This document shows, piece after piece, positions 1 through 38,124 of a stretch of 38,124 nt of DNA (positions are counted from its first letter, which is position 1; each line of letters begins with the position of its first letter). The notes beneath the pieces are model-generated. The model saw only the letters and a program-made list of their open reading frames with translations. It made no database searches and was not told the origin of the DNA. Source of the stretch: a virus; IMG/VR virus record IMGVR_UViG_3300047548_000040, positions 1 through 38,124 of that record. One strand, given 5' to 3'. The position numbers and the translations under genes were made by a program.

Positions 1-250
1 TAATATTTGATGCTCCGCCTTCAACAGCACCACCTGACTGTATTAAAGATATATCAGCATAACTTACTGCTACTTTAGGTACTGCTCTTAGTATATGAGC
101 TAACATTAAGCTGCCCCTACCAATGCATTGGTAGGGGCAGCTTAATGTTAGCTCATATACTAAGAGCAGTACCTAAAGTAGCAGTAAGTTATGCTGATAT
201 ATCTTTAATACAGTCAGGTGGTGCTGTTGAAGGCGGAGCATCAAATATTA
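1..250. repeat. Perfect 125-bp inverted repeat at the left contig end (probable fold-back artefact)
   Basis: Bases 1-125 are the exact reverse complement of 126-250, with no spacer; the centre is the palindrome CAATGCATTG at 121-130. Only the right arm fits the coding context, as the end of the fibre gene plus the start of the next gene, and it is repeated near the right end without the left arm. This suggests bases 1-123 are a chimeric fold-back from amplification or assembly. A true hairpin-ended molecule is the less likely alternative. Confidence 0.9.
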
Positions 251-568
251 CATTATCTGGTGTTCAAACAGATGATATTATTTTTTTATTAGTAGCTCAC
301 TTTAGTACCACTCTTACAGCACCAACTGGATACACATTATATGATAGTGGGGTTCTATCAGGGAGTTTTAACTGGAAAATTTACTATAAAGTAATGGGAA
401 GCACTCCTGATACTTCTGTAGGTATAACAGATTCAAATGCCGATGCAACTGCATATGTGTTTTATGTATTTAGAAATGTAAACACAACAACACCTATACA
501 TCAATTTGCTAAAGCAACAGGTACAACTAATCCACCATCAGTCACTACTGATAGAAAGTCTATGATTT
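124..568 (+). repeat. 445-bp direct terminal repeat, left copy
   Basis: Identical to 37680-38124 at a constant offset of 37,556 bases; the match breaks at 123 (A here, G at 37679). It contains the last codons of the fibre gene ending at 37701 and about two thirds of the gene starting at 145. It is either the overlap of a circular assembly or real terminal redundancy; the sequence alone cannot decide. Confidence 0.95.
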
Positions 569-798
569 TAGTTGGAGGTTTTGGTGGAGGTAGTGCAGGT
601 TCCAACTTTACAGCAGCTCCTACTGGTTATTCTAATTTTAACACTCAAGACGCTACAGCTAATAATGATTCCAATGTAGCAGGAGCTACTAAAGTGCTAA
701 CAGCAGCAGCTACAGAAGACCCCGGAGCATGGACAGGGAGTTTCTCTTGGTCAGGGCAACTAGGTGCAACTATTGCTTTAAATCCTAAGACTATTTAA
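145..798 (+). CDS. Tail fibre/tip-associated protein, function unknown
   Basis: A 217-residue protein rich in Ser, Thr, Gly and Ala with alternating hydrophobic residues, as in beta-rich phage fibre or receptor-contact proteins. No catalytic motif is visible. On the circular genome its ATG overlaps the TAA of the 631-residue fibre gene (TAATG), so the two are translationally coupled and the product probably acts at the distal tail. The next gene, 13 bases downstream, looks like a fibre-assembly accessory protein, which fits. The 5' part is duplicated at the right contig end. I do not recognise a specific family; the structural role is inferred from position and composition. Confidence 0.7.
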   Translation: MLAHILRAVPKVAVSYADISLIQSGGAVEGGASNITLSGVQTDDIIFLLVAHFSTTLTAPTGYTLYDSGVLSGSFNWKIYYKVMGSTPDTSVGITDSNADATAYVFYVFRNVNTTTPIHQFAKATGTTNPPSVTTDRKSMILVGGFGGGSAGSNFTAAPTGYSNFNTQDATANNDSNVAGATKVLTAAATEDPGAWTGSFSWSGQLGATIALNPKTI

Positions 799-810
799 TA
801 GGAAATTATT

Positions 811-1233
811 ATGTATGTAAAAGTAAAAAATGGTGTAGTGGAACAATATCCATATTCTATTGGGCAGCTAAGAGCTGATAATCCTGATACATCTTTCCCA
901 TTAAATATGACTGAGCAGACATTAGCTAGTTGGGATGTATATCCAGTAGTTGTTGCTGAAAGACCTCAAGTAGACTATACAAAGACAGTTATTGAAGAAA
1001 CACCTAACTTCATTAATGATGTATGGTATCAAGACTATAAAGTAGAAGAAGCATCTGCTGTTGAGATTGAGCAACGTAAAGCAGAACTTAATATTCAGGC
1101 TGAACAGAATAGAGCCAATGCTTATCGCAATGAATCTGACCCATTGTTCTTTAAGTGGCAACGAGGAGAAGCATTGCAGCAAGAGTGGTTAGATAAAGTA
1201 GCAGAGATTAAATTAAGATACCCTAAAGTGTAA
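811..1233 (+). CDS. Putative tail-fibre accessory/assembly protein
   Basis: A 140-residue soluble protein. The N-terminal half holds short beta-like segments (YVKVKNGVVEQYPYS near residues 2-16, then a Trp/Tyr/Pro-rich stretch). The C-terminal half is a charged helix (about residues 80-140) ending in a Trp-rich motif around LFFKWQRGE. This layout is common in small proteins encoded just after phage fibre genes, where several act as fibre chaperones or caps. A ribosome binding site (AGGAAATT) precedes the ATG. Placement between fibre and lysis genes supports a late tail-associated role; the exact function is not visible. Confidence 0.65.
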   Translation: MYVKVKNGVVEQYPYSIGQLRADNPDTSFPLNMTEQTLASWDVYPVVVAERPQVDYTKTVIEETPNFINDVWYQDYKVEEASAVEIEQRKAELNIQAEQNRANAYRNESDPLFFKWQRGEALQQEWLDKVAEIKLRYPKV

Positions 1234-1242
1234 GGATAGAGA

Positions 1243-1422
1243 ATGACACCTGAAGAGCAAAAGGAACTACATAAGGCTGCCATTAAGGAAGCAATACAAG
1301 AGTGGCTGGATCAGCAGTATAAAGCTGTAGGTAAGTGGACAATGAAGGGGATACTAGCTATGTCATTAGCAGTACTATTTTATTTGTATGCAGCATCGCA
1401 TGGATGGATTATTAAACTATGA
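1243..1422 (+). CDS. Small single-pass membrane protein, lysis cassette
   Basis: A 59-residue protein. Residues 1-30 are charged and helical (TPEEQKELHKAAIKEAIQEW). Residues about 34-57 form one hydrophobic segment (GILAMSLAVLFYLYAASHGW), followed by a very short tail. An AAGGA site lies upstream of the ATG. The stop overlaps the endolysin ATG (ATGA). Position directly before an endolysin and a three-helix holin suggests a lysis role, such as a second holin or antiholin. This is inferred from context and topology; no family was recognised. Confidence 0.7.
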   Translation: MTPEEQKELHKAAIKEAIQEWLDQQYKAVGKWTMKGILAMSLAVLFYLYAASHGWIIKL

Positions 1423-1796
1423 TAGCACAATGGTCTCAGTATCCAAACTTTAAGAAAGAAGAGTTTGACTGTAAGCATACTGGTGAAAACAATATGCAAC
1501 ATGAGTTCATGCAAAAGCTACAAGCAATTCGTAATGAGTATGGTAAGTCTATGCAAGTTATGAGTGGCTTTCGTTCTGTTAAACATCCAGTAGAAGCAAG
1601 GAAGACACATAGCAATGGAGAACACACTCAAGGTAACTGTGCTGATATCTTTTGCAATACTGGCAGTGATAGGTACAGACTTATCAGCCTTGCTCTTAAG
1701 CATGGTATTACTCGTATTGGGGTAGCTAAAACATTCTTACATCTGGGAATAGGTGGTGTAGGTTTACCTAACAATGTTATTTGGGAGTATCAATAA
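1419..1796 (+). CDS. Endolysin, M15-type zinc D-Ala-D-Ala carboxypeptidase/L,D-endopeptidase-like
   Basis: A 125-residue single-domain peptidase of the M15_3-like group, expected to cut peptidoglycan stem peptides in the periplasm. The zinc-binding pattern is visible: His69 and Asp76 in GEHTQGNCADIF (H-x6-D) and His108 in TFLHLGIG. Length is normal for a stand-alone phage M15 endolysin, and there is no signal peptide, so release depends on a holin. It overlaps the upstream membrane-protein gene (ATGA) and the downstream holin gene (TAATG), forming a compact lysis cassette. Family call is strong; exact bond specificity is unknown. Confidence 0.9.
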   Translation: MIAQWSQYPNFKKEEFDCKHTGENNMQHEFMQKLQAIRNEYGKSMQVMSGFRSVKHPVEARKTHSNGEHTQGNCADIFCNTGSDRYRLISLALKHGITRIGVAKTFLHLGIGGVGLPNNVIWEYQ

Positions 1797-2170
1797 TGGA
1801 TCCATTAACCATACTAGCAGCACTAGGACCACTTGCAGTAGACTTAGGCAAGAGTCTTATTAATCGTTTCATAGCACCTGATCAATTTAAACCAGCTACT
1901 ATCGAGCAGTATGCTCAGATGAAACAAATTGATTTAGAGTTCTTTAGAGTAATGAATGAAGCTGGTGGAGGTAACCCAAGCTATCCTTGGGTAGAAGCAA
2001 TAGTACGTTTGATGCGCCCAGCTATTGGTATTATTGTTTTAGGTACTTGGGCATATTTAGCAATATGGGGACATGGCATTGTACCACAAGAAGTGTCTAA
2101 CTTTGCATCTGTAATTGGTTTTTATTTATTTGGTGAACGTAGTTTGTTCTATGTAAAAGGCAAGAAATAA
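1796..2170 (+). CDS. Holin, three-transmembrane type
   Basis: A 124-residue membrane protein. Residues 1-20 are hydrophobic (DPLTILAALGPLAVDLGK), a soluble stretch follows, then two membrane segments near residues 72-92 (RPAIGIIVLGTWAYLAIWG) and 99-116, and a basic Lys-rich tail. This resembles the 3-TM holin family seen in phages and gene-transfer agents. The ATG at 1796 overlaps the endolysin stop (TAATG) and is preferred to a TTG at 1781, which would overlap further. It would permeabilise the inner membrane to release the endolysin. Confidence 0.8.
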   Translation: MDPLTILAALGPLAVDLGKSLINRFIAPDQFKPATIEQYAQMKQIDLEFFRVMNEAGGGNPSYPWVEAIVRLMRPAIGIIVLGTWAYLAIWGHGIVPQEVSNFASVIGFYLFGERSLFYVKGKK

Positions 2171-2185
2171 CTTAAGGAGATTGTT

Positions 2186-2308
2186 ATGCCAATGGTCGGA
2201 AATAAAGAGTACGCTTACACAAAAAAAGGTATGGACATGGCTAAGAAAGCAGCCAAGAAGTCTGGTAAGAAGATGATGATGGGTAAAGCAAAAGGCAAAA
2301 AGAAATGA
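2186..2308 (+). CDS. Tiny Lys-rich protein, unknown function
   Basis: A 40-residue, very basic protein beginning MPMVGNKEYAYTKKGMDMAK and ending in a Lys/Gly/Met-rich tail. Similar short VGxKxFxYTxxGM proteins occur in many marine podoviruses (from memory). A strong site AAGGAG precedes the ATG by about 7 bases. The stop overlaps the next ATG (ATGA). It is the first of four overlapping small basic genes (2186-2998) between lysis and tail genes; a nucleic-acid-binding or packaged role is possible but unproven. Confidence 0.75.
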   Translation: MPMVGNKEYAYTKKGMDMAKKAAKKSGKKMMMGKAKGKKK

Positions 2309-2586
2309 AAAAAGATTCTCGACTAACTAGAGCAGGTGTGTCTGGGTATAATAAACCTAAACGTACACCCAATCATCCAACAAAGTCTCACGTTGTTGTA
2401 GCTAAGTCAGGAGATCAGGTAAAGACTATTCGCTTTGGTCAACAGGGTGTATCAGGTAGTCCAAAAAAAGAAGGAGAGTCTGCATCATATCGTAAAAGAC
2501 GTGAGGCATTTAAGGCACGTCATTCTTCTAATATAGCTAAAGGCAAAATGTCTGCAGCTTACTGGGCAGATAAAGTTAAATGGTAA
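2305..2586 (+). CDS. Small basic phage protein, conserved in podoviruses, unknown function
   Basis: A 93-residue basic protein with motifs near residues 8-30 (RAGVSGYNKPKRTPNHPTKS), 40-50 (KTIRFGQQGVSGSP) and a C-terminal RREAFKARH...AAYWADKVKW. I recognise the pattern as a recurring conserved protein of marine and freshwater podoviruses and some myoviruses, without an assigned function. It starts inside the previous stop (ATGA) and its last codons overlap the next ATG. Its Lys/Arg content suggests binding to nucleic acid or to capsid DNA; this is inference. Confidence 0.8.
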   Translation: MKKDSRLTRAGVSGYNKPKRTPNHPTKSHVVVAKSGDQVKTIRFGQQGVSGSPKKEGESASYRKRREAFKARHSSNIAKGKMSAAYWADKVKW

Positions 2587-2759
2587 AAACTAAAAGTAAA
2601 GTCAATCAAGCAGGTAACTATACTAAGCCAGCTCTACGCAAACGTTTGTTTGAGAAGATTAAAGCAGGTAGTAAAGGCGGTGATCCGGGTGAGTGGTCTG
2701 CACGAAAGGCACAGTTACTTGCTGTTGGATATAAGAAGGCAGGCGGGGGTTATAAATAA
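2580..2759 (+). CDS. Small basic protein with EWSARKAQLL motif, unknown function
   Basis: A 59-residue protein. Visible elements are NYTKPALRKRLFEKIKAGSK (about residues 13-32), a GGDPGEWSARKAQLL segment (about 33-47) and a Gly-rich C-terminal tail. Similar YTKP...GxWSARKAQxLA proteins are widespread in phages and large viruses, function unknown (from memory). The ATG overlaps the end of the previous gene, and the stop is TAATG with the next, so the four small genes look co-translated. Confidence 0.75.
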   Translation: MVKTKSKVNQAGNYTKPALRKRLFEKIKAGSKGGDPGEWSARKAQLLAVGYKKAGGGYK

Positions 2760-2998
2760 TGGCTCTCGCTAAACCTCAACAATCTCTTAAGGATTGGACA
2801 AAACAAAAATGGAAAACCTCTGATGGTAAACCATCTGAAGGTAAGAAAAGGTATCTTCCTGAAGCAGCATGGAAGTCTTTATCAGCTAAAGAAAAGGCTG
2901 CAACAAATAAAGCCAAAGCTGAGGGAAATAAAAAAGGTAAGCAGTTTGTAAAGCAACCAAAAACAATAGCAAAAAAAGTAGCTAAGTTTAGAAAGTAG
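2759..2998 (+). CDS. Small basic protein, possibly DUF5872-like
   Basis: A 79-residue Lys-rich protein with SLKDWTKQKWKTSDGKPSEG (residues 9-28), KKRYLPEAAWKSLS (29-42), then KGKQFVKQPKTIAKKVAKFR at the C-terminus. The FVxQPxxIAxK ending is typical of a small family found in phages and giant viruses that I tentatively associate with DUF5872. It is the last of the four-gene basic cluster; its stop is immediately followed by a consensus promoter. Function is unknown. Confidence 0.75.
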   Translation: MALAKPQQSLKDWTKQKWKTSDGKPSEGKKRYLPEAAWKSLSAKEKAATNKAKAEGNKKGKQFVKQPKTIAKKVAKFRK

Positions 2999-3027
2999 TT
3001 GACAAATACTACAAAGTGTGATATAAT
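2999..3027 (+). promoter_or_regulatory. Consensus sigma70 promoter before the adaptor/tail block
   Basis: TTGACA at 2999-3004 and TATAAT at 3022-3027 with a 17-bp spacer, both exact. It sits directly after the stop of the upstream gene and 24 bases before the adaptor ATG. A weak dyad TATAA/TTATA (3033-3037 and 3047-3051) follows the -10 box. Confidence 0.9.
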
Positions 3028-3051
3028 TGTGGTATAACTTAGGATATTATA

Positions 3052-3693
3052 ATGACTTATTTGGAAATTGTCAATAAGGTTTTACGAAGACTTCGTGAGA
3101 ACGAGGTCTCTTCCGTTAATGAAACCCAATACAGTAGGTTGATTGGTGATCTAGTTAATGAAGTAAAACGTGAAGTAGAAGATGCATGGAACTGGGATGC
3201 TTTACGCACCACATTGACTGCTTCTACAGCTCAATCTCTTTTTAACTATGTGTTAGAAGGAGCAGGTAATCGTTTTCGTATTCTAAATGTAGTCAATGAT
3301 ACTGAAGATACTAAAGTGCAATACAGAGATAGTGAGTGGTTTGATAGAGTGTTTGCTACTCAACCTGTTCAAGAAGGTGCTCCGCTTTACTACAACTTAA
3401 ATGGTGTAGATGTAGATGGAAATGCTCAAGTAGATTTATATCCTATCCCTGATGGTGTATATACAATTTACTTTAACATTGTACAACCTCAACCTGACTT
3501 AGTGAATAATGGTGATGTACCTCTAGTAGATAGTCAGGCTATAGTCTATGGTACTGTAGCAAGAGCTATTGAAGAACGAGGGGATGACGGTGGTTTAGCT
3601 GCTGCTGAACCTAGATATAGAGGCTACTTAGCTGATCTTATTGCTATTGAAGCTGGTCGCAGACCTGACGAAACTACTTGGATTCTACGCTAA
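3052..3693 (+). CDS. Head-tail adaptor / tail tubular protein A-like
   Basis: A 213-residue protein beginning with a helical segment typical of podovirus gp4/gp11-type adaptors: MTYLEIVNKVLRRLRENEV, then LVNEVKREVEDAWNWDALR near residues 35-58. Beta-rich middle and a C-terminal helix with ARAIEERGDDGGLAAAEPRY follow. Such proteins form the ring between portal and nozzle. It is preceded by a consensus promoter and an AGGA site. Its TAA overlaps the ATG of the large tail protein (TAATG), the usual gene order for adaptor and nozzle. Confidence 0.8.
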   Translation: MTYLEIVNKVLRRLRENEVSSVNETQYSRLIGDLVNEVKREVEDAWNWDALRTTLTASTAQSLFNYVLEGAGNRFRILNVVNDTEDTKVQYRDSEWFDRVFATQPVQEGAPLYYNLNGVDVDGNAQVDLYPIPDGVYTIYFNIVQPQPDLVNNGDVPLVDSQAIVYGTVARAIEERGDDGGLAAAEPRYRGYLADLIAIEAGRRPDETTWILR

Positions 3694-5333
3694 TGGCATC
3701 AAAACTACAGGCGATTAGTAATGCTACACTAGGCTTCTTGGGTTTAAACACTCAGGATAATGGTGTTACGCTTGATAGCGGATATGCTACTAAAGCTCTT
3801 AATTGTGTCATTGATAAGAATGGTCGATTAGCTAGCCGTAAAGGTTGGACACCTGTCACTACAGATAATGGTGACCTTAATGACGATGAATATATAGAAT
3901 CAATCTATGAAGTGTTATCTGTTGGTGGGGCTAGCACAATCATCTCTGCAGGTGGCGGTAAGATTTTTACTGGAACAACAACATTAACAAGACTTAATGT
4001 ATATGGCACTGATGCTTCTGGTCCAGCAGTGTTATCACCACAACCTACATTCACAGGCAACCGTTGGCAATGGTGTACATTGCAAGAAGGTTCGTATGGA
4101 AGCTCCTCTTCACCTGAGACATATGCTGTAACTACACAACGTGGTAATATTGCTATGGTGTATAGAGAAGGAGCACATAGTGGTCCTTTTGTATTACAAC
4201 GTATTGGCACAGATTATGGAACAGCTCCTACAGGAGTAGGCACATTTGACCCTGATTGCTGCCATGCAGCTTTTGGTCGTGTATGGGTAGCTGGACTAAC
4301 AGAGAATAGAACAACAGTATTTTATAGTAATTTATTAGACCCATCTAATTTTGCAGGAACAGGTACAGGGTTACTTGATATATCCTCTAAGGTAGGGGGC
4401 AATGATGAGATTGTTGCTATTAGCTCTCATAACTCTTTCTTAGTTATTTTCTGTAAGAGAAACATTGTTATCTATGCTAACGCAGATACTCCATCATCTC
4501 TTACAATCGTAGACGTTATTCCGGGTGTTGGTTGTATTTCTAGAGATAGTGTTCAACAAACTGGTAATGACATTGTATTCTTGTCTGCAAGTGGTGTAAG
4601 AAGTTTAGCTCGAACAGTACAAGAAAAATCTATGCCTCTTCGTGAGTTGTCTCTAAATATTCGTGATGACTTAGTAACATACATTGAAGGTGAGAATCAT
4701 AGTAACATTAAGAGTATGTATTATGAACGAGATGCCTTTTACTTGTTGGTAATGCCTAGCCTTAATCAAGTGTTCTGTTTTGACACAAGACGATTATTAG
4801 ACAATGGAGCAGCTCGTGTTACTGTTTGGGACAATCTAGTTCCAAAGGCATTATTTGCTGCTGCTAATAGAGTGTTGTATTTAGGTATGCAAGGGGGCAT
4901 TGCTCAGTATGGTGGATATTCTGATAACAATAACACTTATCGAATGGAATACTACACCACTAATACAGACTTTGGTAGCCCATTCACTTTGAAGTTTTTA
5001 AAGAAAGCTAAAGTAATTATCATTGCATCAGGCACTCAAGATGTGGTAATTAAATATGGCTTTGATTATTCATCTGATTATAGTTCTAGGGTGTTTACTA
5101 AAGACTTTATTGGCTCTAGTTCTCAATATAATATTTCTGAGTATTCTAACCTACCGGGACAAACTGGTTATACAGGTTCAGAATATAACTCTGGTATTGC
5201 TATTGCAGAGATTGACTTGAATCTAGGTGGTTCAGGTAAGATATTACAATTCGGGGTTGAAGCTGTTATTACAGGAACACCCATAAATCTACAACAAATG
5301 TCAGTATATACTACTACAGGGAAAATGATATAA
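3693..5333 (+). CDS. Tail tubular protein B / nozzle-like tail protein
   Basis: A 546-residue beta-rich protein. The start NATLGFLGLNTQDNGVTLDS and the following ALNCVIDKNGRLASRKGW are characteristic of large podovirus tail-nozzle proteins, which often read as repeated beta-propeller-like blades. Segments such as VWVAGL, VIFCKRNIVIY and VPGVGCISRDSV fit that pattern. I start it at the ATG in TAATG at 3693; an upstream alternative start at 3678 would add only five residues and overlap the adaptor. It probably forms the tail tube end through which DNA passes. The call rests on motif memory and gene order. Confidence 0.75.
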   Translation: MASKLQAISNATLGFLGLNTQDNGVTLDSGYATKALNCVIDKNGRLASRKGWTPVTTDNGDLNDDEYIESIYEVLSVGGASTIISAGGGKIFTGTTTLTRLNVYGTDASGPAVLSPQPTFTGNRWQWCTLQEGSYGSSSSPETYAVTTQRGNIAMVYREGAHSGPFVLQRIGTDYGTAPTGVGTFDPDCCHAAFGRVWVAGLTENRTTVFYSNLLDPSNFAGTGTGLLDISSKVGGNDEIVAISSHNSFLVIFCKRNIVIYANADTPSSLTIVDVIPGVGCISRDSVQQTGNDIVFLSASGVRSLARTVQEKSMPLRELSLNIRDDLVTYIEGENHSNIKSMYYERDAFYLLVMPSLNQVFCFDTRRLLDNGAARVTVWDNLVPKALFAAANRVLYLGMQGGIAQYGGYSDNNNTYRMEYYTTNTDFGSPFTLKFLKKAKVIIIASGTQDVVIKYGFDYSSDYSSRVFTKDFIGSSSQYNISEYSNLPGQTGYTGSEYNSGIAIAEIDLNLGGSGKILQFGVEAVITGTPINLQQMSVYTTTGKMI

Positions 5334-6103
5334 TGGCTAACTATACCAAAGCTACCAACTTCACTGCCAAAGACAGTTTACTTACAGGTAATCCATCCAA
5401 ACTTATTAGAGGTTCTGAGATTGATACCGAGTTTAACTCTATTGCTACAGCTATCTCAACTAAAGCAGATACAAATAGTCCATCATTCACTGGAACTCCT
5501 GTAGCTCCTACAGCCCCTAACGGTACAAACTCAACTCAGTTAGCTACTACAGCTTTTGTAGTAAGTCAGATTGGTGCGATTGCTGCAGGGGTATCTTCTT
5601 TTAGTGGTGGAACTACTGGACTAACTCCTAACACAGCTACCTCTGGTGCTATCACTTTAGCTGGTACACTAGGTGTAGCTAATGGAGGTACAGGTAGAGC
5701 AACCCTTACATCTGGTAGTGTCTTAGTAGGTGCTGGAACTGCACAAGTAAGTTTAGTAGCTCCGGGCACAGCAAAGAACTTGTTAATGTCAAATGGTACT
5801 ACATGGACTAGCTCTAATCCTATGATTGGTTGGGGACAGACTTGGCAAGATGTTAGTGGTTCTAGGCTTTCTAATACTACTTATACCAATAGCACTGGTA
5901 AACCAATTATGGTTAATGTTTATCGTACTGCATCGGATGGAACAAGTGCTGTAAGTTTAGAAGTTTTAGTTGGAAGTACATGGATAGCTGTTGCAACAGT
6001 TAATCCTGATATAAATGATGGCTCTACAGCATCTGCTATTGTTCCTGATGGTTCAGACTATAGATTTGCTGGTGCTTTTACTCGCTGGACTGAACTAAGA
6101 TAA
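5333..6103 (+). CDS. Tail fibre/appendage protein with GGTG-type repeats
   Basis: A 256-residue protein. The N-terminus contains DSLLTGNPSKLIRGSEIDTE, a recurring virion-attachment start of short marine phage fibres. It continues with TQLATTAFV (common in fibre shafts), then GVANGGTGRATLTSGSVLVG near residues 115-134, a GGTG repeat motif of collagen-like or beta-helical shafts. The C-terminal about 90 residues look like a compact beta domain (TGKPIMVNVY...VPDGSDYRFAGAFTRWTE). It starts at TAATG with the nozzle gene. It is a second fibre gene besides the long one ending at 37701. Confidence 0.75.
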   Translation: MANYTKATNFTAKDSLLTGNPSKLIRGSEIDTEFNSIATAISTKADTNSPSFTGTPVAPTAPNGTNSTQLATTAFVVSQIGAIAAGVSSFSGGTTGLTPNTATSGAITLAGTLGVANGGTGRATLTSGSVLVGAGTAQVSLVAPGTAKNLLMSNGTTWTSSNPMIGWGQTWQDVSGSRLSNTTYTNSTGKPIMVNVYRTASDGTSAVSLEVLVGSTWIAVATVNPDINDGSTASAIVPDGSDYRFAGAFTRWTELR

Positions 6104-6124
6104 TTAAAGTTAAAAGGATAGATA

Positions 6125-6991
6125 ATGAGTTTATTTGATAGTATTGCAAATTTATTTGGAGGAGAAGAGCCTGACTATGACTTAGCTCGGTTTAGTCCTT
6201 ATAACTTTAGATCTCCTTATGGACGAGCAAGGTTTGATGAGACTACTGGTAGAATTACTACTACACTTAGTCCAGAGCTACAGGCTTTTTATGATCAGTA
6301 TCTAGGAGGGGCTCGAAGTTTAATGCCCACAGAAGATCAGCTTGCTTTTGCTAGGGATGTTTCTGGAACAGGTCAAGGGCTATTTGGTACTTATACAGAC
6401 AGATTAAATCAAGCCCTTAACTATGATGTAGGACAGGCTACTTCTGATTACTATAATCAAGTACAAGATATTCTTGCTCCACAAAGAGCAACTGAAGAAT
6501 CTCAATTAGCAGATACACTTTTCAAGATGGGTAGAACAGGGGCTGCTACAGGTGTTGAAGGTGGTTATGTAAACCCAGAGCAGTTTGCCTTATTGAAAGC
6601 AAGAGAACAACAGAATGCTGAGATAGCGTTAAATGCTGAAGATAGAGCTAGAGCTATTCGTGCTGCTCAAATTGCTGAAGCCACTGGGGGTATGACTAAT
6701 GCTATTGGACTATTTGGTACAGGCACTAGTATTCCTGCTACCCTATATGGTCAGTCACAAGGAATATTAAGCAATGCTATGCAAATACCTGCTCCTTTGT
6801 TTAACCAAGTTGGTTATGGATTACAAGCAGGACAGGCACAAGCGGCTGCAGGATCTAATATTGCTCAGATGCAACAACAACAGTATGGTAATAACTTAAG
6901 TTTCTGGAGTGGTTTAATGGGTGCTGGTTCTAATCTATTAGGTAAGTCTGGTTGGTGGACAGGACCCCGTACTCCAACTACTACAGGTTAA
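6125..6991 (+). CDS. Internal virion / DNA ejection protein (small)
   Basis: A 288-residue Ala/Gln/Gly-rich protein with little charge clustering. It opens with LFDSIANLFGGEEPDYDLARF and has a helical middle (ALLKAREQQNAEIALNAEDRARAI region, residues about 155-180). A Gly/Ala/Gln-rich C-terminal half follows. This composition, and position before two larger proteins, match podovirus ejection proteins, which leave the capsid ahead of the DNA and build a conduit across the envelope. An AAAGGA site precedes the ATG. No sequence family was recognised with certainty. Confidence 0.65.
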   Translation: MSLFDSIANLFGGEEPDYDLARFSPYNFRSPYGRARFDETTGRITTTLSPELQAFYDQYLGGARSLMPTEDQLAFARDVSGTGQGLFGTYTDRLNQALNYDVGQATSDYYNQVQDILAPQRATEESQLADTLFKMGRTGAATGVEGGYVNPEQFALLKAREQQNAEIALNAEDRARAIRAAQIAEATGGMTNAIGLFGTGTSIPATLYGQSQGILSNAMQIPAPLFNQVGYGLQAGQAQAAAGSNIAQMQQQQYGNNLSFWSGLMGAGSNLLGKSGWWTGPRTPTTTG

Positions 6992-7000
6992 GAGGATAAT

Positions 7001-8326
7001 ATGGCTGAACAAAATTTACTAAGTATCTTTGGTCCTACTCCAGAGCAACTACAAAAACAATTACAACAACAACAACAAGAAAGATCACTGTTTGCTGCTA
7101 GAATGGGTCCAGCTTATTCTGCTGGATATGGACTAGGTTCACTACTTGAAGGTGTAGTAAGTAAAGTATTTGGATTGGAAGATCCGGAACTTAAAAAAGC
7201 TAAAGATGTTCGAGAAGCATATCAATCTGTACTAGAAAGATCTGGGGGTACTATTGGTGATCGTGGTGCTTTTCTTGATCAAATGCAATATGAGTTGCAG
7301 GAAAGAGGTCAGCCAGAGTTAGCTGCTACAGCTGGATTAAGCGCAGAAGATTTTAGACTTACACAACAAAAGAGAGAACAAGAACTTCTTGATGCAGAAG
7401 CTTTTAGACGTTATAGAGAATCTCAAACTGCTGAAAATGAGATGGATTTTAAAACTAAAGCTCAACCTATGGTTTATGCTTTAGGTAGTCAGTTAGATGC
7501 TATGATTAAAAGTAATGCTAAGCCAGAAGTTATTCAAGCTGCTTTGCAAAAGGCTCTTCCATTCTTAGAAAAAGTAGGAGTAGATACAGAAGCAATTAGT
7601 TCTGCTCAAAGCTTGCCAGATCTACAAGCAGCTGTCGCTGGTCTTCGTGCATATGGTACTGATGTTAAAACTGAATCTAAAAATGTAAGGGCTGCTGCAA
7701 GTGCGGCTTTTAAAGAGAAACAGTTTAATAAAACATATAGTTTAAAAGAAAAATTATTTACTAGTAATAATGAATGGAAACAAAAAAATTATGCATTAAG
7801 TCAAAGACGAGTTAATCTTTTAGAATCTAATGCTAATAATGCGCAAAAATTTAAAACAATTAAACTTTTATCTCAGAGCTATGGAGATCAAATAAAAGTT
7901 AATCAAGGTAATATTAAAGAGATCGATAATGAAATTAAAAGATTAAATACAAGTCTAATGGAATTACAAAAAGGAAATGTTTATTATGATTCTAAAGGAC
8001 AGTTAATTAGTACAAGCAATCCAGAAATTGTTGAAGATCAAATTGAGGCTTTTAATAAAGAAATACAAAGTTTAGAAGCTGCACGACAACAATTGCTATA
8101 TCAATCAGATCAATTAGATAGTGAGCGTTCTAATATTATTAGAGAAACTGCAGGCTTAGCCCCACAAAAACAGTTTAGTACTAATACTGGGTATAAATTT
8201 GTAACAGGTGTTAATGCTAAAGATAAAGAAGCGTATCTTAAAGCAATGAAGGCAGCTAGAACTTCTGATGAACGTTTAAATATTCAAAGAAAAGCATTTG
8301 AGTTTGGTTTAGTGGAGCCTAAGTAA
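7001..8326 (+). CDS. Internal virion / DNA ejection protein, coiled-coil
   Basis: A 441-residue helical protein. Near the start is a Gln-rich run (residues 16-27). Residues 20-60 contain a small Gly/Ala segment; the rest is mostly charged helix, with a strong coiled-coil from about 285 to 385 (KINxxNIKEIDNEIKRLNTSL-like heptads). The coding DNA of about 7690-8070 is noticeably more AT-rich than its neighbours. An AGAGGATA site precedes the ATG and the stop overlaps the next ATG (TAATG). It is the middle of three genes between fibre and terminator, the expected place for ejection proteins. Confidence 0.65.
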   Translation: MAEQNLLSIFGPTPEQLQKQLQQQQQERSLFAARMGPAYSAGYGLGSLLEGVVSKVFGLEDPELKKAKDVREAYQSVLERSGGTIGDRGAFLDQMQYELQERGQPELAATAGLSAEDFRLTQQKREQELLDAEAFRRYRESQTAENEMDFKTKAQPMVYALGSQLDAMIKSNAKPEVIQAALQKALPFLEKVGVDTEAISSAQSLPDLQAAVAGLRAYGTDVKTESKNVRAAASAAFKEKQFNKTYSLKEKLFTSNNEWKQKNYALSQRRVNLLESNANNAQKFKTIKLLSQSYGDQIKVNQGNIKEIDNEIKRLNTSLMELQKGNVYYDSKGQLISTSNPEIVEDQIEAFNKEIQSLEAARQQLLYQSDQLDSERSNIIRETAGLAPQKQFSTNTGYKFVTGVNAKDKEAYLKAMKAARTSDERLNIQRKAFEFGLVEPK

Positions 8327-11300
8327 TGGCAAAATCTTTTGCTGAGTATCTACAAGAAAGTGGGACTGCTCCTACTAGTCAAGAAGAAAAGCCGGTAACT
8401 CCTCAAGAGCGTCCTTCTTCTTTTGCTGCTTACCTTTCACAGCCAGATCAGGAAGTGAAACAAGAAGTAGCTGCAAAACCTAAGCCTGATGATGAAAACT
8501 GGGCAGGCACTGGTCCGTCTATGTCTTTTGGCGAGTACTTAAAGTCTGGCTTTGCTGGTCGTTTTGTTACTAATGCTATTAGAGGTGACAGCGAACTAAT
8601 GATGCAAGCAGATGAGACTGCTAAGAAACAATTAGGTCCTAATTACAAACAAGATCCTATGAAGTTCCAACAAGTATTTACAGATGAGTATCGTAAACTT
8701 GTTACTGAAAGGGATGAGCTAGTTAAACAGGAAAGACTTAAGAATCCTGAACCTACCTTTTCTAAATCAATACAAGACTTTGGTAAAGAACTTGTTACTA
8801 ATCCTTGGCAAACAGCCAAGAGTATGGTATATGAGTTAGGTAAAGATCCTGAACTGCTATTCTTAGGCAGTATGTTCTCTGCTCCTAAAGCTGCAGCTAC
8901 TACAGCTAATGTAGGTAAAACTGCTAAGGCAGTTAGTGTAGCAAAAGATATTGGTAAGTCTGCAGCAAAAGCTGGAACTACTGGTTTAGTTGCAGAAACA
9001 GTAGCTCAAGTAGGTCAACCCGGTGGTATGGATACACAAAGAATATTAAATACTGCTGGTAACTTTGCTGTTCTAGGGGCAACCATACATGCAGGAGCAA
9101 AAGGATATAAGAGTGTCTTTGGTAAATCTAAAACTCCAGCAGAAGCTACTGACAGTATTAAAGATTTAAATGATAATCTTAATAAACTTGAGACAGAAAT
9201 AGAAGGTTTTAAGCAACAAGATCTTTCAGGTATGGAAATGCCTGAGACTCCCAAGTTTGTATATCATGGTACTAGAGGCAATGTTACTCAGTGGATAGAC
9301 GCTGAAGGCAATTTACACTTAAAACCTTCTGAAAACTTTGATAAAAAGGTATCTAGTATTTCCTTTGCTGAAGATCCTGTTGTAGCTGAAGACTACGCTA
9401 CTAGAATGAAAGGCTATGGTCCAGAGGGTCGTGACTTTACTGGCTCTAAACTGATTAAGATTGACTCCTCTAAGTTACCTAACTTAACCAAGGAAACTAT
9501 GGGTGAGTTGGCTATCAACACAAAGGATGAGGTTGTCATTCCTAAAGGTAGCTTTGAGATTGAAAAACTTGCTGGTCATGATTTGCTAAAAGAAGATCCT
9601 CGGTACAAGTTTTATGACTTTTTAGTAGATGAGTATGGAGAGTATGAAACAGAGGCTACTTTTGGGGACAGAGAACTTTACATAAATAGATATAAAGATT
9701 ATGTAAACTCTATAAAAGAAGCTGATCCTACTTCACAGTTTGCTAAGGATGTAGATGCGGCTGAAAAGCTAAAGCTAGACTTGTCTACTAGACTAGAAAG
9801 ACTCTATCCTGAGAAGGCAGATGTTTCTCCTACTTTAAAAGTAGCTGGTGATGTTTTTAAAGAGTTTGATTCAGAGACTGCTACAGAAGCAGTAATGAAA
9901 ACATTGAGAGAAATTAATGTTAACAATCGTTTATCTACTATATGGAGACGTACGATTGAAAAACTTATTCCTGAAGCAAGTGTTCGGGAACGTACTACTA
10001 TGGCTCTTGAAGGTGAGAGATCCTATGATAAGTTACTTACTGATGAAGAGAAACGTCAGACACTATATGGTGATACTGCGGAAGTAAGAGCTGAAAAAGA
10101 AGCTAAGAACATTCGTCCTGAGATTGGTCTTACTGGGGTTTTAAATTTATATGAAGCTGCTGCTAATAGACTAGGTATTGGTGGACGTACTGATGCTGCC
10201 TTACCTGATAATGCTTTTAGAACTTTTTGGGATAACTATAAAAAAAGAAATGGTCTAATAAATAAACCAGTACCTGAACAGATTGAACATTTAAATAATA
10301 AATTAACAAAGCTACGTTATGCTGTGAACAGATTAGAAATGCTGCCTTCAGAAGAGCATGCTATTCCTGTAATGAAACAGATTCAAGGTAAGCTAGCAGA
10401 GATAGGTAAAGTAGCCCAAGAACAAGGCTTAATGGAACACCTTCGTCACAACTATATATCCCATGTTCTTAACTGGAGTGAGAGTGCCTTGTCTGAAGGA
10501 CAGCGTCGTACTTTAGTTGATGCTCTCTTTAGTGATAAGAAGAGTAGGTTTAACCGTGACTTTACACAGCATCGTGTTTATAATACCATTAGAGAACTAG
10601 AGGCTGCTGTATATGACACAGGTAAACAATTAGGTATTGATACTCGTGGTGTTAAAGTAGAACGTGATGTAGCAAAGATTGCTGAGATCTATCAGAAGTC
10701 TATGATGAATGCTAGTTTGATTAAACGTTTACTAAATCATCTGGAAAAAACTACTACTAAAAACTTAATGGGTGATGACATTCCTTTAATTACTAAAGAT
10801 CCTCAAATAGCTTTTAGACATAAGTATCAGTTCTTTGAAGGCAAAGGGTCTCAAGGATTAGAAGGGTATGCCATACATCCTGACATTGTAGACTTAATGA
10901 GGTTTATTGCAAATCAAACAGACCCTAATATTATACTTAAAGCAATGGGTCAAGTCTCTATGCTTTCTAAGTACTTAACTACAATGGCATCATTATTCCA
11001 TGCTACATCTTTATTTGTAGCTAGAGCTACTTCTACTCCCGGAACTATGCTTAAAGAGGTATTTACTGGTGGTAGAGGAACTCGTCTAGCATTAGAAGAG
11101 TTAGAAAACAATGGGCTTAGTGAGTCTGTTAAAGGAGCACAACGTGGAGGTCTACAAATTGAATTACCTGAAGATGCAGCTAGAACTGTTCTTACAGATA
11201 TTTCTAACTCAGCTGATAAACTAGTAGGTAAAGTAGTAGGCAAAGAAGATATAAGAGTAACTCGTAGAGTTGTAGATCCTCTTGAAGAAAAGCTATTACA

Positions 11301-12234
11301 AAAAATGAATAGATTTACTTGGGACTACATGCACGCTGCTGGCAAACTACACTTATATCAAACTTGGTTTAGTAAAATCAAGGCAAAGAACCCAGAGTTA
11401 TCTGATGAAGCTATTGCTAAAGAAGTAGCAAGTTATGTTAATAATACTTTGGGTGGATTAGACTGGTTAAAAATAGCACAAGAATCGTCTAATCAATATG
11501 TAAGATGGTTTGCAATGAAAGCTTTAAATCCACAAGGTAGACAGTGGATGCAAGCTATTTTATTTGCACCTGATTGGACTATATCTACAATTAGATCCTT
11601 TACTAAAGCTTTACCTAAAGAGTTATTAAAACCACAGAACTGGGAACTAAGAGAGGGTATTAAAGGATTTAAAAATCCTAAAGTAGAAGCTGATTTAGCT
11701 AGGCGGTATGTAGTTAATACTGCTATTATGTGGTTAACTATTCTTAATGGATTTAACTATGCATTTAGTGGACATTTTATATGGGAAAATGAAGACCCAA
11801 CTCGTGTTGATTTAGGTGATGGTACTACTATGCAAATGTCTAAGCACTCTATGGAATTTGCAGAGTGGGTATTACATCCTCTTAAAACAGCTTCTAACAA
11901 GTTAGCTATTATTCCTAAGACTGCTTTTACTGCTTACCTTGCTTCTCAAGGTATGGCTAGGGATATTAAAACACCTTTTGGCAAGATAGAAGGTAACTCA
12001 CTATTTGGAATTGCCGCAGCAGGTGGACAAGGTCTTATTCCATTCCAAGTTAATGCTGCAGTAAGCGCACCAGCAGGAGAAAAAACTAAACGAGGTCTTG
12101 CAAGTTTCTTAGGTATACCTATCTATGGTCAAACAAATAAAATGAATACGTCTCCTGATATACTAATGGAAAGAAAAAAACAGAAGAAAGAATCAAGACG
12201 TGAAAATAAGCTAGAAAAAATGCAACAAAGATAA
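8326..12234 (+). CDS. Large internal virion / ejection protein with a putative ADP-ribosyltransferase domain
   Basis: A 1302-residue protein, the largest in the genome and last in the late operon, as for big ejected core proteins of podoviruses. The N-terminus carries three copies of a short motif, SFAEYL (4-9), SFAAYL (32-37) and SFGEYL (67-72). Residues about 309-412 resemble an ADP-ribosyltransferase fold: FVYHGTRG with His314, then ISFAEDPVVAEDYATR (about 345-360), then DEVVIPKGSFEI with Glu402. That gives the H / aromatic-A-YA / E-x-x-P order of many toxin and polyvalent-protein ARTs. The remainder is helical, with a hydrophobic stretch near 1130-1155. It could modify a host target on injection; the ART reading is from motif spacing only. 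Confidence 0.7.
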   Translation: MAKSFAEYLQESGTAPTSQEEKPVTPQERPSSFAAYLSQPDQEVKQEVAAKPKPDDENWAGTGPSMSFGEYLKSGFAGRFVTNAIRGDSELMMQADETAKKQLGPNYKQDPMKFQQVFTDEYRKLVTERDELVKQERLKNPEPTFSKSIQDFGKELVTNPWQTAKSMVYELGKDPELLFLGSMFSAPKAAATTANVGKTAKAVSVAKDIGKSAAKAGTTGLVAETVAQVGQPGGMDTQRILNTAGNFAVLGATIHAGAKGYKSVFGKSKTPAEATDSIKDLNDNLNKLETEIEGFKQQDLSGMEMPETPKFVYHGTRGNVTQWIDAEGNLHLKPSENFDKKVSSISFAEDPVVAEDYATRMKGYGPEGRDFTGSKLIKIDSSKLPNLTKETMGELAINTKDEVVIPKGSFEIEKLAGHDLLKEDPRYKFYDFLVDEYGEYETEATFGDRELYINRYKDYVNSIKEADPTSQFAKDVDAAEKLKLDLSTRLERLYPEKADVSPTLKVAGDVFKEFDSETATEAVMKTLREINVNNRLSTIWRRTIEKLIPEASVRERTTMALEGERSYDKLLTDEEKRQTLYGDTAEVRAEKEAKNIRPEIGLTGVLNLYEAAANRLGIGGRTDAALPDNAFRTFWDNYKKRNGLINKPVPEQIEHLNNKLTKLRYAVNRLEMLPSEEHAIPVMKQIQGKLAEIGKVAQEQGLMEHLRHNYISHVLNWSESALSEGQRRTLVDALFSDKKSRFNRDFTQHRVYNTIRELEAAVYDTGKQLGIDTRGVKVERDVAKIAEIYQKSMMNASLIKRLLNHLEKTTTKNLMGDDIPLITKDPQIAFRHKYQFFEGKGSQGLEGYAIHPDIVDLMRFIANQTDPNIILKAMGQVSMLSKYLTTMASLFHATSLFVARATSTPGTMLKEVFTGGRGTRLALEELENNGLSESVKGAQRGGLQIELPEDAARTVLTDISNSADKLVGKVVGKEDIRVTRRVVDPLEEKLLQKMNRFTWDYMHAAGKLHLYQTWFSKIKAKNPELSDEAIAKEVASYVNNTLGGLDWLKIAQESSNQYVRWFAMKALNPQGRQWMQAILFAPDWTISTIRSFTKALPKELLKPQNWELREGIKGFKNPKVEADLARRYVVNTAIMWLTILNGFNYAFSGHFIWENEDPTRVDLGDGTTMQMSKHSMEFAEWVLHPLKTASNKLAIIPKTAFTAYLASQGMARDIKTPFGKIEGNSLFGIAAAGGQGLIPFQVNAAVSAPAGEKTKRGLASFLGIPIYGQTNKMNTSPDILMERKKQKKESRRENKLEKMQQR

Positions 12235-12261
12235 AATCGACCTTCACAATCAACGTATATT

Positions 12262-12302
12262 AAAAGAAAAAAGGCCACCTAATATGATGGCCTTTCTTTT
12301 TA
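12262..12302. terminator. Bidirectional intrinsic terminator between convergent operons
   Basis: Arms AAAGGCCA (12270-12277) and TGGCCTTT (12288-12295) with a 10-base loop, flanked by an A-run on the left and a T-run on the right, so it can work for both strands. It lies between the end of the late plus-strand operon (12234) and the end of the minus-strand operon (12347). Confidence 0.9.
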
Positions 12303-12346
12303 CCTATCGTTTAATATAGCGCTTTCTAGATATGTCTATGACGATT

Positions 12347-12478
12347 TCACTGTTTTTTAGGGAATTCTACTAGAACTCTAACAATTAAAAGGTCAATGAT
12401 TAAGAAATTAGATAGCTCATCATCTACTAACTCGATACCAACTGAGCATCCACCTATAAGTTCTAGCATTATTAACAT
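12347..12478 (-). CDS. Small hydrophobic protein, unknown
   Basis: A 43-residue protein with LIGGCSVGIELVDDELSNF followed by LIIDLLIVRVLVEFPKK. The VGIExxxDxxxxxLxIDLxxxR layout resembles tiny conserved proteins at this position in other marine podoviruses (from memory). An AGGATA site precedes the ATG. It is the last gene of the minus-strand operon, 12 bases after the reductase stop and just before the shared terminator. Short length limits confidence; function unknown. Confidence 0.6.
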   Translation of the reverse strand: MLIMLELIGGCSVGIELVDDELSNFLIIDLLIVRVLVEFPKKQ

Positions 12479-12490
12479 AATTTATCCTTA

Positions 12491-14368
12491 TTAAATTTCA
12501 CAACTGCCTCCAGTACATGCTAAAGTTTGTGCACCTTCTGTATTGTCATCGTGTTCTACAAAATCCTCCCATGTTATGTTAGTTGGTATGTCCTTAATTA
12601 ACTCTTCATACTGTGATTTAGTAATGTCCTCGTAAGGAGCTTGCTGATATGTATGGTTTGAGTGAGGTAAGAAAGATACACCACTTACTTCATCAAAGTA
12701 TTTCCATACCCATGCACCAACTTCAGGCCATTCTTCATCTTTAACAGTAATAGTTACTGAAGGTTTGTGTTCACACCAATGACGTTGATATATTAGCCAT
12801 AGATCTAGTTGTTCAATAGCTGTTAAATCAGTTCTAGTAATTGCACCTTCAGGTGCTTTCATTGGGAATGTAAACACTGCTGTAGAATCAGGTCTAAATA
12901 CTTCATCTTCTACAGGTACACCTTTATTTTTTAAGTATTGGTAGATTGGGTCCTTTTTGTCCATGCGTATACGTCGCAGATAGTAATCGTTGTGGCGAGC
13001 ATGGATGCCACTAGCACTATCAACCAACTGAGAAACTGTTCCAGAGGGTTTAACACAAGTGATAGAAGCAGAAGCTGGAATACCAAGCTTTGCAGCAAGT
13101 TCTTCGTTTGTACGTCTAGCATAATCTCTTAAACCTTTTAACATATGAGGATCAGGATTACTTGTTAAAGGACAATCCATAATACCTGTTAATGAAACAC
13201 CTAATAATCGTTCTTCTTCTGTATTCTTTTTCCAATCTTCAGATAGGAATTGGAAGTCAGTTAAAGTAGATTGAATAGTTCCTAGTATTGTTGCAAGTCT
13301 AACTTTATTTCTGAGAGTAGATTCGGTATCTTCTTGCCGAACAACCACTTCTGTAAGATTGCAGAACTGTTTATCACGGAGGATAATCTCTGAGCATGGG
13401 TTGGTTCCATAGCTATGATCTGCACTTCTTCTTCCCCAACGAGCTGCCTGATTTTGAGAAGCAACACGATTAAAGATTCCTCGTTCACCTGATTTAGATT
13501 TAACGAGAGATAACCACTCTTCCATAAAAGTTTCACTATCGGGTCGTTCTGTATAGGCGACTGAGTTGTTTGCCAATCCTCTATGTGGATATTCATTGTA
13601 CCATGCTCCCATCTTAGCTTCACGCATACGTCTGTCTGTTAAGTTAGATAGAGAGATTAAGGCAGAGCGACGTACACCACCTACTACAACGATCTCTCCA
13701 ATCATACACATGATATCATGTACTTCTATTGATGTGAGTTTTCGTCCACGAGCCTCTGTAAAAGTATTAACCGTGAAGTCAAATAGTCGCTTAAGTGGCT
13801 CAGGTCCTGATGCTCGTCCACCAAAAGTTTTAAGTCTTGCTCCAGCTGGTCGAACCTTTGAGTAATCAATCTCAGGGATATCTCCTTCCCACAAAGAAGA
13901 GAGAAGTTTCTTGAAGGCTTTTGCCCATCCGAGTTTGCTGTCTTGTACAACGATGACATCATCTACCTTTCGTAATGTTTCAGGAACTGTTGGAAGTTTA
14001 GAAATCTCTTGACGTTCACAAGAGAAACCTACACCCGTACCATTCATTAAGATATAAAGAGCCTCGCTAAATGCTCGCTTACTGTTGACAGCAAGGTAGC
14101 TACAATTATAAGCACTAATATTATCTCTCTCACAAGCTTCTCCCGCTGTCATAAGTAAACGCATTGAAGGCATAACTTCTAAGTTTAAGATAGCTTGCTT
14201 CAATTCTTTTAAATCTACCTCGCTAGCTTTATCACCAAGCTTAGCTTCTAGGTATCCTATTAATCTTGTTACTGTTTGATCCCATGACTCACGTTTCTGT
14301 AACTCAGGAATGTATCGAGAGTATCGAGACCTGTGAATAATGGATTGATATAATGAAGGTAGTTCCAT
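12491..14368 (-). CDS. nrdJ: Adenosylcobalamin-dependent (class II) ribonucleoside-triphosphate reductase
   Basis: A 625-residue enzyme that makes deoxynucleotides for phage replication. Key elements: YNCSYL with the first redox Cys; MNGTGVGFSCE; NPCSEI...QFCNLTEV, where two Cys are 11 residues apart like C408/C419 of the Lactobacillus monomeric enzyme; and a C-terminal ACTGGSCEI pair five apart, like C731/C736. It therefore needs B12 from the host. I start it at the ATG at 14368, four bases after AAGGAG; a longer start at 14464 would run through a separate small gene and has no advantage. Typical of cobavirus-like podoviruses. Confidence 0.93.
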   Translation of the reverse strand: MELPSLYQSIIHRSRYSRYIPELQKRESWDQTVTRLIGYLEAKLGDKASEVDLKELKQAILNLEVMPSMRLLMTAGEACERDNISAYNCSYLAVNSKRAFSEALYILMNGTGVGFSCERQEISKLPTVPETLRKVDDVIVVQDSKLGWAKAFKKLLSSLWEGDIPEIDYSKVRPAGARLKTFGGRASGPEPLKRLFDFTVNTFTEARGRKLTSIEVHDIMCMIGEIVVVGGVRRSALISLSNLTDRRMREAKMGAWYNEYPHRGLANNSVAYTERPDSETFMEEWLSLVKSKSGERGIFNRVASQNQAARWGRRSADHSYGTNPCSEIILRDKQFCNLTEVVVRQEDTESTLRNKVRLATILGTIQSTLTDFQFLSEDWKKNTEEERLLGVSLTGIMDCPLTSNPDPHMLKGLRDYARRTNEELAAKLGIPASASITCVKPSGTVSQLVDSASGIHARHNDYYLRRIRMDKKDPIYQYLKNKGVPVEDEVFRPDSTAVFTFPMKAPEGAITRTDLTAIEQLDLWLIYQRHWCEHKPSVTITVKDEEWPEVGAWVWKYFDEVSGVSFLPHSNHTYQQAPYEDITKSQYEELIKDIPTNITWEDFVEHDDNTEGAQTLACTGGSCEI

Positions 14369-14430
14369 GTTACTCCTTAATGCAGGTACGTTATATAAAT
14401 TGATGGGTGGAAATAGTATCAGAGGCCAGT

Positions 14431-14589
14431 CTATAACTCTAGTTCTGCTACTATCTTGTCCCATTTATCTTCTATCTTATCTTCAAAAGCATTAACAATA
14501 TCTTCAGTAGTCAGTCCTAGAAAGTCTATGATGTCTACTTCATCTACTTGTTCTATTATCTTTTCTTTAAGTTCTTGTAGTGTCAACAC
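14431..14589 (-). CDS. Small acidic helical protein, unknown
   Basis: A 52-residue protein starting with GTG (a TTG follows as the next codon). The sequence includes LQELKEKIIEQVDEVDIIDF and GLTTEDIVNAFEDKIEDKWD, amphipathic and acidic. An AAGGA lies about 9 bases upstream. It overlaps the end of the DUF3310 gene by about 20 bases and fills the gap before the reductase, which argues for the shorter reductase start. I recall LTTEDL...FxDKI small proteins near phage replication genes, without known function. Confidence 0.65.
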   Translation of the reverse strand: MLTLQELKEKIIEQVDEVDIIDFLGLTTEDIVNAFEDKIEDKWDKIVAELEL

Positions 14590-14794
14590 TTTCAAATTCC
14601 TTTAACAGCTCTATAAAATGGATTGCTTTATCTAGATCTTGAATACCTCCTTTGTCTTTCCACCTACAAAGATACTTAATAGCCGTGGCTTCTAAGTAAG
14701 GTATACCATTTATATGGCAGAACTCAGCAGGTTGGATTTTAAATTGCTTGTAGTGATTACCACCAACCTGTTTCTCTAGTGCATTAGTGTGCAT
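14567..14794 (-). CDS. DUF3310 family protein (nucleotide metabolism-associated)
   Basis: A 75-residue protein matching DUF3310: VGGNHYKQFKIQPAEF near residues 10-25, then EATAIKYLCRWKDKGGIQDL and a short helix DKAIHFIELL. The family is widespread in phages, and its members are often annotated as nucleotide-kinase-like without proof. The ATG at 14794, within the end of the upstream exonuclease gene and after an AAAGGG, is preferred over a TTG two codons upstream. Proximity to the reductase supports a nucleotide-related role. Confidence 0.85.
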   Translation of the reverse strand: MHTNALEKQVGGNHYKQFKIQPAEFCHINGIPYLEATAIKYLCRWKDKGGIQDLDKAIHFIELLKEFESVDTTRT

Positions 14795-15533
14795 TAACAA
14801 CCCTTTCTACATTTCTGTCTCTAATATTCTTATTACCTCTGAACCAATTACCACAATCAGTACATTGATATCGTTGGAATTTACTTACAGACGTTAGAGA
14901 GTATCCTCGTTTCTGTACATGTTTACTACCACAGTTAGGACAAACAATCTCTTCATCATTAAAGATAGATAGATTGATATGGTGTTTAATCCAAGGTCTA
15001 AACTTATAGTAAACTTTCTCTAGTAAAACAACATCGTTCTTATTGTACTCTTCCATCATTGCCCATGCTTCAGGATTGTTAGCCATGCATTGAATCCAAA
15101 GATCATGTCCAATGTGAGAAGTCTTCTTGCCAAGTCCTAGTTGCTGTGCTACATAGTCTAGCTTGTTAGACACAAACCTAAACTGTTTCTTAGCTACTTG
15201 TAATAAGTCAATGTTCTTTACTGGACTAGGTGGATTTAACCCTGCTAGTAAGAACTCTTTATTAAGAGTAGGCATATCAAACTTATTACCATTATAGTGT
15301 ACTACTGCATCCGCTTCATCAATCAATGCATGTATTTTATCTAGCATTGTTTTGTGATCTGAATTGTAAACACTATCAAAGAAGATCTCATTACTATCTA
15401 ACCACTTAGCTGCAAAGCACATAGTGTATGACGATTCAAGTAACTGATTGATAGCAATGTTCTGTTGCCATATGCCCCATACATGTGCTGTATTAGGACT
15501 TGTTTCTATATCTAGCAGGAGTATCTTAGCCAT
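14784..15533 (-). CDS. DnaQ/RNase H-like 3'-5' exonuclease with C-terminal zinc ribbon
   Basis: A 249-residue two-domain protein. The N-terminal exonuclease has DIETSP (residues 8-13), VVHYNGNKFDMPTL (about 77-90) and EEYNKNDVVLLEKVY (about 161-175), which are the Exo I, II and III motifs. The C-terminus has CPNCGSKH...QCTDCGNWF (about 198-231), a four-Cys zinc ribbon for nucleic acid binding. This fusion recurs in podoviruses. It may degrade or proofread DNA or process RNA ends. It ends inside the DUF3310 gene and starts at the upstream stop, consistent with an operon. Confidence 0.85.
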   Translation of the reverse strand: MAKILLLDIETSPNTAHVWGIWQQNIAINQLLESSYTMCFAAKWLDSNEIFFDSVYNSDHKTMLDKIHALIDEADAVVHYNGNKFDMPTLNKEFLLAGLNPPSPVKNIDLLQVAKKQFRFVSNKLDYVAQQLGLGKKTSHIGHDLWIQCMANNPEAWAMMEEYNKNDVVLLEKVYYKFRPWIKHHINLSIFNDEEIVCPNCGSKHVQKRGYSLTSVSKFQRYQCTDCGNWFRGNKNIRDRNVERVVNAH

Positions 15534-15727
15534 TAGTGTACCTCATCTCCATCATCAGGGAACAAACTAATCTGTTGTTCATTTTCTTGTTTACTTACTG
15601 ATATAATTCCAAAGTGAATTAGATCCTTTAATGCATAATCCATAAGGAATGCAGCTTCATCACGGTCTACATGGAACTCAAAGTTAAGAGAACCATCATC
15701 ATTTTGCACACAGTTTCTTATAAGCAT
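15533..15727 (-). CDS. Small acidic protein, unknown
   Basis: A 64-residue protein with LNFEFHVDRDEAAFLMDYAL (about residues 14-33) and a Gln/Asp-rich tail (EQQISLFPDDGDE). The QxSLF-type segment near residues 51-56 resembles a sliding-clamp-binding motif, but the match is loose. It overlaps the end of the endonuclease I gene by about 29 bases and its stop overlaps the next start. Function unknown; a replication-associated role is only inferred from location. Confidence 0.7.
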   Translation of the reverse strand: MLIRNCVQNDDGSLNFEFHVDRDEAAFLMDYALKDLIHFGIISVSKQENEQQISLFPDDGDEVH

Positions 15728-16082
15728 TTATCCAATCCTTCCTGAAGTCTAACCATTCGAAGCCATTTGCTTCTGCCCACATAGCGTAGGTGGTCTTACT
15801 TCTTTTATTTAATTTATTATCAGCATTCTGAAATAGGAATATAACTCTTATGTCAGGATTGCTATCTCTAAACCAGATCATTTTTTTCCTAGTATCTAGA
15901 TCTAGTTTACCTTTTGCTTCTAAGTATACCTTACGTCTACCTGTCCTAAAGTCTGGAGTATAAGTCCTATCTTGAGCAGGTTGTACATACTTATACTTTT
16001 CAGGTTCATACTTAATAGAAGGGAAGTGTGACTTTAAATTCTTCCATACGCTCTCCTCAAATTTACTCTTGAATGTCGGCAT
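15699..16082 (-). CDS. Endonuclease I, Holliday-junction resolvase (T7 gp3 family)
   Basis: A 127-residue nuclease that aligns well by eye to T7 endonuclease I. KSKFEES supplies Glu9 (T7 Glu20), YTPDF supplies Asp44 (T7 Asp55), and YLEAKGK supplies Glu55 and Lys57 (T7 Glu65 and Lys67). The C-terminal TYAMWAEANGFEW matches the T7 YGEFCEKHGIKF region. It resolves branched replication intermediates and helps break down host DNA. It sits between exonuclease genes and overlaps both neighbours. Confidence 0.92.
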   Translation of the reverse strand: MPTFKSKFEESVWKNLKSHFPSIKYEPEKYKYVQPAQDRTYTPDFRTGRRKVYLEAKGKLDLDTRKKMIWFRDSNPDIRVIFLFQNADNKLNKRSKTTYAMWAEANGFEWLDFRKDWINAYKKLCAK

Positions 16083-16251
16083 CAGTGTATCCTATGTTAC
16101 CATTCTGTCCTATAATATCAATACGATCTTCATCGAATAACTCTTCTGGTTTCTTTTTCTTACCAAAGATTTTATCCCAATTATCTTCATACTGTTTTGT
16201 ATTTGTTTTGGATATGATACTATCTCCGGTAATATCATTCTTTGTTGCCAT
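16063..16251 (-). CDS. Small charged protein, unknown
   Basis: A 62-residue hydrophilic protein with a central NWDKIFGKKKKPEELFDEDR (about residues 24-43) and an acidic end. No motif was recognised. Its start lies inside the end of the 5'-3' exonuclease gene and its stop inside the endonuclease I gene, so it is translated as part of the replication operon. The overlap pattern, rather than similarity, is the evidence that it is a gene. Confidence 0.65.
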   Translation of the reverse strand: MATKNDITGDSIISKTNTKQYEDNWDKIFGKKKKPEELFDEDRIDIIGQNGNIGYTDADIQE

Positions 16252-16939
16252 TACTTAACTCCTCAAACTTGTCTTTAAAATGTTTCCTATCATTGCGTAG
16301 AATCCAGAGACATCCCGCATTCATAAGAAACTCTTCGTCATTACCGTAGGTATCTCTTACTCTGTTGAACAACTCTTGCTCAGTAAAGACACCTGCTAGT
16401 AACTTCTCTGCTTTCTTTGGACCAATACCTTCAATGCCCTTAATGTTATCTGACTTGTCACCCATCAAACATTGCTTATAGAAATGGTAATCTGCAGCTG
16501 CTTCATTTTGTTCAATGAATGTATCCTCTTTACTCCAACCATTACCACTGATAGCCCATTGGAAATGTTTTCCGGGAATCTGTAATAGGTCTTTGTCAAG
16601 AGAGCAGATGATTGTATCATTTGTTTGGTGAATGCCTAGTAAGTCATCTGCTTCCAAACCATACTCAGCTTCTGCATTTAATTCTTTTACTGCATAATGT
16701 CTACATGCTTCTAAATGAATTGGCTTAGGCTGTGTTCTATTAGCTTTGTACTCTGGATAGATCTGCTTTCTAAAGTTATCTTCTCCTGTTAGGAATGCAC
16801 GGTACTCTGTGGCAGAAGTCTTAGATAGTATTTGATCTAGTAGTTCATTCATTCTGTAGATAGCTATGCCAACATCATCTTGTTCAGCACTTGCTGCACA
16901 TCTAAAACAAACTAAATCCATGTCAATTAAGGCTATCAA
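16235..16939 (-). CDS. 5'-3' exonuclease (FEN/T7 gp6-like)
   Basis: A 234-residue nuclease of the PIN/FEN group. Acidic metal ligands are visible in ALIDMDLVC (residues 3-11), GLEADDLLGI (about 94-103) and CSLDKDLLQIPG. The helix-hairpin-helix region is LMGDKSDNIKGIEGIGPKKAEKLL (around residues 158-181, quoted in part by motif: GDKSDN and GIGPKKAEKL). It removes primers and degrades host DNA. Its start overlaps the stop of the exported-protein gene upstream (ATGA) and its end overlaps the small gene downstream. Confidence 0.9.
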   Translation of the reverse strand: MIALIDMDLVCFRCAASAEQDDVGIAIYRMNELLDQILSKTSATEYRAFLTGEDNFRKQIYPEYKANRTQPKPIHLEACRHYAVKELNAEAEYGLEADDLLGIHQTNDTIICSLDKDLLQIPGKHFQWAISGNGWSKEDTFIEQNEAAADYHFYKQCLMGDKSDNIKGIEGIGPKKAEKLLAGVFTEQELFNRVRDTYGNDEEFLMNAGCLWILRNDRKHFKDKFEELSNGNKE

Positions 16940-17277
16940 ATTGGTTCCTCTACGTTTACGAATTCATCTGTAGGAAATGTAGATTGATCTGATGGTTTAC
17001 CGTTTACGTCTTGCCATTGGATAACTACTGCATTCTCTCTACCTGTAAAACATCCTGCTAAGGAATCTGAATTATCGTTTACTTTCTTTACTGCCTTAGC
17101 AGCATAAGGAAACTTGTCAGCATACTTAGGGATACCACAAGGAGCACTGGTAATATAGATATTAACTTGCTCATTGTATTTAAGTACTAAAGCTTTTGCA
17201 TATACTGGTGCTGCGCTACATACTAAATAAATCCAACAAACAACTATAACTAGTGCTAGTAAAATTCTTTTAATCAT
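16936..17277 (-). CDS. Exported small protein with Sec signal peptide, unknown
   Basis: A 113-residue protein. Residues 1-27 form a signal peptide (MIKRILLALVIVVCWIYLVC, then SAAPVYA) with probable cleavage after Ala27. The mature part is about 86 residues with two Cys (in SAPCGIP and LAGCFTG) that could form a disulfide. I choose the ATG at 17277, ten bases after GGAGG; a start at 17298 would include the ribosome binding site. Placement of a periplasmic protein inside the DNA-replication operon is unusual; envelope modification or superinfection exclusion are guesses. Confidence 0.75.
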   Translation of the reverse strand: MIKRILLALVIVVCWIYLVCSAAPVYAKALVLKYNEQVNIYITSAPCGIPKYADKFPYAAKAVKKVNDNSDSLAGCFTGRENAVVIQWQDVNGKPSDQSTFPTDEFVNVEEPI

Positions 17278-17310
17278 ATTACCAATGCCTCCATACATTG
17301 AGGATAATGT

Positions 17311-17343
17311 GGATGCAGGTAATTATTTCTATTACCCGCACCC
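17311..17343 (-). promoter_or_regulatory. Minus-strand RNA hairpin upstream of the exported-protein gene
   Basis: Arms 17311-17323 and 17331-17343 around a 7-base loop. On the plus strand the stem has two A/C mismatches, but on the minus-strand transcript both become G-U pairs, giving 13 continuous base pairs. There is no U-run, so an intrinsic terminator is unlikely. It lies between the SSB gene and the exported-protein gene and could be a processing or stability element. Confidence 0.6.
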
Positions 17344-17354
17344 AATCTATCTTG

Positions 17355-17879
17355 TTATTCAATTACTACGTCTGCTGAATCATCAACAAACTCGTCAAAG
17401 TTTTGTGGCCTACCCATTACATATTCCTCTAACTGTTTAGCATAAGCGATAACATCAGAGGCAGTAGGAGCGGACTTAGCACCAACAGCCAAAGCAGCAA
17501 CTGCAGTAGAAAGGCTAGACTGTTTAACGATAAGTACTTGTCGAGCTGCACGTTCTTCTTTTGTTTCATAGTTAGATCCTGTTACTCGTGTTGCAGGCGC
17601 TGCTGCAGATTGTTGTGCCATTTGTGGTGCTCCTCCTTCGTTGATACTTGTCCATTGCCAATAACCATTCTGATCTTTCTCTGTGTTCACATTAACTGAA
17701 TCACCTTTAGCCAGACCAGAGATATGTTTAAAGACTCCGGGGTTACTAAAAGACATAAGCTTTTTATTATTTACTTTACCTTGCTCATCCTTGTATGTTA
17801 CTTCCATACTCTGATAAGTTCGACCATTCTTTGCTGCGTGTGTGTTTGGTGTTCCAACATCAATGATTGTAATTTGCAT
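17355..17879 (-). CDS. ssb: Single-stranded DNA-binding protein
   Basis: A 174-residue protein. Residues 1-80 look like an OB fold (ITIIDVGTPNTH, YQSMEVTYKDEQGK, GDSVNVNTEKDQNGYWQW). An Ala/Gln-rich linker (about 85-105) and a helix follow. The end is acidic (FDEFVDDSADVVIE), typical of phage SSBs that recruit polymerase or helicase through an acidic tail. The start overlaps the end of the polymerase fragment (17860-17879) after a GGAGAAAG site, matching its role in the replisome. The assignment is by architecture and context. Confidence 0.75.
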   Translation of the reverse strand: MQITIIDVGTPNTHAAKNGRTYQSMEVTYKDEQGKVNNKKLMSFSNPGVFKHISGLAKGDSVNVNTEKDQNGYWQWTSINEGGAPQMAQQSAAAPATRVTGSNYETKEERAARQVLIVKQSSLSTAVAALAVGAKSAPTASDVIAYAKQLEEYVMGRPQNFDEFVDDSADVVIE

Positions 17880-18585
17880 CTACTTTCTCCATATTGCCCC
17901 AGTTAGGTCCAACTTCACATTCGACCCGCATAGGTAAGTTAAAGTCTACTCCAAATAACTTTTTAAAGTTAGCTGGAACATCGTTAAAACATCTATCTAC
18001 TAAATTAACTATACTAATATTATCCCATATTTTAGGATCAAAGTCAAGTATTATTGAATCGTGTACTGTGTTTACAAGTAAGACTCCTTCCTTATCTTTC
18101 AATCTGTTACGCAATGATACTCTAGCAATAGCCATTAGGTCAGCACCTAGTCCTTGTACTGGATAGTTAAGTATCTTGGTGCGAGGCCAGACTTCTTTAC
18201 CATACTTTACTTCGGGTTCATAATTATAAACTCTTCCTGTTGGCATTACTAACTTTCTATTTCTTTTAGCTTCATCAAGAATTCTAGTATGCCATTCTCC
18301 CAGTCTTTTATATTTTCCATAGAACTGATCGATAACATCTTGCCAGAACCCTTCTCCACCAATGTCTTTAAAGTTGGGATCATTTGCATAAGAGTATGCA
18401 GATCCTCCGTAAATGAGTCTGAATACGAAGGTCTTAGCGATAAGTCTACTAGGTAGTCCGAATCTTTTTTGGTTATCTGAATGTTGATCAACACTATTCC
18501 ATATCTCCTCTAGTGCTACAGGATCTTGACTAAGATAGGTAGCGCCAACCCACTCTAGTTGTTTAGCGTCAGCTTGTAATATCAT
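17860..18585 (-). CDS. polA: DNA polymerase A, C-terminal polypeptide (palm and fingers)
   Basis: A 241-residue polypeptide with the polymerase catalytic motifs. Motif A is LQADAKQLEWVGA (residues 3-15), motif B is RLIAKTFVFRLIYGG (about 46-60) and motif C is VNTVHDSIILDF (about 168-179). The residue equivalent to E. coli Pol I Phe762 / T7 Tyr526 is Phe (KTFVF). Motif C reads HDS rather than HDE. The exonuclease and thumb are encoded by the upstream gene in the same frame, separated by three in-frame stops. The ATG at 18585 overlaps the TAA of a small ORF (TAATG), with AGGA about 9 bases upstream; a TTG at 18594 is the alternative. Confidence 0.88.
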   Translation of the reverse strand: MILQADAKQLEWVGATYLSQDPVALEEIWNSVDQHSDNQKRFGLPSRLIAKTFVFRLIYGGSAYSYANDPNFKDIGGEGFWQDVIDQFYGKYKRLGEWHTRILDEAKRNRKLVMPTGRVYNYEPEVKYGKEVWPRTKILNYPVQGLGADLMAIARVSLRNRLKDKEGVLLVNTVHDSIILDFDPKIWDNISIVNLVDRCFNDVPANFKKLFGVDFNLPMRVECEVGPNWGNMEKVDANYNH

Positions 18586-18674
18586 TAGTACCAATCCTGT
18601 TCTTTGTAAAGGTAATCAGTCAACTCATAACCATCAAGCAAATCTTGATAAGAATAAGTCTTTAATTTCTCCAT
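18585..18674 (-). CDS. 29-residue ORF bridging the two polymerase fragments
   Basis: A 29-residue frame beginning MEKLKTYSYQDLLDGYELTD and continuing YLYKEQDWY. It is read in a different frame from both polymerase parts. It begins inside the last codons of the N-terminal fragment, runs through the gap between the fragments, and its TAA overlaps the ATG of the C-terminal fragment. There is no clear ribosome binding site. Protein-like composition and exact stop-start overlap suggest it is translated and couples the second fragment to the first; a frameshifted C-terminal extension of the first fragment is the other reading. Confidence 0.5.
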   Translation of the reverse strand: MEKLKTYSYQDLLDGYELTDYLYKEQDWY

Positions 18675-19794
18675 CGAAGTTTTGCATGTTTGGTTTGCTG
18701 CTTGATAGTCTGCCTGTTCGTACCACGCATTGATTGAGTTGACCATGTACCGTACCTTCTTTCCAGTTAGATTTTTTTCGTAAGTCTAGTAGACCAGTGT
18801 AGTAAGTTGACACTCTCTTCTCTAGCTCTGCCCTCTTAAGGAGTAGCTCAATTATTTCCTTGGCTTTATTAGTTCCTTTAAGAGAGCGGAGTGTAGGTTC
18901 ATCAGTAGAGTAGAGACCTTCTTTGGCCAACTCACTACCTTTAAGTGGTTTAACTAACCTTTCGAACGAGACTTCGTAGTCGACCCATCTATCCTTTGGT
19001 TCTCCTTTTCTACTACCAGACTTAAAATATCCGCAAGGCTCTTTACGACGAAGCCTAATGCTGCCACCATATAAGAAAGCACTAAGATGATCGACGCTAT
19101 TAGGGTTAAACTCACTACAGTTATGATACTCAAACAGTGTTTGGTCAATCTGTCGAATTTGTTCATTAAGTTCATTAGCTAATTCCTCGCTTCTTTGTTC
19201 GTTATAAATAAGACCATTGAACTCCATCTCTTGTAGTACCATTAGGTCTTGGTTATGCAAGCTTACCAGTCTTTGTAATTGTATAGATGACTGATTAACT
19301 TGTTCTAGTTGTTTTAAATAAATCTGTTCTGTTAATACTAAATCTTGTTTTAGATAATCCTCTAAGATATCTCTAGGAATATCTGGTGTATCTATACCTG
19401 CGGACCAATACTCGCTAGCCACAACATCGAGTTTACTATCCAAGCCATAGTATTGAGCAACACCATTGAGGCTAGGGTAGGATTCCTTCTGTCCTGTAAG
19501 TATGAAATGCACGAGCTGACAATCCCAAATACGCTTATCATAAAAATTAATGCCATATCTTTTTATCCAATGCAAATCAAATTTAATATTAAAGCCAACT
19601 ATAATGTCGTACCCAGAGATAGTGTTTTGTACACTAGCAAGCACATCCCTATTAGCAGAGTCAGAATACTCAATATCACTAAGCCAGCTGCTGCCATTGC
19701 TAAGTAGTCCGATATAACAGAGCTTATTCGTTTCATCGAAAGGGTTTCCTTTATTAGAAGTTGTTGTTTCTACATCAAGAACTAAGTGTCGCAT
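18634..19794 (-). CDS. polA: DNA polymerase A, N-terminal polypeptide (3'-5' exonuclease and thumb)
   Basis: A 386-residue polypeptide. The exonuclease motifs are LVLDVETTT (residues 4-12), IVGFNIKFDLHWI (about 64-76) and LEDYLKQDLVLTEQ (about 143-156). The thumb extends to VVRTGRLSSSKPNMQNF (about 357-373) and IKDLFLSRF, where the gene stops just before polymerase motif A. Palm and fingers follow as a separate gene. Normal phage PolA is one chain, so this is a genuine split or an interrupted gene. Its ATG overlaps the stop of a 40-residue membrane protein (TAATG). Confidence 0.88.
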   Translation of the reverse strand: MRHLVLDVETTTSNKGNPFDETNKLCYIGLLSNGSSWLSDIEYSDSANRDVLASVQNTISGYDIIVGFNIKFDLHWIKRYGINFYDKRIWDCQLVHFILTGQKESYPSLNGVAQYYGLDSKLDVVASEYWSAGIDTPDIPRDILEDYLKQDLVLTEQIYLKQLEQVNQSSIQLQRLVSLHNQDLMVLQEMEFNGLIYNEQRSEELANELNEQIRQIDQTLFEYHNCSEFNPNSVDHLSAFLYGGSIRLRRKEPCGYFKSGSRKGEPKDRWVDYEVSFERLVKPLKGSELAKEGLYSTDEPTLRSLKGTNKAKEIIELLLKRAELEKRVSTYYTGLLDLRKKSNWKEGTVHGQLNQCVVRTGRLSSSKPNMQNFDGEIKDLFLSRFA

Positions 19795-19916
19795 TACAAG
19801 TAATCATCCTGTTGAATGTCTCGTTGAATGTAGTAAGTAATAGCACACCCAATTAAAAACCCAATAGCAAACGCTGTTGAGTAACACATTACATAGTCAA
19901 TAACATTAGTAAACAT
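19794..19916 (-). CDS. 40-residue single-pass membrane protein
   Basis: The sequence is MFTNVIDYVMCYSTAFAIGF followed by LIGCAITYYIQRDIQQDDYL: one hydrophobic segment at about residues 12-30 and a charged C-terminus. The ATG lies in the last codons of the helicase gene, and the TAA overlaps the polymerase ATG (TAATG). The exact fit between two replication genes is the main evidence. Function unknown; membrane tethering of the replisome is only a guess. Confidence 0.65.
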   Translation of the reverse strand: MFTNVIDYVMCYSTAFAIGFLIGCAITYYIQRDIQQDDYL

Positions 19917-21153
19917 CTTCGTACCTCGCTACTTCTGGTTTAATTAACACTTGGGTAGAGCCGTGCCGTAGGTCAGGCATGGTATCATCATCCCCAAGTA
20001 ACTTGTTCTTACATATGTTGAAGTATCTAGTTCTACTGGTATTGTCTGAGTCCTTACCAATACCTAAGATCCAGTCTGCTTCACCTTGCTTTGATGTCTT
20101 ACTACCATCAACCATATCCATTGTTAACCACAGCTTGCCTTCGGCTTCTCCGCTAGCTTGTGATACTGCAATGACTGGTGCGTATGTTTTAGCTATCTCA
20201 CGAGCCCATTGGTACAAGGCTTTGAGTTCAAGGTCATTACGCTCACCCTTGAATCCTTTGATCTTATCAATCTGATCAAAGATAATTAGTGCTGGGTTAG
20301 TATTCTTTAGTACTGCTTCTATTCTTGCTTTATTATTACTGTCTTCGAAGTCAAGGATCTTAATACGATTACCTGTCTTTGATTCAAAACGTTGTTGATA
20401 ACCATCAACATCAGAGAACAAGGCATCAGTTGTAATTCCTAGCGTCGCTTGGTAACACCGTATAGCCACCTTGTTTCCTTGCTCTTCATTATTAAACCAT
20501 AGAATGTCACCTTCCGTTTGAGTAACCATATGGCTAACCTCTGAAGCAAGGAATGTAGTCTTCCCTGTCTCGGGCCTAGCAAATATAAAGCCAAAGTCCC
20601 CTTTTCTAAGAGAGCCAAGAGCTTTGTTAAGCCAGTTAAGGCGCCAACGTAAACCGGGCGAAGCCACTTGTGATTCATATAACTCCTTTAGATTCATAAC
20701 TACTGGTTTAATTTCTTCTGTTTCTACTTGCTGGTGTTCAAACTTCTCGAACAGTTCCATCAGGTCATCGACAGAAGTCCTGCCATCTTCTACATCAAGA
20801 GCAACTTTAGCGATCTCACCAGAGAGAGCTCGTTGTCTCTGTTGATCTAGTAATTCAATTACTAAATCTCTATTACTAATTTTTAAACTAAAGATCTCTG
20901 TTAAGAGATCATTTAATTCTTTTCTTTCTATGTCTTTAGTAATTAAGTAATTACTATTATATATTAATTCTAATTCTTCTTTAGTTATAGTAATAGTATT
21001 TATATATTTGTTATAGTAATTATTAATTGATTCAAATAATTTATATAAATTACTATAATTATTTTTAATATAATTTATATTAACATATTTATAATACTTT
21101 GTAAAGACTTCTTTATCATCACAGAACAATTTTATTATCTGTTTCTCAACCAT
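19906..21153 (-). CDS. Replicative DNA helicase (DnaB/T7 gp4 helicase-like)
   Basis: A 415-residue RecA-fold helicase. The N-terminal about 95 residues are Asn/Tyr/Lys/Ile-rich and encoded by extremely AT-rich DNA. The ATPase core has GDFGFIFARPETGKTTFLAS (Walker A, around residues 184-203), ILWFNNEEQG, ALIIFDQIDKIKG (Walker B, about 282-294), and VIAVSQASG (about 325-333). DGSKTSKQGEADWILGI resembles the sensor/arginine-finger region. It unwinds DNA ahead of the polymerase. Primase is a separate upstream gene overlapping by 19 bases, whereas in T7 the two are fused. Confidence 0.9.
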   Translation of the reverse strand: MVEKQIIKLFCDDKEVFTKYYKYVNINYIKNNYSNLYKLFESINNYYNKYINTITITKEELELIYNSNYLITKDIERKELNDLLTEIFSLKISNRDLVIELLDQQRQRALSGEIAKVALDVEDGRTSVDDLMELFEKFEHQQVETEEIKPVVMNLKELYESQVASPGLRWRLNWLNKALGSLRKGDFGFIFARPETGKTTFLASEVSHMVTQTEGDILWFNNEEQGNKVAIRCYQATLGITTDALFSDVDGYQQRFESKTGNRIKILDFEDSNNKARIEAVLKNTNPALIIFDQIDKIKGFKGERNDLELKALYQWAREIAKTYAPVIAVSQASGEAEGKLWLTMDMVDGSKTSKQGEADWILGIGKDSDNTSRTRYFNICKNKLLGDDDTMPDLRHGSTQVLIKPEVARYEDVY

Positions 21154-21824
21154 TCACTGATTTCTCCTTTCGTGTATTCTTTCGGATCATTAGGTGAGAT
21201 AACAACAGAGGCATTGACACCCCTCTGTTTCAAATTGTTTGCTATCTTAATGGCCTCTTTAGCCTTGTCCCTATCCAACCATATTACCACGGACTTAAAG
21301 TCTCGTCCTATGCGTTCGTTCACATCGTCAGACATATGACTTCCTAACAATGGAATAGCACACCACTCAGGACTTAGCCTAGAGATTTTAATAGCAGACA
21401 ATATATCTTCTACACATACTAGTTTATCAGAGTATCCGTAGAATGTCAAAGGCTTTTTACCTTTTGATAAGTACTTAACTTTCTGATCACCAAAACATCT
21501 AGCTTGCCAGTAGTCGGGTGCTTTGATTAGTACTAGCAACTGGTGCTCATCGTTCCAGCAAATACCGAAGTCCTTGATTTCATTAGGTAAAATACCATAT
21601 GAGAATAGCCACTGTTTCGCTACTTGGGGTAGCTCATCAGTCGTAGCAATTTGCGTATCCTGCAAATCTTGTTTAGGAGTTTGCGTCATACGCAATCTTA
21701 GTGATGCAGTATCTGTCTTTGGTTTGTAATACTTACATCCAAAGCAGAAGAAGTGATCATCATACTCACCAAGATTATCTTTGCTACCGCATCGAGGACA
21801 CGGTAGATGCTGTATAAATTTCAT
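21135..21824 (-). CDS. DNA primase (zinc-binding and TOPRIM domains)
   Basis: A 229-residue primase like the N-terminal half of T7 gp4. A zinc ribbon, CPRCGSKDN...FFCFGCKYY, covers residues about 9-32. The core has LLVLIKAPDYWQARCFG and KVKYLSKGKKPLTFYG. TOPRIM motifs are LVCVEDILSAIKIS (Glu near 139) and VVIWLDRDKAKEA (about 194-206). It makes primers for lagging-strand synthesis. An AAGGATAATC site precedes the ATG. Upstream lies the oppositely oriented pqqA cassette, so minus transcripts reaching primase run antisense across pqqA. Confidence 0.9.
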   Translation of the reverse strand: MKFIQHLPCPRCGSKDNLGEYDDHFFCFGCKYYKPKTDTASLRLRMTQTPKQDLQDTQIATTDELPQVAKQWLFSYGILPNEIKDFGICWNDEHQLLVLIKAPDYWQARCFGDQKVKYLSKGKKPLTFYGYSDKLVCVEDILSAIKISRLSPEWCAIPLLGSHMSDDVNERIGRDFKSVVIWLDRDKAKEAIKIANNLKQRGVNASVVISPNDPKEYTKGEISEWLRNR

Positions 21825-21835
21825 GATTATCCTTA

Positions 21836-21864
21836 TTTACTTTCCTAGTAATTCGTGGTATAAT
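21836..21864 (+). promoter_or_regulatory. Promoter of the phage pqqA-like gene
   Basis: TTTACT (21836-21841, 4 of 6 consensus) and an exact TATAAT (21859-21864) with a 17-bp spacer, oriented on the plus strand against the surrounding operon. The peptide's ATG lies 50 bases beyond the -10 box. Confidence 0.75.
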
Positions 21865-21869
21865 ATTTA

Positions 21870-21891
21870 CATATACTGAAAAAAGTATATG
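21870..21891 (+). promoter_or_regulatory. Dyad/hairpin at the pqqA transcription start
   Basis: Perfect 8-bp arms CATATACT (21870-21877) and AGTATATG (21884-21891) with a GAAAAA loop, beginning five bases after the -10 box. It could be an operator straddling the start site or a 5' stabilising stem in the leader. Confidence 0.65.
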
Positions 21892-21913
21892 ACATTTAAC
21901 CAAGGAGATTACT

Positions 21914-21985
21914 ATGTGGACAAAACCAACAGCAAGTGAAATGCGTTTCGGCTTTGAAGTTACAATGTACGTTATGAATAAGTAA
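21914..21985 (+). CDS. pqqA: PqqA-like PQQ precursor peptide
   Basis: A 23-residue peptide, MWTKPTASEMRFGFEVTMYV followed by MNK, with the length and layout of bacterial PqqA. It has Trp2, Pro5, Gly13, Glu15 and Tyr19; in the host pathway PqqE links this Glu and Tyr to begin pyrroloquinoline quinone synthesis, with PqqD as chaperone. AAGGAGA lies 5 bases before the ATG and a TATAAT promoter lies upstream. It is the only plus-strand gene inside the minus-strand replication block, like a moron. The FGFEVTMYVMN core looks like Methylophilaceae PqqA (from memory). No other pqq gene is in the window, so it must use host PqqB-E. Confidence 0.93.
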   Translation: MWTKPTASEMRFGFEVTMYVMNK

Positions 21986-22009
21986 CATGGATTGGGTCAC
22001 TGATTGTTA

Positions 22010-22231
22010 TTAATCATCAGTCCACTCATTGTAGTCGACTGAATCAGTTAGATCATCTGCTACTTCCTCAATGATCTCCTCAGTTGTAGATAGGTCCTGC
22101 CTTTCTATGCTGAGGACATCATCTTTAATCTCACCATAACATCCGTTACACATGTCAATGTAGTTGCCATGCAAGTCCTTGCGTGTTGACTCAAAGTCAT
22201 TTAGATTTTTATCACATGCTATGCACCGCAT
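22010..22231 (-). CDS. Small zinc-ribbon protein with acidic tail
   Basis: A 73-residue protein. MRCIACDKNLNDFE and DMCNGCYGE give two Cys pairs (CIAC and CNGC), a treble-clef or zinc-ribbon knuckle. The C-terminal 40 residues are very acidic (EEIIEEVADDLTDSVDYNEW). Similar MRCxACxxxL proteins are common near phage primases (from memory). Start at 22231 is chosen because AGGAG is then 8 bases upstream; a start two codons earlier would sit on the site. Possible transcription or replication accessory; function unproven. Confidence 0.75.
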   Translation of the reverse strand: MRCIACDKNLNDFESTRKDLHGNYIDMCNGCYGEIKDDVLSIERQDLSTTEEIIEEVADDLTDSVDYNEWTDD

Positions 22232-22362
22232 GAGCATTCTCCTTTTTTACTTGTATCATATTGATTAATAACATCATTTAAATCATTGGCTAACTCATAG
22301 TCAAGACTTTCTGCAAAAGTAGCCAATCGTTTTAGTTCATAAATTAACTCAGCGTAATCCAT
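22219..22362 (-). CDS. Small acidic helical protein, unknown
   Basis: A 47-residue protein: MDYAELIYELKRLATFAESL, then DYELANDLNDVINQYDTSKK and a short Cys-containing tail GECSCGA. AGGAGAACTTA precedes the ATG. It starts inside the last codons of the ATP-grasp gene, and its end carries the ribosome binding site and start of the zinc-ribbon gene. The interlocking signals support it as real. Function unknown. Confidence 0.65.
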   Translation of the reverse strand: MDYAELIYELKRLATFAESLDYELANDLNDVINQYDTSKKGECSCGA

Positions 22363-23125
22363 TAAGTTCTCCTAAATAGTTTTTAAATGCTTGAGTATAT
22401 TTCTCAAGAGTTGTACCATACAGACCGGGTGCTGTGTTCACTTCAAAGACGAAGATTTTATTATCCAGCTCACGGTACCCAACATCAACAGCGCCAAAGT
22501 CAAGGCCAAGAATGTTGACAGCACGACAACACTCATCCAAGAGCTGCTGGGGTGGATTAATGTCGCACCGAGCATAGATCCAGCCGTTAGAATGATTGCG
22601 AATACCAGTTCTAGGGCCAGTATAATCAAGACGTTTCTTTTTCTGTTGAACATCAATTACCTTTCCTTTAAATACATGAACACGATACTCATGTTTATGT
22701 TTAGTTTCAATTGTATACAACGGAGCATCAACTAAATCATAAGTTGTATCACTAATAATTATACCACTACCACTGTGTCCTGTCAAGGACGTTCGACAAT
22801 ATACTTTTCTATTAGGATGCACACCCCATAGATTACTGATGTCATACCTAGTTGTAGCCCATAGAGGTATGTGACCAAAGCCTGCGGCTTCAAATGCTTT
22901 GAATGTCTTAAGCTTGTTACATGCTAGTGCAATAGCACTGTGTTTGTTTAAGTCATGCTCCGCATGCAGGATCTCACTTGGTCGTGAGTTACCCCAGTTA
23001 ATAATAATGTCCTTGCGTCTCGCATCGTAAGTTGGTCTTACTCGCTTGACACCTAGACTACTAGCCAATGACTTGGCACTAATAGATCCTATCTTATATG
23101 GGAATAACTTCAATCTAAAAGGCAT
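22349..23125 (-). CDS. ATP-grasp ligase-like protein
   Basis: A 258-residue protein of the ATP-grasp superfamily, which activates a carboxylate with ATP and joins it to an amine. Supporting segments are FKAFEAAGFGHIPLWATT (about 74-91), KVYCRTSLTGHSGSGIIISD (106-125, nucleotide-binding strand and loop), EYRVHVFKGKVIDVQQKKK (145-163), and GLDFGAVDVGY...KIFVFEVNTAPGL (about 208-234) with the metal-binding Asp, Glu and Asn. It belongs to a block with an amidoligase and a glutamine amidotransferase. Its ATG and ribosome binding site are embedded in the last codons of the upstream gene. Substrate unknown. Confidence 0.88.
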   Translation of the reverse strand: MPFRLKLFPYKIGSISAKSLASSLGVKRVRPTYDARRKDIIINWGNSRPSEILHAEHDLNKHSAIALACNKLKTFKAFEAAGFGHIPLWATTRYDISNLWGVHPNRKVYCRTSLTGHSGSGIIISDTTYDLVDAPLYTIETKHKHEYRVHVFKGKVIDVQQKKKRLDYTGPRTGIRNHSNGWIYARCDINPPQQLLDECCRAVNILGLDFGAVDVGYRELDNKIFVFEVNTAPGLYGTTLEKYTQAFKNYLGELNGLR

Positions 23126-23408
23126 AGCCTTGCTCCTTCCGTCTACGATACATTTGCTTAATCTTCCTATTAATTTTATAGTAAGGGCCTTTATCAGTTT
23201 CTTCTATAATATCTACATGATCAACTCCTATCCAGAATTTAATTCCGTCATCTGAACTTGGTTGAATTCCTGTAAGATATGAAAACTCAATTAAGTATTC
23301 TGTTCCATCACTGGTAACATCTATAATTATACCCTCACTTCCGGGTTTGGTATATCTATAATGATTACCATTAGTTATAACAACTTTAGTTCCGATATCA
23401 AAAAGCAT
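23115..23408 (-). CDS. SH3-like small protein, paralogue 1
   Basis: A 97-residue beta-rich protein (LFDIGTKVVITNGNHYRYTK, EGIIIDVTSDGTEYLIEF, FWIGVDHVDII) resembling KOW/SH3-barrel proteins, with a basic C-terminal helix ending KQMYRRRKEQGYAF. The next gene upstream ends in nearly the same 15 residues, so the two are tandem paralogues. I choose the ATG at 23408 after AAAGGAG; an earlier start would run through that site. The last codons supply the ribosome binding site and ATG of the ATP-grasp gene. Role unknown, presumably with the ligase cluster. Confidence 0.75.
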   Translation of the reverse strand: MLFDIGTKVVITNGNHYRYTKPGSEGIIIDVTSDGTEYLIEFSYLTGIQPSSDDGIKFWIGVDHVDIIEETDKGPYYKINRKIKQMYRRRKEQGYAF

Positions 23409-23694
23409 AACCCTGCTCCTTTCTTCGTTCATACATTCTCTTAACTTTATTACTAATGATTTCTATTTGAGTCATTTCGGTAATAATTTTCCAATCTAAT
23501 TCCCATCCATTCGGATCAGTTGTATGATGAATATCTCCTTCTTCCTTAAGATGTTTTATCTTTCCTTTACTGTAGAAACCTATAGTTTTTAAGACTGTAG
23601 GATAACCTGTTCGTTTAGATACATCTACAACAAGATAACAAATAGAATTATCAGAGTTACTATACCCAATTATATCACCTATTTTAAAAGACAT
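23398..23694 (-). CDS. SH3-like small protein, paralogue 2
   Basis: A 98-residue protein: MSFKIGDIIGYSNSDNSICY, LVVDVSKRTGYPTVLKTIGF, a central TTDPNGWELDW, and the C-terminal VKRMYERRKEQGYAF shared with its neighbour. The FKIGDI opening also resembles the C-terminal domain of the adjacent glutamine amidotransferase (YLKVGDIVKL), so three related barrel domains may be present in a row. The ATG at 23694 follows GAGGAG embedded in the end of the amidotransferase gene. Function unknown. Confidence 0.75.
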   Translation of the reverse strand: MSFKIGDIIGYSNSDNSICYLVVDVSKRTGYPTVLKTIGFYSKGKIKHLKEEGDIHHTTDPNGWELDWKIITEMTQIEIISNKVKRMYERRKEQGYAF

Positions 23695-24571
23695 CTGCAG
23701 CTCCTCTTGAATAGTCAAATGGAATTACTTCATCATCTTCAATAACTAAATCTATTAAAGCAAAAGGAACATTATATGCAAAAGAATTGTCTTGAATCTC
23801 AGCATCATCACGCATTAGATCAGCTGTGTAATTAGCATTGACACTAACTACCTCAAAGATTTCACCACGCTTAAATGTTTCTTTTGTATCCCAGTCATGG
23901 AAGTTATTAGTAAGCTTTACAATATCACCTACCTTTAAGTAAGGTGAGCTAGTATACTTAGGCGGACTTACCATAGGCAAAGTTGCACTGCTGCTGTAGT
24001 AACTTTTAGGGTTTGCTACAGGTTTAGGTGGAACATATGGCTTGTAACTACTGTTAGAATACCAGACATTGTTATCCCAGATACCTTTACTTTCGTTGAA
24101 GATATCGTAATTTCCATGACGATCTAAGAAGATAAGCTTAGAGTATCCAATACGAGCTTCAATCAAACTCTTCATAGCTGGTTGGAACAGTGATAAGTTA
24201 CCCCACTTACTTACAAGTGGCTTGATAATCTCGTCATTGAAATGACTAGTATCTGATTGATCACCAACACCAAAGCCTGAGATTACCCCATTATGAACAA
24301 AACCAAGAGAGCTATTAACGAGAAACGGATGACAGTTTGCTTCATCAATAGCACCGTGTGTTTTAATTCTGAAATGTAATACTGCTTGTTTTTTCTCATG
24401 CTTTTTATATGCTTTCCAAAAGTCATTGAAAGTAAAGAAACCCTTTTCCATTACAAGTTCTTTGTTGCTTGCATACATAAAGCCTGCACCATCAGGATTA
24501 GAACGGAAACATTCTTGCAATGTTGCTTGGGAAATCTTTGTATCTTTAGGTTTGTAAATAGCAATACACAT
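23684..24571 (-). CDS. Class II glutamine amidotransferase-like protein with C-terminal SH3-like domain
   Basis: A 295-residue protein. Cys2 follows the initiator Met (MCIAIYKPKD), as for N-terminal-nucleophile glutamine amidotransferases. Other family motifs are NPDGAGFMY (about 30-38), VLHFRIKTHGAIDEANCHPF (about 64-83) and GFVHNGVISGFG (about 90-101). The enzyme would release ammonia from glutamine or act as an amide hydrolase. Residues about 185-215 are a Pro/Ser/Tyr linker, and 215-280 a barrel-like domain (YLKVGDIVKLTNNF) akin to the next two proteins. Its ATG overlaps the amidoligase stop (TAATG), linking the two enzymes. Confidence 0.85.
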   Translation of the reverse strand: MCIAIYKPKDTKISQATLQECFRSNPDGAGFMYASNKELVMEKGFFTFNDFWKAYKKHEKKQAVLHFRIKTHGAIDEANCHPFLVNSSLGFVHNGVISGFGVGDQSDTSHFNDEIIKPLVSKWGNLSLFQPAMKSLIEARIGYSKLIFLDRHGNYDIFNESKGIWDNNVWYSNSSYKPYVPPKPVANPKSYYSSSATLPMVSPPKYTSSPYLKVGDIVKLTNNFHDWDTKETFKRGEIFEVVSVNANYTADLMRDDAEIQDNSFAYNVPFALIDLVIEDDEVIPFDYSRGAADVF

Positions 24572-26112
24572 TATGCGAACTCCTTGATTTTGTTAGCTAA
24601 TTGTGGGTAAGTCTTAACTTGTTTAAGAACCCAACTAATAAAGTTTGTATGAGATAGTTGTTCCTTGAGAGGAATAGCTAAACTAGCTGGCATTGAATAG
24701 TCAACCAATGCTTTACAGAACTGCATCTTGTATGCAAATTCCTCGAATGACATAGGAGTACTAAAGATACGGAACTCAATAGTCTCTTTAGGATTGAGAT
24801 TAAGAGCGTTGTATCTTTCACTATGTTGTTTAGCAATCCACGGAAAAGTAACAGTCCGTTTAGGATCTACATTGCAGTAGTGATTTGGTTCACGACCAGC
24901 AATGAATGTTACAAATGGTTTGTTGTCCACCTTGTTCATGAACGCAGTTATCTTACCTATTGTAAATAAGCTAAGTGGTGCTTTACTTACATGCACATGC
25001 ATACCTACATTAGATGCAATAGATAACTCAGAAGGAAGATTAGAATAAAACTTATTGAATTCTTCCATGTGAATATCTAATGTAGCTGGACAAGATACAA
25101 TCTCAAAGCCATTACGAATACTACCATCAGCTTTCATAATAGCATGGTTCTTTAATAGCTTACCAACTTTAACAGATGCAACTTCTCTATCTGAAGTTTC
25201 GTACTCCAATTCACAACCTAAATAAATAGGAACTTCTCTAGGCTTAACATTCTTTGCTTTGAACTTAAGTAGTTCAGGAACCCTAGTAGAATAGTTATGA
25301 ATCTTGTAGTGTTTCTCAAGACACTTGTAACAGATACCATCTTCAGGTTCAATAGCCTGTGTTGGAACTTCTTCATTACATTCAGGACATTTACAAGTTC
25401 CTTCACCTTTATCATATACTCTATCACCATACAATATTTGTGTATGTCTTACTAGATAGAAATCACGAACTAGTTTAAGTTTATATTTTTTAATATCTAT
25501 TTTACGGTCAATAGCTACTTCTTTATTGTCTAGTTTATAATATGAGAATTGACCACTTATTAATAGCTTACCAGTTAAATGGCAAATAACAACACGATTT
25601 AATAATACACTACGAATATCGTCATTACATAGTTGGTTATATTGTTCGCTACCTTTTGGGTGTTCAGGTTTATCATATCTATTAGTTAGTTCTTTATCTA
25701 ACTCTGCAAGCATTCGATCAATAACATAACTACTCATATAGCTACGATAGTCTGTCCGTTTGTATAGTGCTTTCCAGAATCCTACTAATAGTTTCTTTGT
25801 AGTAAGACTACGGAAACGCAAAGGATTATAAATGTAGTACAATGCATCAATAACAGCTGCATGAAAATCACGGCAGTCTGCATTGACAATACCTAGTTCT
25901 ATTGCTTTGTCTACATCTTTACCAAATACACTATTATATCGATAACCTTTACCAAACTGAACAAGTTTGAAACCTTTGTATGAAATAGTAACTACGTCTA
26001 CTTTATCACCCCAAGGATCAGGTACTTTATCAAACTCTACAGTTACATCACTGTTTGCATTTGGAATTACATAACCGTTGGCTATGAATTCCTTAACTGT
26101 ATACATCTTCAT
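24571..26112 (-). CDS. Phage amidoligase (glutamine synthetase/GCS-like fold) with N-terminal extension and zinc ribbon
   Basis: A 513-residue protein. Residues 1-235 are an unassigned extension. CKCPECNEEV...GICYKCLEKH (about 239-263) is a four-Cys zinc ribbon. Residues about 295-500 match putative amidoligases: YLGCELEYE (about 297-305) with metal-binding Glu, ADGSI..GFEIVS, NVGMHVHVSK (about 365-374) with paired His, and YNALNLNPKETIEFRIF (about 433-449) with Glu and Arg. These enzymes are predicted to form amide bonds on peptides or metabolites. Co-occurrence with ATP-grasp and class II amidotransferase genes is a known association. Substrate unknown. Confidence 0.88.
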   Translation of the reverse strand: MKMYTVKEFIANGYVIPNANSDVTVEFDKVPDPWGDKVDVVTISYKGFKLVQFGKGYRYNSVFGKDVDKAIELGIVNADCRDFHAAVIDALYYIYNPLRFRSLTTKKLLVGFWKALYKRTDYRSYMSSYVIDRMLAELDKELTNRYDKPEHPKGSEQYNQLCNDDIRSVLLNRVVICHLTGKLLISGQFSYYKLDNKEVAIDRKIDIKKYKLKLVRDFYLVRHTQILYGDRVYDKGEGTCKCPECNEEVPTQAIEPEDGICYKCLEKHYKIHNYSTRVPELLKFKAKNVKPREVPIYLGCELEYETSDREVASVKVGKLLKNHAIMKADGSIRNGFEIVSCPATLDIHMEEFNKFYSNLPSELSIASNVGMHVHVSKAPLSLFTIGKITAFMNKVDNKPFVTFIAGREPNHYCNVDPKRTVTFPWIAKQHSERYNALNLNPKETIEFRIFSTPMSFEEFAYKMQFCKALVDYSMPASLAIPLKEQLSHTNFISWVLKQVKTYPQLANKIKEFA

Positions 26113-26278
26113 TTGACTTCTCCATTTGTTTGACTACTCGTTTAAGAATCCAGATCTTTCTAATGACTTGCGCCCTAGTATTACGATCTGCATTATGTGG
26201 GTATCTTCCATAAACTTTATAAAACCAATAGCAGTAAAGTTCATCGAGAGCTAGCTTGTTGTATTTAGATAGACTCAT
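26093..26278 (-). CDS. Small basic protein, unknown
   Basis: A 61-residue basic protein: MSLSKYNKLALDELYCYWFY, then KVYGRYPHNADRNTRAQVIR and a helix IWILKRVVKQMEKS. Its end overlaps the start of the amidoligase gene by about 20 bases, and its last codons contain the amidoligase ribosome binding site. Composition is that of a compact helical protein; no family recognised. Confidence 0.65.
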   Translation of the reverse strand: MSLSKYNKLALDELYCYWFYKVYGRYPHNADRNTRAQVIRKIWILKRVVKQMEKSNEDVYS

Positions 26279-26286
26279 ACAACACC

Positions 26287-26487
26287 CTATAAGCTAGATT
26301 TAATGCCTGAATACACAATAGTTTCATGAGCCTTATGTATTTCTATTGAACATACCTTGTCACTATTTGCGTAATAAATACCAGCAACAAAGATAGAAAT
26401 AGCTATAAACAACTTGAAACAAATTGTCAAGAACCCATTAAGATATTTTATACCTGCTTTGCATTGGTTCAAATAATATTCTAACAT
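26287..26487 (-). CDS. Small membrane protein, unknown
   Basis: A 66-residue protein with one membrane segment near residues 18-40 (FLTICFKLFIAISIFVAGIY) and a C-terminal soluble part (NSDKVCSIEIHKAHETIVYS). The ATG at 26487 follows AAGGAGATTAAA; an upstream in-frame start at 26532 would include that site. The gene belongs to the early minus-strand operon with several other tiny membrane proteins. Function unknown. Confidence 0.7.
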   Translation of the reverse strand: MLEYYLNQCKAGIKYLNGFLTICFKLFIAISIFVAGIYYANSDKVCSIEIHKAHETIVYSGIKSSL

Positions 26488-26551
26488 TTTAATCTCCTTA
26501 CAATTTGGAAATAAATTAAATGGTCGCTTCATACGATTTGTGTGTTAGGTA

Positions 26552-26579
26552 GGCCCCGCAGGGCTGGTTCGTCAGAACC
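26552..26579 (-). other. Two short hairpins at the end of the 57-residue gene
   Basis: GGTTC-GTCA-GAACC (26566-26579) contains the stop codon region, and GCCC-CGCA-GGGC (26553-26564) lies directly after it. There is no T-run in either direction. They may slow ribosomes or polymerase or protect the mRNA end; a terminator is not supported. Confidence 0.45.
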
Positions 26580-26745
26580 CATACTGAGCTATGGAAAGCT
26601 GTCGTTTGGTTTCTGCCACCTGAAACATGTCGTGATATGGAACTTCTTCTAGAAAGCGCCAGCCTTCTGCGAATAACCAGTCGCTGAACTCTTCAACAAC
26701 AATAGTTTCAGAAGGATTAGATTTGAAATACAGTTTGAGCAACAT
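26572..26745 (-). CDS. 57-residue protein, unknown
   Basis: The sequence starts MLLKLYFKSNPSETIVVEEF and includes SDWLFAEGWRFLEEVPYHDM, ending AETKRQLSIAQYGF. AAGGAG stands 7 bases before the ATG. It looks like a folded acidic alpha/beta miniprotein; no family recognised. It follows a stem-loop with a UUCG tetraloop, so its expression may depend on read-through from the upstream gene. Confidence 0.7.
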   Translation of the reverse strand: MLLKLYFKSNPSETIVVEEFSDWLFAEGWRFLEEVPYHDMFQVAETKRQLSIAQYGF

Positions 26746-26757
26746 AACAGACTCCTT

Positions 26758-26783
26758 AGAAAATGGGGAGCCGAAGCCCCCCT
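26758..26783 (-). terminator. Intrinsic terminator or attenuator with UUCG tetraloop
   Basis: On the minus transcript the stem GGGGGGC / GCUCCCC closes a UUCG loop (plus-strand 26765-26782) and is followed by AUUUUCU. It begins a few bases after the stop of the gene ending at 26791 and upstream of the next gene's ribosome binding site. The short U-run suggests partial termination that reduces downstream expression. Confidence 0.75.
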
Positions 26784-26790
26784 GTATATA

Positions 26791-27129
26791 TTAGATATTA
26801 CCTGCATCTTTAGCTTGTTTAACTCTATCGTATTCTGTTTGAACATCTGTTGTGGATGTTGCTTTATTCTCTGGATTATCTATTGTAGCAGCTGTTGTAT
26901 TATCACGAGTAGCCAAATATTTCTTATTAGCTTCTCGAAGAGCAGCAACTTCTGAAAGAATATCTGTAATATCTGACAACAATGGGGATTTGAATCTCAA
27001 CATTGTGATTTGAGCATCTTGTAACATTTTCTCAGCAACCCAAAGTTTCAAACCTGTTGGAGCTTTCTCAGTTAAATCTTCGAATGCAGCGAAATCGAAC
27101 TTACTAGTTTGTGTAGATTTTGTAGCCAT
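26791..27129 (-). CDS. Early protein, unknown (helical)
   Basis: A 112-residue protein starting MATKSTQTSKFDFAAFEDLT, with a helical centre (GLKLWVAEKMLQDAQITMLR; ITDILSEVAALREANKKYL) and a Thr/Asn/Asp-rich C-terminal tail. AGGAGATTC is 8 bases before the ATG at 27129; a longer frame upstream to 27276 crosses a hairpin and lacks a ribosome binding site. It precedes a terminator-like stem, which suggests high expression relative to the genes behind it. Role unknown. Confidence 0.7.
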   Translation of the reverse strand: MATKSTQTSKFDFAAFEDLTEKAPTGLKLWVAEKMLQDAQITMLRFKSPLLSDITDILSEVAALREANKKYLATRDNTTAATIDNPENKATSTTDVQTEYDRVKQAKDAGNI

Positions 27130-27184
27130 TTTGAATCTCCTAAAAAAAATATATATCAATTTAAATTTAAAAAGCGGAAGGAAT

Positions 27185-27215
27185 TTTTCCCCGCTCGCAG
27201 GAACTGCGGGGAAAA
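27185..27215. repeat. Inverted repeat between early genes
   Basis: Perfect 10-bp arms TTTTCCCCGC (27185-27194) and GCGGGGAAAA (27206-27215) with an 11-base loop. An alternative inner stem CGCAG-GAA-CTGCG (27196-27208) is mutually exclusive with part of it. It lies between the 48-residue gene and the 112-residue gene and could act as an attenuator or processing site; there is no clear T-run. Confidence 0.6.
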
Positions 27216-27233
27216 TTACTCCGCAAACTACTT

Positions 27234-27380
27234 CTATACTTTGTGAGGCCAGCAACTGCGGGCGGCATGCCAACATGGGTTACCGTTGGCGTGACGACTG
27301 CGCTGGTCGAGCAATCTATATTTAACTGGATAGAAATAATCAAGAAACTCCTTAAGTTGTATATCGAAATAGTCAATCAT
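27234..27380 (-). CDS. 48-residue early protein, unknown
   Basis: The frame reads MIDYFDIQLKEFLDYFYPVK, then YRLLDQRSRH and a Cys/Trp-rich end (PCWHAARSCW, then PHKV). The start lies one base after the stop of the upstream 28-codon gene, so coupling is likely; no clear separate ribosome binding site is seen. The aromatic N-terminal and Cys/Trp C-terminal composition is unusual. Function unknown. Confidence 0.5.
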   Translation of the reverse strand: MIDYFDIQLKEFLDYFYPVKYRLLDQRSRHANGNPCWHAARSCWPHKV

Positions 27381-27381
27381 T

Positions 27382-27468
27382 TTAAGCTCCAAAGAAAACA
27401 GAAAGAATAATAAAGAAAGCCATTAGCAATGTAGGAAGAACCATGTAAGCAAAGAAATCTTTCGACAT
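27382..27468 (-). CDS. 28-residue membrane peptide
   Basis: MSKDFFAYMVLPTLLMAFFI followed by ILSVFFGA: a short charged start and one hydrophobic helix of about 20 residues. AAGGAG stands 7 bases before the ATG and overlaps the stop of the preceding gene. Together with the next upstream gene it forms a pair of tiny membrane peptides at the front of the early operon. Function unknown; host takeover or superinfection exclusion are possible. Confidence 0.6.
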   Translation of the reverse strand: MSKDFFAYMVLPTLLMAFFIILSVFFGA

Positions 27469-27479
27469 TTTATATCTCC

Positions 27480-27584
27480 TTAGAATAGAGGTGAATTATC
27501 AATAGCATATACTAAACTATATCCGAAGAATATAGCGCAAAGAATAACAACTATATATATTACATTAGAATCATCATGTTTCAT
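27480..27584 (-). CDS. 34-residue membrane peptide, first gene of the early operon
   Basis: MKHDDSNVIYIVVILCAIFF followed by GYSLVYAIDNSPLF: charged start and one hydrophobic helix (about residues 8-28). AAAGGAG lies 7 bases before the ATG, and the TAA overlaps the ribosome binding site of the next gene (TAAGGAG). It is the first minus-strand gene after the regulatory region. Function unknown. Confidence 0.6.
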   Translation of the reverse strand: MKHDDSNVIYIVVILCAIFFGYSLVYAIDNSPLF

Positions 27585-27665
27585 TTTACAACTCCTTTAA
27601 GATAAAGTTAATTACACACAGGCGAATTGCCTGAAGCGTCCCCCATAGTAATTAAATAGTCGTCG

Positions 27666-27671
27666 TGTCAA
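27666..27671 (-). promoter_or_regulatory. Candidate -35 box for the early minus operon
   Basis: TTGACA on the minus strand, 82 bases upstream of the first early gene. No good -10 box follows at 17 bp; TACTAT at 15 bp is the best. A second minus-strand TTGACA lies at 27966-27971, also with a poor -10 box. One of these may be the early promoter, possibly needing an activator. Confidence 0.3.
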
Positions 27672-27957
27672 GGATTTGATACAAACTAGAATTTAGCAGG
27701 CACTAGGTGCTTTAGCACCGTATGTGCTGCTTAATGAGCTTTGTAGCAAACCAGCTCGCTGGCGTTGACAACAAGTGCAAAGACAGATTAGATTTTGTTT
27801 GGGGTTATTTACAAAATCAATCTGGACTGCACTTAGTTGGCACAGACAGACAACTCTGTTGGCTGGCTAGAGTCCTTTACACAGACTATTTAATAGCTAT
27901 ACAATACAAGCGTAAGCGTTTCGTGTGTGTGTATAGCGTCGGTTGCATACTAAAGCG

Positions 27958-27971
27958 TTGACCAGTGTCAA
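27958..27971. promoter_or_regulatory. Operator-like dyad TTGAC-CAGT-GTCAA
   Basis: A perfect 14-base dyad with 5-bp half sites. Its right half forms part of a minus-strand TTGACA box, so a bound protein could control leftward transcription. Confidence 0.4.
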
Positions 27972-28459
27972 AAATCCACATATTATTTGCAAGAAGCTCG
28001 GCTTCGCAGCAAATTATTAAATAAAAAGAGCGATTTTTGAAGCAATCTATGCACTAAACAATGGTGAATTATTCATATAAAAAGATTCTAGGAAATGTAT
28101 AAATAAATCAATGGGATAGAATGCATTAAATATTAGCGTATGGTTGTATAGGATAACTATTGGGAGGAATAAAAAGATATCTTAAGTGTATCACACTAAT
28201 CACATACATCAGATACAGTATTGATTCTAATAAGGATCCTTAGATAATTGTCTATAGGGGGGGATACCTTACCATTATTCTATAATTTATGTAGATACAC
28301 AATCTATACATGAGAGGGTATTATGGGGAGGACTTTGATTACTCGATTATTCACATCACGAAAGTGACTAGATTCTGTGCTCAGAGTTTACCACTCTTCG
28401 CATAGCGAAGGGATTACTCAGGGGTATAGAGAACCTGAGTTTAGATAAAATAAATTACT

Positions 28460-28488
28460 TGACAAATGATTAAAAATATGATACAATA
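28460..28488 (+). promoter_or_regulatory. Near-consensus sigma70 promoter, late arm (upstream)
   Basis: TTGACA (28460-28465) and TACAAT (28483-28488) with a 17-bp spacer. The dyad TTTGT-ATTA-ACAAA (28490-28503) covers the expected start, and two operator-like repeats follow. Confidence 0.8.
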
Positions 28489-28513
28489 TTTGTATTAACA
28501 AAAACAATTAATA

Positions 28514-28572
28514 ACAAATACTGTTAATATTAAATAACAAGAAAGAAAAAAAAAAACAAATATTGTTAATAT
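28514..28572. repeat. Pair of 18-bp direct repeats with internal dyads
   Basis: 28514-28531 and 28555-28572 share AACAAATAyTGTTAATAT, differing at one base, with starts 41 bp apart (about four helical turns). Each contains AACA-n5-TGTT half sites. They lie between the two late promoters. Repressor or activator sites, or iterons of a replication origin, are the two plausible readings. Confidence 0.65.
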
Positions 28573-28632
28573 CTATCGAGGGGTAGTGTATCTAGATGTA
28601 GATCGACTCTTCGAGTCTTCTTTAAATAATAC

Positions 28633-28661
28633 TTGACAAATCCTTTCTTCTATGTTATAAT
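28633..28661 (+). promoter_or_regulatory. Consensus sigma70 promoter of the packaging operon
   Basis: TTGACA (28633-28638) and TATAAT (28656-28661), both exact, 17-bp spacer. The perfect 9-bp inverted repeat GTCTTATAA / TTATAAGAC (28663-28671 and 28678-28686) begins two bases after the -10 box and covers the start site; the ATG is at 28697. Confidence 0.92.
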
Positions 28662-28696
28662 AGTCTTATAACTCCTCTTATAAGACAAAGTTTATT

Positions 28697-29092
28697 ATGG
28701 CTGGAAGAAGATCAATAGAAGAAACTAATCGTATCCGAGCTTCTCTCGGACTTAGTGTCATTCCTAAAAAGAAACCTAAAAGTAATGCTATACTCCCTCA
28801 GGAGAAGAAAGCTAGATCTCAACAGATATTAGCAGAGATGCTAACTAAGAAGAGTAAGGCTGTAGTCCAGAAGGTTATGGAGAAAGCTCTGGATGATAAT
28901 GATGAGGATCAGTTAGCTTGTCTAAAGATGTGCATGGATCGTATGATCCCTGCGTCTTACTTTGAAAAAGACAAGGCTGGTGGTAGCAAAGGTGTTACTA
29001 TCCAGATATTAGGTGTAGGTGAAACTAAGATAAATGAAACAGAAGATGACGAACCCATTGACGCTGACTTTGAAGAAATAGAGAACGAATAA
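28697..29092 (+). CDS. Putative terminase small subunit
   Basis: A 131-residue charged helical protein. The basic N-terminal region (RRSIEETNRIRASLGLSVIP, KKKPKSN) could bind DNA. A central helical part (QQILAEMLTKKSKAVVQKVM, DQLACLKMCMDRMIPASYFE) and an acidic tail (ETEDDEPIDADFEEIENE) follow. This shape and the position two genes before TerL fit a TerS that recognises packaging sites and recruits the motor. The ATG lacks a strong ribosome binding site; it is the first gene of its transcript. Call is by context and architecture. Confidence 0.6.
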   Translation: MAGRRSIEETNRIRASLGLSVIPKKKPKSNAILPQEKKARSQQILAEMLTKKSKAVVQKVMEKALDDNDEDQLACLKMCMDRMIPASYFEKDKAGGSKGVTIQILGVGETKINETEDDEPIDADFEEIENE

Positions 29093-30034
29093 ATGTTTAC
29101 ACCCTACTCCTTAGTTTCTGCCTCTGCACCTAGTGTACTAGGACAACTACAATCTGGAACAAACACTGCTCCATTTAGTGGAATGACTTTAGGGGCTGGG
29201 CAAGCTCCACAACCACAAACACAACAACCACCTCAACAGCAGCAACAACAGAACAACCAGCAACAGCTTTCTAATACATCGGCTGCTGCTCAAAACTCTA
29301 CAAACCAAACCACTGTATTGACAGGTTCTCAAAGTGGACAAGTTAATTCCAATCTAGCTTCTACAACAACACAACAAACTCCAACCCTGTCTTACGTAAC
29401 AGAAGCTAATAGGTCATTAGGTATGCCTACAAATTCTGGGCAAGTGCTGGAACAACTACAACAATACTATGCTCCTAGAGGACTGGGGTATATAAACCCA
29501 AATGCACCCTCTACACAACAGCTACAAACCTTTGCTAATAATTTAACCAGTGCTGCTGGAGGCTATCAACAGAATGCTTCTACCTTTGGTAACTTATATG
29601 CTGACTTTGCAGAAGGTAGAATGGCAGAACAAGACTATGTAGCTAACCTGCAAAGAATGCAAGAGCTATCAAGACAGGCAGCAGGACAATGGAATGATGT
29701 TCAAGGTATTCTCAGTAATTCTTTCTTGCCTACACAAACAGTGCCGGGTATGGGAACAACTCAGAATACATTAGGACTAGCTCCAGCTCAACGATTCATA
29801 CTGCCACAAGAAACATGGGATATGTCTCCCGGTGAATTAGCTAGTTGGATTCAAAGCTATGAAAGAAAAATGGGTAGAGATTCCTTCATAGGAAATGCAG
29901 CTTGGAAAGTAGGACCAGCGTTAATTGGTGGGGCAGGAGCTATTGGATTAACTGGTATTACATCCCCATTAAGTTTAACTAATTCAATTATAGGTACTGG
30001 TATAGAAAACTTAGCAGGAATTAATTCACGTTAA
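29093..30034 (+). CDS. Gln-rich protein between terminase genes, unknown
   Basis: A 313-residue protein. Residues about 40-80 are a Gln/Pro/Asn-rich low-complexity region. A folded helical part (GQVLEQLQQYYAPRGLGYIN, NLYADFAEGRMAEQDYVANL) covers about 120-200, and the last 45 residues are hydrophobic and Gly-rich (AWKVGPALIGGAGAIGLTGI). The start follows the previous stop directly and the TAA overlaps the TerL ATG. Low-complexity N-terminus and hydrophobic end recall virion or ejection components; no family recognised. Confidence 0.6.
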   Translation: MFTPYSLVSASAPSVLGQLQSGTNTAPFSGMTLGAGQAPQPQTQQPPQQQQQQNNQQQLSNTSAAAQNSTNQTTVLTGSQSGQVNSNLASTTTQQTPTLSYVTEANRSLGMPTNSGQVLEQLQQYYAPRGLGYINPNAPSTQQLQTFANNLTSAAGGYQQNASTFGNLYADFAEGRMAEQDYVANLQRMQELSRQAAGQWNDVQGILSNSFLPTQTVPGMGTTQNTLGLAPAQRFILPQETWDMSPGELASWIQSYERKMGRDSFIGNAAWKVGPALIGGAGAIGLTGITSPLSLTNSIIGTGIENLAGINSR

Positions 30035-31290
30035 TGGCTAACTTACAAGTTAAGCTTCATGAGAAGCAGTTAGAGATCTTTAATGATCCTCATAGATTTA
30101 AAGTAGTAGCAGCAGGTAGACGATTTGGTAAGTCACGCTTAGCAGCGTGGACACTTATTATTGAAGCTTTGAAGAGCACAGAGAAGGATGTCTTTTATGT
30201 AGCTCCTACTTATCAACAGGCTAGGGATATTCTTTGGTCTTTGTTAAAAGAAATAGGACATGAGGTTATAGCCTCTGCACATGAGAACACCTCTGTATTA
30301 ACTCTTATTAATGGTAGAAAGATCTACCTTAAAGGTTCAGATAGACCAGATACACTTCGTGGTGTAGGTCTTGCGTATGTAGTTATTGACGAATATGCTG
30401 ACATGAAGCCTCAGGTATTTGAGCAGATCTTACGACCTGCCTTAGCTGACGTACAGGGTGGTGCTTTATTTATTGGTACCCCTAAAGGACGTAACCACTT
30501 CTACGAACTATTTAAGTTTGCAGAGACAGGTAAAGAAGAGCAGTGGTCTGCTTTTCACTATACGTCATATGATAATCCATTGTTACCTCAATCTGAAATT
30601 GAGGCAGCAAAAAGTTCTATGTCTAGCTTTGCATTTAGACAAGAGTTCATGGCTTCTTTCGAAGCTGCAAGCAGAGACCTATTTAAAGAAGAATGGGTAC
30701 AGATGGAAGAGGAAGAGCCAGATGATGGTAGATATTTTATCGCTGTTGACCTTGCTGGTTTTATTAACGTAGACCGAGAGTCTGGTAATAAGAACAAGAA
30801 GCTTGACGAAACTGCAATAGCTGTAGTTAAAGTTCATGAGGACGGTTGGTGGGTAGCAGATATCTTACATGGTCGGTGGGATATTAAAGAAACCTGCGAG
30901 CAGATCATGAAAGCTGTTATGAAGTATGAGCCTGTTGCCGTAGGTATAGAGAAGGGATCACTAAAGAATGCTGCTCTTCCATACCTTAACGATTTAATGA
31001 GAAGACACAATCACTACTTTAGAATAGATGATGTAACTCACGGAAACCAAAAGAAAACAGACCGTATTGTGTGGGCGCTACAAGGGCGCTTTGAACATGG
31101 TAAAGTAACACTAAATTATGGAGAATGGAATAATGAGTTTATTGATCAGCTTGTTAACTTTCCTAACTCTCAGCTACACGATGACTTGGTTGATGCACTT
31201 GCGTACATTGATCAGATACAAATCGTAGAATATTTCCATGATTATGTGGAAGAAGAGTATGAACCTTTAGACGCTATTACAGGATATTAA
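30034..31290 (+). CDS. terL: Terminase large subunit (packaging ATPase and nuclease)
   Basis: A 418-residue TerL. The ATPase has VVAAGRRFGKSRLAAWT (Walker A, about residues 25-41), LRGVGLAYVVIDEYADM (Walker B, about 108-124) and ALFIGTPKGRNHFYELF (motif III, about 146-162). The RNase H-like nuclease has FIAVDLAGF (about 231-239), VGIEKGSL (about 306-313) and LHDDLVDALAYID (about 380-392). It cuts the concatemer and pumps DNA into the prohead. Length is at the short end for the family but all motifs are present. It overlaps the upstream gene (TAATG) and precedes the portal gene by one base. Confidence 0.93.
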   Translation: MANLQVKLHEKQLEIFNDPHRFKVVAAGRRFGKSRLAAWTLIIEALKSTEKDVFYVAPTYQQARDILWSLLKEIGHEVIASAHENTSVLTLINGRKIYLKGSDRPDTLRGVGLAYVVIDEYADMKPQVFEQILRPALADVQGGALFIGTPKGRNHFYELFKFAETGKEEQWSAFHYTSYDNPLLPQSEIEAAKSSMSSFAFRQEFMASFEAASRDLFKEEWVQMEEEEPDDGRYFIAVDLAGFINVDRESGNKNKKLDETAIAVVKVHEDGWWVADILHGRWDIKETCEQIMKAVMKYEPVAVGIEKGSLKNAALPYLNDLMRRHNHYFRIDDVTHGNQKKTDRIVWALQGRFEHGKVTLNYGEWNNEFIDQLVNFPNSQLHDDLVDALAYIDQIQIVEYFHDYVEEEYEPLDAITGY

Positions 31291-31291
31291 T

Positions 31292-33265
31292 ATGCAAAAC
31301 AGATTAGTTGATTGGGTAAATGAATATATTGATGAGTGGAGAGAGCATCGAGATTCTAACTACCTTGAAGATTGGAAAGAATACGAAAGACTCTGGCGAG
31401 GTATGTGGGCGGCAGAGGATAACACTCGTTCGTCTGAGCGTAGCCGTGTAACTTCTCCTGCTTTGCAGCAAGCAATTGAGAATCATACTGCAGAAATAGA
31501 AGAAGCTGTCTTTGGTCAAGGGGATCATCTGTTTGATATTGAAGATGATATGAAAGATCAAGACCCAAGAGACATTGCTTATGTTAAAGCATACATGAAA
31601 GAGTGCTTTAAGAAGAACAAACTGCGTAAAGCAGTAGGTGATGTAATACTTTTAGGTGCTATTTATGGTACCGGTATTGGTGAGATCTTTACTAAGAAGG
31701 TTAAAACGTTAGTACCTGCTACACAACCTATGCAAGAACTAGGTGTTGTGGCTGTAGGTGTAGAAGAAAAAGAAAAAGTTACTATAAGTCTTAAACCAAT
31801 TAACCCACAAAACTTTATTATTGACCCTAATGCTACCTCAATTGAAGAGGCAATGGGTATTGCTATTGAAGAATTTGTACCTGCACACGTTATTGCTGAG
31901 AAAATTAAGGAAGGTGTGTATAAAGACCCTAAAGAATTAGAGGATGACTCAGCTCCTAATGAGAATTTAGAAGCCTCTTGGATAGATCAAGAGTATAATG
32001 ATGACAAAATTCGTGTAGTTCGCTACTATGGACTAGTACCTGCTAAGCTTTTAGACTCACAAGGTGAGGATGAAGTAGTAGATTTGTTCAAGAAAGAGAA
32101 GAAAGAAGAAGAAATGTCTGAACTTCTCGAAGAATATGGTGATATGGTAGAGGCAATCGTAGTAATTGGTAACGATCAGTTGCTTAAGGCAGAGAAAAGT
32201 CCTTACATGATGAAGGATAGGCCTGTAGTTGCGTACCAAAATGACACAGTACCTAACAGATTCTGGGGTCGTGGTGTAGCCGAGAAGGGTTACAACATGC
32301 AAAAGATGATAGATGCACAGCTTCGTAGCTATATGGACGGATTAGCATTGACTTCCGTACCAATGATGGCTATGGATGCTACTCGTTTACCACGAGGTAG
32401 TAAGTTTGAGGTACGTCCGGGTAAAACAATCCTAACTAATGGTAATCCCGGTGAGATCCTTATGCCATTTAAGTTTGGCAATGTAGATACATCTAACATT
32501 GAGACAGCCGCTAAGTTCGAACAAATGCTATTACAGGCTACTGGTACTATTGATACCTCTTTAATGCAGGCTCCTTCTGCTAGTGGTGGTGAGATTGGAC
32601 TAACTCTATCAGGTATTATCAAAAAGAACAAGAGAACCTTGGTTAATTTCCAAGAACAGTTCTTAATTCCTTTTGTTGAGAAAGCTGCTTGGCGCTTTAT
32701 GCAGTATGATCCTGAGAACTTCCCAACAGCTGACTATTACTTTGTACCTACAGGTACTTTAGGTATGTTAGCTCGTGAAGTAGAGCAAATGCAATTGATT
32801 AATCTACTGAAGACCTTAGGTGCAGACACACCAATTACCCCAATCTTGTTAATGGGTGTGATTCAGAACAGTTCTTTACCTAATAAGAACGAGTTAATAC
32901 AACAAATGCAACAAGCTATGCAACCAGATCCACAAGCACAGCAGATGCAACAAATGGGTCAGATGTTACAGATGAAAGCTGCTGAGGCACAAGTAAATGA
33001 ACTGAATGCGTCAGCTCAAGAGAAAGCAGCAAGGGCTCAAAAAACCATGATTGAAGCTCAGCTAGCTCCTGAGGAAACAAAAGCTAAATTAATATCCGCA
33101 GCTACAACAAATCTATCTGAAACACCAGACGATAAAGTATTTAAACAGCGTGTTGAGTTATCTAATCTACTACTAAAAGAGAAAGACTTAGAGATTAAAG
33201 CACAAGACTCAGCACAAAATCGTGAGATTGTCAAGATGCAAATGAAAAATAACTTGACAAAATAA
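31292..33265 (+). CDS. Portal protein
   Basis: A 657-residue protein directly after TerL. Typical portal features are an N-terminal WREHRDSNYLEDWKEYERLW region, SRVTSPALQQAIENHTAEIE, a middle ending NFIIDPNAT, VVAYQNDTVPNRFWGRGVAE (wing/stem area, about 310-329), and a helical Gln/Met-rich C-terminus (about 530-600). It forms the dodecameric ring at one capsid vertex through which DNA enters and leaves. A consensus promoter is embedded in its last codons (33254-33282). Family call rests on length, order and these motifs. Confidence 0.88.
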   Translation: MQNRLVDWVNEYIDEWREHRDSNYLEDWKEYERLWRGMWAAEDNTRSSERSRVTSPALQQAIENHTAEIEEAVFGQGDHLFDIEDDMKDQDPRDIAYVKAYMKECFKKNKLRKAVGDVILLGAIYGTGIGEIFTKKVKTLVPATQPMQELGVVAVGVEEKEKVTISLKPINPQNFIIDPNATSIEEAMGIAIEEFVPAHVIAEKIKEGVYKDPKELEDDSAPNENLEASWIDQEYNDDKIRVVRYYGLVPAKLLDSQGEDEVVDLFKKEKKEEEMSELLEEYGDMVEAIVVIGNDQLLKAEKSPYMMKDRPVVAYQNDTVPNRFWGRGVAEKGYNMQKMIDAQLRSYMDGLALTSVPMMAMDATRLPRGSKFEVRPGKTILTNGNPGEILMPFKFGNVDTSNIETAAKFEQMLLQATGTIDTSLMQAPSASGGEIGLTLSGIIKKNKRTLVNFQEQFLIPFVEKAAWRFMQYDPENFPTADYYFVPTGTLGMLAREVEQMQLINLLKTLGADTPITPILLMGVIQNSSLPNKNELIQQMQQAMQPDPQAQQMQQMGQMLQMKAAEAQVNELNASAQEKAARAQKTMIEAQLAPEETKAKLISAATTNLSETPDDKVFKQRVELSNLLLKEKDLEIKAQDSAQNREIVKMQMKNNLTK

Positions 33266-33282
33266 TAGTCTTGTGATATAAT
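33254..33282 (+). promoter_or_regulatory. Consensus sigma70 promoter of the capsid block
   Basis: TTGACA (33254-33259, inside the last portal codons) and TATAAT (33277-33282), both exact, 17-bp spacer. A near-perfect dyad spans 33284-33308: GTTATA and TAGT pair with ACTA and TATAAC around an ACC loop, with one T/T mismatch, covering the expected start. Confidence 0.9.
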
Positions 33283-33333
33283 GGTTATATTAGTACCACT
33301 ATTATAACATACTTTTAAAAAGGATGCAATAGT

Positions 33334-33576
33334 TTGGATAAAGAATTACAAGATTATTATGAAGAACGTTTCTCAACAATGAGTACCAAAGGATGGTTAG
33401 ACTTTATTGAGGATGTTCAAAAGATTTATGACAGTTACAACAATGTAGCATCCATCGGTAGTCCTGATGATTTCTATTTTAGAAAAGGACAGCTAGATGT
33501 TCTTCAATGGATTCTGGGCTTAAAGGCCGTATCAGAGCAAACCTATGAGGAGTTAAAGAATGAAGAGGCTGTTTGA
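33334..33576 (+). CDS. Small conserved protein next to portal, unknown
   Basis: An 80-residue acidic helical protein, MDKELQDYYEERFSTMSTKG, then WLDFIEDVQKIYDSYNN, FYFRKGQLDVLQWIL and EELKNEEA. This pattern recurs in many marine podoviruses and myoviruses beside portal or capsid genes (from memory), function unknown. It starts with TTG at 33334; AAAAGGA lies about 10 bases upstream, and the nearby ATG is out of frame, so TTG is favoured. The end overlaps the next gene by 17 bases. Confidence 0.8.
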   Translation: MDKELQDYYEERFSTMSTKGWLDFIEDVQKIYDSYNNVASIGSPDDFYFRKGQLDVLQWILGLKAVSEQTYEELKNEEAV

Positions 33577-33778
33577 ATTTAAGTGTGATCCATGTGACTT
33601 AGTTACAGAAGAGTACACAGAATATAAAACAAACTCTTTATGCCCTTCTTGTGGAGGAGAAACTTATAAAATTATAAGTGCACCTCAAGTTAAGCTAGAA
33701 GGAATTACAGGCGCATTTCCCGGAGCAGCTGCACGATGGGCGAAAATGCATAAACAACGCAGCAACCAAAGAGATTAG
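33560..33778 (+). CDS. Small zinc-ribbon protein (FmdB-like), morphogenesis region
   Basis: A 72-residue protein with FKCDPCDLV (CxxC at about 9-12) and LCPSCGGETY (CxxC at about 28-31) forming a zinc ribbon. A conserved-looking ISAPQVKLEGITGAFPGAAA segment follows, then a basic tail WAKMHKQRS. Similar FmdB-type ribbons sit between portal and scaffold genes in many podoviruses. AGGAG in the preceding gene serves as ribosome binding site. A structural or chaperone role is inferred from location. Confidence 0.8.
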   Translation: MKRLFEFKCDPCDLVTEEYTEYKTNSLCPSCGGETYKIISAPQVKLEGITGAFPGAAARWAKMHKQRSNQRD

Positions 33779-33832
33779 ACCTGCCACAAGTTTAATTTCT
33801 TTTCCACAATGCTAAATGCACGGAGATATAAT

Positions 33833-34624
33833 ATGGCAAAAGTAATTGATGAGGTTTTAGAAGATACAACCCAGACGGATTCACTAGATGATTTGGCGGA
33901 CTCCCTATCCCAACCAGATAATCAAGAACCAGAACCCCAACCTGAGGATGATCTACCTGAGAAGTACAAGGGTAAGTCCGTAAAAGATATTATTGCTATG
34001 CATCAAGAAGCTGAAAAGTTAATTGGCAAGCAAGGATCTGAAGTAGGCGAGCTTCGAAAAGTGGTAGACGACTTTATTAAAACCCAAACATCGAGAGACT
34101 TAAAGACAAAAGAAGAGGAACAGATTGACGAAGTAGACTTCTTTGCTGATCCAAAAGCTACAATCGAAAAAGCAATTGAGAATCATCCTTCCGTTAAGGA
34201 AGCTAAAATAGCTGCTAAGGAAATGAGACGTGCTGAAACACTAGCTCGAATCGAAAAAGAATTTCCTAATGTAACTGAAATAGTACAGGATGCCCAATTT
34301 GCAGAATGGATTAAAGCTTCTAAAGTTCGAACAGATTTATATCTAAGAGCTGAAACAGAGTATGACTTTGATGCAGCTAAAGAACTATTAGAGACTTGGA
34401 GAGAAAAGAAAGAGCTGTCAAAGAAAGCAGTAGAGACTTCAAAAGTAGATCGAGAGCTTCAGCTCAAGGCTGCTGATGTAAGTACACCTAATGCTACTGA
34501 GTCTGTTTCTAAAAAGAAATATCGTCGAAGCGATATTATTAAACTAATGCAAACAGATCCAGACCGGTATGATGCTATGGCTAATGAAATTATGCAAGCT
34601 TATCGGGAGGGTCGAGTAATTTAA
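33833..34624 (+). CDS. Scaffolding protein
   Basis: A 263-residue, strongly acidic and helical protein directly before the major capsid gene. It has an acidic Pro/Gln/Glu-rich N-terminal third (DNQEPEPQPEDDLPEKY), a coiled-coil centre (IAMHQEAEKLIGKQGSEVGE; LRKVVDDFIKTQ), and a basic C-terminal helix (SKKKYRRSDIIKLMQTDPDR) of the kind that contacts coat protein. It would shape the procapsid and then leave. The ATG at 33833 follows CGGAGATATAAT; an upstream in-frame start at 33809 would overlap that site. Confidence 0.85.
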   Translation: MAKVIDEVLEDTTQTDSLDDLADSLSQPDNQEPEPQPEDDLPEKYKGKSVKDIIAMHQEAEKLIGKQGSEVGELRKVVDDFIKTQTSRDLKTKEEEQIDEVDFFADPKATIEKAIENHPSVKEAKIAAKEMRRAETLARIEKEFPNVTEIVQDAQFAEWIKASKVRTDLYLRAETEYDFDAAKELLETWREKKELSKKAVETSKVDRELQLKAADVSTPNATESVSKKKYRRSDIIKLMQTDPDRYDAMANEIMQAYREGRVI

Positions 34625-34647
34625 CATTTTAGAAAAGGAAATAAATC

Positions 34648-35562
34648 ATGGCTTTAGGCTCTAATCATGTAACCCCAACCACAGCAGCAACCTTTATTCC
34701 AGAGATTTGGAGTGATGAGATTATCGCTGCTTATAAGAAAAATCTTGTAACAGCAAACTTGTTCAAGAAAATGGCATTCACAGGTAAGAAAGGTGATACA
34801 GTTCATATCCCTTCTCCTACTCGTGGCGCTGCTTCTTTGAAAGCATCAAACGCACAAGTTACTTTACAAGCGGCAACTGAAGGTGAAGTAGTTGTTACTA
34901 TCGACAAGCACTACGAGTACTCTCGTTTGATTGAAGATATCACTGAAGTTCAGGCATTAAATTCCCTACGTCGCTTCTATACAGATGACGCTGGTTATGC
35001 TTTGGCTAAACAAGTTGATACTTCTTTAGTTCAATTGGGTCGTGGCTTTAACGGTGGTGATGGCACTGCTGCTTACACAGGTGCTTATATCGGTGGTGAC
35101 GGTACTACTGCGTATAACTCTGGTACACCAAACGCCTCTGCTTTGACAGATGCTGCTATCCGTCGTACAATCCAACGTTTGGATGACAACGATGTGCCAA
35201 TGGAAGGTCGCTTCATCATGGTGCCTCCTTCTGCTCGTAACACATTGATGGGTATTGCTCGTTACACAGAACAAGCCTTCGTTGGTGAAGTAGGTAACGG
35301 CAACACAATCCGCAATGGTGAGATTGGCAATCTATATGGCATTCCTGTATTTGTATCAAGCAACTGTGATACAGCTACTGGCTCTGCTCGTATCGTATTG
35401 GTAGGTCATAAAGATGCTGCTGTATTGGTAGAACAACAAGGCGTTCGTTCTCAAACACAATACAAGCAAGAATACTTGGGCACTCTCTACACTGCTGATA
35501 CATTGTATGGCGTTAAAGAGTTGCGTGATAATTCTTGTTTTGCATTGGCAGTTCCAGCCTAA
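34648..35562 (+). CDS. Major capsid protein
   Basis: A 304-residue HK97-fold-type coat candidate: TTAATFIPEIWSDEIIAAYK at the start, FKKMAFTGKKGDTVHIPSPT (about 36-55), DKHYEYSRLIEDITEVQ, then FIMVPPSARNTLMGIARYTE (about 191-210) and IGNLYGIPVFVSSN (about 227-240). Its codons contain visibly more G and C than neighbouring genes (frequent CGT, GGT, AAC), as expected for the most highly translated gene. AAAAGGAAATAA precedes the ATG. It is followed by a strong terminator. Confidence 0.9.
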   Translation: MALGSNHVTPTTAATFIPEIWSDEIIAAYKKNLVTANLFKKMAFTGKKGDTVHIPSPTRGAASLKASNAQVTLQAATEGEVVVTIDKHYEYSRLIEDITEVQALNSLRRFYTDDAGYALAKQVDTSLVQLGRGFNGGDGTAAYTGAYIGGDGTTAYNSGTPNASALTDAAIRRTIQRLDDNDVPMEGRFIMVPPSARNTLMGIARYTEQAFVGEVGNGNTIRNGEIGNLYGIPVFVSSNCDTATGSARIVLVGHKDAAVLVEQQGVRSQTQYKQEYLGTLYTADTLYGVKELRDNSCFALAVPA

Positions 35563-35573
35563 TCTCTAGGCAG

Positions 35574-35602
35574 ATAGCCCTTCGCTCTGAGGGGCTATTT
35601 TT
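35574..35602 (+). terminator. Intrinsic terminator after the major capsid gene
   Basis: ATAGCCC (35574-35580) pairs with GGGCTAT (35592-35598) around an 11-base loop, followed by TTTTT. It lies 12 bases after the capsid stop and should limit read-through into the fibre gene. Confidence 0.93.
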
Positions 35603-35647
35603 ATGGCTGTTAATTATAGCAGTCATAGAAATAACAAGGAGACCTAA

Positions 35648-35803
35648 ATGAAATTTAAATGTAAATTATCCGGTACTGTGATTGAGTTTACTCAAGAGCA
35701 AGATATTAAAACTACTTTAGCAAATGAAAACTATACACCTGTTGTAGAAGATGCTGAAGACAAACCAAAAGTTAAAAAGCCAGTTGTTAAATCTGAGGAG
35801 TAG
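35648..35803 (+). CDS. 51-residue protein after the capsid gene, unknown
   Basis: MKFKCKLSGTVIEFTQEQDI, then KTTLANENYTPVVEDAEDKP and a Lys-rich end (KVKKPVVKSEE). The first 30 residues look like a small beta unit resembling the lysine/valine proteins often encoded after phage capsid genes; the tail is charged and probably disordered. AAGGAG stands 7 bases before the ATG. A decoration or head-associated role is possible but unproven. Confidence 0.75.
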   Translation: MKFKCKLSGTVIEFTQEQDIKTTLANENYTPVVEDAEDKPKVKKPVVKSEE

Positions 35804-35805
35804 TT

Positions 35806-37701
35806 ATGGGTATTTACAGAGGTCCGGGAGGTACTGGTGATGCGGTAGCAGATACCTCAAATGAATCAGCATCTGCTGTAGCCGCTGCTGCGGCTGCTGC
35901 CGCTAGTGCTAGTTCTGCATCTGCAAGTGCTAATAGTGCTTCTTCGTCTTCCTCTGCTGCTGGTGTATCTGCTACACTAGCCGAAAGCTCTGCAACAAGT
36001 GCATCAGCTAGTGCATCTTCCGCTGCGTCTAGTGCAACTAATGCACAAACATATTCTGAAAGTGCTGCAACATCTGCAACCAACGCAGCTAATTCCTATG
36101 ACCAATTTGATGACCGCTATCTAGGCGCAAAGAGTTCTGCTCCAACATTAGATAACGATGGTAATGCTTTGCTCACAGGAGCATTGTATTGGAACTCTAC
36201 AGATGACAAGATGTATTCTTGGTCTGGCAGTGCTTGGGTAGCAATTACCGGAGCAGGTAGTAGTGGCACAGTTACTTCAGTTGGAATGTCTGTTCCTACA
36301 GGACTAACAGTTTCAGGAGTGCCAATTACAACAGCAGGAACTATTGCTTTAACATATTCTGCTGGTTATTCTATTCCAACCACAACTAAACAATCTAATT
36401 GGGATGATGCTTATACCTTTGTAACAGCTTTCCCATCTCAAACTGGAAACTCTGGTAAATATCTAACTACAGATGGCTCTGCTTTATCTTGGGCTACTGT
36501 TACAGGTGGTGCAACTAACTTAGATAGTTTAACTGATGTAGTTATTACATCGCCAGCTAGTGGTCAAGTGTTAAAATACAATGGCACTAACTGGATTAAT
36601 GACACTGACAGCACTGGCTCAGGTAGCTTTGCTTATCCTACAGGAACTGGTATTGTTACAGTATCCAGTGGTTCTGCATGGGGCACTACACTAACAGCCC
36701 CTACTGGTGCTATTGTTGGTACAACAGATACTCAGACACTGACAAATAAAACTATCAGTGGCTCTTCTAACACTCTTTCTAACATTGCTAATTCTTCCCT
36801 TACAAATTCTAGCATTACCGTAAACGGAACTGCTGTAAGTTTAGGTGGTTCTATTAGTGTTGGAACTGTAACAAGTATAACAGCAGGAACAGGATTATCC
36901 GGTGGAACTATCACAGGTTCTGGCACTATTGCTATTGATTCTACTGTAGCAACATTAACAGGCACACAAACCCTAACTAATAAAACAATTAGTGGGGCAA
37001 GTAATACATTATCCAACATAGGAAACGCATCATTAACTAACTCTAGCGTCACAGTTAATGGCACAGCAATTAGCTTGGGTGGAAGTGCTACAGTAACCGC
37101 AAGCACTACAAACGCATTGACGATTGGCACAGGTTTAAGTGGAACATCATTTAATGGTGGAAGTGCTGTAACGATTGCAATAGATAGCACAGTAGCTACT
37201 TTAACTGGCACCCAGACCTTAACTAACAAGACACTCACTGCTCCTGTTATTAGCTCTATTGTTAATACAGGAACATTAACCCTTCCAACATCAACTGATA
37301 CTTTAGTTGGTAGGGCTACTACAGATACACTAACTAATAAAACATTAACAAGCCCAGTATTAAATAGTGCTACAACTAACACAGTGTTTACACTTGGTGG
37401 TGCTATAGATGAAAAAGTATTTGCTGTTTCAGGAACAACACCTGCATTGTCCCCTCAAAATGGTACAATCCAAACATGGACATTATCTGCTAACTCAACC
37501 CCAACAGCAGGAACTTGGAATGAAGGTGAATCTATGACTATTATGGTTTTAGATGGCACAGCCTATACAATTACATGGACTTCTGTTGCAGTTACTTGGG
37601 TTGGTGGGACCGCCCCTACACTAGATACTACTAAGTATACAGTTATTGAGTTGTGGAAAGTTGGCTCAACTATCTATGGTGCATTGGTAGGGGCAGCTTA
37701 A
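35806..37701 (+). CDS. Long tail fibre protein with repetitive shaft
   Basis: A 631-residue fibre. Residues 1-15 (MGIYRGPGGTGDAVADTS) are the usual virion-attachment start. Residues about 20-100 are an Ala/Ser-rich helical repeat region. FDDRYLGAKSSAPTLDNDGN and LYWNSTDDKMYSWSGSAWV (about 103-145) form a conserved neck. The shaft has four copies of T(Q/D)TLTNKT with intervening SGxSNTLSNIxNxSLTNSS and VNGTAxSLGGS modules (about 305-530). The C-terminal cap (NEGESMTIMVLDGTAYTITW) ends it. It probably mediates host recognition. Its TAA overlaps the ATG of the next gene (TAATG at 37701). Confidence 0.85.
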   Translation: MGIYRGPGGTGDAVADTSNESASAVAAAAAAAASASSASASANSASSSSSAAGVSATLAESSATSASASASSAASSATNAQTYSESAATSATNAANSYDQFDDRYLGAKSSAPTLDNDGNALLTGALYWNSTDDKMYSWSGSAWVAITGAGSSGTVTSVGMSVPTGLTVSGVPITTAGTIALTYSAGYSIPTTTKQSNWDDAYTFVTAFPSQTGNSGKYLTTDGSALSWATVTGGATNLDSLTDVVITSPASGQVLKYNGTNWINDTDSTGSGSFAYPTGTGIVTVSSGSAWGTTLTAPTGAIVGTTDTQTLTNKTISGSSNTLSNIANSSLTNSSITVNGTAVSLGGSISVGTVTSITAGTGLSGGTITGSGTIAIDSTVATLTGTQTLTNKTISGASNTLSNIGNASLTNSSVTVNGTAISLGGSATVTASTTNALTIGTGLSGTSFNGGSAVTIAIDSTVATLTGTQTLTNKTLTAPVISSIVNTGTLTLPTSTDTLVGRATTDTLTNKTLTSPVLNSATTNTVFTLGGAIDEKVFAVSGTTPALSPQNGTIQTWTLSANSTPTAGTWNEGESMTIMVLDGTAYTITWTSVAVTWVGGTAPTLDTTKYTVIELWKVGSTIYGALVGAA

Positions 37702-38124
37702 TGTTAGCTCATATACTAAGAGCAGTACCTAAAGTAGCAGTAAGTTATGCTGATATATCTTTAATACAGTCAGGTGGTGCTGTTGAAGGCGGAGCATCAA
37801 ATATTACATTATCTGGTGTTCAAACAGATGATATTATTTTTTTATTAGTAGCTCACTTTAGTACCACTCTTACAGCACCAACTGGATACACATTATATGA
37901 TAGTGGGGTTCTATCAGGGAGTTTTAACTGGAAAATTTACTATAAAGTAATGGGAAGCACTCCTGATACTTCTGTAGGTATAACAGATTCAAATGCCGAT
38001 GCAACTGCATATGTGTTTTATGTATTTAGAAATGTAAACACAACAACACCTATACATCAATTTGCTAAAGCAACAGGTACAACTAATCCACCATCAGTCA
38101 CTACTGATAGAAAGTCTATGATTT
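37680..38124 (+). repeat. 445-bp direct terminal repeat, right copy
   Basis: Exact copy of 124-568. It gives the correct, uninterrupted junction between the fibre gene and the following gene, confirming that the contig closes on itself after 37,556 bp. Confidence 0.95.
37701..38124 (+). CDS. Partial duplicate (5' part) of the fibre-associated gene at 145-798
   Basis: The first 141 codons of the gene complete at 145-798, cut by the contig end. It is not a separate gene but the overlap of the circular assembly or a terminally redundant copy. Confidence 0.9.
   Translation, partial: MLAHILRAVPKVAVSYADISLIQSGGAVEGGASNITLSGVQTDDIIFLLVAHFSTTLTAPTGYTLYDSGVLSGSFNWKIYYKVMGSTPDTSVGITDSNADATAYVFYVFRNVNTTTPIHQFAKATGTTNPPSVTTDRKSMI

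Follow-up and report, generated by a model that had tools for sequence, protein, structure and literature searches.

pqqA and an adjoining eight-codon reading frame in phages of methylotrophic Methylophilaceae: a putative supply of PQQ precursor peptide during infection

Why does a virus carry, against the direction of its own replication genes, a gene for the precursor peptide of PQQ? The question is raised by a stretch of 38,124 nt from the IMG/VR virus record IMGVR_UViG_3300047548_000040 (positions 1 to 38,124, hereafter the window), in which a plus-strand gene of 72 bp, pqqA, encodes a peptide of 23 residues. In the synthesis of PQQ, one molecule of PqqA is spent per molecule of cofactor and the enzymes are reused. 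A phage-encoded pqqA was reported earlier from the Lake Baikal population VP_266, where it lies beside a methanol dehydrogenase gene and was proposed to support methanol oxidation (PMC7678222), and pqqA is listed among viral auxiliary genes from reservoirs (PMC13188868). The OM43-phage papers searched are silent on a phage copy. Here, we report near-universal, unannotated pqqA in Methylophilaceae phages, together with an orientation-dependent promoter, a leader hairpin and an octapeptide gene as new elements of such loci.

The pqqA locus of the window

The gene is located at 21914-21985 (+) and its translation, MWTKPTASEMRFGFEVTMYVMNK, matches both curated PqqA profiles far above their cut-offs, namely TIGR02107 with 38.5 bits (E=6.8e-10, cut-off 20) and PF08042 with 40.5 bits (E=2.4e-10, cut-off 21.1). 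Since the whole window contains only 298 ATG-initiated ORFs of 15-35 aa, a chance match to these profiles is excluded, and the peptide is confirmed by its sequence as a full-length PqqA. The sequence-only reading had proposed a clear 23-codon PqqA at this place with Trp2, Gly13 and the pair Glu15/Tyr19; the ORF and all four residues were found, with Glu15 and Tyr19 standing four apart in E-V-T-x-Y as the PQQ-forming pair. Length and these residues are shared with bacterial PqqA (TIGR02107/PF08042) and with the orphan copies of Methylophilaceae, and the peptide is only a few residues off the common host forms MWT[TK]PAATEMRFGFEVTMYVMNK. Unlike bacterial PqqA, the window copy is viral, lies away from pqqB-E, possesses its own promoter and leader hairpin and is followed by an 8-aa gene.

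Around pqqA extends a minus-strand replication operon encoding a ribonucleotide reductase, exonucleases, a family A DNA polymerase, a DnaB-type helicase and a primase, into which pqqA is inserted in antisense direction; the structural genes of the window are on the plus strand. This host-type metabolic gene thus lies between phage genes, with primase and helicase on one side and further operon genes on the other. The upstream neighbour is the divergently oriented primase gene (21135-21824, -; PHROG phrog_47, E=1.4e-24), and the downstream neighbour, convergent with pqqA, is an ORF call for a 75-aa CxxC-containing protein (22010-22237, -), which also flanks pqqA in the contigs L019, L055 and L250. 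It had been claimed that pqqA is the only plus-strand gene between 12.3 and 27.6 kb. From 12.5 to 26.1 kb, every gene with homology support is indeed on the minus strand, but a second plus-strand micro-ORF at 21987-22013 had been missed. Of the window genes examined, none was recognised as a methanol dehydrogenase gene, and searches of the window for Rfam families, tRNAs and integrases gave no matches.

Two further observations concern this operon. The polymerase gene (17860-19794, -) falls into two parts at motif A (..DLFLSRFA* / MILQADAKQLEWV..), the gap being bridged by a 29-codon ORF in another frame with a stop-start overlap; a natural split, a frameshift or an insertion are possible readings of this interruption. 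At 22349-26112 (-), neighbouring genes of ATP-grasp (R2K / S6 glutaminyl transferase-like), class II glutamine amidotransferase-like and amidoligase type form a peptide- or amide-modifying cluster.

A putative promoter precedes pqqA at 21836-21864 (+), recognised by consensus and conservation. It comprises a -35 element TTTACT (21836-21841), a spacer of 17 nt and an extended -10 region of the form TGG-TATAAT (TGGTATAAT; TATAAT at 21859-21864), and it matches the consensus at 10 of 12 positions, with TG ahead of the -10 and a weak -35. In this AT-rich region a sigma-70 promoter scan was not above chance (2 found vs 2.9 expected), and a plain terminator scan was uninformative. As the plain promoter scan does no better than shuffles, support for the promoter comes from its conservation in L250 (TGCTATAAT), L019, L055 and L286, the last three having a -10 and a dyad (see below) at corresponding positions. 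L250 has a primase with 90% identity to that of the window and retains promoter and dyad, with a loop shorter by one base. Among phage pqqA loci with an upstream gene pointing in the opposite direction, TATAAT was found upstream of pqqA in 31 of 46 cases (12.7 +- 3.0 in shuffles), as opposed to 15 of 69 where the upstream gene lies on the same strand (10.4 +- 2.9 in shuffles). This restriction of the enrichment to oppositely oriented upstream genes is a within-family control for the predicted independent transcription of pqqA.

Transcription would start at a perfect dyad, ATATACT-N6-AGTATAT (21871-21890, +), which begins at the inferred +1 and would form a 5'-terminal stem-loop of the RNA. The hairpin has a folding energy of -5.4 kcal/mol, with 4.5% of shuffles equally good; it alone stands out, the fold of the whole 119-nt leader being ordinary (z -0.46). 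Hairpins of 7-9 bp also occur in L250, in L019 and, built from another stem sequence, in L055; L286 has an intact dyad sequence with a different minimum-energy fold. The ribosome-binding site AAGGAG is located at 21902-21907 (+), and sites of the AGGA/GGAG type were found no more than 20 nt from the start in 128 of 134 phage pqqA loci (isolates and the matches listed). The AAGGAG, the TATAAT promoter and the start-site dyad named in the earlier reading are therefore all real, the promoter being backed by conservation in relatives and not by the scan.

pqqA in phages and in their hosts

The tBLASTn comparison suggested in the sequence-only reading matched isolates of Methylophilaceae phages. 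Among 50,697 phage records, the PqqA peptide detected ten real phages, nine of which infect Methylophilaceae, namely P19250A (host LD28) as well as Venkman, MEP301, MEP401, MEP402 and four Melnitz phages (host OM43). A podovirus from spring water is the tenth. Thus, pqqA is present in 9/9 and named in none of the Methylophilales/Methylophilaceae phage records found, a figure which refers to records recovered by this very search and is not the share among all methylophages. The claim that gene callers miss the gene also held: isolate records leave it unannotated or, in Melnitz and the podovirus, place an unnamed 'hypothetical protein' on the opposite strand. With its 72 bp, it was easily overlooked. 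VP_266 is likewise a methylotroph virus with a PqqA gene (PMC7678222); it differs in also encoding methanol dehydrogenase and in being one described population, whereas pqqA is standard cargo of the isolates studied here. Matches in 'Acinetobacter phage MD-2021a' were rejected as phage, since the contig under this name (L009, CAKLQF020000010.1) carries a bacterial pqqABCDE operon and is probably mislabelled bacterial DNA.

IMG/VR and bacterial genomes were searched for PqqA with degenerate DNA patterns, and a single pattern retrieved at least 120 pqqA-bearing contigs from IMG/VR; essentially all matches listed are PqqA ORFs with ribosome sites. Isolates and listed matches together represent about 40 unlinked gene neighbourhoods, as judged for IMG/VR from contigs that are fragments and from neighbour genes called by a simple ORF picker. 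None of pqqB, C, D and E occurs in the phage pqqA stretches examined among these matches. Five of six relatives of the window longer than 33 kb contain pqqA, there at another place of the genome; the sixth, possibly a fragment, lacks it.

Window and L250 differ at 7 nt of pqqA and at no residue, and for phage copies a dN/dS of about 0.15-0.19 was obtained at codons that the search pattern leaves free (among the matches listed). This substitution pattern indicates that phage pqqA is kept by purifying selection. In 127 aligned phage peptides from the matches listed, Glu15, Tyr19, Gly13, Trp2 and Arg11 are invariant, the first three being fixed by the search pattern and Trp2 and Arg11 lying outside it. 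The commonest phage peptides are identical to common host peptides, and differences between phage and host PqqA fall mainly at positions 6-8 and 20-23. Other PqqA peptide types were observed in eight phage contigs; such divergent types suggest that phages of other PQQ-making hosts may carry pqqA as well.

The sequence-only reading had pointed to a PQQ-making host, probably from the Methylophilaceae. The PqqA signature supports this, since the core EMRFGFEVTMY[IV] belongs overwhelmingly to Methylophilaceae or close betaproteobacterial contigs (among 120 genome matches listed). So do the replication genes, as primase and helicase of the window are nearest, among isolates, to those of the OM43 phages MEP401/402 (50-65%; for the primase alone 52% and 50%). 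The window virus very probably infects methanol-eating bacteria, as far as can be deduced from these sequences. In 60 sampled Methylophilaceae genomes, pqqA was present in 60/60 and in two or more copies in 58, with twelve copies in one of them, and pqqB-E are present in Methylophilaceae contigs. An order-wide sample contained pqqA in 32 of 120 genomes, mostly in one to three copies. These counts compare with 3-12 pqqA copies and usually single other pqq genes described for the family (PMC4109929); the expression of multiple pqqA copies has been discussed (PMC9851590). Host genomes, by amplifying pqqA alone, show the same dosage logic as the phages. Many further genomes of the order-wide sample have two PqqA matches that face opposite ways at a distance of about 5 kb, and in six OM43-type or related hosts tandem pqqA copies lie about 200 bp apart and differ in their C-termini (VCNK/R and VMNK).

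An octapeptide reading frame next to pqqA

The micro-ORF at 21987-22013 (+; ATGGATTGGGTCACTGATTGTTATTAA) starts 1 nt after the pqqA stop codon, encodes MDWVTDCY in 8 codons plus stop and overlaps the convergent gene at 22010-22237 by 4 nt. It is conserved at the codon level beside pqqA. In L250 three of its codons differ synonymously and the ORF ends with another stop codon, yet the octapeptide is identical. A search of IMG/VR for any DNA encoding MDWVTDCY yielded 11 contigs, and in 11/11 the ORF directly follows pqqA. The pattern M[VI]IVTDCY, which contains nothing of pqqA, gave 111 matches; in 109 of them the start codon shares bases with the stop codon of pqqA (TAATG); the remaining two lie at contig ends with the end of pqqA still visible. 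A first scan had found the octapeptide gene at 3 of about 120 phage pqqA loci (among the matches listed), most loci being without it. The scan anchored on the pqqA 3' end only detected it in at least 75 of 120 (among the matches listed); there VTDCY never changes, third positions vary freely and near variants are absent. The six isolate types P19250A, Venkman, MEP301, MEP401, MEP402 and Melnitz all carry an unnamed pqqA, like the window, and differ from it in having no 8-aa gene directly after pqqA.

Hosts encode the octapeptide as well. With codons 2-3 left open, 187 Methylophilaceae genomes gave 8 matches, all of them MDWVTDCY, each with its own ribosome site and no more than 0.8 kb from a same-strand pqqA, in four distinct contexts; no other such micro-ORF recurs near host pqqA across distinct contexts. 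The pattern had 0 matches in 369 class-wide and 150 order-wide genomes, two samples with a small overlap, in which the reference and a few Methylophilaceae are contained. The search for a viral copy that stands alone behind a ribosome site of its own was negative. pqqA and the octapeptide gene lie -1, +1 or +35 nt apart, and hosts encode the octapeptide by itself; a PqqA-octapeptide fusion made by frameshifting was therefore rejected.

Judged by its sequence, MDWVTDCY very probably belongs to a gene that is translated and linked to PqqA, and we lean towards a real gene, the product of which (MDWVTDCY, MVIVTDCY or MIIVTDCY) acts together with PqqA both in the phages and in their Methylophilaceae hosts. 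The main alternative is an RNA signal for coupling, termination or stability, which we regard as rather unlikely. The element is very short, three contigs have an amber codon at codon 3 (ATGGACTAGGTAACAGACTGTTACTAA), and a terminator-like hairpin with a T-run directly follows 97 of 110 copies, all as expected of such a signal. On the other side, codon changes are mostly synonymous and the first and second positions of VTDCY are fixed at varying third positions, also in the pqqA-anchored scan; pN/pS at codons 2-3 is 0.21 (a value including some sequences found by a pattern that fixes those residues). The variable gap to pqqA and the ribosome sites of the host copies likewise argue for a peptide gene. 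Besides, contig L292 (8810-8943) has an 11-nt tandem repeat (GTGAATAGATA-like) between pqqA and an intact MDWVTDCY gene.

In the literature searched, no earlier description of MDWVTDCY was found. With its 7 codons, mccA of microcin C likewise stays below 10 codons, and it is functional; the octapeptide gene differs in sequence, in its constant position beside pqqA and in that no maturation enzyme was found adjacent. If real, it would be among the shortest known genes and PQQ supply would involve a second peptide, hitherto unrecognised in PQQ biology. It also illustrates how functional micro-genes may be hidden by gene callers.

Proposed function and alternative explanations

We consider it likely that the two-cistron mini-operon of the phage tops up PQQ synthesis in infected methylotrophs; the sequence-only reading had likewise proposed that the peptide could keep PQQ high during infection. 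Glu15 and Tyr19 of PqqA become PQQ, which would make PqqA the only part of the pathway consumed one-for-one, and PqqB-E would serve as reusable host enzymes. When host transcription declines, PqqA should be exhausted before PqqB-E. By supplying PqqA alone, the phage could keep PQQ reaching methanol dehydrogenase (XoxF/MxaF) and thereby maintain energy and carbon flow during infection. The octapeptide would probably be translated by termination-reinitiation and act in the same process, as chaperone, processing aid, regulator or second substrate. Expression of pqqA during infection and its metabolic effect are inferred from the genomic evidence. The invariant reactive residues fit a supply of substrate only, as do the promoter reserved for pqqA and the fact that no other pqq gene is present. 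The relative without pqqA, the majority of phage pqqA loci, in which the octapeptide gene is missing, and the three amber contigs speak against this reading, and the benefit could be small because hosts already hold several pqqA copies. Viruses of an abundant group of freshwater and marine methylotrophs are shown here to carry, as a matter of routine, the peptide that PQQ synthesis uses up, and viral control of methanol oxidation can be tested in the existing isolates (P19250A, Venkman, MEP301, MEP401/402, Melnitz).

Phage PqqA might instead be a decoy: by tying up PqqD/PqqE it would reduce PQQ synthesis or divert it, so that competitors starve or methanol oxidation slows down. That the substrate is carried and the enzymes never are (in the phage loci examined) would suit this, as would the differences from host peptides at positions 6-8 and 20-23; however, the five invariant residues are those of a working substrate and the commonest phage peptides equal those of hosts, so that we find a decoy very unlikely. 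Equally, pqqA might be a functionless passenger or recombination relic, often picked up from hosts in which it is common. Its multiple host copies and many insertion places are compatible with this, but the low dN/dS, the L250 peptide unchanged despite 7 nt changes, promoters where they are needed, the lack of an integrase in the window and the retention in 5/6 long relatives make such a passenger very improbable indeed. Finally, the locus might act on the replication operon as an antisense RNA or a regulatory insert, the coding of pqqA being of minor importance. This is suggested by the antisense position and own promoter in the window and is scarcely credible in view of the codon-level conservation and of 43 of 134 phage loci, about a third, in which pqqA is co-directional with both neighbours (among the matches listed).
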